This document shows positions 1 through 64,000 of a DNA stretch of 64,000 bases, piece after piece (within the stretch, counting starts at the first letter, position 1; each line of letters opens with the position of its first letter). Source of the stretch: Helianthus annuus (taxonomy: Eukaryota > Streptophyta > Magnoliopsida > Asterales > Asteraceae); NCBI RefSeq assembly GCF_002127325.2, contig NC_035435.2:15171502-15235501 (forward strand), written 5' to 3'. The translations under genes and the position numbers were made by a program. A model generated the notes under the pieces. The model did no database searches, was not told the origin of the DNA, and saw only the letters and a list, made by a program, of their open reading frames with translations.

Positions 1-1
1 T

Positions 2-325
2 TGTGCAACGGGAACGGTAAGCATGAAGTTTGGGGACCGGGAATTAAATTTAAATGTTTTTCCAAATTTCACTAACCCGCTCGGTGAGGATAAATGTCCT
101 AAAAAGGACATGAATCCAAACAAAAAGGTGTGTGCTATGGTTGGTAGGTTTGAAGAAACAAGGAAGAAAACAGTCAAGAAAAAGAAGGCGAAAAAGTCAC
201 CTCTAGAAAAGAAGAAGGAAGATGAGGTGAGGAAATTTGGACCGTTTGGCAATAAATGGTATGAATCACCGGTGGGTGATTTCGAGGAGTTTGTAGGCAG
301 CAAGCATGCCATTCGACCACCATGA
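2..325 (+). CDS. C-terminal end of an Athila-like retrotransposon polyprotein (partial)
   Basis: The frame is open to the left edge, so the first Met (position 23) is probably internal. The first ~25 residues (GTVSMKFGDRELNLNVFP) resemble the segment that follows the retropepsin domain in Ty3/gypsy polyproteins. The rest is Lys/Glu-rich, with a run of basic residues around codons 55-75, and ends in a stop with no reverse transcriptase behind it. It is followed by a long non-coding 3' region, a polypurine tract and an LTR, which fits the end of the coding part of an Athila-type element. If the frame really ends after gag-protease, the element is a non-autonomous derivative. The family assignment rests on context more than on this short protein. 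Confidence 0.45.
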   Translation, partial: CATGTVSMKFGDRELNLNVFPNFTNPLGEDKCPKKDMNPNKKVCAMVGRFEETRKKTVKKKKAKKSPLEKKKEDEVRKFGPFGNKWYESPVGDFEEFVGSKHAIRPP

Positions 326-2244
326 GGTGGTAAGTCAATTGTTGTTGTATATTTTATTTCGCATTTCGTTTTAGTTGTTATCCGTTGTTTAGTTAGTATT
401 GTTGTTGTTGTATAATTTTGTTTTTTCGTTTTAGTAGTTAAATGAACGTTGTGGGTGTGTTCCCTATATAACCCTCACGAGACCTACTCGTCCTCCCAAG
501 CTATTGAGAGGTTTAAAAGGGCTTGTTGCATACGCTAAATGCAACCGTGATTCCTACAAAAGTGAGTTAGGGCTGTTATTGTTGTACATTTTTTTCCACA
601 AAAATCAAGGTAATTTAACGCATGATTTGGTAACACTTTCATAAAAATGGTAGAACTAAGTAGCTAACAAATTTCAATGGTTGTGAGAAACATGCTTCTA
701 CACAAGGGTTAAAATTTGTAGGTACATTATGTTCGCGGGACAACCGTTTTATGAAGAGAAGAAGAAGATATGGGCATCAAGCGACAAAAATCAGGTGCAT
801 GCGTTTCCTTTTTACCTTGATTCTTAGTTTAGTAATAAGTGGATTGTATTTTGTATTTTATTTTTCCGGGGTGAGATTTTGGGAAGGTTAGCCGTGTCAC
901 ATCCCTTGTGCATTTTTAAAACTCTAGTTCTTACACATTGAGGACAATGTTTACCTCAAGTGTGGGGATGGGGAGTAGTAAAAGTTTTCGATTTTGACCC
1001 GTTCATTTAAACACTCCACATTGAGGACAATGTTTACCTCAAGTGTGGGGATGGGGGAAAATTTCAAAAAATTTTCAAAAATTTCTTGTTTTAAAAGCGA
1101 TCTTAAAAGCACAAGTAACTAAGTTAACAGGGGATGGCACAACCCATTTGGTCTTTTGTCATGGTCAAGCTCAAATTAATAGCATGACGGGTATTTAGCG
1201 GGTGGTTATTTGGGAATAATTCGCCTAAAGAACTAGCATTTTATGCATATCACATACCATACCCTTATACGTGAGGTTTTGAGCCACTTTTATATCATAG
1301 ATTTACATATACATGTTTCTTTGTTTGAGTGGACCATTAGCCACGTATTGTAGAACTTGCGACTTTTGATACGTTTGAGACCATAGACCGAATACAAGCA
1401 CGAGAATGATTAAGGCATTAGGTAAACCTTTTCCGTTTACACCATTTATATATCCTTACCCAAAAAAAAAAATTATCCCTTAGTAGCCAATTTTGAGCCT
1501 AACCCTTTCGTTTGACAACCCTTTAGCCCATAACCTTAAACCTTTTTGTTTTTAACCCGTGTGATGGAAATTCGATTATAGGAGTCAAGTTTGTATAGTT
1601 GTTTGTTTGTTTGCATATAAAAAAAAGGAGAAAAATCGGAAAATGTTATGAAAAAGACGAGAAAATTGTTGAGAAAAGAACAAAAATATGTGTTCTTAGT
1701 TGAGAAATAAAAGGCGAAAGCTTGTTGCCTTCTAGTTTGATATTGGTAGTTAGTTGTGCGTAGATTAGTTGTTTTGTAATAAAAATAGAATTTGCATCAC
1801 CTTAGCCACTTTAAAATATCCTATTTCCTACCCTTAGCCTAGCCCTGTTACAACCCGTTCAAAGACCTTATGACTTGTGCTTGATATTCGTGCTCGGTGG
1901 TGGAGAATGATTGAGTTGCAAGCCTATGCGGGTACGTGTTCTAATCGGTTTTGAGCGATTAATTGATTGAAGTGCTAATAAATTATACACATTAGCCAAG
2001 TTATAAGCCGAGTGGAGAGAACATTGTGAGGGATGTGCATGACTTGTTAGTTTTATGGGCGGGTTAATCTTGGATAACCATTTTTTTTGTGATTAGTCAC
2101 TTCACCGTTAAATATGTTGAAAATGGTAAACAGTTTGAACTTTAGTATGACAATTGACCTTAACCTTCATCTCGGGAATGGGGAGTGTATTCGTTGTTCG
2201 ACCCACGTGAAAGTGAAAAACAGATTTGCTTGAGGGCAAGCAAA
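326..2244 (+). other. Non-coding 3' region of the Athila-like element
   Basis: I see no credible ORF over 1.9 kb. The stretch lies between the end of the polyprotein and the polypurine tract, where Athila elements carry a long 3' region. It contains a duplicated internal PPT-like block (935-1057). Confidence 0.55.
935..1057 (+). repeat. Tandem copies of an internal PPT-like block
   Basis: Two copies, at 935-973 and 1018-1056, each read ACATTGAGGACAATGT, then TTACCTC, then AAGTGTGGGGATGGGG. The first part is an inverted repeat (ACATTG/CAATGT). The last part nearly matches the true PPT beside the LTR at 2245-2261. Similar blocks occur at matching places in the two other Athila elements of the window, near 50150 and 56750. 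Confidence 0.75.
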
Positions 2245-2261
2245 AGACAAGTGTGGGGATG
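2245..2261 (+). other. Polypurine tract (plus-strand primer site)
   Basis: AAGACAAGTGTGGGGATG lies directly before the LTR start TGATACGTGG. Purine-rich sequence at this place primes plus-strand DNA synthesis in LTR retrotransposons. Confidence 0.75.
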
Positions 2262-3797
2262 TGATACGTGGTCGAAAACTTGTTATCGTTTGTGCTTAAG
2301 TTGATGTTTTTACATAGCTTTTAATCTTGAATAGCCTACTTTTAATGGGATTTGTGTTTTACAGGTCTAAAAGAGTTTAAGGAGCTAATCGGGAGCTAAA
2401 CGGAGCATCGGGACGTGAATCGGATCAACCGGGGATGTGAAATGAACAAAACCGGGTTAATCACGAAGATTGGATGTGTTTTGGGAATGTTAATGGATTT
2501 AAAATGAATATATTGGAAGATGGCATGATAGAGGGCTGAATTACGAGTACGTGGGCGAAAACGGTGAGTAAAACGGAGCTATAACGAAGAAGTTATGAAG
2601 AAAACAATTTCGGACGAAACAGGAAAAACTAGAGGGCGTCGGGGACGGGCTCTAGGACGTCGCCGACGGGCTCTAGAAAGTTCCGTCGTGAAAAAATGCC
2701 CGTAAACAGCCAAACAAGCCGTCGGGTGATTTCAGCAAATGGGGAGGCCGTCGCCGACGGGTCCCAGGCCGTCGGCGACGGGTTGTGGTTTCCTGAAACG
2801 CGAAAAATTGGGTATCTTTGATATAGGAACGATTCTAATTGGTCTTGGGGCATTCAACTCGGGAGTTACACTCCTTGGAAGGTTTGAATCTTGTGCTGGG
2901 AGCCACAATCACAAAACCATCACCTACCATTCAACCATCTATCATCTCTACAACCCGAATTCATCATCATCACACAATCAATCATCAAACCCTAATTCAC
3001 CAATCCATCATCCTTCTCACCATCATCATTCCATAAACCCTAATTCTCCATCATTCCTTCATCCTACAAGCTTCAAGATGACTCCATCCGCATTCCAAGC
3101 ATCCGATGATCAAGTTGCATCAACCATGAGCGGCTAAGCATCTCGGTTTCACCCCGGTGTAGGTAGTTGTTAATTCTAGTTTTTCGAATTGTTCTTGTTT
3201 CATCTTAGTGACAATTTGTATTTGGTTTTTGAAACTTTTGACAATAGTATTACATTTGTTACGAATTCGTGAATTGTCGAACGATGTTAAAAGTTATGAC
3301 TTTGCGAAACGGTGATATGTAATTGTACATTGTCATTGTTAGGATTTACTTGTGTTGATTACAAAGTGTCTTCTTGTCCGTTCTTCGGGACGTTGATAGC
3401 TAGTAGCACCTAAGTCACGGTACACTAAATCCGTTAATCGAATGCATTTGATTTGAAACTAAAACTTGTAGAAATCCTAGATTAATAATTACCGAAACCG
3501 GGTGTGATTCCTTTTTATCATTATTGTTCTAGTAACCGTTTTTATAGCAATCGTTAAGTAGTATTTGTCAATCATTCTCATCAATCCATTTAGTTAAAAA
3601 TCATATCTTTCAATTAAACGAAAACACAAAAATACTTTAGCAAGCTTCATAAATTGTGACAATTGTTTTAATTCATTCGAATCCACACACAAACCACATA
3701 CTCTTCGTGGTTCGACCCCTTACTACCATTAACACATTGTTAAGGGTAATTTGGGCTTATAAATATTATCTTTGACCGAAGCGCGACACTCCGATCA
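2262..3797 (+). mobile_element. 3' LTR of Athila-like element 1
   Basis: The LTR starts TGATACGTGG after the PPT and ends GCGACACTCCGATCA, so its ends form the inverted repeat TGAT...ATCA. Its length of about 1536 bp suits Athila. It has a cluster of GC-rich palindromes at 2636-2782 (CGTCGCCGACG types). The sequence right after the LTR is the truncated left TIR of a DNA transposon, so element 1 inserted into that TIR. Its 5' LTR and target duplication lie outside the window. Confidence 0.75.
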
Positions 3798-5080
3798 GTC
3801 CCTGTGGTTTCGCCTTTTTTCACCTATAGTCCCCAACTTTCTAAAATTACCTGAATAGTCCCTAAGTTTTCAATTTTCGTTCCCGGATAGTCCCTGGCGT
3901 GGATGGAGGTTACTTTTCTCAATTAAGTTGGTGTAAAATGACTATAATGCCCTTACTATTAAAAAACAACAAATAAAACATTAAAAGAATAAAAAAATAC
4001 ATGTGGGCCCCACCAACCCACCCCACCCCCAGCTTATGTCTTCTTCCCCATTCTCTCCTTAACCTGCAACAACACAACTAGACAACCGCCACCACCGATC
4101 AGAGGCAACCAAAATCAATCTCACATAACACGACACATAACACCACCAAACATTACCTACTTTCACCCCAATTCCAATTCACCAATTAAACTAAAGAAGT
4201 GAAATTTGTGTTGAAAATGAAAAAAAGAAGTTGTTACCCTGCTTCCTCTCTCTAAAGATTCATCTTGGATAAAGCGTATCTCAGGAGTGAGGCGTAATTT
4301 CATACGCTTGCCTAGTTGGCCACGCACATATTTGGCTTTCGACTTCCGCCTAGAAAGGGCTACCTCCTTTCCTCTTTCATCACCAAAACCAGATACATAT
4401 AACTTAACCACCTACAAACAAATAACCATTATATATAATAATTTGAAATTAACCTAAACCTTGTTACCCTACCTGTAAATCGGAGGAGACTTCAACATCG
4501 CTGATGGTGGTAACAGAGGAGGTTACTTTTCAAGTCTCCAGTATCGGACCTGAACACGACTTATCATCTCTCTGCAAACCGGATTCCGCAACTCGACAAC
4601 TGGTTTTTGTTCCAGATCTTGATGAACTGGCCGGCGACCGATCTGAGACCGTTCCAGATGCCTATCATGTTGATTTGCGAGTTGTTTCGGATGGTGGTGG
4701 TGGTGGTGAAATGTGTAGATGGTTGTGAAGGGTGGTGGAGGGTAGGGCATATGAAGTGGTGGTGGTGGTGAAGTGGAGATGTTTCGGATGAAGTTGATCT
4801 AATGGTTGCAGACATATAAGAGGAAGAGAGAAAGGAGTGAGGGAGAGGGGGTGGGGGTGGGGTGGGGTAGGGGTAGAATAAAGGTGGATCCCTTTTTTAA
4901 CCAGTAAGGGCATTTTAGTCATTTTACACCCACTTAACAATAAAAATTAACCTCCATCCACGCCAGGGACTATCCGGGAACGAAAATTAAAAACTTGAGG
5001 ACTATTCAGGTAATTTTAGAAAGTTGGGGACTATAGGTGAAAAAAGGCGAAACCACAGGGACTATCCGGGCATTTTTCTC
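3798..5080. mobile_element. Long-TIR DNA transposon with captured gene exons (Pack-MULE-like)
   Basis: The left arm (3798-~3960, starting GTCCCTGTGGTTTCGCC) and the right arm (~4905-5080) are inverted copies over about 160 bp with few mismatches. Long TIRs of this kind are typical of Mutator-like elements. The extreme left end was lost when the Athila-like LTR element inserted, which explains why I find no target duplication. Inside are two exons of an RbfA-like gene plus low-complexity GGT-rich sequence. No transposase is encoded, so the element is non-autonomous. The superfamily call is an inference from TIR length and gene capture. Confidence 0.7.
4238..4530 (-). pseudogene. RBFA: Captured fragment of chloroplast ribosome-binding factor A gene (two exons)
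   Basis: On the minus strand one exon ends ...VSSDLQ at 4473. A 61-bp intron (4472-4412, GT...AG) follows. The next exon (4411-4238) reads VVKLYVSGFGDERGKEVA, then KSKAKYVRGQLGKRMKLRL, then TPEIRFIQDESLERGSR, and stops at a splice-donor-like AGG|GTAACA. This is the conserved core of plastid RbfA, a small KH-type protein that binds 30S subunits during late maturation of 16S rRNA. Upstream of about residue -19 the frame meets a stop and similarity ends. There is no start codon, transit peptide or C-terminus, so this is a fragment. Retention of an intron implies capture at DNA level. Identification is from memory of the family's conserved residues. Confidence 0.75.
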
Positions 5081-6419
5081 TTACTGAATTGATTTGAAAG
5101 CCATTGTCATCATGACATTTCTAATTTTTATTTTAACTTTAATTAAGAGAAAATAACTGTCAATTTAAAATTCCCATTTTGCATATTTTAGATGTCCAAA
5201 GCTCAAGAAATTACCATTAATTACTATTTTTATATGCAACAAAATGTCATCAACAGTTATTTTTTATGTTACCTTTAATTTTTATCACTAAAACAATATT
5301 GGAGGAACTCTTATTTCATTGGAATGTAACAACTAGATTAAATGGTAATTTCATTGTAATTCTAGTTTTCATTTGAAAATTTCATTCTATAATTAATTAA
5401 CCACATGAACAATAAAAATGTGAGCAGTGAATGTTTTTTAGGAAAACGAATGACGGTCAATATCAGTGGATGTCAACAATAAAAATGCGAGCAATGACAA
5501 TTTTTTAACTATCGGTGGATAGCCAACAGTGATTGAAACACTGATGTTTGGAGAATCAGTGGTCAACTTAAAGAATGAAGAAACAGAGGTTGTCTTTCAG
5601 CAGTGGATAACATTTAACAATCAGATGTTTGAGCCAAAACAGTGGTTGTAACATTCTTTTAAGGATTAATGAAAACTATCATTTTTAACTATTTTGAATA
5701 TCTTTGAACTTAAACAGATATTTGACCTTCTACATCAGTTGTTTGGAGTTAAACAGATATTTAACCTTAAACAGATGTTTGGACATAAACAGATGTTTGC
5801 GCTTAAACAAATGTTTGACCTTAAAAATAAGTTTGCCTATAAACATCTGTTTGCAAAGAAAGACCAACTTCAAGAATACTATATCCAAACAATAATAATG
5901 AGGAGCTTATTTAACATCCAAGTGTAGTACATTTTTATTTAGTAGTATAAAGATCAAACAACTGTTGTATTTATAATACAGATCAAACAAAAGAGGTGAT
6001 GTAATAAATACTGTTACACATAAACACCTCAGTGATATGACATCTAACAATCTAACAGAGTATAAAACACTGATGTGATAAATATTGTTACATATAAAAT
6101 CTAACGAACCACTGCTATACTAAACACTGTTACATAAGAAACACTGATAATTAAATACTAAAGTTGAATCGTTTGTAGATGTTGAACCACTGCTGCTACT
6201 GAACAGCCGTTTTCCTTTGGTTAATCAAACTCTAGGTACATAAGTGCTTGTCTTTAACAGGGCTTTGTCTTCAACAGTGGATAGGCCTTATCAGTCTTTA
6301 AGTCCATCAGTCTTTATAAGGAGCAGTGGTTAGTTATAGCAGTCCTTAGCATGATCAGCTGTTATAACCACTCCATAACCCTTTGAGAGGAATCAAGTGT
6401 CGGTATATTTAACTGAAAG
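5081..6419. repeat. AT-rich intergenic DNA with many short CAGTG/CACTG words
   Basis: No credible gene. The words CAGTGG, CAGTGA, CACTGAT and CACTGTT recur on both strands between about 5420 and 6380, often within AACAATAAAAATG(T/C)GAGCA(G/A)TG or AAACACTG. Such dense short repeats resemble the subterminal region of a DNA transposon, but I found no termini. Confidence 0.4.
5695..5850 (+). repeat. Degenerate short tandem repeat (AAACAGATGTTTG type)
   Basis: About eight copies of a unit of 18-24 bp built on TTAAACAGATGTTTG follow one another. Two frames stay open through the array, giving repetitive peptides (LKQMF-like), which is an effect of the repeat and not evidence of a gene. Confidence 0.6.
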
Positions 6420-6970
6420 GAATGATTGCTGTACATCCCTGTTGAAAAACAGAGTCGATAAATTTAGGGAAAATGAGGTTGAAAGATGATAAGCCAACAG
6501 TGGACGATCTGATTCTATAGCTTCGATACATTCAGGGGTATTCTGAATTAATACTTCCTAGATGCTTCAAAAGAAGCAGCACTTTGGACATTTGTCGGAC
6601 TTCAAACATCTGTTAATTTATTATCTATTATCTATTATCTATTACCTATTATCTATTATTATATATAATAAATGAAAGTTGATTGCTCCACATAGCCCAA
6701 AGTGGATCAATCAACTTTCATTTATTATATATAATAGATATTAGATATTAGATAATTAGATAATAGATAATAAATTAATAGATGTTTCAAGGCCGACAAA
6801 TGTCCAAAGTGCTGCTTGTTTAGACGCATCTAGGAAGCATTATTTGAGAATACACCCGAATTTATCGAAACTGTAGAATGATATCGTCCACTGTTGGCAT
6901 ATCATCTTTCAACCTCATTTTCCCTAAATTTATCGACTCTGTTTTTCAACAGGATTGTACTGCAATTATT
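6420..6970. repeat. Long imperfect hairpin (inverted repeat, ~265-bp arms)
   Basis: 6445-6689 and 6704-6951 are reverse complements at roughly 90% identity. They share TTGAAAAACAGAGTCGATAA at the outer ends and AATGAAAGTTGATTG near the centre, with a loop of about 15 bp. Weaker pairing extends to about 6420 and 6970. The apex sequence (CTTTCATTTATTATATATAA) recurs once more at 7876. It looks like a foldback or MITE-type element whose transcript would be largely double-stranded. Confidence 0.8.
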
Positions 6971-8539
6971 ACCTTATTTAAGATACCTTCAACTGCATCT
7001 TCTGATAAATCAACATTCATTTCACTGAAAAGATATGTTCAACTGCATCTTTAATCATGAACTATTTAAAGAAATGGATGAAATCATCCCAAAATACCCA
7101 AAATAAAACTAATTCAACCATCCAACCATAACATACTTGCGGTATTAGAATGGTTATTTTTACCTTATTTCAACAGGGATGAAATCATGAACTATTAGAA
7201 TAGCCATTTTTACCTTATTTCACAAATTTCATAATATTTAAATAAGTAAAACATAAAAAATGAAACCAAACACCTGCTATTTGTTGTCCAAATCTTTTAG
7301 TTGGTTCTCATAGTCCTACAACCTTTCAAAGTCGTTGGAGTCGGTCGGTAATGTCAACAACTAATTCACAAACAACAGCAAACAACAATAGCAAGTCACC
7401 AAACAATCGAACTGAAAATCATATAAAAGCCCAAAAATAAAACAAACCCTAACCTAAAACTCAAGATGGAAAAATGAAAAAATATATTTATAACTAACCC
7501 TAAACCTCAAATCCATTACAGCATAACCAAGAGAACTGCAGGACGCAGAGCCGACAACCTCCGATCATCTCTGTCATCAAGTTAGTAGGGGAACCCTAGC
7601 CAAAGCACAACAATAAGTAAATACGCATGAAGATCGAATGAGTGAACAATGAAGACAAAGATTGACACTTATAGAACGGAAGTTATTGATAATCTAACCT
7701 TGATTCGGGGCATTAATCTTAACATCGATAGGAATAGAGCAGAGCAGAGGGAGAGAGAAAGTGGGAAGCCCTAAATCGGTAAATGAGGGAGGATATAAAT
7801 AGAAGAGGGCAGTGGTACTGTTGGACGGGAAAAGGGGAAAAACGATGCCCTCATCTACTGACACGTGGCCCAAATAACTTTCATTTATTATATATAATAG
7901 ATAATAGATTTTCAATCTTCGTAAAGAAACAATTAATCAGCGAATAGTAATCCTAACCTAGGGGTGTTTGGTGTTGCGTTTTCAAAATGAATTATGCGTT
8001 TTCAAAATAGATTTTGTATTTTCAAAACTGCGTTTTGAAAAAGCATGTAGGTACAAAAACTGCGTTTTGGAGGCAGATAAATAAGTGATATATAAATTAA
8101 ATAATGACACAAAAAATCACATAATATAACAAAAATATTTTTATACTGAATTTTAAAATAAATAAATAAACATAAATCAACATTTTTAATGGAAATTTAA
8201 ACCAAATTAATAATTTTTTTTTTGTATTTTTAAAGGTTAAAGTAGGCGTCTTTAAAACACATAGGTGTGGTGGTAAAGCATGGTATCTCTATTCTGAAAA
8301 TTAGAAGAGTAGGTCAAAGTTACAGTAGAATATTAGGTTTGTTGCAATAACTTACCTATTGAGTGTCATGATATTATTGGCTTTCTCATACAAAAATCAT
8401 TTCAAAAAAGAGTAAAATGCAATTCATCTCTAGTACTTTGATGATGGCAGCTCAGGTTTTTCCATCTCTTTCAAATAAGCTAAATTCTGCCCAGATGCCA
8501 CTAACACTGCCAGAAGAAATTCCAGCCATATTTCTTCAT
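6971..8539. other. AT-rich intergenic DNA, no supported gene
   Basis: Short direct repeats occur (7142-7224: two copies of TTAGAATRGYYATTTTTACC; 7978-8070: several GCGTTTTCAAAAT). A lone TATAAATAG sits at 7792. The 9 bp TTTCTTCAT at 8531-8539 is the left target duplication of the MULE. Confidence 0.5.
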
Positions 8540-9008
8540 GGGAAAATCACGAAATTGGCCACTGCAACGCCGTCTTTGCGAAAATGGCCACCGGACACCC
8601 CTTGACGAGCCGGTTCAAAATCCTGAAACGGCACATGAGTTTTTTTTAACGGCCGTCCACTCCCCGCTTGACACGTGTCCGACATTCCCTGAAACGGCTT
8701 GAGAAGGATGCTGTGAACGACACGTGGCTGTGAATGTGGAAAGATCTTAGCCAAGCCGTTACAACCGGCTCATGTGGAAAGATCTTAGCCATGTTCCTTC
8801 AACGAGCCAAGCCACGTTCTTACAAGATAGCCAAGCCGTTTCCGTACGATCTGGCCAAGCCGTCACAGCTGACATCCGAGCCGTTTCCGTGAACTAGTTG
8901 TGCCGTTTTAGCTGGCTCCAAGCCGTTTTAGCTGGCGCCAAGCCGTTACAGAAGGTCCGTGCCGTTTCAACACATTGTTCGAGCCGTTTCAGCTGGCTCA
9001 AGCCGTTT
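8540..9008 (+). repeat. Left TIR of the MULE
   Basis: 469 bp, inverted copy of 13086-13554. The inner half (8750-9008) repeats (A/G)AGCCGTT and GCTGGCTC many times, in pieces such as AAGCCGTTTCAGCTGGCTC. Repeated words in MULE TIRs often serve as transposase or host-factor binding sites; that role here is inferred. The transposase ATG is 131 bp beyond the inner end, so the TIR probably contains its promoter. Confidence 0.95.
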
Positions 9009-9139
9009 CAAACCTTTATATTTAGTGAGTGGCCGTTAAAAATTTTTCCCTACATTTTTGTATTAGTTTTTTCAACATATTTGTTTAAAGTTATAAAAAC
9101 ATTTGGCATTTTGTAAAAGAAAGTTTCCAACTTAAAATT

Positions 9140-11247
9140 ATGAAGATTCGTTTGGTTGTATACACTGGCGGAAAGTGGGAAATCGTTAACGGAAAGTTGG
9201 AGTATGTTGCTGATGCTGATTCAAGTAGACGTGGTTTAGAAATTGAACCCAACCTTTCATACACCGCTCTTTTAAGTAAACTGTCAAACATTTGTAGTTC
9301 TACAAACATTACGAAGTTATCTTATCGGTTGTCTTCCTTTAGTGATCCCATAGATATAATAAACGATGAAGATCTTGCAATTTTTTATAATTTTGCTATG
9401 GAAAATATTTTTGAAATTTATAAATTATATGTGATTGAAGGGTTTGGTGTTGGATCATCTGGTTTTTCAAGTCCAAAAAAATTTTTAGTTCCTGATTTAA
9501 ATTTCTGTACTGATGAAGAAAATTATGATGTTGTAAACGACTCCCAACCAAATCCTGATAATTCTTTCGAAAATTGTTCGCGATCTTCATCAATTACTTT
9601 TGAACCAGGTCACGTATTTAATAACAAAGAAGACATGAAACTTGAATTGGGAAAAAAATGTTTGTTAGAACACTTTGAGTTTAAAGTAGATAGATCCTCT
9701 AAAACTCGGTACCAGGTGTCATGTTTGGTCGACGGTTGCGGTTGGCGTTTCCGTGCAAGGAGTTTTGGAGATAGTGGGGTGTTTTTTGTTAAGAGTTTTA
9801 ACGATAAACACACGTGCTCGAAGACGCTAACGTACCCACATGTTCGTCAGGCAAACCCACATGTTGTTGCTCATTATTTAAAAGAACCTTTAAAAGACAG
9901 TGGAAGAATATATCGTTGTAATGAAATAGTGAAAGATTTTAGACAGAGATTCCAAGTTGAGATAACCACTAGTCAAGCTTGGCGTGGAAAAAGTCTGGCA
10001 CTAGAGCTTTTACAAGGATCAAGCAGAGAGTCGTTCGCAGAACTACCACTTTACTGTTACAATCTTGAGCGGGCAAATCCTGGTTCTGTTACACATATCA
10101 AGACTGATCACGAGCGTCGGTTTGAGATGGTCTTTGTCGCGATTGGTGCTGCGGTAAGTTATAGCATTATCTGTGTTTATTTTGTTTCGACAAACTACAT
10201 GTTCTTGACTCTTTTTAAATAATTTTGTTTCAGATTCGTACCTTTATATGCAATTTAAGACCGGTGGTGATCATTGATGCTGCACACCTAAAGGGTGAAT
10301 TTAAGGGGACGTTATTTTTAGCTGTTGGAATGGATGGAAACAACCAAATTTTACCAATTTCCTACGGAATAGGAAAATCAGAGGATGGTGAATGTTGGAC
10401 ATGGTTTCTGTCAAAGCTTAAAGAATGTATCGGTGAAATACCTGAAATGGCCATAATTTCGGATAGAGCGAATTCTATACATCTGGCTGTTAGAAACGTC
10501 TTTCCACATGTTTATCATGGGTTATGCTGTCGTCATTTAATGATGAACCTATGTTTACCCTCTGATAAAAAAAAAGAAAATGAGAAGTTGTGGTGGAAGA
10601 CATGCAAATCGTACCGATTGTCTGATTTTAACGAGTCATTTAATGCTCTTTGTCTTGCCGTTCCTAGAGTGCGACACACTCTAACAAGTATTGGGTTCGG
10701 TAGATGGGCACGGGCGCATTGTCCAGGCAATCGATATCATTATATGACATCTAACAGCGCGGAGTCTATTAACGCTTTATCTAGACACTCGCGTAAAATG
10801 CCGGTAACACAACTCTTAGAGTTCTTCCGGCAATCTGTACAAAAGTGGTTTTACGATCGCCGTTTGCAAGGTATACATGAAAAACATTTACTTACGCAGT
10901 GGGCACAGAAGAAAATTTTTAAAAAAATTGAAGGGTCTAGAACATGGACGGTTGCTGGGATTGAGTTAAACAGTTATTCTGTTGCAGACAGTGGAAAGGG
11001 GGGTTTAGTGGACTTTGTTAATGGAACATGTAGTTGCCGAGTTTGGCAGGTTTCTGGTTTACCATGCGGGCATGTTATCGCCGTTTCAAAATTTTTAGGT
11101 GAAACCGACTGCAGTAAGTATTGCTTCCCGTGTTACTCCAACGAAGTCTATAAGAAAACTTATGAAGAAGCGATTTATCCTCTCCCGCATAGATCTGAAT
11201 GGGAGACTCCAGAAGACCTACTCGGAGCTGGTAACAATGTTAACTAA
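9140..11247 (+). CDS. MULE (MuDR/mudrA-like) transposase, two exons
   Basis: Exon 1 is 9140-10153 and exon 2 is 10234-11247, with an 80-bp GTAAGT...TTTCAG intron that is in phase; the product is 675 aa. The first ~110 residues form a PB1-like start (MKIRLVVYTGGKW). Residues ~150-230 are the MuDR N-terminal DNA-binding domain with a CCHC pattern (CLVDGC...HTC). The DDE catalytic domain follows: D near 353 (VVIIDAAHLKG), D near 415 (IISDRANS) and E near 515 (SNSAESIN). A SWIM zinc finger (CSCRVW...GLPCGHV) lies near 604. All catalytic residues are present and no stop or frameshift was seen. The enzyme cuts and joins the element's TIRs in the nucleus. The ATG is the first in frame after the left TIR. 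Confidence 0.93.
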
Positions 11248-11554
11248 TTTATTTTTATACAGTACTTTAAAACGGCCCAGTTGACAATTATTTTGAGTCC
11301 ACATTTGAGCCAGGTTGGGCTTCACGTTGGGCTTAACAATTAGACTAGTTGCAGTCCACAATTGGCAGATAAAAAAACTTTTCGTCGTCGCAGTTAACAA
11401 AACTTATAACTTTATAACATGCAAAACTTTAGAACATGCAAAACTTTATAACATCCAAAATATTTTTTATATAAATATTAAACATAAACATAAAAACACT
11501 AAACAAAACATACTAAAAAATAAAAACACTAAAAAAAAACATACTAAAAAAAAA

Positions 11555-11908
11555 CTAAAAATAAATCCTAATAGCCTCCCACTCCGAAACATGCTTGAAA
11601 TCCTGTCCCTCGTCATGACGATAGTTGACCAGCGCCACCGCCTTCTGATCATCCTCTTCAAGGTCGGGCATCTCTCTCTCCACCCTCTGGAAATAGCGGT
11701 CAAACCTCTCGCATTCCAACCGGACCACACGAAACCTAGAAGATAAGGCGTCCACGCTTCGGTTATGGCCCGGACCACGAAGCTGTCCAAAAATTTGTTG
11801 AACACGGACCCAAAGGCCACCCTGTCCCCGTGGTGGAGGATTGGTCACTGCCTCCTCCCAGGCTTCGCACAAGGCGATGTCGTCAACTTCTGTCCACGAG
11901 TTTGCCAT
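11555..11908 (-). CDS. Small SANT/trihelix-like protein encoded inside the MULE
   Basis: 117 aa, starting MANSWTEVDDIALCEAWEEA, with Trp-spaced SANT/Myb-like helices (WTEVDD, LCEAW, GLWVRV) and a later helix HNRSVDALSSRFRVV. It resembles the N-terminal DNA-binding part of plant proteins often mislabelled glutathione S-transferase T3-like, a family used by PIF/Harbinger elements as an accessory gene. It stops where those proteins continue into a NAM-associated C-terminal domain, so it is short but not visibly broken. A TATATAA box lies 83 bp upstream (11991-11997, minus). It is convergent with the transposase, like mudrB and mudrA in maize MuDR, but it shows no similarity I can recognise to mudrB. 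DNA-binding function is inferred. Confidence 0.7.
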   Translation of the reverse strand: MANSWTEVDDIALCEAWEEAVTNPPPRGQGGLWVRVQQIFGQLRGPGHNRSVDALSSRFRVVRLECERFDRYFQRVEREMPDLEEDDQKAVALVNYRHDEGQDFKHVSEWEAIRIYF

Positions 11909-11990
11909 TTGAACGGATGAACGGAATGTATTGTCGAAATATAAAGACTGTTAACGGGGACGGCGTGGAGAAATGAGAAGTTGGGGGGGT

Positions 11991-11997
11991 TTATATA
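11991..11997 (-). promoter_or_regulatory. TATA box of the SANT-like gene
   Basis: TATATAA on the minus strand, 83 bp before the ATG at 11908, with a C-rich leader between. It lies inside the element, not in a TIR, so this gene has its own promoter. Confidence 0.6.
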
Positions 11998-12084
11998 GTG
12001 GGTAATAGGTGTGGAAGTGATAATGGTTAGCCGTTTACATGGGAAGATGGAAAGGCAACGGGTAAAAAGCCCGTTTAAAAAGCC

Positions 12085-12400
12085 CAAAACAGTTTATTTA
12101 AACGGCCCAAAACAGTTTATTTATTTTTTTTTCTTTTAAATTGTTACTGTATAGCCCATATAAAAAGCCCAAAGCAGTTTCGTGAACTTGTTAGTGAATA
12201 GCCCGTATAAAAAGCCCAAAACAGTTTATTTATTTTTTTCTGTTAACTTTGTTAGTGAAAAGCCCAAATAAAAAGCCCAAAGCAGTTTCCTTAACTTGTT
12301 AGTGCACAGCCCGTATACATAGCCCAACACAGTTATGTATTTTTTTTTTTTCGTTAACTTGTTTTGTGAACAACCCATATAAAAAGCCCAAATCATAAGT
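12085..12400. repeat. Degenerate tandem repeat, ~60-bp unit
   Basis: About five copies of a unit containing AAAAAGCCCAAA(A/G)CAGTTT, a T-rich run, then AACTTGTTAGTGAA and AGCCC(A/G)TATA. It lies upstream of the SANT-like gene within the MULE. Confidence 0.75.
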
Positions 12401-13085
12401 AAAAGTGAACGAAACACATAATTTTTATTACTAATTATTACAAATTACATAAAAGATAAAACATGAAAAAATTACAAACAAAATTTTTCATCGGAACCCT
12501 TTCTCATAACAGCAGAACCGGGTAGTAGAGAAAAAATCTCGGTCTCCAAGAAAGCAGTCTTCAGATAACTTGACCAAACCACTGCTTAGAACTTAGAACC
12601 TCCCCGAGAACAAATTGAAAGTTAGGAGTGAATCAAAACCCTTCTTCTGGAATTCCAGTCAAAACGCTTGTAGCAATGATAGAGATGCGTCTTTTGCTGG
12701 ATAGTTCCATCCGGACTAACTGGGTAGTTAGATCCGGCATTTCTGAAGAGTAAGACACTCCAATATGATAAGCAATATCAAAACCTAATTTGATAACTAA
12801 AGCCAAGGAACACGTCACTAGCAGATACGTGTGATTTCATAAATATTTCATGCATTTGATACACAAAAACATCTATGCTAATAACATAAAGAAACCAAGA
12901 TAACATTTTATTTGAGATTTAAGTGTGTTAGATGGATTCGTTAAACAAGCACACCAAAAAACAAGTGGGTATATATATAGTGAGAACATAACCTCAAACG
13001 CCATGAAAAACACGTTGAACCCGGTAACGGCTTGAACAACACATTGACCCGGCATTTGACAGCTGTACCGGCTTCAATTCAGTTC
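12401..13085. other. MULE interior without an identified gene
   Basis: A 61-codon minus-strand frame (12818-12633) has unusually complex sequence for this region and could be a captured exon. I do not recognise it. The rest is AT-rich. Confidence 0.35.
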
Positions 13086-13554
13086 AAACGGCTTGAGCCA
13101 GCTGAAACGGCTCGAACAATGTGTTGAAACGGCACGGACCTTCTGTAACGGCTTGGCGCCAGCTAAAACGGCTTGGAGCCAGCTAAAACGGCACAACTAG
13201 TTCACGGAAACGGCTCGGATGTCAGCTGTAACGGCTTGGCCAGATCGTACGGAAACGGCTTGGCTATCTTGTAAGAACGTGGCTTGGCTCGTTGAAGGAA
13301 CATGGCTAAGATCTTTCCACATGAGCCGGTTGTAACGGCTTGGCTAAGATCTTTCCACATTCACAGCCACGTGTCGTTCACAGCTTCCTTCTCAAGCCGT
13401 TTCAGGGATTGTCGGACACGTGTCAAGCGGGGAGTGGACGGCCGTTAAAAAAAACTCATGTGCCGTTTCAGGATTTTGAACCGGCTCGTCAAGGGGTGTC
13501 CGGTGGCCATTTTCGCAAAGACGGCGTTGCAGTGGCCAATTTCGTGATTTTCCC
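13086..13554 (-). repeat. Right TIR of the MULE
   Basis: Inverted copy of the left TIR, ending ...GATTTTCCC at 13554 and followed by the target duplication TTTCTTCAT (13555-13563). Confidence 0.95.
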
Positions 13555-13605
13555 TTTCTTCATTGTTCCTTTTTATATGTACCTTCTTGTACTTCTAAGA
13601 GGGTA

Positions 13606-13900
13606 GGGGTGGTCATCACTCACTATTCATTTATCACTCACAACTTCCAATCAAGTTCCGCCACGTCATCGATCTTTATTCCATCACTCACAACCTTTTT
13701 TTAGTGAAAATGCTTATCACTCACAACCACACCCAACAATTTCCCCCAACTAACAATTTCCCTCACATCAATATAATAATAACGTGTCAAAAATATAACC
13801 GGATTTAACTTCCACGCATGATGGCAAAGGGGTGGCTGTGGTGTTTTGTATACATCCTCGCGTGATATTCTTTTATCACGGACAATTCTTTTGCCACCCC
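13606..13900. mobile_element. Possible MITE
   Basis: The stretch begins GGGGTGGTCATCACTCAC and ends TTGCCACCCC, so the ends form a short inverted repeat GGGGTGG. It has internal CACTCACAAC repeats and no ORF. I could not confirm a target duplication. Confidence 0.35.
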
Positions 13901-14335
13901 GGGTGGCCTAACAATTATTCTTTTTAGAACGGAAACTTCACATCCGTCAAATCAACTTCTAATTCTACTCCGGTAGAACTCAAACCCTCAACGAGGGACA
14001 CCGTTAACACACCAAGATAACAATGGGGTAAATTCATTTTTCTATTACAACAATCATTTAAGGATAAAGAAAAGTTGACAAAGGTATCACAACAAATTAA
14101 AGGAAAAAAAAAAACTATCTATATTGCACTAGTACCATTACTAAACCAGAGTAATCAAATTCATAAAACCATACATAAAGTAATTAAAGACATAAAAATA
14201 AAAGAGTAGATTAAACTCAATCGAAAGGCATACACATACGTATACACATTCGAGTGACATAGCTAGTAATTAAAAACACAAAACCACAAGCTAGATCTAT
14301 ATATATTTATATTGCATGCAAAGGGATGCAGACAG

Positions 14336-14554
14336 TTAGATCTCCTGGCGATTAGCAGCGGTCACATTCTTCCCAACGACGACGACGGTGGTTATACCAG
14401 CGATCACAATCCACGACAGGTACACGTTCCCCACCCAGCTCACCAGGTCCTGCATATGGGCAGGCGTAAAAGCTTCAAGTCTCTTATAAGAAATGTAGAA
14501 GAGGGCGGAAAGTGCTACAAAAACTGCGATCAAGCCGAAGTTAGCGGTTGCCAT
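14336..14554 (-). CDS. Small two-helix membrane protein (candidate host gene)
   Basis: 72 aa starting MATANFGLIAVFVALSALFY. Two hydrophobic segments (residues ~5-21 and ~44-62) flank a polar stretch with KRLEAFTPAHMQD, and the tail NVTAANRQEI is polar. This predicts a hairpin-like integral membrane protein. A TATA box (14669-14676, minus) lies 115 bp upstream of the ATG, and the 3' flank is T/A-rich as expected for a plant 3' UTR. It is not recognisable as part of any transposon. I do not know the family and assign no function. A copia element begins 12 bp upstream of the TATA box and may have replaced its distal promoter. Confidence 0.6.
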   Translation of the reverse strand: MATANFGLIAVFVALSALFYISYKRLEAFTPAHMQDLVSWVGNVYLSWIVIAGITTVVVVGKNVTAANRQEI

Positions 14555-14668
14555 TTTGTGTTGTCAAGCGGAACAAAGTTATATTTCACTGTGTGATGGT
14601 TCCTGGCTGCTTACAGGTTAACAAATGTTGATTTTAAGGGTTTTTTGGTGGTGGTTTCATATGCATTG

Positions 14669-14676
14669 TTATATAT
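14669..14676 (-). promoter_or_regulatory. TATA box of the small membrane protein gene
   Basis: ATATATAAC on the minus strand. The copia element's edge is at 14689. Confidence 0.5.
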
Positions 14677-14700
14677 CATGTGTGTAAATGTAAAGTATGC

Positions 14701-16164
14701 CACTAATGTTCGGTGATGAGTTGGCAGTGGAGGTGCCAACGAGTGGCCTTAGGTGTATCGGAAATTGATCAAGCAAGAAGTCATAGGATGGAGAGGGGTG
14801 GATGGTGTTTTGGAATGGGAAAGTAGTCTCGTCAAACGCGACGTGGCGAGAAATGATAGTTTGGCGGGTTTGTAGGTTAAAGCAAGTATAGCCGCGATGG
14901 TTGGATGGGTATCCGAGAAAGACACAAGGGAAAGAACGTTGGTTTAGTTTATGAATGGTGGTAGAGGGAGTAAGGGGGTAACACAAACAACCGAAAACAC
15001 GTAGGTGGTGGTATGTAGGGGTGCGGAAATAGAGAAGTTCAGTGGGGGTTGTATTGTGTTGTTTGGTAGGAAGGATGTTTAAGAGATATGTGGCGGTGGC
15101 CAAGGCATAATGCCAAAAGGTGTTAGGTAAAGACGCATGGGTAAGTAAGGTTCGGATCATATTGTTGATGGTTCTAATTTTGCGTTCGGCCTTCCCGTTT
15201 TGAGAAGAGGTGTGGGGACATGATAAACGAAATACCATACCATGTTGATTAAAATATTGTTGAAAGGCCGAATTGACATATTCTTTGCCGTTGTCACATT
15301 GGAACGTTTTTATTGGTCGTTCAAATTGAGTACCAATAAGTTTATGAAATTGGCAAAAAATAGAAAATACTTGTGACTTTTTGGATATAGGGTAAGTCCA
15401 TAGAAAATCAGTCAAGTCATCAATAAATAATATATAGTAACGGTGACCTTGTGAACTAAGAATTGGTGACGTCCAATAAATAATATATAGTAACGGTGAC
15501 CTTGTGAACGTTTTTATTGGTCGTTCAAATTGAGTACCAATAAATAATATACACTATGAATAACATCAAAAGGTTGTAAAACACAGGTTTGGGAAGTAGC
15601 AAACGGTAAGCGAATGCTTTTACCAAGCACACAAGATTCACAAATGTCTTTATTATGTTTATCAAAATCAATAAAACTAGATTGTTTCAAATAATGTAAA
15701 GATGGATGTCCTGGGTGACCAAGACGTTGGTGCCAAAGTTGGGAAGAGATTGCTGTGAAGGTGGAAGGTGTGCTGGTTGTCCCGGATCCAAACGTGAGAG
15801 GGTAAAGATCACCGCTGCTGTTGCACCGGAGGATAGGGATCCGGGTCTTGTAGTCCTTCACAAGAAAACCAAAGGGGTCAAATTCAACAGAAACAGAGTT
15901 GTCGGTGGTAAACCGACGAACAGATATTAAGTTTTTGATCAGTTTAGGTGCGTATAGGACATCTTTAAGGATAAGTGGGGGGAAAGGTGGGGGGAGGGTT
16001 TGTGTGCCTTGTCCAACGACCGGTATGGTTGAGCCATTACCGACCATGATGTTTTGATTCACGCTGTTATTAAAATAAGATTGAAAATTAGTTGACGAGT
16101 TAGACATATTACCTGTAGCCCCCGTGTCCATGTACAAGGTAGGGTCCGGTTGATTGAGAGACAT
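14701..16164 (-). pseudogene. copia protease and integrase (interrupted, RT absent)
   Basis: The frame 16164-15514 holds protease (LYMDTGATGNMS) and the GAG-pre-integrase HHCC part (WHQRLGHPGHPS, CESCVLGK). It breaks within FDVIHS, where an insertion of about 85 bp begins. The frame resumes at 15415 with TDFLWTYPISKKS, then the second integrase Asp (CDNGKEYVN) and the Glu (GKAERKIR), and runs into the integrase C-terminal region (VFGCLCYPLTP). Reverse transcriptase and RNase H are missing. The inserted stretch (15421-15545) is made of copies of neighbouring integrase sequence. Confidence 0.85.
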
Positions 16165-16181
16165 GGTATGAAGTGCCTGTT

Positions 16182-17263
16182 CTATGTCAGTTGGAGCATA
16201 GCATTGTAAGCCTGAGTGGGCCGTGGCCCAAGAAGCCCGTTACCGCCATGATTGGTTGCTGAAGTGGGCCGAGGGGCAGTCGGGTATGGGCAGGGAGGTG
16301 GCGTCCATAGTGGAGGTTGTGGGGTGGTCCAAGAAGGAGTGGAGAAGGGCTGCTGTGAACTGGGCCCGGCCCACTGTTGCTGCGGTGTTGAGTTGGGCCA
16401 GACAGCTTGTTGGGTGGACCAAGGAACCGACTGTTGTGAGTAATTTGTGTGGCGGCCTCTTCCCCAGGAACCACGTCCTCTTCCACGGCCACGGGAGCGG
16501 CCGCGGCCCCGATATCGATCCGGTTCCGGCCTAAATTCAGTGTTGTTCGCCGGGGGCTGGGATTTGGTCGTGTTTGCGTTTAATGCGGTACCCGCGGTTT
16601 GAGCTGTGAGGAGAGCTTGTTCCGCCTTGCGAGTTTCAACGAGCATGATTTTAGACCGAGCGTCATAGAACGAGGGTAAGGGGTCCTGTTGCTGAAGAAT
16701 GGTGGCAATACCTTCATACTGTTCTTGAGGCCCGCGATTAATTGAAGTACTAAGCGTTCATTGTCAACCGGACTTCCAACGTTAGCCAGTTGGTCGGCTA
16801 ACACCTTCAGTTGTTGGCAATACGCCGAGACGCTAGAGAATCCGTCAAGGCGTGTGTTAGAGAATTTATGCATGAGATGTATAGCCCGAGAACTTTTGTT
16901 GTCGTGAAAGAGGCTTTCGAGTGTCTTCCAAGCATCATACGCAGTGGTGTTCGGCTTGAGGATGGTGTGCAAGAGGTCATTCGAGATGGTTGCATAAATC
17001 CATTGGAGCACAATGGCATCCAACCGATCCCAAGATTCATCAGTCTCTATTTCTTTGGCCTTGTCGGTTTCGTTAGTCGTTCCAGAAGATGAGGAGGATG
17101 AAGCAGGTTTGGGAGAGAGGTGATCGATAACAAGGTTAGCCCGACATTGAATCTTGAACAGTTCGGACCAAGACGCGTATTGTCCGGATTCCATCTCGAG
17201 CACAACCGGAATTAGGCTCTTGATGTTTGTGACGGTTGCAGCGGGGTGTATCTTGGGCTCCAT
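16182..17263 (-). pseudogene. copia gag (frameshifted)
   Basis: MEPKIHPAATVTNIKSLIPV starts the gag at 17263. The region to about residue 200 is the gag/UBN2-type domain (WSELFKIQCRANLVIDH, YDAWKTLESLFHDN, LIAGLK). A frameshift near 16660 moves the frame to 16646-16182, which carries the arginine/glycine-rich RNA-binding part (RYRGRGRSRGRGRGRG) and a Pro/Gln-rich stretch. No CCHC zinc knuckle is seen. Gag would form the cytoplasmic particle. The shift makes it non-functional. Confidence 0.8.
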
Positions 17264-17383
17264 TGTGGTGAGAGAATGCGACAGGGAGATCGGAAAAGAG
17301 TGGAGATCGGCAGGAGGTGAATTGAGGGAAGGGAGGGAGGATTATGGTAGGGAGGGAGGATTATGGTAGGTCTCGTGATACCA

Positions 17384-17538
17384 TGTAAAGTATGCAATAG
17401 GATCGATGGATCCTCCCTCTATTCACATTCCAATATATAGATACAATTCTCCACTATTTTGGTAGAGATACAATCACATTCCATAATGTACGGGATTTCG
17501 ATATTAACCATAAATACAAATGTTGACTAATGCTATTA
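17384..17538 (-). repeat. 5' LTR of the Ale-like copia element
   Basis: About 155 bp. On the minus strand it ends ...GCATACTTTACA directly before the PBS TGGTATCACGAGACC. Short LTRs of this size are typical of the Ale lineage. The outer boundary is uncertain. Confidence 0.55.
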
Positions 17539-17716
17539 GTAAATAATATATCATATTACTAAAAGTTTCACATATTGCCCCTCACCTTTAGTGAAAGTAC
17601 ACACTACCCCTTTTACTTTTTTTAAATTTATTAAACCTCAAGTTTAAACGACATGGATAAAGCTTAGAACATCAAAAAAAAAAAAAAAAAAAAAAAAAAA
17701 ACCCACAAGAATATTA
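17539..17716. other. Short spacer with a poly-A run
   Basis: No gene. An A homopolymer of about 28 bases lies at 17672-17700. TTAAACCTCAAGTTTAAA at 17632-17649 recurs just beyond the Helitron at 19142. Confidence 0.5.
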
Positions 17717-19141
17717 TATACTATCTTAAAAACCAAAGTCGGTGGGGTATCCACCGGCTTTGGTTGACTTTCCTTTGTATATAAAGTTTCTTTGCATTAA
17801 AATCTTGTAAATGTAATGTTGCTGCAGTGGTTTTCCATCACCAAGTCAATAAGAAGGTAGGAGTTCGATACTTGACCCCCCTGTTTTTTCTCATATGGTT
17901 TTTAATTTATATAGGCCCAACTAATAATTTACATTTTTGACCCCTTCATCTTTTACATTTTGCATTTCTTGATAATACTTTTGAAATATACATTTTTTGC
18001 TCATGCTTTTGTAATCTACATTTTTGGCCCATAACTTTTTTTCTTTTTTAACGCATTGTAATTTATGCTCTTTGTCTTGCTACACGTTTTCACCCGTCTG
18101 TATTGTATTGTATACTATCTTAAAAACCAAAGTCGGTGGAATTTTCCACCGGCTTTGGTTTTTGAACTTGGCAATTTTAGTCTTTTTCTCATTTTTAATA
18201 TCCTTTACTTTAGCAATTGGTATTTTTAGCCCCTAGCTTTTTAGTAAATTAATTTTCTCTAAATAACTTTCGTTCGTTAATCTCTTTTGTTAATTACTTT
18301 TTTACATTCATATTTTTATGTACGTGTCGGTATAAATTTGAGTGTATTTATGTTTCGACGACCAAAGTCGGTGGAATTTCCTACCGGCTTTGGTTGGCCC
18401 TTCAACTTTTGGACTTGGCAATTTTAGTCCTTTCCTCATTTTTAATATCCTCTACTTTAGCAATTGGATTTGGTTGTCCCTTCAACTTTTGGACTTGGCA
18501 ATTTTAGTCATTTCCTCATTATATCCTCTACTTTAGCAATTGGCATTTTTAGCTCCTAGCTTTTTACTAAATTAATTTTCTCTAAATAACTTTCATTCGT
18601 TAATCTCTTTTGTTAATTACTTTTTTACATTCATATTTTTATGTACGTGTCAGTATAAATTTGAGTGTGTCTATGTTTCGACGTAAATTGTTTCTGGAAA
18701 CGAGTCAGGTCAAATATAATATGTGTTCGTTTAGAAAAACCATTTTTACGTGCATATTTTTATATATTTGTTTTTAATAGTTCGAGTTGTTCTATGTTTC
18801 GACGTAAATTTTTTGGGAAACGAGTCAGGTCAAATATAATACATTTTCATGCTTATTTTATTTTCCTTTCGTAAATTTTGTTCCGAAATGAGCGGAGACA
18901 AATTGTGGTTTTCCTCCTTTTTTTAAAAACCCTAATTAATACCATATAATACGTTGTACAGTATAAATTCGATTTACTTTACGTTTTGATTCAATCTGAA
19001 TGCTTATATAGGTTACATTGAGTTCAATCAGATACGTTGAAATACACGTTCGTATGGTTAACGCATCACATAACACTTGAACTAATTCATTCGATTTTTG
19101 CGTTGTACCCGCGCCGCAACGCGCGCGGGTCTTTTTACTAG
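17717..19141 (+). mobile_element. Non-autonomous Helitron
   Basis: The 3' end has the diagnostic hairpin CCCGCGCCGCAACGCGCGGG-type stem (19109-19130), a short T-rich spacer and terminal CTAG (19138-19141) followed by host T. The likely 5' end is TATACTATCTTAAAAACC at 17717; a second copy of that 5' motif at 18111 suggests tandem or nested copies sharing one 3' end. No Rep/helicase is encoded. Three internal hairpins on AACCAAAGTCGGTGG are present. The 5' TC dinucleotide is not intact, so the left boundary is less certain than the right. Confidence 0.7.
17731..18395. repeat. Three copies of an AACCAAAGTCGGTGG hairpin
   Basis: At 17731-17765, 18125-18160 and 18360-18395, AACCAAAGTCGGTGG is followed after 5-8 bases by its near-perfect inverse CCACCGGCTTTGGTT. 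The second and third copies also share the downstream text CTTTGG...GGACTTGGCAATTTTAGTC. Confidence 0.85.
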
Positions 19142-19269
19142 TTAAACCTCAAGTTTAAAAGAAAATTCACCGTAAAAAAAAAGAAAAAAAGAAAACATCA
19201 AAAAACTAAAAAAAAAGATTAGAACAAAAATTGATGGATTATTAATAAGTTGGACTGTAAATAAGAATA

Positions 19270-20560
19270 GGATAAATTACATTTTTCGTCCTTTATGTTT
19301 GTACTAGATTGCAATAGATGACCTTTACGTTCAATAATTACAGTGACAGTCTTTTTTTTGTAAGACCTGTTGCACCCTACGTCCTTTGATCCTAACTTGA
19401 TTAAAAATTTCAGTTAACTTAACTGAGGACATGTGCACCTCATGTGAGGGCAAAATGGTCATTTCAAAACTAAAAAACTTATATAAAAATCTCTAAAACC
19501 TTTCCTCCCCTTTATGTCTTTCTTCCTGTTGAAACCCTTGTACGCACACATCATCGACCCCCTGCCTTCTCCCTCTCGATTCTCGACCGGCTACCGGAGT
19601 GGACTCCGGCGACTATGACCGGCCGGTTATGGCTGGTTCTCCGGCTACACCACCACACCACGACCACCCTCTAAATCTTTCTCACCCTCAGTTACCGGCG
19701 ACGAAATCTCCGACGAGACACTCACAACAACCCCTGCCTCCTCTCTCTCGCGACTGATCGACAGCCGGGCTCCGGCCGACAAACCTCCGACAGTCCGACA
19801 AAACCCCGGTAAGTTTTCGTCTTGGAGTTCTTCTTCAACTCAGATCCGTTTGGATCTCCTCATCATGGATTTTTATAGGCATCGATTGGAAGATGAATTG
19901 TGAAGTAAAGGTTTAAATTGAAAAACACTCCGACAAAAGTACTCTTTGATTGATGAAAACAAAAATTGAAAAACAGATTGATAACAGGAAGAAGTAAGAT
20001 GATAATTGAATACCTTTGAATTGATTGGAAGATGAATTGTGAAGTAAAGGCTTAAATATACATAAATCCTGAGAGTATGTAAGAAGTATGTTTTGTAGAT
20101 GACAAAATCAAACCAATGAGAATAAAGTTTATTTCTATATCTATATGTAATTGATCTGCAGTTTGCAATCGATTCAATCTGCCTAAATCAGTTTGTCGTT
20201 CTGATTGCAACCAATTTCATATGCCATATCAGATCTAGGGTTCAAGAACGATGCCGGCGACCCGGTTTTTTGGTGACCGGCTTTAAGAGAGAGAGAGAGC
20301 TGAGGGAGAGAGACTGGGTGTTTATTTATTGGGGAAGAAGATGGTGTTTATTATTAATATATATTTTAAATAAAAATATGAAATGACCAGAATACCCTTA
20401 AGTTGATATACATAACTGAAAATTTTAACTGAGTTAGTGCTAAAGGACGAAAGGTGTAATGCGTTTTCCAAATAAAGGACTGTGACTGTAATTATTGAAG
20501 TTAAAGGTTATCCATTGGAACACGCTACAAACATGAAGGACGAAAAAGTGTAATTTACCC
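19270..20560. mobile_element. Non-autonomous MULE
   Basis: Inverted terminal regions of about 150 bp start GGATAAATTACATTTTTCGTCC on the left and its counterpart GGGTAAATTACACTTTTTCG on the right (minus strand). A perfect 9-bp duplication ATAAGAATA flanks the element (19261-19269 and 20561-20569), the hallmark of Mutator-superfamily insertion. There is no transposase. The interior has a GC-rich segment (19560-19810, rich in CCGGC) that resembles a plant gene leader or N-terminus and ends in CCG|GTAAGTTTTCG, a good splice donor, so a captured gene 5' end is possible. Confidence 0.85.
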
Positions 20561-20629
20561 ATAAGAATATTAGAAATTTGTGACATATATAGGTGTATCT
20601 CTTATCAGTTTTATTTTATGTTATGTTAT

Positions 20630-21451
20630 GGGAAAGGATCCATTAAAAAGTGGATTTTGCGTAACTAGTTTAAGAAAAAGATTGTGATAATGACATGTGA
20701 CACTCCTAATAAGTAGGAATGAAGGGCATTTTGGTCGTTATAAATAGGAGTGAAAATGACATGTGACACCCCTTTTGTTTTTCAAAAATACAACAAAAAA
20801 AAATCTACTACAAAAAAATCTAGCACAAAAAATCTAGTACAAAACAATATAACAAAAAGTGTAGTACAAAAAATATAGTACGAAAAATGTAGTACAAAAA
20901 ATACAACATAAAAAATCTAGTACAAAAAAATCTAGTACAAAAAAATCTAGTACAAAAAATATAGCACGAAAAAAATCAACAAAAAAATGTAGTACAAAAA
21001 AATCCAGCACAAAAAATTGAGAAAAAAAAATTTAAGACAAAAAAATTTACTAAAAAAATTTTAACACAAAAATATAGTAAAAAAATCTAGCACAAATAAA
21101 TGTTATACAACATAGAAATACAACACATTTTAGTGGGTTTTTATAGTCTTCATATTTTATATAGCAATATAGTACTCAAATTAAAGATAAAAAGACGCTT
21201 GATTTTACGGTGAATTTTTTATGAACAAATAATGTCGTACTAAAAAGTTATGAACGTTTAAAAAACAGGGATGGAATATGCATGTGCCTTGCATGTGGAG
21301 AGAGAAAATCCATAAATAGGATTTTCTCAAGATACCCTTCCACTCCTCTTTTCTCCTACACTTACATCATAACCATTGATTTGAAAAATGAATGGTTAAG
21401 ATTCCTTTTCATCATACTTAGGAAATAAACTTTTTATTTGATCTTACCCCT
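20630..21451. mobile_element. Small non-autonomous element with 9-bp target duplication
   Basis: The ends GGGAAAGGATC and GATCTTACCCCT are imperfect inverted repeats. Both sides carry TTATGTTAT (20621-20629 and 21452-21460), a perfect 9-bp duplication. The length of 822 bp, absence of ORFs and 9-bp duplication suggest a MULE-type MITE. The interior holds a minisatellite. Confidence 0.65.
20780..21105 (+). repeat. Minisatellite, ~16-18-bp unit
   Basis: About 18 degenerate copies of AAAAAATCTAGTACAAA occur, with variants ATATAGTACAAA and ATCTAGCACAAA. Confidence 0.85.
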
Positions 21452-21460
21452 TTATGTTAT

Positions 21461-22196
21461 AGTCAGCATTTATATATCTATCACAAATTATATTGTTTTT
21501 GTTATTCTAAAATTTGGGTTATTACTCTCGTAATGACATGTTATTTTACCCATTCCTTAAAATAAATTAGTAGCCAATATACATGAACATACATTGTAAA
21601 ACGTATTCTTTATTTTGACAACACTAAAAATAAGAACTTATAGATAATACAATAATAAATAGAATTATTCATATATTTATATTTTGCATATGAGGGCATG
21701 CGACAAATGAACATATAGAGGTACATATCAAGCTCGCATAATCATACTATATGCATCTCATAAGTACAGATAATGTGAGACAGAATGTTGGCACCATATA
21801 GACACCCGCATTATTATACAAACAAGATGTATTAGGGTTGACTCACACGCCTAATACGCAACTAAAATCATAAGATTGCGGAAACTGGTGGTGTTGGTTG
21901 GGGCGGGGGAGCCAGCCAGCCAACATTGGCTAACCCACTCCGTGGCAGGGTTGGCTTGGCGTTGCCCAGCCAGCGTTGCTATAAAGCCCAGCGTTCGGCG
22001 GGGGGCGGGGTGACCTGGATAGCTAGGATTGGCTGGTCAAATCAAACCGTTGGGGATAGCCGTTAGCCAAACGGCTAGTTTAATTAAGAAAATTTCTTTT
22101 TTAAACCCTTTTTTACAATTTTTTTTTACCACTTTCGTGTACATCTCTACTTCTTCTATCTTCATATTTTTATAAATTTAACCCACATCCTCTAAA
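21461..22196. other. Spacer upstream of the SANT/NAM-like pseudogene
   Basis: AT-rich up to 21880, then GC-rich (21895-22060) with repeated CCAGCC/TTGGCT words, then a C-rich leader before the ATG at 22197. The GC-rich part is a plausible promoter or leader; no clear TATA box. Confidence 0.4.
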
Positions 22197-23139
22197 ATGC
22201 ATCATTTTAACCGTGGATACGACCCGACCAATCCTTTTGGATACCAAGAACCCTCGAACCCTAGCCCGCCACAAAACCGTCAACCAACAAACCGACCTAG
22301 CGGCCCTTTCATCTACTCACTGCTTCCCAACCTAGCGGCCGCCGTGTCGTACATTGGAAACCGTGTTTACACGAATTTTCCATACGACAAATCATCTATT
22401 CCTGTCATTAACCTTTCCCAACCCGATTCGGTTCCCGAAACACCACCGCAAGACGTGAGCGGTTTGTCATCAAAACCCGCGAGAAAAAGAAGTAAAAAAA
22501 GGATGAGGAGAAAGCCATAGCGGCCGCTCAACGAACTTCATTAAAGTGGACACAACAAGAAGAAACCATTTTGGCAAAATGTTATATCAACGAATCGCAA
22601 GATCCAATTGAAGGTTTTTTTTATGACAAAATTACTTTTTTAGTTTAAATATATTTTTTATAATGCCATTTTTTTTGGAATAGGGATTTCACGACACTGC
22701 CAGCATTTTTTGGATTCCATTAAGAAATCCTTTCAAACGAAAATGAGAAGCGAGGAGGTGTATTATGAAAATGATAGCCTCTCGTCCAAGTGGAATGACA
22801 TAAATACACAAGTCACCGCGTTCAACGGATTTTTCCATAAGGAGAGGACCTTGCCAAGGAGCGGTGAAACGGAGGCGGACTTTATCAAGAACGCCATTCT
22901 AACATACAGAGATAACAAGAAACATGAGTTCAAGTATATGCATTGTTGGGACGTATGTTGGTACACTTCTAAATAGGCGAGAGTTTCTAGTGCTAGCGAA
23001 TCAACTTCATCCAAAAGAGCACGAACACCCTCGTCCCAAGCTCAGTCCGATGCTCGTGATCAAGAGCTAGATTTAAATTTGGATGATTTTGATGATTCTT
23101 CTCGCCCACCAGGTAGAGACACGTCAAAAAAGCGACTTC
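22197..23139 (+). pseudogene. SANT / NAM-associated protein pseudogene (PIF/Harbinger-accessory-like)
   Basis: The first exon (22197 on) codes MHHFNRGYDPTNPFGYQEPS and a basic KPARKRSKKRMRRKP end with a stop at 22518. Further on, the SANT-like piece KWTQQEETILAKCYINESQD appears in another frame, followed by an intron-like gap (to AG at 22683). The NAM-associated C-terminal domain follows (KMRSEEVYYENDSLSSKWND, CWDVCWYTSK). Then an in-frame TAG replaces a tryptophan at about 22974, and ARVSSASESTSSKRART and LDLNLDDFDD follow. Frameshift and stop make it a pseudogene. A CACTA element interrupts it at 23140. It belongs to the same broad family as the small gene in the MULE. Confidence 0.7.
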
Positions 23140-23495
23140 CACTACTACAAAAATTATTTCTTTTACCGTTCAAAACATTGATTTTGAGCAGTTTTTAGTA
23201 GATTTAGGAACGCCCAAACTGGCTGGAAAAAAACAAAGGACTCATTCTGAGTCTTTATTAACTCGCCCATATTGTACATAAAACGCCTAAAAAAAAGCCC
23301 TAAGAAGCCTGCTCAAAACTGCCCAAAATAACATGGAAACGGCCAAAAAAAACCTTCCATAAATCACTCAAAATAAATCCCAAAACACCCAAAAAGACTT
23401 TCCTAAAAGTCTGAATTACTTAAACTATAAACGCTCAAAAAAACCCTTTAAAATGCCCAAAAAAAATCTTTTTACAATGCTCTGTAAAACCCCTG
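23140..23495. mobile_element. Left end of a CACTA transposon
   Basis: CACTACTACAAAAATTA at 23140 is a typical plant CACTA terminus. The following 350 bp repeat GCCCAAAAA, AACGCC and related words, as in CACTA subterminal regions. The element is cut at 23496 by the Sirevirus (target duplication CCCTG) and resumes at 36642. The other terminus was not found in the window. Confidence 0.75.
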
Positions 23496-23946
23496 TGTAG
23501 ATCCCAAAACGTATCCGGATCACAGTGGTTGGTTGTTTTAGTCCAAAACACCTATTGATTAAGTGTTTGAACTATGAAGAGTCAAGAAAGATCAAGAATG
23601 AAGATGAAGCTAATGGATTGATGAATACAACTAGTGTTGTATTTAATCCAAACAGTAAAATATAGCAATGAATAACCTTGGAAATCAGATCTAAGCACAA
23701 TATGAATGTAAACAACACTTGATTCCACCAAGAGCCAAAAGCTTGAATAAGTTACAATGCTTGGGGTATATATACTAGCCTCCTGACTTGCCAGCAAATT
23801 TATAAATTTGCTGGAATCTTAACTACACTAAGTCAGGAATACAACTTCTAGATAAATACAAAATAACCCCCTAAACATTCAAAATGCATACAAACTACTA
23901 TCAAACTAATCCAGCACAAGTACCAACGATCTCATAAGCTCTAACA
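23496..23946 (-). repeat. 3' LTR of the Sirevirus
   Basis: 451 bp, TGTTAG...TGGGATCTACA on the minus strand, identical by eye to 36191-36641 except that the inner end of the other copy reads TATAG for TGTAG. It contains a 24-bp perfect palindrome (23791-23814) and a TATATATA box (23767-23774) 16 bp downstream of it. Confidence 0.95.
23767..23814 (-). promoter_or_regulatory. LTR core promoter: 24-bp palindrome, 16-bp gap, TATATATA
   Basis: CCAGCAAATTTA is followed by its exact reverse complement (23791-23814). Reading on the minus strand, TATATATA (23774-23767) comes 16 bp later. The copy in the other LTR (36462-36509) drives the full-length transcript. Confidence 0.8.
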
Positions 23947-23957
23947 ATATCCCCCCT
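23946..23957 (-). other. Polypurine tract of the Sirevirus
   Basis: AGGGGGGATATT on the minus strand abuts the 3' LTR start TGTTAGAGC. An identical 12-mer lies at 28857-28868. Confidence 0.85.
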
Positions 23958-23979
23958 AGATCGTTGCGTGCTTGTCTTC

Positions 23980-26721
23980 TCATTCTTCCGTGGTAACCGC
24001 TGGATCTTCCGTAGTTTGCTTTTCAGGCTCGGTTGGATTTTCTTCAAGAACTACCGTTTCTGGTGGTGTAACAGTCTCCGTTGGTGCTACCGGAGTTTCC
24101 TGATTAATGTTAGCTTCACTTGATTGTTTGTCCTCCTTAGCGGCCTCATATGTGGATGAGGCCGGAGGTGTTGATGTTGCTTGAGAGGTGGTGGTGGTTC
24201 GATCTGCTGTTGAAGTAGAGCTTCCTCCCACTGTTTTCTCGTGTTTCTTTTTCTTCCGAGCTTCTTTCTTTTTCTGTTCTTTCTCTTTTCGCTTCTCCAT
24301 TTTGTCTACCATGTCGAGCATATCTCTTTTTAGTCTCCAGGCACGCTCCACTGCTTGTTGAAACAGTGCTGCCTCTTCAAGATTGGCATTGCCAGCTCCG
24401 ACGTTAATGCGACTTGCATTCAGCATGGTGAGATCTGAGAGCCCGAACTTAAACACGTCCATAGGATCCAGAATTCGAATATCAACATTATCGTTTGACC
24501 TGATTACTGCTTCACCGGTTTGACTATCATAAAACCATTTCTTGAAATCCTTGAGGGCTACAGGGATTTCTTCTGGAAGCTTGACTCTGGTGACAACTTT
24601 AGCAGGGTTGACCACCCACGTCACCTTTCCTTTGCCTGTTACTGGATCGAAGGTGGTTTTTGACACTCGGCGTCTTGGGCGCTGTGGGGCATGATTCGGG
24701 AAATCTCTGTCACATTCTTTCGCAATTAGTCGTTCAAAATCCCTTCCGATGCCTCTGTCACCATGGTTTAGCAGATTCAGACGCCCAAGCTCTCTCAGAT
24801 CCCACCTTGGAAGAGTGAAGAGATCAAATCCTGTTTCAAAATACTGTATCACTCCACCACGTCTCTTCACTACGAACATGCCTCTGAGATTGTCATACAT
24901 CCAACTGATGATTTTCTCAGTTTCCTCAGATTTTACAACTCTTATCACTTGATGAAGATCAGGAAGTTTTTCTCGTTCCTTTCTAAACCATTCGGGGTGC
25001 TCTGGAGTAAATGTTTTGCCGTCTTCTTGCTCATACAGGACTTCATCCTCGAGCCCCCATTCAATAAAGGTCGGTGGCATGACTTCTCTATCCACCTCCT
25101 CTTCTTCGCTTTCATTTCCCTCCAATGCTTTATCAACAGATTCTAATCTCCTTTTCTTTACTTCAGCTTCCTTTTCTTTGCGAGCTATTTCTTCCTGAAT
25201 GAAAGCATCAAAGTCGAAGATTTCATCGAATGTAAACATCGGCTCGATTTTCGTCTTTTCACATATCCCGCGCATCATCCTGTAGAGTTTCTCCAAGCCA
25301 GCTTGCTGAAACCTGACAAACTTGGCTTGCTTGGCCATGTATGCCGTCATTTCCTTGTTCTTCTTTCTCTGATCTTTGAGTTTTTCTCTCAGGATGTTCG
25401 TATCATTAACTTGATTCTTTAATAAACAAATTTCTTTCGCCACAGAAGGCCCGGTGTCCTTGATCAATCGGTCATACAGGTCTTGAAAGGGACGAAGCCT
25501 TTGTGGAACAACTGGAGGCTTTGAAATTCTTGTTGGTTTGACTGGGGATACCTTTGATGTGCCTTGACCTGCTTGTGCCTCGTATGGATCAACAAGAATT
25601 TGGTCAACGAAATCATTGAGAGTTTGAGTTTCTTCAGGAACTACTTCGGGCATCTCAGATGAAGATATTTCTTTACGCTTCAGACTCTTTTCTCTTTTCT
25701 CTTTCTCCTGCATTGCATGAATGGCTTTCAGATCTTGAATATGTTTACGATGCTCTTCAGTTTCTGCCGCCCTGATTGCTGAACTCATGAGACGCTCAGA
25801 ACCTTCCGTTGTCTTTTTCTTCTTTGGAGGTTCTCCTTCAGCAGGTTGCTTGTCTTTTCTTTTTCCTTTGCTTCTTTCTTCTTTGGCAGCTGCTTCGGCC
25901 AGAGCCTGTGTAGCTTTCTGTTGTTTAGCTTTGACACCTTCTTTGTATTTCTGATATGCAGCTTTAACGATTGGTAGTCTTTCAGCTCTATACATCCAAT
26001 CGTGCAGCAAAACCCATTCGTTGGTTTTGATTTCTGTATACTGTCTGCTTGTAGGCACGTGAAACTTGTAGGTGTTTCCGTCATTTGGGAGGTCCTTGTG
26101 TTGATCATTAATGAGCATTTGAATAAATCTCGGGTACATCGCCCAAGTTGCTCCATTTGCATTCTCTCGCATATAATTGAATATGAGGCCGGAGAGATTG
26201 AATTTCTGATTGATACACAAGCTTAGCATGGCTGCAGACCATTCTAGATTCAGCCCGTCAAATCCGCCTTTTCGATGAGCTAGGCTCATCGAGATCACGT
26301 GGACAATAAACCTCCAATCCCGGGTGAGACCTCCTCTCTTGATTTCTTTCTTGTTTCTGAAATCCCCGGCGTATCCCATTCCTCTAAAACCGTCAAGAAT
26401 ATCATCTTGACTAAGACTTTGCGGTTCATCACTGTTGTCTTTAAGCTTCAGAACTTGACGTATCCTTTCCTCTGTCACTTCCACTCTTTTGTTGCGCACG
26501 GTTGAAGAGATTCCCGGTTTGTTGTTTATAGACTCCAGCTTCACGTTCTCCCAGAATTCTTGAATGTGAAGGGGATAGACAGGAACGGATGTCTCCACCG
26601 CGTAACCGATTCTGCTATCACGTACCCATCTGGATACATCTTCGAAGTCAGTCGGCACTAGATCAAGATTTATGCTCTGATTATGCTTGAGGGTTTTATC
26701 CCATTCCAGTACTTTTACCAT
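23980..26721 (-). CDS. Sirevirus third ORF (envelope-position protein, 913 aa)
   Basis: The ORF lies downstream of pol, the place of the so-called envelope-like gene of Sireviruses. I start it at MVKVLEWDKTLKH (26721) because ATG directly follows a strong splice acceptor (TTTTCTGTGCAG|C). The frame is open further to 26805, but that extension is T-rich hydrophobic translation of the predicted intron. Residues ~20-270 look globular (DFEDVSRWVRDSRIGYAVE, WSAAMLSLCINQKF, WVLLHDWMYRAERLPI). A Lys/Glu/Ala-rich coiled coil with nuclear-signal-like PPKKKKTTEG follows at ~280-370, then another coiled coil, a C-terminal basic helix (KRKEKEQKKKEARKKKKHEK) and a Ser/Thr/Pro-rich tail. No signal peptide or membrane segment is seen in this form, so it does not look like a fusion glycoprotein. 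Function unknown. Confidence 0.8.
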   Translation of the reverse strand: MVKVLEWDKTLKHNQSINLDLVPTDFEDVSRWVRDSRIGYAVETSVPVYPLHIQEFWENVKLESINNKPGISSTVRNKRVEVTEERIRQVLKLKDNSDEPQSLSQDDILDGFRGMGYAGDFRNKKEIKRGGLTRDWRFIVHVISMSLAHRKGGFDGLNLEWSAAMLSLCINQKFNLSGLIFNYMRENANGATWAMYPRFIQMLINDQHKDLPNDGNTYKFHVPTSRQYTEIKTNEWVLLHDWMYRAERLPIVKAAYQKYKEGVKAKQQKATQALAEAAAKEERSKGKRKDKQPAEGEPPKKKKTTEGSERLMSSAIRAAETEEHRKHIQDLKAIHAMQEKEKREKSLKRKEISSSEMPEVVPEETQTLNDFVDQILVDPYEAQAGQGTSKVSPVKPTRISKPPVVPQRLRPFQDLYDRLIKDTGPSVAKEICLLKNQVNDTNILREKLKDQRKKNKEMTAYMAKQAKFVRFQQAGLEKLYRMMRGICEKTKIEPMFTFDEIFDFDAFIQEEIARKEKEAEVKKRRLESVDKALEGNESEEEEVDREVMPPTFIEWGLEDEVLYEQEDGKTFTPEHPEWFRKEREKLPDLHQVIRVVKSEETEKIISWMYDNLRGMFVVKRRGGVIQYFETGFDLFTLPRWDLRELGRLNLLNHGDRGIGRDFERLIAKECDRDFPNHAPQRPRRRVSKTTFDPVTGKGKVTWVVNPAKVVTRVKLPEEIPVALKDFKKWFYDSQTGEAVIRSNDNVDIRILDPMDVFKFGLSDLTMLNASRINVGAGNANLEEAALFQQAVERAWRLKRDMLDMVDKMEKRKEKEQKKKEARKKKKHEKTVGGSSTSTADRTTTTSQATSTPPASSTYEAAKEDKQSSEANINQETPVAPTETVTPPETVVLEENPTEPEKQTTEDPAVTTEE

Positions 26722-26722
26722 G

Positions 26723-27485
26723 CTGCACAGAAAACGAGGCAAGTTAGAATGCATAGTTACCAGATAGACTATGTACAAAAAGAAATTTACCAAGGATATG
26801 TACAATTATAATAATTAAAAAAAATCAACATTTTGATAATTTCGCTGCCAGGTCAGAGAGTTTCATCGCTGCCGGATCAAGGAATTTCATCGCCGATACG
26901 TGTTGCCGAGATCAGGTATTGGATCAGTCGAGCATCGCTGACTTCGCCAACACAACTGATCCCGATAACTTCTCGTTAACTTCGCTATGTTCGCTGGGAA
27001 TCAGACAAGATTTCAAGGCTAAAATCGCTGGCGAACATGGCGAAGACAGCGTTTCTTTTCAGGTAATGGTCTACCAGCGAAGGTGTCGATCTAAATCGCT
27101 AACCGAGCGAATTAGATCGTTCGCTGGTCGCTCGAACTCGCGTTCGAGACTTTTGATTATCCCCTACCTAATTTCGCTATCATCGCTGGCATCATAATAA
27201 TATCGCTATATTCAACCGTTTCTTGATAAACCCTTTACAAAAGCCCTAAAATTGATTTGACAATATGATACTGAGTAAAACACCTAAAACTTTCAAATCA
27301 GATGCATTGAATTCTAACCATAAACAATAACAGATTATATCGAAGGAACAAAACAAAAGAAAAACATCAACACATTTCTGATTTCAAATTTGATTTAGAA
27401 TATTATGAACTTCAAACCTACTCAAACAGATTTCTTTGATTTGAACAAAAGATTGCGATAAGATGAAGGATAATCTGAAACCTAC
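26723..27485 (-). other. Predicted leader intron of the third ORF
   Basis: The donor is CATCAG|GTAGGTTTCAG at 27485 and the acceptor TTTTCTGTGCAG at 26723, two bases before the ATG; the length is 763 bp. The intron contains about 14 copies of TCGCTG-type words (26838-27200), as does the main 5' leader of the element at 35500-35960. Confidence 0.6.
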
Positions 27486-27626
27486 CTGATGATGTTTGAC
27501 GAAGATGAGAAAACTTGTGTTGATTTTATGATGAACCGATTAAAGATGAGAGGATGAAGACGATGACAGACCGGCGATGAAGAGGTTTCAAAATGAAATT
27601 TTAAAAGTTTTTACAGTTGTAAAAAC

Positions 27627-27675
27627 TATATATATGTACGGTTAAAGATAACCAGCGAACTTGTAAGTTCGCTGG
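27627..27675 (-). promoter_or_regulatory. Internal promoter module copying the LTR promoter
   Basis: A 24-bp near-perfect palindrome (27652-27675, one mismatch) with half-site CCAGCGAACTTR is followed on the minus strand, after 16 bp, by ATATATATAG (27635-27627). The LTR has the same palindrome family (CCAGCAAATTTA) with the same 16-bp gap to TATATATA. The module is about 0.9 kb upstream of the ORF3 start codon and 140 bp upstream of the predicted splice donor. Confidence 0.65.
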
Positions 27676-29050
27676 TATCTTAATTTCGCCGGCATTCTTA
27701 TGTTTTCAAATCAAATTTGATTTTGCGTGTTGATTTCAAACTTTCTCGAAAAACGTGCCCATTTTTGTTTAAAACCTTGTTTATTTCAGAATATTCACAG
27801 TAATGCTAAAATTTGGGCCATTTTGACTCCGAACTTCAAATTTCTTGCTTTGCGAGGATTCACTTAACTCAGAATTTCCTGAAATGTCTGACACTTACCG
27901 AACTTACCTGCAGAGGATCATACTGCCAACACTCGCCACATTCTTTATATATTATTATTGTTATATTACTAACCAGGGCACAAGAAAAACTGTCAGTATG
28001 TTTGTCCGCTTAAATCCATGCATCCTTCTTTCAACATACCTTCGGAGAGCGTGTTTTATCATGTTTTCGGTAATATTGACAAGTCTTCGATGGCCCCCAC
28101 ACAAGCTATTGAAAATAGAATCATTACGCCCTCGTGAGTCCCACATCAGGACATACCCCCGCGATCAAGGTATGCACAAAGATTCTTCATAATGGGTGAG
28201 TATATTGGATTCATTCTCTTCAACGATAGAACGGAGATCAGGTCTGTACTTTCGTACGACAGAGATTCCAGGAACTATCGAGGGTTAAGATAGATAGTTC
28301 GGCCAACAGGTCAGTACTACCGTACAGCAGAGTTGCCTACTGATCTATCAGAGAATTTGGCCAAAGATGGCACTTATTATGGATTTTGGCCAATAATGGC
28401 GCTTATTATACAGGGTTTGGCCTTTTTTTTTTTTTTTTTTTTTTTTTAGGCACTTATTAATAAGAGAATATCATAGCATCGCATCTAGGTCAGTACCACC
28501 GTACAGCAGAAGAGCAACTATGATATCCTCCGAATGACATACCAATATAAAGACCCGAAATCTCAGACTTTGGCAATCCGTCAACGCAAGATTCAAGACC
28601 ATTAAGCCATATGCCGCAACGTGTTACCCACTGAGGTGCGTAATGCCTGAGAAAAGCCAGAATTCTTGTGTAGATATTATGTTCGGCTCCCTACCAGCAG
28701 TTTACTCGTCGGTGTTGCTGAATCTACCGACACGTCGTTGCTTGGTACCCTGATTGTATATTGTATTCTGTTCAAAGAGATGACAAAGTGTTAGCAATTT
28801 TCTATCACTTCCTCTAACAGGAGTCTGACATAAGCATCTGTTTCAAGGATTTTCTGAATATCCCCCCTAAAATTTTTATTTTCGTAAGTCCATTAGCCCG
28901 AAAATAAAATTTTAACCAGAAAATCTTTTGGTGGGCGACATTTTCCAATACTAGTTTTATTTTCAACAAGCAAAAACTTTATTATATTAATTTTAATTAA
29001 AAGTTTTTTTTTTTTTTATTTATTTATTTTTTTTTTAATCAACACAAGAT
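27676..29050 (-). other. Sirevirus spacer between pol and the third ORF
   Basis: Non-coding. It holds an internal PPT copy (28857-28868), three copies of GGTCAGTACYACCGTACAGC (28241, 28309, 28488) and a T homopolymer of about 28 bases (28421-28448). Confidence 0.6.
28857..28868 (-). other. Internal copy of the polypurine tract
   Basis: AGGGGGGATATT on the minus strand, identical to the 12-mer beside the 3' LTR, 183 bp after the pol stop. TGTTAGAGG, resembling the LTR start TGTTAGAGC, follows about 40 bp later. Confidence 0.7.
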
Positions 29051-32000
29051 TCATTTCCAGTCAAGGAAATTAACCATTTCTAACCAGGTTACCAACTGGT
29101 TAAAACGGGTTTTGTCAAACGCTTTCGTAAAGATGTCGGCCCGTTGTTGTGTTGTGTCCACTGGCACCACTTGAATGTATCCCTTTTCATAAGCATCTCG
29201 AATTGCGTGAATGCGAATTTCGATGTGCTTGGTTCTTGAGTGATGCACGGGATTCTTCACAATTCCCAGACACGCTTCATTGTCGATGAATATCGGAGTC
29301 TTCATGATGTTGATTTCGTAATCCAGCAACTGATTTTGTATCCAAAGGACTTGTGAACAGCAACTGTATGCCGCAGTGTATTCCGCTTGAGCTGTTGACG
29401 TGGACACTGTTGTTTGCTTCTTGCTTTGCCATGAAATCAACCGGTTTCCCAGAAATTGACATCCTCCTGATACCGACCTGCGATCTACTTTGCAACCTGC
29501 ATGATCACTGTCAGAATATGCAATTAAATCAAAATTACTATCTTTAGGATACCAAAGCCCTAGTTTTGGAGTTCCTTTGAGATAGCGGAAGATGCGCTTT
29601 ACAGCAATTTCATGGGATTCCTTGGGATTTGTTTGGAATCGAGCACAAAGACAAACTGCCCACATGATATCAGGTCTGCTGGCTGTCAAGTACATCAAAG
29701 AACCGATCATTGAACGATAGAAGGATTTGTTCTGTTTGGGAGGCGAATGGCGTGCTTGCAACTTTGCAGTCATTCATGTTGTACTTCGAGAGAATGTCCC
29801 GAATGTATTTAGCCTGATGAATCAGAATTCCATCCTCCCTTTGCTTCACTTCTAAACCCAAGAAGAAATTCAGCTCTCCCATCATGCTCATCTCGAATTT
29901 TGCTTTCATGATGGTTTCAAATTCTCTGCACAACGCCTCATTGGTTGACCCGAATATAATATCATCCACGTAGATTTGGACTAGCATAACATCTTCCCCT
30001 ATCTTCTTGGTGAAGAGTGTCATGTCAATCGTTCCTCTGTTATAACCACATTCCAGCAAGTATGTGGACAGAGTCTCATACCATGCGCGTGGAGCTTGAT
30101 GAAGGCCATAAAGTGCTTTATCCAATTTGAAATAACGGCCTGGAAAATGAGGATCTTCGAACCCTGGAGGTTGACACACGTAAACTTCCTCCTTGACTTT
30201 CCCGCACAGAAACGCACTTTTGACATCCATTTGAAAGACCTTGAAGTTTCTATAAGAGGCATACGCCAGGAATATTCTGATTGCTTCCAATCGTGCGACT
30301 GGAGCAAAAACCTCTTCGTAGTCAATCCCCTCTTCTTGTCGAAAACCCTGCACTACCAATCGAGCCTTGTTCTTGATAACCACCCCACGATCATCCATCT
30401 TGTTTCGAAAGACCCATTTAGTGCCGATAGGGAACTTTCCATCAGGTAGATCTACAAGTTCCCACACTTTGAGTTTCCTGAATTGGGATAATTCTTCTTG
30501 CATTGCCTGAACCCAGCTGGAGTCTTGAATAGCGTCTTCGATGTCACGTGGAACTGATTGTGATAGAAAAGCTGCGAAGAGACCTTTGTTGATGCTTGCT
30601 GACTGCCCTCGAGTGCGTACTCCTTCTTCTACTGCGCCGATGACATTTTCAAGAGGATGATTTTTATTTGTCTTGTAACCTGCATTTGTCAGAGATTCGA
30701 TTTGCTGCGGAAGGTTGGTGAAATGTTCGTCGACATAAATTATTGGTGGATCATCGTCTTGAGTTGGCTCATTCACATTCGCCTGTGAAGAAGAAGCACC
30801 ATTGTCTTGGGTGTTCTCAGGCGAAGTGTCACCATTTGATTCATTTACAGCCATAATCGGATCAGCAGATGATGGAGATAATCGGGTGGTGAAAGGAGTA
30901 AAACCAATGTCAGACGAGTCAAACAAAGGTTCAACTTGAGCGTCTTCGACTGGCTCAGGGTCAGACGTAGTTTCCGGAATTTCAAAGTTATTGAAGATCA
31001 CACTCACATCATAGAACCAGTCAGGAGTGCTGCCAGTGTTGGTGTAATTTCCTTCTTGAAAGTCCACGTAGTACGATTCGATCACCATCTTTGTTCGTTT
31101 GTTGTAAACACGATAAGCCTTTTGAGTGGATGAATACCCCATAAAGTAGCAGATATCACCCACTGCTTCAAACTTGACGAGATTTTCTTGAGTGTTCAAC
31201 AGAGTGCACGAACATCCGAATGGCCTGAAGAAATCTATAAGAGGCTTTCTTTTGAAGAGAAGCTCGTATGCTGTCTTTCCATGAGGTTTCACGATGAGCA
31301 CCCTGTTCAGAACGTAGCATGCTGTATTAACAGCTTCAGCCCAGAAGATAATTGGAAGCTTGGAGTCCACCAGCATGGTTCTTGCAGCTTCAATCAACGT
31401 TCTGTTCTTGCGTTCAGCGACTCCATTTTGCTGAGGAGTTCTGGCTGCACTGTATTGAAGATGAATTCCTTTTTCTGCGCAGAATGATATGAAGGTCTGA
31501 TTTTTGAATTCAGACCCGTTGTCGCTTCTTATGGACTTCACTTTCCGCTTGATTACGTTCTCTATCAGGGGAATGAATGCTTTTAACACTTCAGCAGTCT
31601 CGCTCTTTGCTTCAAGAAAATATACCCGTGAAAACCGAGAGTAATCATCTGTTACAACCAAACAATAAGAGCTTTTAGCAAGACTTTTAACACTGATAGG
31701 ACCGAAAAGATCCATGTGCAACAATTGAAGTGGTGCAGAAATCGTGTTCACTGCTTTGGACTTGTGTGGTTTCTTATGCTGCTTTCCCTGGGCGCATGCA
31801 ATACATTTTGCAGAAAATGGAAATTCTTTGATTGGAAGACCTCTAACTAAGTTCATTTTAGATAGTTTATTCATATTTTTGAAGTTAACATGCCCCAGTC
31901 GTCTATGCCAAAGCAGTGACTCCGATTCTGACGCTTTAGAAATTAAGCATGTCAAGTTGTCATTTGTCTTGGCGTTTTTCATGTTGAGCACATATGTGTT

Positions 32001-32342
32001 GTTCTGTCTTGGAGCAGTGAGCATGATCATTTCTGCAGGAACAACATAACCGGGCTTCAGGAACAAGCATTCCATGTCATTGAACAGCACCGAGATCCCT
32101 TTATCACACACTTGAGAAACGCTCATGAGATTATAGCACAGCTCAGGAACATAGTTGACATTTTCCAGCGTGAGGGCTTCGGACACTACATCTCCTACTC
32201 CAACAATCTTTCCTCCCTTTTCATCGCCAGCAAAAGACACGAAGTCACCATCAATAAAGCGGAAGTTTTTCACTAGTTCCTTCAATCCAGTCATGTGTCT
32301 TGAACATCCGCTGTCTACGTGCCAGATGTATTCCATGAGCAT
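29051..32342 (-). pseudogene. Sirevirus pol polyprotein with one frameshift before RNase H
   Basis: From [19 protein letters not shown] (protease, DSG) the frame contains the GAG-pre-integrase HHCC part ([20 protein letters not shown]) and integrase D, D, E ([28 protein letters not shown]). Reverse transcriptase follows, with [10 protein letters not shown] and the usual copia start [20 protein letters not shown]. Near 29755 the frame shifts: the RT connection domain ends early (STPFASQTE) and the RNase H part continues in another frame ([43 protein letters not shown]) to the stop at 29051. About 15 residues usual at this junction are missing, so a small deletion caused the shift. All catalytic residues are otherwise present. 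Confidence 0.9.
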
Positions 32343-32414
32343 TCGAAGCCATTTCTAGAGTTTATTCTGACATACACAAATACACAACTATACAGGTTAG
32401 TTTGATTTAGGAAC

Positions 32415-35400
32415 CTAGATCTGTTTGATTTCGAATCTATCGTGGTTTTGACCCACTTTGACCTCTTTTTGTTTCCAAAGATACGCAGTTGAATCAACCA
32501 GATTTTTAACAGATTTCTTAAGATAATTTAGTTGCTGCGTGACGTTTGTAATAAAATCATGCTCTGGTTTAGGAAACTTTTTGGTTTTACAATGTTTCGC
32601 TGTATGTCCTAAATGACCACAGCGAAAACATCTTTTATGTCTGGGTCTTTTGGTGTGAGAAGATGATGTATGTGATGAGAGTCTTGAGCTTTCTGCTTTC
32701 TTCATTTTCTTGTCCACTCTGCTTTCATCTTCGGGAAATTCTTCATCACTGTCTGAATCGAGTGAGCTTTCAGACGTGTTGTCCTCTCTTGAATTTTGTT
32801 CTTCACTTGCTTCACAACTTGAACATTCGAAGCTTTCATCACTAGTTGCTTGATCTTCAGTTGAGGTTTCTGAATGCGAACTTTCTGATGTCTGTTCGTC
32901 TTCTGTGGTAATGACGCTTGAATCTACATTATCTTGATCTTCAGTAGCGTTCTTTTCCGATTCTGTCATACCTGTTCTGGAAGGAATAAATTCGGGAATT
33001 TCCTTTGTAAGGAATTTTCCAAAACTATTCCTTTTTAATTCTGGCACAAATACAGGAGATTCACAAGCAACATTATCATCACAACACGCATAATTCAAAC
33101 CATGACATTCAGACACATAAGGTTCATGATCACGGGTCTCAAATGTAGGCACATGGCCCTTACAGTCATCCACAGATTTAGTTTTAGGCACTTGGCCATT
33201 ACAGTCATCCATCCTACTTAAACTATTACATTCATACTTAACATTGTTTTTAGAACAATTCCAGACGAACCAGTTAACGGTGGAATAACTGTCGCCTGAA
33301 TAACCAATTCCTATTTTTGACCCTCCGCAGTCTCCATCATCATCGCACACATCTTCTTTACACTCAATGGAATCTGCATTGCTTTTAGAGCAGTTAGTAG
33401 TTGTCTCATTTTTATAAAATTCATTTTGTTCAACTGAGGCCTTTTCATTTATGAGATCATTTTCGGGATGAGGAGTAGGCATAGGCACGTAGTTTTTGCT
33501 GTGAGGCGGAAAGAAAAGTTTTCTTTCATTTCCGTGCCTATCCTTATAACCAATCCCGTCTTTCACAAACGTTGGTCGTTGGCAATTTTTGATGTCAGTA
33601 AAGGCCTTTTGACTGACATTCCATTTATCTATTATAATTTGAAGTTTGTTCTTTTCATTCAAAGCTTTTTCTAATCTTTCTGTAAGATCATTTATGATAA
33701 AATCTTTTCTAAACACAAATTCTTTAAGAGTTTGCATTTCAGCCAAAGTTGAGTTCAACTTTCTCTGATATGCAGCCTCATTTTGTTTAAGCTCGTTATT
33801 AATTTTTAAAGCTTTGTCCTTTTGCCTTTCAAACTCCAAATTTAAGAATTTATAATGTGCCACGACATCAACGCATGCTTCGGAGCATAACTTCTCCTTA
33901 AAACTGAGTGGAATACTATTTACCAAGTCTTTGTCAGCCTTCTCTTTTGATGCATCTGCTTTCATGGCTGTAGCTTGAGCTTTATCCTTTCCTTTCTCAG
34001 CATCCTTTTCAGTTTGATCACCAGACTTCACTGAAGGCAGAATACCTTTCAATCCCTTGTCAGCATCATTGTTTCCAGTTGGGATTCCAGTTGTCTGCTT
34101 CTCAAACTGCCTTGCAGGTGACTCACTTGAGATTTTGGCCATCAGGGCTTTGCTGACTTGTTCCTTAGCTTCAGTGATCTCTTCGCTCCAATCATAGTCT
34201 TCAACAACTAAAGCCTTTGGCGTGCTGGGAGATGCGTTGCTTTTGTTCTCTTCAACAGTGATCTGTTTAACAGCAGGAGTAGTTTCACTGTTTCCCTCTT
34301 TCAACAACGGACAGTCACGCTTGAAGTGTCCAAGATTCTTGCAGTTGTAGCATCTCAGCTTGGACTTGTCAAAGCCAGCTTTTCCAAGACCCAATCGCTT
34401 GCCTGTCTTGTCTTGAAATTTCTTTAATCTCAGAGTGATCATGGCCATTTGCCATTTCAGATCCATTTCTTCCATATCATCTGGATCAACCTGATACATG
34501 TCTTCGGCAGTAAACATCTCCTTCTTCAGTTCCCCAGACATTAGGGCTTCATAGCTGCTCAGAAATGTGTTGAAGAGAGCCACATTCTCAGTGGAAACTT
34601 TCAATGCTTGAGTATCAACAGTGATAGTCTTCTCGACAAGTTGTGGAGCTTTAGATGCGCTTGCGGAAGCATTTGCGTAAATTAGGTCAGAAGCTTGTGG
34701 AGTGATGCCCCCTGCAGCGAGAAATGCTACATTCTTCAATCCAGCTGAAGGTTGAGTTGCTTTAGGTTGATATCCAGCAGTGTTCATCTCTCTCTTGTTA
34801 ACGTCCATTTCAAATGCCCTTAGGGTGTTGATCAAATCTGACAAAGTGACAGGATTAGGATTGTTGAGGAAATCCTTCTTGATCATCATACATTGCAGGC
34901 TCCATTCCTTGGGGAGCGAATCAAGCAGTTTCTTTATTGCAGCACGATTGGTAACAGGATTTCCTGCTTTCTTCATTTTCGTCATCATGTTTAGGAAGCG
35001 GCTAATGTGATCAGACAAGCTTTCTCCACGGACTCCGCAAAACATGTCGTATTGCTTCTGAACCATATCTCTCTTGCTTTCGATCAGTTCTTCATTTCCC
35101 TCATAGTACTCGATCAATGCATTCCAGAGTGCATTTGCAGTTCGGTGTTCTTCAAACATGTTGCAGTCGTTTGTTGATAAGGCCATGGTTAGAGCGGCGT
35201 GTGCACGACGATCACGTTGAATGAGGGCCTTGTCTTCGTCAGTGAAGGTAGTAGCATCGTTGTTAGTAACTACCGCATCTCCTCTAACTACCGTGGGAAC
35301 GTGAGGTCCGGCGGTAACAGAGAGCCACAGATTGTAATCCGTGTACTCGAAGAACGATTGAATGCGCGTTTTCCAAGTGCTAAAGTCTTCCGCTCCTTTC

Positions 35401-35474
35401 AACTTTGGTGGGCGAGTTGTGGTTCCAGTTTCGAGTTCCGCTTGAGCGATTGGACTTAGTTGATTTAGCGACAT
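32415..35474 (-). CDS. Sirevirus Gag, 1019 aa
   Basis: MSLNQLSPIAQAELETG begins a UBN2/gag-type domain (FSTWKTRIQSFFEYTDYNLW, DMVQKQYDMFCG). Two CCHC zinc knuckles are present: CYNCKNLGHFKRDC near residue 385 and CFRCGHLGHTAKHC near 960. Between them are a long Lys/Glu-rich coiled-coil stretch (~510-620) and an acidic Ser/Glu/Asp-rich stretch (~840-920). Gag packages element RNA into cytoplasmic particles. It is unusually long for a copia Gag. It ends ...EIKQI before a TAG that stands where related proteins, as I recall them, have IWVPK, so the stop may be a mutated tryptophan codon. Pol follows 72 bp later in the same frame after several further stops. Confidence 0.9.
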   Translation of the reverse strand: MSLNQLSPIAQAELETGTTTRPPKLKGAEDFSTWKTRIQSFFEYTDYNLWLSVTAGPHVPTVVRGDAVVTNNDATTFTDEDKALIQRDRRAHAALTMALSTNDCNMFEEHRTANALWNALIEYYEGNEELIESKRDMVQKQYDMFCGVRGESLSDHISRFLNMMTKMKKAGNPVTNRAAIKKLLDSLPKEWSLQCMMIKKDFLNNPNPVTLSDLINTLRAFEMDVNKREMNTAGYQPKATQPSAGLKNVAFLAAGGITPQASDLIYANASASASKAPQLVEKTITVDTQALKVSTENVALFNTFLSSYEALMSGELKKEMFTAEDMYQVDPDDMEEMDLKWQMAMITLRLKKFQDKTGKRLGLGKAGFDKSKLRCYNCKNLGHFKRDCPLLKEGNSETTPAVKQITVEENKSNASPSTPKALVVEDYDWSEEITEAKEQVSKALMAKISSESPARQFEKQTTGIPTGNNDADKGLKGILPSVKSGDQTEKDAEKGKDKAQATAMKADASKEKADKDLVNSIPLSFKEKLCSEACVDVVAHYKFLNLEFERQKDKALKINNELKQNEAAYQRKLNSTLAEMQTLKEFVFRKDFIINDLTERLEKALNEKNKLQIIIDKWNVSQKAFTDIKNCQRPTFVKDGIGYKDRHGNERKLFFPPHSKNYVPMPTPHPENDLINEKASVEQNEFYKNETTTNCSKSNADSIECKEDVCDDDGDCGGSKIGIGYSGDSYSTVNWFVWNCSKNNVKYECNSLSRMDDCNGQVPKTKSVDDCKGHVPTFETRDHEPYVSECHGLNYACCDDNVACESPVFVPELKRNSFGKFLTKEIPEFIPSRTGMTESEKNATEDQDNVDSSVITTEDEQTSESSHSETSTEDQATSDESFECSSCEASEEQNSREDNTSESSLDSDSDEEFPEDESRVDKKMKKAESSRLSSHTSSSHTKRPRHKRCFRCGHLGHTAKHCKTKKFPKPEHDFITNVTQQLNYLKKSVKNLVDSTAYLWKQKEVKVGQNHDRFEIKQI

Positions 35475-36174
35475 TTTTCTTTGTTTTTGACAAACTAGTG
35501 CTGAACAGACTTAAATACGCCGACAGAACTTTAAATTCGCCGGTGAGCGATGTTGACAGATGATCTTCGCTGACTGGTTCGCTACCTTCGCTGATAAGCT
35601 GTGGATCCTGCACGAGCAATCAACTTATCTACGCTGACAAATCAAACATAAACAGAGTTAGGTTAAATTTGCCGGAAACCGTGATAGGAACACTGTGATT
35701 CGCTAGCACGGTTCTCGAAGTCGCCTTCGATAATTTCGCTCAAGGGACAAATGGTGCTATTTCGCTGATGATCAGCAAATTCGCTCGAACGATAGTCGGC
35801 GAATTTGTTGATTATGCGATAAAACACTTAGCGATTTGAATTATTTCGCTATATTCAACGCCAAGATCGCTGTATTCAAAATATAAATTCGCTGTATTCA
35901 AATATTCTTCGCTGTCTTCAAAATAATTTCGCTGGACAGAGGGTTTAACACGAACTAAAACCCTCTAATCACTCAAAAACAGCCCAAAAACCATGTTTTG
36001 ATGCACCAAAATGACCAAAATAACTCCCTAATCAAGTATTAACAACAACATATCGATTAAACACACCAAATCAATCCATTTTAAGCCCAAAAATTTGAAA
36101 AAAACCTTGAAACTTTGAAAAACCTTCAAAACAATGAAAAATCTTAACAAGAACACAACAACCAAGAGCACAAA
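35475..36174 (-). promoter_or_regulatory. 5' leader of the Sirevirus transcript
   Basis: Non-coding. About eleven TTCGCT(G/A) words occur between 35560 and 35940. TCGCTATATTCAAC here (35844) is shared with the ORF3 intron (27199). The A-rich remainder lies next to the PBS. Confidence 0.6.
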
Positions 36175-36187
36175 GGCTCTGATACCA
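36175..36187 (-). other. Primer-binding site (initiator tRNA-Met)
   Basis: TGGTATCAGAGCC on the minus strand, three bases inside the 5' LTR. It matches the 3' end of initiator methionine tRNA, the usual copia primer. Confidence 0.9.
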
Positions 36188-36190
36188 AAT

Positions 36191-36641
36191 TATAGATCCC
36201 AAAACGTATCCGGATCACAGTGGTTGGTTGTTTTAGTCCAAAACACCTATTGATTAAGTGTTTGAACTATGAAGAGTCAAGAAAGATCAAGAATGAAGAT
36301 GAAGCTAATGGATTGATGAATACAACTAGTGTTGTATTTAATCCAAACAGTAAAATATAGCAATGAATAACCTTGGAAATCAGATCTAAGCACAATATGA
36401 ATGTAAACAACACTTGATTCCACCAAGAGCCAAAAGCTTGAATAAGTTACAATGCTTGGGGTATATATACTAGCCTCCTGACTTGCCAGCAAATTTATAA
36501 ATTTGCTGGAATCTTAACTACACTAAGTCAGGAATACAACTTCTAGATAAATACAAAATAACCCCCTAAACATTCAAAATGCATACAAACTACTATCAAA
36601 CTAATCCAGCACAAGTACCAACGATCTCATAAGCTCTAACA
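36191..36641 (-). repeat. 5' LTR of the Sirevirus
   Basis: 451 bp, identical to the 3' LTR except for one base at its inner end. The target duplication CCCTG follows at 36642. Confidence 0.95.
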
Positions 36642-39200
36642 CCCTGTTGAATGCCAAGAATTTCTCAATAAATGCAGCCACCCAAAAATTTGTAAAAAAC
36701 AAAGACAAATGCATATAAATGAAACCAAAATTATATTAAACATCCAAACAAATATCACAAACGTGTTTCATCAACAAAACTAAACAGATATATCCCAAAC
36801 ATGTTTGATAGCGGACATATCTTACAAAAATTGTTCAAACACGATACTATTTCTTGGTGGTATCATTAAACACTTCTCTGAAAAACCGAGTCATGATGTT
36901 CTTAACCAACTCATCGATTTCCGCTTCAGTGACATCTCTTGTGTCGTTCCAAATCTGAAAAAACAAGTAAAGAAAATGAGATTGATTCAAACATGTAGAA
37001 TTGATTTAAAATATGTAAATTAAATACAACACTTACCTTTTTCAGAGAATCATATTGCTTTTCGAGAACAAAGTTGAACATGTTTCTTATTACCAAATAT
37101 CCACACTCCCAAGAGCCATGTTGTTGCATACACTACATTGTATCAAACGAAAATGCATTAATAAAATAATCTTTTAATTTTATAAAATACAAAATATATA
37201 TGGATAACATACCTTTGCCATCTTCCATGTAAATTGACTTCCAAAGGTATTTTCAATTGCTTTTGTTAGAGGATAATGATTTTTATTCTTTTCAGCTCTA
37301 ATCGACACTGAATCCAAAATCCAACCTTTCCGGTCTGAAGGGGACACAATAAACAACACCCAATGACCACTTCAAAAAAGTAATTAAGCTATAGTCATTA
37401 TAAAAGATCAATAATAAAATTAAAAAAAACAAATATAACACGCTAAAATACAATAATATACATTACCTGTAGAAAAATGGAGCGAGAAAATACTTTTTGT
37501 CCTTGTGAAGTTTGTAGACCTCGACTAAGTGTTCTTTAACACTTGCCAGATTTTTCTCACATTCTTTCCCGGTGATGTATTGGGTATTGAAGTAGGCAAC
37601 ACGAGTTTTTCCTTTTGCGTTCTCTTTTTTTGACCGCATGTGATTATATAAAAACCTAATCTCAAGAAAATAAACAGAATGTTAAAATACTTAACCATAT
37701 TTAAAAATAAAATATAGATGTCAGAGATGATGATAATTATAATATAACTTACATTTGACACCAATGTATGAAGCTGGCATCAAGCAATCCGTTTGCTAAA
37801 AACTGCAACACCCCCTCATATTCGACGTAGTCATATGAGTGACTGGAATCGGTAGTGGGATACATCCCAGTAGGACACTTAAGTTGAATGCTCATCCCGC
37901 TGCCATAGTGTTTTCTTAATCGTTCGGCCAATGATTTTATACTTTTAGGGCGCAAATGTTCGATATTCCACAAGGCCTCTTGTATTCTTTGTTGTTCCTT
38001 TGACATCGTTGAAGCTTGAGTTTGTTCAACAGGTTTCGAAAACTACATTATTTAACAAACAAATTTTCATAAAAATGGTAGTTACATATACGCACACAAA
38101 CATATATAGCATATTTGAGTTTTCGATTACCATCATATCCAGTTCTTCTGATCCGTCAACGTCATGTTCAGTTGAAACATCATGCGGGCCAAATAGAAAC
38201 TACATAATTATAAACATACTATTAATTGATTGATTTTATTACCTCATCAATCTAAATGTTAGTACATGATTACCTCATCGCTAACATTTTCGACCATTGT
38301 CATATCAATTTGATGATTTTCATGAATTTGATATTGTTCAGTGATATCCTCAAACTATAAAAGCAAATGAAATTGTTATCATATAAAACAAAAATAATCT
38401 ACATAATATACTACCCGAACGCGAGTAACCCGACCCGAGACCCAAACAAGACTCCTAACCTCTGGTGAATAACATGTGTTTTCATGAGCTGGTTGTATCA
38501 TGGTTGGAATATGATGAGTTGCCTCTATGTTTGAAAGCTACAGTTTAACAAACATATTAGAAGGTAAGAGTAAAAGAAAGTAATATATAATTCATACATT
38601 AAACAACCTTTATTGAAGAAAGTGGCCACTGAATGAAATGACCAATGGCATCACCATAATCTTCAAGTTTCTCGTAGCATGAAAGTTCAGGAAGCGACGT
38701 TTTCTTGTATTCGGGATATATTTCAATTACTTCGATTTTCACATAACCATCAGCCATTGGCCCGTTATGTATAATCCTAGTCGAATTAGGATGAAGATAT
38801 GCTGTACCAACTATTTTTTTCTCTTTTGGAAGGATGCGTGTATAACAACTCACAAAAGGTGGGTTCCTACAAAACAATTTTACATTTTTGAAACAAATAT
38901 CATATATATAACAATTGGTACATTATTATCGTACAAATATAATTACCTTAATAGATGGGTATTCAATATTAGATCCACCCGACGCATCACTCGCACAACC
39001 TGTAGGAACATTATTTTGACTAGTGGGCACGTTATTTTGACTATCTTGTCTCCCACCTTGAAACAAACCTCCCCGAACCTTCGTGTGTCCTATAATCAAG
39101 ATATATTTAGAAAATTAATTATATTGTACATCAATACATAATTTAATACACCATTCTTTTTTATATTGATGCGGAGGCTTAACGGTTTTACGCCATCCCG
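36642..39200 (-). mobile_element. CACTA transposon, interior
   Basis: Continuation of the element that starts at 23140. It codes on the minus strand for a multi-exon protein with a DUF8039-like region and a Ulp1-type protease domain, a combination seen in plant CACTA elements. The right boundary is not identified; 39200 is approximate. Confidence 0.6.
36847..38877 (-). CDS. CACTA-encoded protein with C-terminal Ulp1-type (C48) protease domain, multi-exon
   Basis: Exons are separated by AT-rich GT-AG introns. The 38877-38599 exon has GDAIGHFIQWPLSSI, a motif of En/Spm-associated proteins. 38006-37749 carries MSKEQQRIQEALWNIEHLRP and YVEYEGVLQFLANGLLDASF. 37670-37500 has RVAYFNTQYITGKEC and KKYFLAPFFYS. 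37370-37215 has GHWVLFIVSP (catalytic His) and GWILDSV (Asp). 37130-37040 has QQHGSWECGYLV (Cys). The last exon ends FFREVFNDTTKK with TAG at 36847. Ulp1 proteases cleave SUMO; the target of the transposon version is not known. I saw no stop in the exons read, but exon borders are by eye, and upstream exons (around 38960-39090) are uncertain. Confidence 0.65.
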
Positions 39201-39694
39201 TGAGTCGGTATAAATTCAAGTTCACCTACGTTTTACGTCATGAGAGTTACTTGATACTTTATAGTCTAGTTTAAAATTTATTAATTTTATATAAGGTTGT
39301 ACACGCATTAAAATAGTCTAGTTTAAAATTTAAGCTATACTATTAGATAAATTTTGGACGGGTATACTATAAAGGGTTATCTTCAATACATACATATCTA
39401 TATTAGAAATATTATACACAAAATGTTAGACTAATATTGCTTTTATTATACACAAATATTTAAATAAAAATAGAATACATTATTGATAAAACCAAAATTA
39501 CATACCTTTAAGTCTTGATAGAATATTGAAGAGAAATGTTTCGAAGTATACGTACAATTTTTATCTACAAATTAATAGCAACATATAATCAATTAGTGAT
39601 TATAAAAGAATTCAAGAATGAGTAAATATATAAACGATAATATGATGAAACTCTATATACCTTTGTTAATGGAATGATTGAATTGAATGAACAA
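39201..39694. other. AT-rich spacer
   Basis: No gene or terminus that I can identify. Confidence 0.4.
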
Positions 39695-40134
39695 CTAGGT
39701 GGAAGTACCCCCGCGTTGCGGCGGGAGTACAACCGTACCAACAACATTAATAAGACACCATCACCAACGACAAGCAACATTGGAAAAGAAAACGTAAAAA
39801 CGTTAGACCACGCACGTCCGTAACGTGTAGAAAATGACGCATTAATAAAGGTTATACACCATAATCATGCACGCACCTTAAGTATATGAGAAGTTACAAC
39901 CATTTTGAGAAAAGTTAGAAACATTTTGTAGTACATTTTGTTACTATATATTATATACTAAGCCCCGTGTTGGAGTGGGGAACATAAAAATGTGCCAAGT
40001 TGCACCAATGCTATACTACCACCAACAACCACCAACACCGGAAACACTGCAAGTGAAGAAGAAAGAATAAGTTGTGATAGAATCATTACAGAATAGGCAG
40101 CTATAGAATCAGCTCGGTGGCTTTTGTGTAACGT
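39695..40134 (-). mobile_element. 3' end of a minus-strand Helitron
   Basis: On the minus strand the stem-loop CCCGCCGCAACGCGGGGG is followed by TACTTCCAC and CTAG (39698-39695) and then T, the classic Helitron 3' terminus. The element extends rightward on this map. Its 5' end is not identified, so the right limit given is only nominal, and the nad1 fragment and Ulp1 gene beyond may or may not be inside it. Confidence 0.6.
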
Positions 40135-40251
40135 CGAAAGGGTCCTGATGTAGTGGGATCGTTTGGATTGTTACAACCTCTAGCAGATGGTTTTAAATTG
40201 ATTATAAAAGAACCTATTTCACCAAGTAGTGCAAATTTCTCCCTTTTTAGA
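40135..40251 (+). pseudogene. nad1: Nuclear fragment of mitochondrial nad1
   Basis: Thirty-nine codons read [20 protein letters not shown], then [19 protein letters not shown]. This matches the conserved segment near residues 37-75 of plant NADH dehydrogenase subunit 1 (complex I, ubiquinone-side membrane arm) with a few substitutions. Similarity ends sharply on both sides, with unrelated GC-rich sequence following. It has no start or stop of its own, so it is a captured or transferred mitochondrial DNA piece, not a gene. Confidence 0.85.
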
Positions 40252-40443
40252 AGGTGATCCCTTGCTCTCACGTTCGAGTGTTTGCTCGTCGTTTAGGCCG
40301 GTGAGTGAGATTTCTGCTCATTACAGTCACCTCTGGGCTTCTTCGCACCTGGAGGGCGCCAGAGGTGATTGGGGTTGGGGCTCTTGGTGGACTTCGGCTG
40401 CAGAGGCCTCTGGCGTCGTTTTCGTCAGGCTCGGTTTGAACTA

Positions 40444-41583
40444 AATTGTTGGAAGAATTGCATCATCTTTTCACCGGAGAAGTAATCAATTGTTGGTCTT
40501 ATATTTTGAATGAAGAAGAAAAAAGAAGATCAAAAGACAACAAAACTCCAAGATTTTTCTGTACTATTCGAATGCTGGTATGATATATAAAACTCAATTC
40601 TTCTGTTTTCGTATAATGAAGTATTTTGAAGTTTGATTGAATGAAGTTTTATAATTTATTTCTTTAATAAAACGCAATGCTTAATGTTTGATTGAATGAA
40701 AGAATGAAGTTTTATAGAACGCAACTTAATGTTTTATTACCTTCATAAAACGCAGCTGTATATTTATTAACTTCATAAAACGCAATAATATGTTAATTTG
40801 TTTAATTTTACGCAGACTTTTCCATTGAATGATAAGGAAGAAACAAATAAAGATAAGATGATAGAAGCATTCACAATGAACATAGAAAAAATTCTTCAAG
40901 GTGCAAAGCTAAAAAGCATAAAGGATTTTAAAATTATCCTTGTCCCGATTCTCCATATACAGCATTTCTTTGTGATCTCCTTCAATCTTGAAGAGAATCA
41001 AATATTCATCATTGACAACAGTGCCAAAGAAGAAACAAATGAAGCTAAATATGGGGATGTGCCTGAAAATACAGTAAATATTATTACTTATACTTTTAAA
41101 ATACATATATAAACCACCTAATCTTTTTGTTTTTTTTTTCTGTAGAGGAATGCTTTGGCAGTTTACCTTAAATCTGTTGGACATGAAAAAGCAGATGATA
41201 TAAAGAAAATAACCCCTGTTAGAATGCAGATGAAATGGAGGACACAATATAATGGAATTGACTGTGGTATATTCACCATGCGTCATATGGAATGTTATCA
41301 TGGAGAACCAGTCGAAAAATGGGATTGTGGGTTTAACGTGGAGTATGAAGAACCGGCAAGGGGTAAAAACAAAAAACAAGTCAACAAGCAGACCACACAA
41401 CTTGAAGATTTAAGAAGGAAGTTCATCGCGAAGATATTATTGCATGAAATCAACGAACAAAGAAATTATGTTATTGAGGACTCAAAGAAGTTTCGAGACC
41501 TCAGTGCGAAACTTAAAAAACAATCCTATGACACTAGTTTAGATAGGATTAAAGACAAGCTTTCTAATGCTGGTTTACTTTGA
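40444..41583 (+). pseudogene. Ulp1-like (C48) protease gene, 5' truncated, three exons
   Basis: The exons are 40444-40577 (LLEELHHLFTGEVINCWSYI), 40816-41073 and 41146-41583. The first intron ends ...TTTTACGCAG and the second ends TTCTGTAG. Catalytic residues are His in HIQHFFVISF, Asp in FIIDNSA and Cys in YNGIDCGIFTMRH. A basic linker (ARGKNKKQVNKQ) and a helical tail follow, ending SNAGLL and stop. A stop codon just before the first exon shows the N-terminal part is missing. Similar C48 domains occur in FAR1-type and KI-type MULEs and in CACTA elements. The neighbouring FAR1 transposase suggests a MULE origin. Confidence 0.75.
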
Positions 41584-42351
41584 TTTTGAAATGCTACTTA
41601 TTTTCAAAACGCAATGTTTTGATTTTGATCTTGCTAGTTAGTTTGATTTAGAAATGCTACTTATTATAAAACGCAATGTTTTCATATAACACAATATTTT
41701 GATGAATGCACTTATTTGTTTGTTATTTTATAACGCAATATGTATCCTTTAAAATTATTTAAACATTAATTTGAAAAAAAATTATAAAATATATATACAA
41801 TTTATAAAACGAATCATTTTTAAAGTATGCTATAACTCAACATTGTCAATTTTAATTTTAATATGTTTTGATTATAAAACGCAATGTTTTTTTCTAATTA
41901 TTCATTACCAAACATATAACGCAATATAATTTATAACGCAATGCTTTTTTTTTAAATTTTTTATAACACAAAAAACATAATTACAATAAGGACAATAAAA
42001 AAAATAATATATTATAATCTTCTTAAACGAAATGCTATAAAAAAAATAAAATAATATACAAAGAAAAGCCTTAAAAATATTGTGTATGATAGAAATTTAT
42101 ACAGTTGATTAGACCAAAAGCCTTAAAATGCCTTAAAAAGCCTTTTGGATTCCTGATAGCCAATACTGTGTATGATTGAACATTCAATTCAAAGAAAAAA
42201 ATAAAAAATAATCATTTTTATTATTAAAAACACAGTTGATTCAAATTCCTCTAGCAATATATAAGAACATAAACCCTAAACTATTTTCACATTGCTCTCA
42301 TCATACACCAAAAATACACCAAATACCCAACAACACACACAAACCCTAAAA

Positions 42352-42780
42352 ATGGCTAATGCACAACTATCAGTTTGGTGGGTAAAAAGAGGCAATTTCG
42401 TTCTTCAATTCCTTGATGGAAAAAAAATAAAATACCATTCCGTTGCTTCTGTTCTTCATAACTGCAATGAAGATGTTTTGAAAAAAATGAACGAAATAGG
42501 TATACCACCTTCTTGTTACACAAATCAATCAGACGCACTGTTTAGAATTCTACACAAGAGATATGGTGATCCGAATCAAACTGCACCTGAAGATGCCCAG
42601 GTTACATCTTGGGAGTTCATTGAGGAAACTTTCAAAGTTTCAGTGACTTGGGACGATGGTGAAGTGGAGATGTATGACCCAAAGGACATATCTACCAATG
42701 ATGATCTAGGGTTTTTGAAGCAGTTATCTGAAATACCAATCATCAACAACTCTGGTAGCAAATTTGCAGAGAAGCTCTAA
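42352..42780 (+). CDS. Unknown small protein of the ACGCAAT-marked element
   Basis: 142 aa starting MANAQLSVWWVKRGNFVLQF; an earlier in-frame ATG (42292) lies in a poor, Thr/Gln-rich leader and was not chosen. TATATAAG at 42258 is a plausible promoter. The protein has a start with alternating hydrophobic residues, a middle helix (ALFRILHKRYGDPN), and a segment VSVTWDDGEVEMYDPKDIST that could be a small beta-barrel of Tudor/SH3 type. After the stop the same frame continues with QVELWVESESDEEIPDG, preceded by ACGCAGTAGTCTCACAG, so a further exon is possible. I do not recognise the family. Confidence 0.45.
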   Translation: MANAQLSVWWVKRGNFVLQFLDGKKIKYHSVASVLHNCNEDVLKKMNEIGIPPSCYTNQSDALFRILHKRYGDPNQTAPEDAQVTSWEFIEETFKVSVTWDDGEVEMYDPKDISTNDDLGFLKQLSEIPIINNSGSKFAEKL

Positions 42781-43276
42781 AACGCAGTAGTCTCACAGGT
42801 TGAACTTTGGGTTGAATCTGAAAGTGATGAGGAAATCCCTGATGGAAGCTTAGGGTTCTCATCCGATGAAGAAACAAACTTTGATCCATGAAGCTGATAA
42901 TGCTAGTAATTTTTCTTTAATTATGTGTTTTGAAAACATCATGTTTGTGGGTTTAAAAACTATCATCATCTATATAACGCAATGTTTATTATATCCACTT
43001 GCATTTCTTGTTTAATTTTGTGTATGATCTGTGTGATATTAAAACGCAATAAATCAACAAATACCATTTAAAGTATATTGTATTGTTCTATGTATAAAAC
43101 GGAATAACCAAAAAAAGCTGATAAGTGATTTGGAAATACCAAGTATATGGTAAAGATCAAATATATTGTTGTTATCATAAAACGCAATTAACCAAAACAT
43201 CATAAAACGCAATGATAAATTTTTTTTACTTATTGATATCTGATTTCGAAAGAATTTGTATACATAATTACACTCC

Positions 43277-45994
43277 ATTGCTAGAACCTATAGCATTAGA
43301 AGAAACCTTATCTTTACACGTTCGACTGTTATGTCCTTTTCCACCACAAACACGGCACGATTTCTGGATCTTTGATGATTTCTGAATTGCAATCTCACGA
43401 TTAGACTTGATCCTTTTTTATACACCGCATCCTTTGGTCCTTGTTTTGATGGGGACACGAATCATAGAATCAGATTTCTCTATGTTCCCTCCAATATCAG
43501 CAAATCTTTCTTTGCGAGTAGGAGGCGGCGCAGCAACCATAACCTCATCCGCTTTATCAATATAACTTTTAATATGATCCCTGTAACGACACAATTCATC
43601 TAAATCGCCAACCAGCCTATTAACCACGTACTCATTTGCAAGAACAATCTCTCTATAAACTTTATCAATCTCACTATTCCTACCAATTTCATCAAATCAA
43701 ATATTTGAATGATTTGATCTCATTGAAACGACATCTCTCGTCCATCTTCTATGAACATATCTTCTAGGAAACTCACTAATATCCTCATACCGTAATACAT
43801 AAAATATATGGCGGCACAATATACCAAATTGTTCAAACCGTTTGCAAGAACAATTTATACTTAAACCATCTTCTTCTTTGCTGTATTGCACCTGTAAATA
43901 AGATTAAAAAGATATATAAAATTAATGAAATGTAATATAAAATGCAATGAATAATAAATATAATACACATATAACCATAAGATCATATAATGTTAAAACA
44001 CAATTAAAGATGAAATATAAAACGCAATAGATATTTAAACAATATAAATTTAAAAATTACCTTGAAAAAAGATGTGCATGGCTGTCTGAAATCCTTTATT
44101 TCAAAATATTGAAAATCACCCACAGTATCAACAGACTTTGACATACACTTTGTAATAGCAGCATCAATTTCAATTTGAATATCCTTAAAAATTGTTTGGG
44201 TGTATATTTCTGATGCTTGTTTCTCCAATACAAAGTCACTCCACGGTTTACACTCAATATACCTTGTATCATGATCATTCCTCCTATGCTCATGCCTTTG
44301 AATATCCATTGCTGTCTCAAAATGAGTGAAAAATTCAACAAGTGTACATCTTGGATTGCAAATCTGACCAAAGAAGTAATTCTCGCTTTCACATCTTGAG
44401 GTAGTACGCATAAGCCCAGCCAAATCCTCTCCATGGTAATAAGCAGGAATCTAATCAAATCGAAGATCGTACATGTCTTTTAACCACTCATGATTTTCCA
44501 ATCCAAAAGTAGACATTATTGAATGCCACTCAGTTTCAAAATCTTCTGGAATAATAGTATCATTCCAAACAACACGAGTCATTCTTGTATTAAAATCAGT
44601 GTTTGCTGACAAAACAGGACCAACCTGAATAAAAAGTTATAAAATCATTAAACATAAAACGCAATAACTTAAAAAGCATTGATTGTAAAACGCAATTGGT
44701 TTTGTAATTCTATTGTTAAAAATGTTGGATTTTATTATATAATACATAAAACGCAGTTTATAAAATTGCAGTTTGTTATATCATAAAACGCAGTTAATAC
44801 CTTTGTCTTCAATTTCTCCCATATATGCCACATACATAACCTATGCCTACTTCTTGGAAGTACATCCTTAATAGCTCTCTTCATTGCAGCATCTTGATCA
44901 GTAACAACAACTTTAGGCTCACTTCCAAAAGCATTAACAAAGCATCTTAAAAGCCATCTATACGAATCTGCAGTCTCCGAACCAAGTAATGCACCACCAA
45001 ATGTGACATTCCTAAAATGATTATCAATACCAGTAAATGGTACAAAAACCAAATCATACCTGAATAAAAAAAATTAAAAAAGCATTAGAAAATTTAGAAG
45101 AGGATATATAACGCAATAGAATTTATATAACGCAATAAATCAAAAAAAAACTTACTTGTTTGATTTATAAGTAGCATCAAAACCAAATATGTCACCAAAC
45201 ACTGTATAATTTTTTTTTGATTCCTCATCAGCCCAGAAAAGCCCTCTCAATCTTCTATCTTCACCAATAACATAATCACATGTGAAACCAGGACAACATT
45301 CTTTCTTCCTAATAAGGCGCCTAACTACCATTTCTGCATCATACTCTCCGATGTAAAGATTCAAATCCCTTCTATAATTCTTACAATCAACTTTACTAGC
45401 TCCAACTTCACTAAAACCACCATAAATTGTTTTCATAATATTGAATGCTTTAACAGGTCCAATATTGATTGCAGACAATCCAAATATAAAACTTTCTTTC
45501 ACATAATCGATACTTCTGGCAGCCGGCAAGAAATGAATATCTTCATCTTCAACAAAGATATGATTATGTTCTTCTTCAAAGAAGTAGAGTTTAAACATAT
45601 TATTGTCCTCTAATATTAGTTTCACATGAGCATTGCATCCAACTCTTTTTGAACCTCTATTACGTCTAACAATCTTTTTACTATTCTCAACTGAACCAGA
45701 ATCTATTGCTTTGGAAACATGAAATCCTTCTTTTGAACAGACAATATATCTTATTTTTACTAAACCACCAATATTTTTCCAAGAGGTATTTTTTCTTGCA
45801 GAAAAACCTGCAGCAAGTGCATATCTCTGATAAAATGCAAATGCCTCGTCAAATGACTTAAAAAGCATTCCAACAGCAGGTGTAAGAGATCCACAGACTT
45901 TTGGTTTGTAAAACTTTCTTCCACTGTTTATGCATACACGTTCCTCCCACTTGGAAATGTTATCTGAAACAATTAAAAAGAATATAAAACACAA
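43277..45994 (-). pseudogene. FAR1-type MULE transposase pseudogene
   Basis: The first exon (45994-45152) has the FAR1 DNA-binding domain (FKSFDEAFAFYQRYALAAGF, GCNAHVKLILEDN) and the start of the DDE domain (FGDIFGFDATYKSNK, first Asp). The next exon (45060-44804) has VVVTDQDAAMKRAI (second Asp). The third (44627-44061) has TTSRCESENYFF (Glu), and the fourth the SWIM finger CSCKRFEQFGILCRH. The end has a CCHC knuckle CRVCGGKGHNSRTC. In-frame stops replace residues near 44456 (RFD*IPAYY, probably Trp), near 43696 and near 43418, so it is inactive. It resembles FAR1-RELATED SEQUENCE proteins but sits in a transposon context. It is convergent with the Ulp1-like and small unknown genes on the plus strand. 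Confidence 0.88.
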
Positions 45995-46639
45995 TACCTC
46001 TTACAGAATAATGTTTTTACTGATAAGCCTAAAAATATGTTCAGTAAAACGCATCATTTGATCTGAAACACTTTACAAAAAATCATAAAACGCATTACAA
46101 CCTAAATAATAATGTGTTTACTGTTAAATCTCAAAGTATGTATATAATAATTTAGAAATACAGACCTTTAAGGTTTGTATAAGAAGTATTATGAGTAAAA
46201 GCATAAAACGCAATACATTCAGTAAAACGCATCCAATGATGAAGGGTAGACGCAAATTGACCCGTTGTCAAGTTTGAAGTGAACAAAATTAACCGTTGTC
46301 AATTTGAGTTGATCCAAATGATCCCATATTCACATTTTCCTTTTTGCCCAATTAGCCGATTTAGGTACTCTCACTTAATTCATTTTTATTTAGTTTTTTC
46401 AAATTTTAAGAAATAGAGTATTATACTTAATGTTATTAACATTTAACCGTGTCGACTTGTTGGACCAGCAACCGTTGCCAAGCTGGTTTGGTTCACATGT
46501 TGTGGGTTGCCGATGGATACTGAACGAGGCCGGTATTCTGTTCCACTCTCCCTCAACTTCATCTTTTCCATAATGTAGCTCTTTGCTCATCGTTGAAGCC
46601 AGTTTTAGTTAAACTTGATTTAAGTGAAGTGCCGGATAT

Positions 46640-46755
46640 GTTTCTCGGATACTACACCTCCAAAGAAGCAAATGGAAGACTTGTCTCAAAACTTCTATTC
46701 TTCTGGCTTTGTCCCTGCTGCAATAGTATATTTTTCATACAAATCAACCAAAAGG
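46640..46755 (+). pseudogene. Fragment of a UBX-domain protein gene (PUX1/TUG-like)
   Basis: The frame reads DTTPPKKQMEDLSQNFYSSG and FVPAAIVYFSYKS, which recalls the end of the UBX domain of plant UBX proteins that bind CDC48. It is a single short piece without start or splice context. Identification is from memory of a short motif. Confidence 0.45.
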
Positions 46756-46782
46756 TTAGCACTTGATTCACAATCGTCACAC

Positions 46783-46945
46783 AATTTCAACTCGAATACT
46801 TGCACTTGTGGTGTAATTTTTGTTTTTCTTAATCTTTGAAAAGGACAAACTCAATTCATATCACACAATTTCAACTCGAATACTTGCACTTGTGGTATAA
46901 TTTTTAGTTTTTCTTAATCTTTGAAAAGGACAAACTCAATTCATA
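46783..46945 (+). repeat. Tandem duplication, ~77-bp unit
   Basis: CACAATTTCAACTCGAATAC through GACAAACTCAATTCATA occurs twice in direct order (46783-46862 and 46864-46945) with two or three differences. Confidence 0.85.
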
Positions 46946-47459
46946 ACCACATGACAACTACACTACAAACTCTAAATAAGCCAAAATAAAATTTGTAGAA
47001 CACAAAAACCAAACATAACAACCCTTCAAATACTAAGGACTACAAAATCTATACCTTACACAAAGCATAAAGCAATGTAGACCATCAAGTTACTTAATCA
47101 ACACGGAGCAAACCCAACAACAACACAGAAACCTGAAAATAAGAAATACAAATATCATTAGACATTAATAGATGAAAAAAATACTCTTATCTTAAAAAAT
47201 AAATATAACCAACAATTTGACATCCAAAAATGCACTAATGCAGTAAGCAAAACAACAAATGCTAACAATTCTTAAAACAAACTAAAAATGGAGAAAACAA
47301 AATAAGAGCATACTTACCTTCAACATGTCCTACAGTAGAACAAAACCTGTAAAAAGCCCTAAAACTTTAGCCAAAAACAAATTTAATAACAAATTACCAA
47401 AGGAAAACCGAAATCCTAACCAAGAATACTAAATGAACTACCTCAATTTCAAATTAAAA
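46946..47459. other. AT-rich spacer
   Basis: No gene or element end found. Confidence 0.4.
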
Positions 47460-49142
47460 TGATGTGCAATAAGTAGTTCAAATAAATAAACTAAAATAAC
47501 CCTAAATTTAGACTCAAGTGATAATAATCTAGACTCTCTAACTTGACTAAACTACTCACCGGCAAGTGAACCGGTCGACTCTAGCAAAGAAAAGCATGTC
47601 CGGATGTCGAACCCACAAGGACTCTAATTAATCATGTTAAAGACTTTATTTAGACTTGACACTGACACGACTTAACTATTGTTATGTTTTAGGGGGGGGG
47701 GGTTACTAAAATCCTAAAATTGAAATTAAAATAAAATTAGACTATGAAAGGAACAAGAACTAAGGTTTAATTCAAATGAGATTAACTAGGAATTGACTTC
47801 TAACGGTACTATTGTGGTATGGAATCGGGATCGTGAAGTACTAAAACCTAAGGTATTTCAAGCTAAGACTTCCCGACCCTTCTCAGGAAGAAACCTAGGA
47901 AACCCTACAAGGCTGCTGTGAACACCGATTATTAGACTTCCTCTCAGTCCTCTAACATCTTCAAAAGTGCCCTAATTCGACTATCTATCTCTCAGCGCGA
48001 CAATCTAAGGCAATCCTAGATTCTAACTTGCTTTAATAGGCACAGGTACTACTAGGGAACTAAGACCGACTTCTCTCAAAACCTATCTTAGCTATATATT
48101 GCACCAAGACCTACTAACTAACTCGAGCCTCTCAGCGACAAGTTAAACAGAATACTTAATTCTAATTGAATTTTAATTACTGTTTCTAAGGCTATCGGCC
48201 GATTTACCCAAAGATCACCCGAACCCGCAAAGATACGAATAATCAACAAAAATTCATTATGTGAAAGACATCCACCAAAATTTATGTGAAACGGCAAATA
48301 ATCAACAATCAAAATTAAATACGCATATGCACCAAATTAAAGGTTCTAGAATTATTTACTTTCAAAGATCAATCCATACAAAACAATAGAAAACCATTAG
48401 CAATCCAAACTTCATTAATCTATCATCTAACCTAGGTAGTAACGAAGGTTTAGCCTGAAAACATAGTATTTAAAATCAAAACACAAGTTTCAAAACAAGA
48501 ATTCATAATCAAAGTATCGAAACAAGAAAATAATGGAAACCGGGAGATAAGACCCGAACAATCTTCTTTCCTATGCTCCAAGCTTCAACCGGATGATTCC
48601 CGCAAGCCAAAATACTCCGAAAACCGTAAAAGCAGCTCTGAAAATCGCCTAGGGTTTCTTGAGTTCGTAACTTATCATTAATGATGATTCTCTTGAGATT
48701 ATATACCAAAACCCTAATTTTTACGAAATATTTCCGTCAGACATCCCCGTCGTGTCGCGCGACGGGTAAAGACATACCTGGTGGCGCGCCGCCACCATGT
48801 ATAAATTCAGAAATTGTTTGTTAATTGCTGGCGCTACGCGACGAGACTCCATTTTATCCGTGGCGCGACGCCACAGACGTTTTTTCACAGAATGTTGCGT
48901 GAATTTTCTAGCTTGAACTCTCAGAAACTTTAAAATAATTCTAACTCTTTTTCCAAATAGTTCCGGAGTTGGTGTTTAAGCAATTTAGCTCGGTTCCACT
49001 CCATTTTCAGCAATATTCAATACCAAGACCTGGAAAAACGCAAATATATCAACAGCACGCAATTCTAACTAAAACTAAACTAGAAATAACGAGAAATAAT
49101 ACTAACTATACACGAATAAAGGATGTATTTTGCAATACATCA
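47460..49142 (-). mobile_element. 3' LTR of Athila-like element 2
   Basis: On the minus strand it runs from TGATGTATTGC (49142) to ...TTGCACATCA (47460), about 1683 bp. Its right side abuts the PPT (AAGTGTGGGGATATT). It has a GC-rich palindrome cluster at 48745-48880 (CGTCGTGTCGCGCGACGG, GTGGCGCGCCGCCAC) and TATATAA (48705-48699, minus) about 40 bp after it. The left boundary is inferred from the inverted TGATG...CATCA ends. Confidence 0.7.
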
Positions 49143-51263
49143 AATATCCCCACACTTACTCTTTTTTCGTCCTCGAAAAAAGAATTATGCAATGGAATCA
49201 GAGACGAATAATCACTTGGGTCAAAAATTATTTATATCTTATTAAAACCAAGGCTTGCGTTAGCCGCGATTGCGAATATACTTGTCCCTTTAAACCCGAA
49301 TCCAATCTAAAGCCCTTATCATGTGAATTTAATTTAAGTGCGGTCAGTCTACCTAGGGCCTCACACTAGAATCTACGGTCCACCTACTCCCACCTCAAGC
49401 TTATAGGACTAAAGGAACGATCTCAGGACCAATTCCCAACCGTCTTATATCAAAACCAAGAGAGTTTACAATCAAAAAAATTTTCTTCTTTTTCCATTTT
49501 TTTCGCTTTTCTTTCTTTTTTTTTCTTTTCTTTCCATGAGCGTAGACGATGCTTTCCCTAACCAAGAGGCAATCCGGCTGTAGAGTCGCTATCCCCAACT
49601 CGGATTACTTAAGCTTCGGTACTTTTTACTTTTCTTTGCACAGTCGATTTCACACACCCTAGCGGTAATCTGGTTGTAAAGTCACTATCCCAACCCAGAC
49701 TACATAGGAATGCGCTACTTTCATTCAGTTTCTAGCTCATTATTTTATTTTTTTTCCTATTTTTGCATGATCACAAACTCTAACAGTTTTAACTTATAAC
49801 GGTGCCCCTTATACTATTATCGGCAGTTTTAATTTCCCATATCTCCCAGGCGAAAACCCACTAACAGACCGACAATTAAGGTGTATTAGCTCAAAGGGAC
49901 TTAAAACCAAACCCGGGCCTATCCACACATCCCTAACTAGACGCAAGCTCGATTTATTTTAATCTCATATTATTATTATTTGAACCCAAGCAAAAATTCA
50001 CCTTTTCTATCATTTTCCGTTTTAAATATGCAAACTTCTCATTTCAAAGGACATTTTCTAATTTTTCGATTTTTTTGGATTTTTTCAATTTTTTTTATTT
50101 TTTTGTATTTTTTCAATATTATAACTCGATTATTTACATGTATCCCATCCCCACACTTAAAGATTGCATTGTCCCTAATGCAAGAATGGAAATACGACTC
50201 AAAACTACCTAAGAAAAACTACTAAACTACTAACGAATTAACTAAATAAGTAACGAACTAAGTAATGAAATAAATAAATAAAATACAACAACAAAAAGGG
50301 AAACGACTTAGCTGGTATGTGAGACTGTCAAAATGCCAGTCGTTTCCACATAAGCCCTCCAATTCGAAACGCGCTCAGCAAACAACTCTAACCTCGGACA
50401 CGCGAACGAAAGCGGCTATAAATACCAACCTATCAATCATCAACACAAACTAGCAAAACATAATATAATATATATCAAAATATCATCAGATCATCAGTTC
50501 CAACATCAACCAACCCAACCTCCCTAACCAAGCTGTTTAACGTGTATAAATAACAGTACAGACCAACAATGAGGATCAAAAACAGCATAAAAGAAAAATA
50601 ATCACACAAAAGATATAGTAGTCAGTTGCTGCTCCTGCATCCTCATGCTATCCTCACACTAGTCCTCGTCACTGTCCTCCTCTTCACCACCTGCACCACT
50701 GCTCTCTTCAAATACATGGAATGGAGGATCTGGCTCAACCCTTGCACCAGCACCAACAGGGCCACCCTGCTGCCTCAGCTGGAAGAAGTCTGGGATCCTC
50801 ATACTATGAGTAGTCATCATGTAATGAAGAGCATCATCCTGTCTCGACTGACCCAACTGAATCATCTCAATCAGATGCTCCAACCTATCAAATCTCCGCT
50901 CCACATAGCCAGAGAGTGACTGTATAGTGAGAGGCTCAGGTGGAGGCTGCGTCCTAGGATACTGCTATGCTGGTAGCTCGTGTCTCTGCGGTGGCCGCTG
51001 TCTATGTGTAGGATCAATCTGAAGCATCACATCCTCCACTGGATGTCCCTCTGGCGGCTGCACCTGTGGACCCTGTTTGATCAGCTCCCAGCCGTAGGGC
51101 TCCATCCATGACACTATACCCGCCTGCGGCAACTCCTTCAATCCAAATGTCACCGTCTTGGGCCCCTCGTGTAGAAATTCGGGAAGATATCTGTCAAACA
51201 CCCCCAAATTCCTTGCAATCCGAGTAATATAGGGGCCCATATCCAAACCAGCACGAGGACCTC
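49143..51263 (-). mobile_element. 3' internal part of Athila-like element 2
   Basis: The PPT is at 49143-49160, followed by non-coding 3' sequence with an internal PPT-like block near 50150 (GGACAATGCAATCTTTAAGTG, then TGGGGATGGG on the minus strand). The ORF end lies at 50659-51263. The element is cut at 51264 by the plus-strand element 3, and the rest lies beyond the window. Confidence 0.7.
50659..51263 (-). pseudogene. C-terminal part of an Athila ORF with one in-frame stop
   Basis: The frame contains GPRAGLDMGPYITRIARNLG and TVTFGLKELPQAGIVSWMEP, meets TAG at 50967-50965, and continues in the same frame with VERRFDRLEHLIEMIQLGQS and an acidic end GEEEDSDED. The homologous tail in element 4 ends DESDEDMD. 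This is the last part of the Athila coding region before the 3' non-coding region. I cannot assign a biochemical role. Confidence 0.6.
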
Positions 51264-52827
51264 TGATGTGTACAAAATGCAACATATAAATTACATCAAT
51301 TATGGCATAAACTAACCCATTTTTTTAGTACTAATGTTGGAAAAAATGTGTCTTTGTCTTCCTTTTGTATTTTCAGGATTAAATGAGCTCAACTGAACAA
51401 AAGAAGCAAAAAGGCAGCTAAATCTAACTTAAATACAAGAAAAGGAACAAACGTGGCATGCCCGACCCCCCGACAACATCTTCCCAAGCAAAAACAAGAT
51501 AACAGAAGGCTGAACACGCCCCATGCTCAGTGAGCACAGGGGCGTGCCCAAGTGTCTGCAGAAAAGACAAAGTTGTAGAAGCTTCTATCACCCACCACGG
51601 GGCCGTGTCCAGGCTTCTGTGCACGCTATAAATAGGGGTGCTTGGTTCACTTCAAAGGCATCCCTTGGCACACCACCTCTCTCACACTTCACCCACCCAC
51701 CACCACCATCACAACACCATCATCCACCACCATCATCCATCATCCATCATAGAGTGTGTGAGTAGTCTCGAGATCCAAGATTGATCGTAAGAGTTCTTAA
51801 CAATCAAAGGCCATGTTTGCCTAAGTCTCTTACATCAGTTGGTGAAGACAAGTGGTTAGTGTAATACTTTTTATTTTTAATCTTTTCGCACTTTTTATAT
51901 GGTTATGTATTAATGACTTTAATAACTAATTTCTTAGGTTGAAGGTGATTCTTCCTTATCATTTGTCCGTGGTGTCTTGGCATTATTTTACTATTTATAT
52001 AAAATAAAAGATTTTCACCATTCATATCTTTACGGTCTATATGGAGATATGTTGGCTACCTGGTCGGGGGTTAAGGGAATGGTTTGGTAAGAGTCTTGCC
52101 TTGTTCAGTGTATAGATCCTGCAAGGACCTGGGTCAAATTTAATAGGATCTCCTTCAATACCCATCGATATTGGATGGCGGGGGTCCAAACTCTTTGATC
52201 CCCTCATATGTAAGCTACTATTAAAACTTTAACCCGGCTACTTAGGACTGTATCCCTGCTGACTCAGACTACTTAGCCGAGGCTAACGTCACCTTCAAAA
52301 GAGGGGCCTACCACATTACGCATTAATAACTTAATTAATTATCTTTCAATAATCCAACCCTTTAGGATGGTATCCTTGCTGACTCAAACTACTGGGTTGA
52401 GGGTAACGTCACCTTCAAAATACGGGCCTACTACAATAACTAAGATAATCTCTTAAAAAGTGCAAAAGTGCGGAAATAATCAAAGGTTACACTAAACACG
52501 AGTCGGATCCAAGTGATTCATCTTGTCTATCTGTTTTTTTTATTTTATTTTTCAGCATTTTAGTTAGTTTTATTTTTCTAGTTTAAAAACCTTTTTCTAA
52601 ACTTTTGATTTGATTAGACGTTGAGGATAAACCGGTATTAAAAGCTCTTGTGTCCTTGGATGACCTTGGTATCTTACCAACACTATACTACGCTCACGAT
52701 GGTGCGCTTGCCCATATGTGTATTTAGTGTTAGTAAATATCGTGTTTTATAAATTTAAAACTTGGCTAAAAAGTGTTAAAGGGCTTAAAATATACATTAA
52801 AAACTATACGACACTTCACACGCATCA
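51264..52827 (+). mobile_element. 5' LTR of Athila-like element 3
   Basis: TGATGTGTACAAAATGC ... CACACGCATCA, 1564 bp, followed after six bases by the PBS. It contains palindromes CACGGGGCCGTG (51596-51607) and relatives from 51530, then TATAAATA at 51627 after 19 bp. It also has an internal direct repeat (52225-52330 and 52355-52445: GACTCA(G/A)ACTAC ... CTAACGTCACCTTCAAAA). It inserted into element 2, where ACCTC (51259-51263) would be the left target duplication. Confidence 0.85.
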
Positions 52828-52833
52828 AGTTTT

Positions 52834-52850
52834 TGGCGCCGTTGCCGGGG
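52834..52850 (+). other. Primer-binding site (tRNA-Asp type)
   Basis: TGGCGCCGTTGCCGGGG, the PBS typical of plant Athila elements. Confidence 0.9.
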
Positions 52851-53229
52851 ACACAAGGATTTTAAGAAAGCTTAAAATCGATGGCCTAATCAGTTTTTCA
52901 AAACTTTTTAAAACGCGCACACATTTTTCTGCATTTTAGTTAGTTTTTGCATTTACAGTAGGTTGAACACGGGTCGTGCTCACTGAACACGGGGCCGTGC
53001 TGCATATTTTTTTTACAAACTCCCAGATACAGAGTCTGAACACGGGGTCTTGCTCGCTGAACACGCCCCCGTGCTGCACAAAACCAGTTACATTTTCTAA
53101 AACTCCTAGATACAGAACCTGAACACGTGGCCGTGCTCACTGAACACGGGGCCGTGCTCAGCCTCTGTTTCTGTTTTTATTTTTGTTTTCTAGTCCCGAG
53201 ACTCTGTTGTGGTCTGCTGAGTGATTCTT
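52851..53229 (+). promoter_or_regulatory. 5' leader of Athila-like element 3
   Basis: Non-coding. It repeats GAACACGGGGCCGTGCT and variants at 52965, 53038, 53123 and 53142, the same palindrome family as in its LTR promoter. Confidence 0.6.
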
Positions 53230-53748
53230 ATGGATCAATACTCAGGAGATTACAACTACCACTATGAGGAGGATGATTATAAAGAAGAGTATTGTACCAT
53301 TTGTGGTAATCCTCATTCGGAACAATATTGTGACCTCTTTGAACCATCCCCTTCGTACACATACTATGAGGAACCTAGGTACGAGCCAACAACTTCATAT
53401 ACATACTATGAAGAGCCGAGGTATGAACCTTCTCCTTCATATACGTACTAAAAGAACCAAGGTATGAACCTTCTCCCTCATACTCATATCTTGATGAACC
53501 AAGGTATGAGCCTTCTTACTCATACTTTGAGGAGCCAAGTTATGAGCCTTCACCTTCATATACTTACTATGAGGAACCATGGCGTGAACAACCCACCTCA
53601 TATGAGTATTATGAAGAACCAAGTTACGATCCTTATCCATCATATACTTACAATGAGGAACAATGGTATGAACCATCTACCTCACATGAGTACTATGAGC
53701 AACCAAGGATCGAACTTCCAAATTCAAGCTTTGATGATACTTATTCAA
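53230..53748 (+). pseudogene. Athila gag N-terminus with tandem EPRYEPSPSYTYY repeats, truncated
   Basis: MDQYSGDYNYHYEEDDYKEE begins the protein. CTICGNPHSEQYC is a zinc-knuckle-like CxxC...C start. Then about nine repeats of 13-15 residues, consensus EEPRYEPSPSYTYY, fill the rest. A small deletion makes a TAA at 53449 in the third repeat, after which the repeats continue in another frame to 53748. There element 4's LTR interrupts the ORF (SFDDTYS|). Repeats of this Tyr/Pro/Glu-rich kind suggest a disordered region. Confidence 0.7.
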
Positions 53749-55427
53749 TGATGTGTGCGAGGTGTTATATATATTAGGTATATATTTTAAGCCCTTTTTA
53801 CACTTTTTAGCCAAGTTTTAAATTTATAAAACACGATATTTATTAACAATAAACCCACATATGGGCAAGTGCAGCCATCGTGGATGTAGTATAGTGTTGG
53901 TAAGATACCGAGGTCGTCCAAGGACACAAGAGCTTTTAGTACTGGTTTATCCTCAACCTCTAATCAAATCAAAATGTTAGAAAAAATGTTTTAAACTAAG
54001 TAAAATGCTGAAAAATAAAATAAAAATAAAATAAAAATAAAAATAAAAACAGATAGACAAGATGAATCACTTAGATCCGACTCGTGTGTAGTGTAACCTT
54101 TGATTATTTTCGCACTTTTGCACTTGTTTAAGAGATTATCTTAGTTATTGTAGTAGGCCCCTCTTTTGAAGGTGACGTTACCCTCAATCCAGTAGTTTGA
54201 GTCAACAAGGATACAATCCTAAAGGGTTAGATTATTGAAAGATAATTAATTAAGTTATTAATGCATAATGTGGTAGGCCCCTCTTTTGAAGGCGACGTTA
54301 CCCTCAGCTAAGTAGTCTGAGTCAGCAGGGATACAATCCTAAGTAGCTGGGTTAAAGTTTTAATAGTAGTTTAACTTATGAGGGGATCAAAGAGTTTGGA
54401 CCCCCACCATCCAATACCTTTGGGTATTGAAGGAGGTCCTACTAAATTTGACCCAGGTCCTTTGCAGGATCTATACACTGAACAATGGCAAGACTCTTAC
54501 CAAACCGTTCCCTTAACCCCCGACCAGGTAGCCAACATACCTCCATATAGACCGTGGAGATATGAATGGTGAAAATCTTTTATTTTATATAGACAGTAAA
54601 ATAATGCCAAGACACCACGGACAAACGATAAGGAAGAATCACCTTCAACATAAGAAACTAGTAATTAAAGTCGTTAATACAAAACCAATTAAAAAGTGCA
54701 AAAGATTAAAAATAAAAAGTATTACACTAAACACTTGTCTTCACCAAGTGATGTAAGAGACTTAGGAAAACATGGCCTTTGATTGTCAAGAACTCTTACG
54801 ATCAATCTTGGATCCCGAGACGACTCACACACTTTATGATGGACAATGGATGATGGTGGTGGTGGATGATGGGGTTGTGATGGTGGTGGGTGGTGGGTGA
54901 AGTGTGAGAGAGGTGGTGTGCCAAGGGATGAGTTGCAAGAGCTCCAAACACTCCTATTTATAGGCTGAACAGAAGCTCGGGCACGGCCCCGTGTCCATCA
55001 GACACTCCCTTTCTTCATTAATTGTAATTCGCAATTACAATAAATGCGCCTGCACCAAGTTGACCACGCCCCCGTGTCCGCTGGGCACGGCCCCGTGGTG
55101 GGCATTAGAAGCTTCTATAGGTTTGTCTTTTCTGCTGCTTCTTGGGCACGGCCCCGTGCTCATTGAGCACGAGGCGTGTTCAGTCTTCTGTTTTCTTTGT
55201 TTTGCTTGGGAAGATGCTGTCGGGGGGTCGGGCATATCACTTTTGTTCCTTTTCTTGTATTTAGGTTGATTTTGCTGTCTTTTTGCTTCTTTTGTTATTT
55301 TGAGCTCATTTAATCCTGAAAATACAAAAGGAAGACAAAAGCATACTTTTTCCAACATTAGTACTAAAAAAGGGTTAGTTTTAAGCCATAATTGATGTAA
55401 TTTATATGTTGCATTTTGTGCACATCA
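53749..55427 (-). mobile_element. 3' LTR of Athila-like element 4
   Basis: On the minus strand it starts TGATGTGCACAAAATGC at 55427 and ends ...CGCACACATCA at 53749, about 1679 bp. It is an inverted, diverged copy of the element 3 LTR (same family). CACGGCCCCGTG (54982-54993) stands 19 bp before TATAAAT (54962-54956, minus), the same spacing as in element 3. TTCAA (53744-53748) would be one target duplication; the partner is outside the window or lost. Confidence 0.85.
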
Positions 55428-56031
55428 AATACCCCCACACTTCAATCTTTGCTTGTCCTCAAGCAAAACTCTTTATAATGTGGCTTTATTCACTCCCAAA
55501 TGGAATGGGTAGAAGAGAAGGTTTCTGGGCTTGTCATAGAGTGTCGGGAATTCCAAGATTATTTAGGTTTTATTTTTATTTATTTACAATCCTATTCGTC
55601 ATGATTTATTAAAAACGTTTCATGAGATAAATTATTTAGTAGGGCATAACATACCTCTTTAAAATTCCATTTATATACAAGTTCACATACCTCACGGGGG
55701 AATCACTCAACACTCAGCCGAAGGTGTATTTTTTAGTGAATCACTCGAGAGCGGCATGAAACTTACTCCTACCATAAGCTTGCCAAGAAATCAATCCTCC
55801 TCCTTTTTAACTTTATACCTTTGTAAATATCAAGAGGACTTTTTGGGTGAAAGGTTAGGCTTAGGCTAAAGGTAGGTGGTTGGGTTAGTGGTTAGTAAAA
55901 AGGGCGAAAAGCGTAACAAACGTCGGTTTTTTGAAAGACTTTTTATTTTTCACATTTTTATTTTATTTTGATGAACCACTTGTTTCAAACAAAGTTATTT
56001 TTGATGAACCTGTTTGTTTGTTTGGTTTCAT

Positions 56032-56033
<2 letters not shown>

Positions 56034-56109
<76 letters not shown>
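56034..56109. repeat. (AT)38 microsatellite
   Basis: 76 bp of uninterrupted AT dinucleotide. Confidence 0.98.
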
Positions 56110-56111
<2 letters not shown>

Positions 56112-57382
56112 CTTCGATAAGGAAGAGTCATTAGAAAACCGAACGTTGTTACTAAAATAAAGGGTTAAAAATAAAAAGGTTTAGGTGGGTAAAAAGGGTG
56201 ATGGTTTTGGGTTAAGAAATGAAAAGTTTAGGCTCAAAGGGGTTAACTAGGGGGATTTTGGGTGGTAAAAAAATGAAAAATAATGGTGTTAGTCCTAATA
56301 CCTCCATCATTTACTTACTCGGGTTTAAGTTGGTAAGGACCGGGAATGTATTGTTGTGGCAAGTTCTAGAGTCGTACGAACCAAGCGGCCATTCACACAA
56401 AAAATAAAAAATGAGCATTTAGTGTAGAGATATATATTTGTATGCTCGTTAAAGGCTCAAAACTCACTTTTGTGGGAAAGGGTTTTTTATGTGATCAAGT
56501 ATATATAATCAAATTTTAACTAAGTTTGTCATGCCTTTTCGTAATTTTCATATGTTGGTTCTTTTTATCACGACGCTATCGGTTGTAAACTTGTAAAAAT
56601 ATAACCTTGTTAGAACTTGAATTCCCAACTTAAACTTAGACAAGTAAAAAAATGAAATTTTTTTTGAAAAAAATTGGGGTGATTAGCGGTTCCAATAGAG
56701 TTTTGTGTAAGGCTTGTTATTAGGACTTGCAAGATTCAAGGTTTTAGCATCCCCCCCCCACACTTAAATTACACATTGTCCTCAATGTGTCCCAAAAATA
56801 AATTTTTAGGTTGATTGAATGTGTAAAATTGTGTTAAAAGCAAAAATTTTATATTACTGGCATCCTGGACACGGCCCCGTGTCGGTTGGACACGACCCCG
56901 TGTTCAACTGCTAGTAACGAAAACTTACAGAAGATGGACACGGGGGCGTGTTAGCTGGGCACGACCCCGTGTCTGGCAAAAATCTGCAGAAATTAAACAA
57001 ACAGCAGGTCTGGGAGGTGGGCACGGGGGCGTGTCGGCCGGACACGACCCTGTATGGACAGTCTGCAGGGATGAAAAAAACAAGTTTCTTTCTTTGGTTT
57101 TCCTGTTCTGGCTTTAGTAGTACTAATGTTTAGCACTCTAAGCCTCATTTGTACCTGTTTTATCAGTAGATACCACACCAAACAATACCAAACCTCCTAA
57201 ATTACCAAGTTAAACATCCAAACCATCAAGTTAACGGTAAAAACAAAAGCAGAAAATAAAAATAAGTTAGAAAAAGTAAATTGTTCAACACTTCGGCACG
57301 CAGGCCGGAAATTGTTCGATAGAAAGGGAATTTAACCTGTGGGATCACCAACCAGCCGCTTCTACTCCTGCTCCACCCGCCT

Positions 57383-57724
57383 AGTCCATGTCTTCATCAC
57401 TTTCATCACCTCCTTCCCCGCACCCCGCCATATACTCCCGGATGCTTCCTATGTCATCTTGGATATCGGTGATGTTTCTTTCAATGGCTCCGACCCGGTG
57501 GTATGTGTTGTTGGCGAGGTTTTAGGTGTTCCTGGTGCACATAAGGTTTTCCTACAAAAGATCATGTAAACTCTGAAAGTTAGGAAAACCACCCCCTTGT
57601 GAGGAGGACTGGCCCGGGTCACCGTGGGGTTGGTACTGGTATTGGGGAGGTGGAGCGTGAAGGACTAGCGCCTCTTGCGGGTTCAATGCATGGCCTTGCA
57701 TCCTCTGAAAGCTCACTGATCCGT
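57383..57724 (-). pseudogene. C-terminal tail of the Athila ORF in element 4
   Basis: One frame reads FQRMQGHALNPQEALVLHAP, then QYQYQPHGDPGQSSSQGGGF, meets a stop, and the tail ERNITDIQDDIGSIREYMAG and GGDESDEDMD ends at a stop near 57383. It is homologous in position and acidic ending to the ORF at 50659-51263. Confidence 0.5.
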
Positions 57725-58609
57725 TGTGACAACTCGAACTTTAGACTCACTTTGTGTAACGATACGTGGTTATGAGAACGTTGTTTATTGAATAATTATG
57801 TGATTTTGTTATTACGTGTGTTGTGCATATAATATGTGTATGTATGTAAACGAGCCAAACCGCACAAAGCTACACAACTTGAACCGCACAACACCACTCG
57901 CACAAGCCCTTTGGGCCACTCCTTGTCATCGGGTCCATTAGACAACCGAGTGGGCTCGGCCCACTCCCCACTCGCAACACACACAAAACCAAGTTAGGGG
58001 TTTTGTTTTACCACTTTTGCAAATCAAGCACTCACACACAAACCCTAGAAGCTTTGCTCTCTACCTCTCTCTCTCGGCTGCTTGAACCCGACGGCACCAA
58101 GGAGCACTCTTGCCCGGATCACACACCTCACTTGTAATCGGTTAGTGTATTACCTTTGGATTTGTGATTTCTGTTGTGCTATACGTGTTACTTGATGTTA
58201 TCCGGTTGGAATTGTATGATGAACAATAGTGGTTACAAGATAATATGTTAGGAATCGGGTTGAATGTTGATAAATGTAATCGGCTTCATGTTTGTTGTGA
58301 ATCGGATTATTTGGATGATGATATCAGATTGTACGTGTGCTAATCGACTGATGTGTGTTCATGTATGGATGTTATGCTAAATTATTAAGTTAATGTGTAT
58401 GCTAGTAATCGGACCGGATCATGCGAATTGTTAATGTTGTTCATATGGAATTAATTAGGGTTCTTATGAATTTGTGTTGCAATTATCTTATTTGATCGAT
58501 ATCATGCTAATGATTTGTTGAAAATTATGTTAATTGATCTGGTTACCGAAACTGACCAAACTGTTAGCTGAAATCACGGGATTTAATTGACTAGAGTATG
58601 GAAATCAGT

Positions 58610-58812
58610 TACACGTCCGGTTGCGGCTCGGATTGCGAGTCGGAACCCCACTCGAAACCACAACCGCACGAACCGCAACCACGGTTGCGAGTCAGATTGC
58701 GACTCGTAACCAGACCGGGATGAACCGAGACCATCGTTGCGACTCGCATCCAGCCGATACGACTCGAGATCCTCGTTGCGACTCGTAACCCCGTTGCGAG
58801 TCGAGACCATCA
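58610..58812. repeat. Cluster of GTTGCGACTCG words in both orientations
   Basis: At least ten forms of GTTGCGACTCG, ATTGCGAGTCGG and CCACTCG alternate within 200 bp. It is a GC-rich island in an AT-rich LTR. Confidence 0.75.
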
Positions 58813-59294
58813 TTTACACGCACACTGTTGGGCCTTCACTGTTACGGGCCCAATCTATTGAGCCCAATGATTTGATTTATGGGCTGTTTATTAATGGACT
58901 TGTATGTATTTACTATTTGGGCCGATTGAGAATCTGGACTGTTTTGCTATTGGGCTGCTTATGTCTTTGGGCCGGGTATTGTTGAACTTAGAACAATTGG
59001 ATCTTCACATGCTATGTCTTATCTGCTTACGTGCGTACATATTTGCCATGACTATACGTGATTACCATATACGTGCTATACACGAACCTGACTCGTATAA
59101 TAACCATGATAGGACGTGAGTGACCATTTACTTGCTACTTGTAATCCTTGTGTATCTGCCGAGCAAACCAAGGTGAGTTCACACAGCCAAGGCATGGGAT
59201 TCCCGGGTTGGGAATTGGGTTGGATATGTTACTGTAAAAGGAGTTACTCGTACTTACGCATATACCAGACTATAGACCATCGTCCTCAGGTTAG

Positions 59295-59505
59295 TCAGGA
59301 CACGTTACGTAAAGCCTACGTAACCCAGTAATTGCCATATGTCTCCCGGGTCGGGAGGACACGTTACGTAAAGCCTACGTAACCCAATACCATCTACTGG
59401 CTTCCAGGTCGGAAGGCCACGCTGCGTAAAGCCTACGTAGCCCCCACACGTACCACTGTCCTCGGGGAAGGGCACGTCACGTAAAGCCTACGTGACCCTG
59501 TACGT
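59295..59505. repeat. Four tandem blocks with ACGTAAAGCCTACGT palindrome
   Basis: The units of 55-65 bp each contain GGACACG(T/C)(T/C)ACGTAAAGCC and TACGTA(A/G)CC; the arms ACGTA/TACGT are inverted around AAGCC. The copies start near 59299, 59350, 59417 and 59471. Confidence 0.85.
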
Positions 59506-60007
59506 TTTCCTGTTCTCGGTAAAGAAGAACACATGGTCGGAAGTTAGTCTAGTAAGTACCGTTAATGAGAAGCCCTCATTAGCCAGGATGAACATGGGAA
59601 GCCCCCACCTTTATTACACACTAGTATGGGAAGCCCCCACTAGCTATACTTATGCACTATGTTACGAACTTACTTTCTGTGAACTCGCTCAACTAGTTTG
59701 TTGATTATTTGCTGCATGCCTTGCAGGACCTTAGGTACTTTATGGAGCTTGCACAAGGAAGGAGCAGGTCGTTGTGGCAGATGGATCATGAACATTATTG
59801 AACTTATAACTTTACTTGGGTTTACTTTACATTGCTTCCGCTACTTAAAACAGTATTTGGTTTTGAAACATCAATCATGTCATGGTGACTTACGATGATT
59901 ACTTTTATTATTAAATGCTATGTTTGATATGATTGATGGCTTGATCCTGGTCAGTCACGCTCCCAAGCGGTGGTACTCCGCGGGTGGATTTTGGGGGTGT
60001 GACAGAT

Positions 60008-60020
60008 TGGTATCAGAGCC
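60008..60020 (+). other. Primer-binding site (initiator tRNA-Met)
   Basis: TGGTATCAGAGCC three bases after the LTR end. Confidence 0.95.
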
Positions 60021-60318
60021 ATTGGTTATAGAGAACTTGGTTTTAATATGGGAAAACGTTTTTATTAAAACCGGACTATAACCAGAACAGTGCTCTCAAC
60101 GATCCACAACGACGCTTCGCTCCACGTGCAAGACTCGACATCTTAGGTAATAAGGTTTATGTTTATTGCCTGTTTGCTAGAACTGTTTAGAACTTTGCTC
60201 GCATTACGCTTAGATACACATGCTTTGATTTCATGAGAACACCTATATGCCTACGCTTTTCTGTCATCGCCCTACTCGCGAACCATTCTTACGTATGTTA
60301 CTTGTTACTATGAAGATC

Positions 60319-63300
60319 ATGTCTGGACGAATCAACATGACACAAGCCCAGCTAGAGGCTCTTGTTCAAGCTCAAGTTGCTGCGGCAGTTGCAGCAGCTC
60401 AAGCAGGTAGTATATCCTGCAGTATAGGCACACACTAGGATCTTTAGATCCTATATTAACTCCCGTATTTAACTTCGTCCTATTCGTACACAATAGGTCA
60501 ACACGCGCAGCAGCCTGTCTGCACGTTCAAGAACTTCATGGACTGTCGTCCAAACTCTTTCAGCGGCACAGAGGGGGCAGTGGGACTCCTCCACTGGTTC
60601 GAGAAGCTAGAATCAGTATTCGAAATGTGCGAATGCCCTGAGGCTCGCAAGGTTAAGTTTGCCACCGGTACTTTGGAAGGGATAGCACTGACTTGGTGGA
60701 ACGCCCAAGTCCAGATCTTAGGGTTGGCAGCTGCTAACGCCACCCCATGGAACGACTTTAAGGAACTCATCAAGCGTGAGTATTGCACGCGTGAAGATAT
60801 TCATAAGCTGGAAGACGAGCTGTATAACCTGAAAATGGTTGGATCGGAAATCGAAGCGTATACCAAACGGTCGAATGAGCTGGCCGTTCTGTGTCCTACT
60901 ATGGTGGACCCTCCATACAAGCGCATTGAGTTGTATCTCAAGGGATTGGCGCCAGAAATTCAGAGCCACGTGACGTCGGCTAACCTCGAAAACATCCAGG
61001 AGATCCAGCGTCTCGCTCACCGTATCACCGATCAGGCGGTGGATCAGAACAAACTGCCCAAGCGTGTTAATGCTACTGCTAACGTCACCACCTCAGTTAC
61101 TCCTGCTACATCTGGTGACAGTAAAAGGAAATGGGATGGGGATTCCAGTAAAAGTTCAGCATCTGTTCAGCCACAAGCTCAGCAGCAGAAGATTGACCAC
61201 TATCAGAGTCCCAGTCAGCAATCCTCTGGTGGTCACAGACAGAGGAGATATCAGGGTAGTCAACCTAGGTGCCACAATTGCAACAGGCATCACCACGGCC
61301 CATGTAACAAGGGTCGTTGTCAAAGATGTCTCAAAATGGGTCACGAGGCCAAAGACTGTAGGAGTCCACGGCCTGCGAATCAGAATCAGCAGCCTCAGCA
61401 AACCGCTCCACAGAACCAGCAGCAGCAGCAGCAGCCACAGCGTGGAAACCGGGGATGTTTCCAGTGTGGGGCTGAAGGTCACTTCAAACGCGATTGCCCT
61501 CAGTTGAACGAGAATCGCAACAACAACAATCAGGGCAACGGAAACAACAACGGTGGAAACAACAACAACAACGGCAATGAAGCTCGTGGTCGCGCTTTTG
61601 TGCTAGGTCGAGGCGACGCAGTGAACGATCCCAACGTGGTTATGGGTAAGTTTCTCCTCGACAATATTTACGTTACTGTTTTGTTTGATTCGGGTGCGGA
61701 TACAAGCTATATGTCTGTGAAAATGTGTCAACTGCTAAAACGTGCACCAACACTTTTACCCACCAAACATGTAGTAGAGTTAGCTAACGGTAAAAGTCTA
61801 GAAGCCACGCACGTAGTTCAGGGTTGTAATCTTATCCTAGCTGGTCAAGCTTTCTCTATCGATCTCATTCCCATAGTTTTGGGTAGTTTCGACGTCGTGA
61901 TTGGGATGGATTGGTTATCCCAACACCAGGCAGAAATCTTATGCAGCGAAAAGATTATTCGCATTCCTCGTTCTGGTCAGGAACCTCTAGAAGTTCAAGG
62001 CGACAAGAGTGGTGCCGTGGTTGGCATCATCTCTTTCTTGAAGGCTCAGAAATGCTTACGTAAGGGGCACACTGCCATTCTGGCTCTTGTTACAGATGCC
62101 TCAGCAAAGGAAAAGAAATTGGAAGACATTCCAGTTGTACGTGATTACCCTCAGGTGTTTCCTGAAGACTTACCTGGCTTACCGCCTCATCGTCAGGTCG
62201 AATTTCAGATCGAGCTCGCTCCAGGAGCAGCACCCATAGCTCGCGCACCATATCGTCTAGCTCCATCGGAATTGGAGGAATTGTCAAAGCAGCTGCAAGA
62301 ACTCTTGGAAAAGGGTTTCATACGACCAAGCTCTTCGCCTTGGGGAGCTCCAGTACTTTTCGTGAAAAAGAAAGACGGTACGTTCAGGATGTGCATCGAC
62401 TACCGTGAACTCAACAAGGTGACGGTGAAGAACCGTTATCCTCTTCCGCGCATCGACGACTTATTCGACCAGTTGCAAGGGTCGTGCTACTACTCGAAGA
62501 TAGACTTAAGGTCGGGGTACCATCAGTTGAGAGTCCGGGATGAGGACGTCTCTAAGACAGCCTTCAGAACTCGTTACGGTCACTACGAGTTCCTCGTCAT
62601 GCCATTTGGGTTAACGAACGCGCCTGCTGTATTTATGGATCTTATGAACAGGGTGTGCAAACCCTATCTCGACAAGTTCGTCATTGTTTTCATCGACGAC
62701 ATCCTAATCTACTCCAAGAGTCAGGAGGAACACGAGCAGCATCTTCGCCTGATATTGGAACTCCTTCGAAAGGAACAGTTGTACGCCAAACTTTCTAAAT
62801 GCGACTTCTGGCTTCGTGAAGTCCACTTCTTAGGCCACGTGGTAAACAAGGATGGGATTCACGTCGATCCATCCAAGGTAGATTCGATCAGGAACTGGCC
62901 TGCACCGCGTACGCCAACGGAAATACGCCAATTCTTGGGTCTGGCAGGTTACTACAGACGGTTTATTAGAGACTTTTCGAAGATTGCTCAGCCGCTTACG
63001 CTACTGACACAGAAGGGTGTTACTTATTGCTGGGGAGAGCCCCAGGAGACGGCTTTTCAGCACCTAAAGGATAGACTTTGCAGTGCACCTATCCTCTCAT
63101 TGCCAGAGGGCACAGACGACTTCGTGGTTTATTGTGATGCATCCATTCGAGGACTGGGATGTGTGTTAATGCAGCGCGACAAGGTTATTGCTTACGCCTC
63201 TCGTCAACTCAAGGTTCATGAACGGAACTACACGACGCACGACTTAGAGCTGGGAGCTGTTGTTTTCGCGCTTAAGATATGGCGACACTACCTGTACGGT

Positions 63301-64000
63301 ACCAAGTGCACGATTTACACCGATCACAGGAGTCTCGAGCATATCCTTAAGCAGAAGGATTTGAATATGCGTCAACGACGATGGGTCGAGTTACTTAACG
63401 ATTATGAATGCGCTATCAAGTACCATCCAGGCAAGGCCAATGTTGTGGCTGATGCCCTCAGTCGGAAAGACACTCTACCACGGCGCGTGCGATCGCTACA
63501 GCTTACGATTCAGTCTAGCCTTCCAGCACAGATACGAGCTGCTCAGACAGAAGCACTGAAGCCCGAAAACGTCAAGGCTGAAGCCTTACGCGGCTCACGA
63601 CAGCAAATGGAACAGAAGGAAGACGGCGCCTACTATGTAACGGGCCGGATTTGGGTCCCACTCTATGGCGGTCTACGCGAACTTGTGATGGACGAAGCTC
63701 ACAAGTCTCGCTACTCGGTACATCCAGGGTCGGATAAAATGTACCACGACATCAGCACTACTTATTGGTGGCCTAGTATGAAGGCCCACATCGCTACGTA
63801 CGTTGGAAAGTGCTTGACCTGTGCGAGAGTCAAGGTCGAATATCAGAAACCAGCTGGCCTACTTCAGCAGCCTAAGATACCGCAATGGAAATGGGAAGAA
63901 ATTTCCATGGATTTCGTTACAGGCCTACCTAGATCCCAGCGTGGGAACGATACGATATGGGTCATAGTTGATCGACTCACCAAGTCTGCACACTTCCTAC
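60319..64000 (+). CDS. Tekay-type gag-pol polyprotein (runs off the right edge)
   Basis: [20 protein letters not shown] starts Gag. A 90-bp GT...AG interruption (60407-60496, with an in-frame TAG) separates AAAQAG from [16 protein letters not shown]; removing it restores a continuous frame that stays open to 64000. Gag has the TWWNAQV motif and three zinc-finger-like motifs (CHNC..., [28 protein letters not shown] near residue 350). Protease is at ~426 (FDSGAD). Reverse transcriptase has FIDDILIYS near 761, RNase [12 protein letters not shown] near 906, and the integrase zinc finger H...H...CLTC near 1100-1140 with the first core Asp in [10 protein letters not shown] near 1165. The rest of integrase and the expected C-terminal chromodomain lie outside. 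No stop or frameshift was noticed, so it is a young element. Confidence 0.92.

Follow-up and report, generated by a model that had tools for sequence, protein, structure and literature searches.

A candidate LTR-like internal promoter upstream of the third ORF in a sunflower Ty1/copia retrotransposon

Earlier work on nine Sireviruses reports, in the available part of its text, palindromic repeats that precede the LTR TATA box and recur ahead of env, and proposes that these palindromes regulate both the LTR and env (Bousios 2010, PMC2829016). The same part cites Peterson-Burch and Voytas 2002 for the hypothesis of an internal promoter, but could identify none. A forward extra ORF between pol and the 3' LTR occurs in 74% of SIRE elements according to the accessible part of PMC6317226. 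In the open-licence literature, as represented by titles and the starts of abstracts, no plant copia element is described in which a sense ORF has an internal promoter with a TATA box, which is weak evidence of absence. Here we analysed a 64-kb stretch of Helianthus annuus DNA (the window, on contig C3; the genome searched comprises 3.01 Gb in 334 contigs), for which a preliminary description had proposed that the third ORF of a retrotransposon possesses its own promoter, a copy of the LTR promoter module, and had called such an arrangement undescribed. Novelty holds for the candidate promoter itself, the available text of PMC2829016 identifying none, but not for the palindromes before env or the hypothesis, both published there. 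The observation as such is borne out and is better supported than the preliminary description could show. Judged from the DNA sequence, our preferred reading, to which we assign a probability of roughly 0.72, is that a 24-bp dyad and a TATA site constitute the core promoter of a transcription unit internal to the element, whose product is a spliced ORF3 mRNA: diverged copies keep together the dyad, a TATA box 13-22 bp further on, a leader, a donor, an intron, and an acceptor, and sister families show the same plan. The result is a concrete candidate: a start and a splice junction are predicted for it along with its dyad and TATA box, and the crop that carries it has been sequenced.

The host element is a Ty1/copia LTR retrotransposon (23496..36641) with the target-site duplication CAGGG, and its features (LTRs, dyads, leader, intron, and ORF3) all lie on the minus strand. 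The 5' LTR (36191..36641) is 451 bp long; it differs from the 3' LTR (23496..23946) at only one of 451 bases, so the insertion is young. Gag and pol (two overlapping frames) together with ORF3 make up the coding part. In one ORF, the rve domain (residues 203-303) stands before RVT_2 (residues 625-866), i.e., integrase precedes reverse transcriptase, which is the criterion for Ty1/copia (Pseudoviridae). As in the Sireviruses of PMC2829016 (available text), the 9-bp PBS TATCAGAGC is present after the 5' LTR. ORF3 is a forward extra ORF between pol and the 3' LTR. The Sirevirus PPT octamer, AGGGGGAG, lies exactly 10 bp ahead of the 3' LTR, whereas the sunflower element has AGGGGGGA starting 11 bp before it. 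Sirevirus linkers also contain several identical PPT copies; the sunflower linker holds one further copy, AGGGGGGATATT, at 28867. The transmembrane domain of Sirevirus env-like proteins is likewise absent from ORF3, in which no hydrophobic stretch is strong enough: the highest 19-residue hydropathy mean is 1.13, and the usual cut-off for a transmembrane stretch is ~1.6. Sirevirus LTRs hold clusters of short palindromic repeats; in the sunflower element, a count of palindromes with arms of at least 10 gives one per LTR. The element is thus of the Ty1/copia type, and its assignment to the Sireviruses would be tentative, with two tested features lacking.

The LTR dyad CCAGCAAATTTATAAATTTGCTGG occurs in the 5' LTR at 36486-36509 and in the 3' LTR at 23791-23814. 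As the preliminary description had it, all 12 pairs are complementary in both LTRs, and after a 16-bp gap the dyad is followed by TATATATA (36462-36469 and 23767-23774, respectively). The near-palindrome claimed upstream of ORF3 is equally present: the internal 24-bp dyad CCAGCGAACTTACAAGTTCGCTGG, in the linker at 27652-27675, has 11 of 12 pairs complementary and is followed, again after 16 bp, by the TATA box ATATATATAG at 27626-27635. The two modules are offset in register by one base, the T of TATATA lying 17 bp away from its dyad in the internal module, as against 16 bp in the LTR. The internal dyad is built of two inverted CCAGCGAA half-sites, that is, two CAGCGAA words facing each other. 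It is not a chance product, since 100 shuffles of the window contain no match to its 24-mer even when as many as 3 mismatches are allowed. Palindromes with arms of at least 10 and at most 1 mismatch in the 64 kb comprise the two LTR dyads, the internal dyad, one at 27606-27627, and AT-rich ones at 6720, 7883, and 56656, with one long AT run (56033-56110) set apart. The palindrome at 27606-27627 lies directly 3' of the TATA box; we considered it as a part of the module and rejected it, most sister copies being without it by eye. Throughout the genome, the pattern of palindrome, 12-24 bp, and TATA gave 315 forward and 809 reverse matches, figures that pool the LTR and internal forms and may count a single site at several offsets; read backwards, the pattern gave 0 matches.

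The conservation of the region was assessed with 27470-27780 as the query, and the best 40 of 396 candidate relatives were scored, so that distant relatives are under-sampled. A cluster at G000:C11:63870436-63895356 holds five of these 40 copies, four of them at a spacing of ~5.6 kb, which is suggestive of the 3' part of the element being arrayed in tandem. The internal dyad is kept in 39 of the 40 best copies (16 exact, 19 with one mismatch, and 4 with two), the exception being L036, which has a deletion within the dyad; the commonest mismatch turns the central AC into AT and yields a perfect palindrome. In 23 representatives chosen by single linkage at 92%, the dyad has a median identity of 0.958, compared with 0.694 from -56 to -20, 0.664 over the leader, and 0.470 where the intron begins. 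When all 967 windows of 24 bp between -60 and +930 are ranked, the dyad window comes third (0.968 vs. a median of 0.667) and ties to three digits with the windows shifted by 1 and 2 bp for the best conserved, although the copies differ by ~0.5 substitutions per synonymous site in ORF3. A conserved box, GGCGAAATTAAGATA (27676..27690), adjoins the dyad upstream, with a median identity of 0.944 over -18..-1.

Sister families show compensatory change. Across 46 modules (L036 excluded), pair 9/16 is C-G in 39, A-T in 6, and T-A in 1, and at pair 6/19, 41 modules have G-C and 5 have A-C; the centre pair is often broken. Six sister-family copies carry CCAGCGAAATTnnAATTTCGCTGG, exactly or with one base changed, together with a TATA box, a leader, and ORF3, and most of them also have the donor; a seventh sister copy (L095) shows a third pair state. 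When the central 8 bases of the dyad were left free, the genome yielded 233 internal-form sites, a number that includes sites not shown to precede an ORF3, and the reversed pattern yielded 0. Among 50 listed sites of the 233, complementary pairs number 47 at 9/16, 40 at 10/15, 36 at 11/14, and 35 at 12/13. Eight of these sites, fetched blind to their flanks, carry AAGAT ahead of the dyad without exception; six have a TATA box after it, and two are without any. As the preliminary description supposed, the internal dyad itself looks to be under selection, judging by the compensatory change and its retention in 39 of 40 copies, and the mutual relatedness of the copies means that these tests overstate independence.

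TATAWA is found 8-34 bp past the dyad in 36 of 47 modules, compared with 31 of 1504 control windows (26 bp each, from +90 to +900 of the same copies), and 11 of the 47 modules are without it. With weaker TATATG forms included, the gap between dyad and TATA ranges from 13 to 22 bp in 46 modules, being 17 bp in 31 of them, and the first TATA in the listed LTR matches lies 12 to 16 bp past the dyad (the pattern permitted 12-24). Given these ranges in internal and LTR modules, a bounded gap is the rule and an exact 16 bp is not. The preliminary description had taken the exact spacing as selected; the 16 bp stand in both window modules up to TATATATA and ATATATATAG and fail as a general rule, and the alignment across copies confirmed conservation of the dyad and mostly of the TATA box (identity of the TATA columns is moderate, 0.80, with gaps at 0.21) but not of the gap.

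The predicted leader exon (27486..27603), whose start would lie at TATA + 31, is pyrimidine-rich and contains no ATG. In 47 copies, the stretch from TATA + 31 to the donor holds 2 ATGs in 5587 nt, and the introns hold 721 in 35614 nt. Thirty non-redundant leaders have 1 ATG vs. 13.9 in dinucleotide shuffles (sd 3.3, least 4 of 300), and ATGs come back 3' of the donor, although the test is weaker than its number suggests because the copies are related. A leader nearly free of ATGs is what scanning requires. The predicted intron (26723..27485) is 763 bp long, as previously claimed, with the donor CAG/GTAGGT and the acceptor GCAG, and the acceptor ends at 26723, one base ahead of the ORF3 ATG at 26721. 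The best-scoring donor GT reads AG/GT in 46 of 47 copies (L093 is without the AG), a count flattered by the donor being chosen as the best GT within a 170-nt stretch; AGGTA stands at the expected donor position in 39 of the first 40 copies, and the acceptor and ATG context are present in 42 of 47. A search for a spliced ORF3 retrocopy gave 0 matches to one strict pattern, which says little. The joint retention of dyad, TATA box, leader, donor, and acceptor in most diverged copies argues for the independent ORF3 unit of the preliminary description. In such a unit, RNA polymerase II would start ~31 bp past the TATA box, splicing of the transcript would make the ORF3 ATG the first ATG, and the ORF3 mRNA would be made separately from the full-length genomic RNA.

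The preliminary description did not include a further feature, which is new: arrays of CAGCGAA, one in the 5'UTR and one in the intron of ORF3. The motif stands as an inverted pair upstream of the ORF3 TATA box and, in a diverged form, upstream of that of the LTR; each of the two arrays has about ten to fourteen copies and is biased to the sense strand. The window contains 71 AGCGA/TCGCT motifs in 64 kb: 14 (12 sense) at 35546..35933 in the 716-bp 5'UTR, 14 (12 sense) at 26842..27207 in the 763-bp ORF3 intron, both arrays being on the minus strand, and 13 in gag, pol, and ORF3 combined, with zero in the 3' LTR, the linker 27700-29050, and the leader. In 30 non-redundant introns, AGCGA occurs 310 times vs. 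14.9 expected from base frequencies, and TCGCT 123 times; AGCGA is the most enriched among the 5-mers seen at least 60 times, sense copies number 3 to 14 per intron, and CAGCGA is enriched 68-fold. The 5'UTR array was found in six of seven sister pieces, the seventh of which did not span the UTR. The LTR with the 5'UTR thus parallels the internal promoter with the intron, because each consists of a dyad, a TATA box, a motif array, and a start codon. The shared dyad and arrays suggest that the LTR and the accessory gene may answer to one signal. The internal dyad would act as DNA, bound by a factor able to recognise the LTR dyad as well, and through this common factor the two promoters would respond to related signals. 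The ORF3 mRNA would lack both arrays, because one lies upstream of its start and the other is spliced out. It is conceivable, although rather doubtful, that one factor, possibly the ORF3 protein, reads CAGCGAA in dyads and arrays in a two-promoter circuit of the foamy-virus type, and that arrays confined to the genomic RNA let the element tell its RNAs or promoters apart.

The sense-strand bias of the arrays fits a role in DNA or in RNA. Alternatively to an internal promoter, ORF3 might be reached only via splicing of a long RNA from the 5' LTR, as reported for barley Bagy2, with the dyad acting as an RNA hairpin, e.g., in packaging, export, or splicing control. The genomic RNA does contain the dyad and both AGCGA arrays, with their sense bias (310 vs. 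123 in 30 introns), and the available part of a 2020 review (PMC7264820) places env-like transcription at the 5' LTR. We consider this explanation unlikely; it leaves the bounded TATA distance and the ATG-free stretch from TATA to donor unexplained, and pair 9/16 is never G-T in the 46 modules and 50 listed sites, though RNA tolerates G-U.

ORF3 (23980..26721) encodes 913 amino acids with basic runs and a Transposase_32 match below Pfam's cut-off. Its predicted structure (mean pLDDT 47.3) is too weak for a structure search, and its relative P0002 has only one match, with an E of 0.26, among solved structures. The median dN/dS is 0.060 over the first 200 codons (30 copies, pairs with dS >0.05) and 0.118 over the last part (36 copies, median dS 0.54), and by these sequence estimates ORF3 is under purifying selection. 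A sunflower gene model, protein P0006 (HanLR1_Chr10g0363021), has ~320 residues that are unlike ORF3 by eye fused to a diverged ORF3; the fusion point is the ORF3 start methionine, as though the ORF3 acceptor had been used. The median dS is 0.52 at the start of ORF3 (120 pairs, 4 saturated) vs. 0.163 at the pol end (29054-29278; 18 of 20 representatives of the same set, 75 codons only), so the ORF3 cassette is more diverged than the rest of the element; the 18 3' LTRs compared are 94% identical. Elements of the family seem to exchange ORF3 cassettes. This dS contrast, along with a fall in identity from 0.94 to 0.69 just 5' of the dyad, would suit a dyad that serves mainly as a recombination or template-switch site for cassette exchange. 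Such a role is very improbable in our judgement, in that the same dyad and TATA box stand in the LTR and recombination at a site requires no TATA box and no ATG-free leader. Situated on the diverged side of the drop, the dyad hardly varies.

Upstream of the dyad, a noncoding block from -620 to -320 (window 27995-28295, minus strand) has a median identity of 0.987 in the 23 representatives and is the most conserved noncoding stretch that we saw, above the dyad. The best 40 of its 832 candidates are 98-100% identical, and in sister families it is 92-94% identical in five of six copies, with no match in L091. It may be an enhancer or an RNA signal. The fold energy of the block showed no clear gain over shuffles (z 0.15 for sense and -1.52 for antisense), no covarying pairs appeared in 42 distinct sequences of it, and Rfam gave no family at the gathering score across 26600-29100. 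In the intron island, 21 sequences gave compensatory-cell pairs of 2 (sense) and 3 (antisense) and broken cells of 16 and 28. At G000:C2:125268122-125270395, a single ORF3 module is preceded by three copies of the conserved block at a spacing of ~967 bp. A further TATATAAAG lies at 27943-27951 (minus strand) with the perfect donor CTGCAG/GTAAGT at 27908. Because of the 0.987 block and this pair near 27906-27951, the true ORF3 start could be upstream, in the block (27960-28330) or at TATATAAAG with the donor 27908, and the dyad would then be an enhancer or a bystander; TATATAAAG and the GTAAGT donor recur in nearly all 23 representatives listed. We nevertheless hold this to be quite improbable: conserved ATGs, though removable by splicing at 27908, stand between the upstream TATA box and the dyad, and the ATG-free leader of the dyad-TATA unit would be needless. 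Three GTACnnnnGTAC dyads, within a 24-nt direct repeat family, are also located upstream of ORF3 (28240-28510, minus strand); they are alike in place to the repeated motifs of Sireviruses but unlike them in sequence.

The internal promoter that we favour can be compared with several described systems, each cited here from the available parts of the papers. In foamy viruses (PMC8670036, PMC4929722), one factor, Tas, acts on both the LTR and an internal promoter; the likeness is one of logic, a resemblance rather than a demonstrated homology, and the common factor of the sunflower element is hypothetical. In Grande (Ty3/gypsy, PMC7264820), the accessory gene gene23 likewise lies between pol and the 3' LTR and has its own promoter, but the gene is antisense, whereas the sunflower ORF3 is a sense ORF in a Ty1/copia element and its putative promoter has a dyad in common with the LTR. 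In the case of Bagy2 of barley (PMC7264820), an extra ORF past pol is also reached by splicing, of an env-like mRNA; that RNA is taken as starting in the LTR, while an internal start is inferred in sunflower. Sireviruses (PMC2829016) share with the sunflower element a palindrome that precedes the LTR TATA box and has a counterpart in the linker, immediately ahead of the extra ORF. They utilize clusters of short repeats, at least 8 in each element and mostly built on a CGG-CCG core, as well as CpG islands, and no env promoter was identified in them, whereas the sunflower element has a single long dyad with a TATA box, a predicted leader and intron, and arrays of the half-site downstream. Compared with these systems, the new part is likely that a sense accessory ORF has a defined internal promoter resembling that of the LTR, predicted from sequence, with a motif code shared with the LTR.
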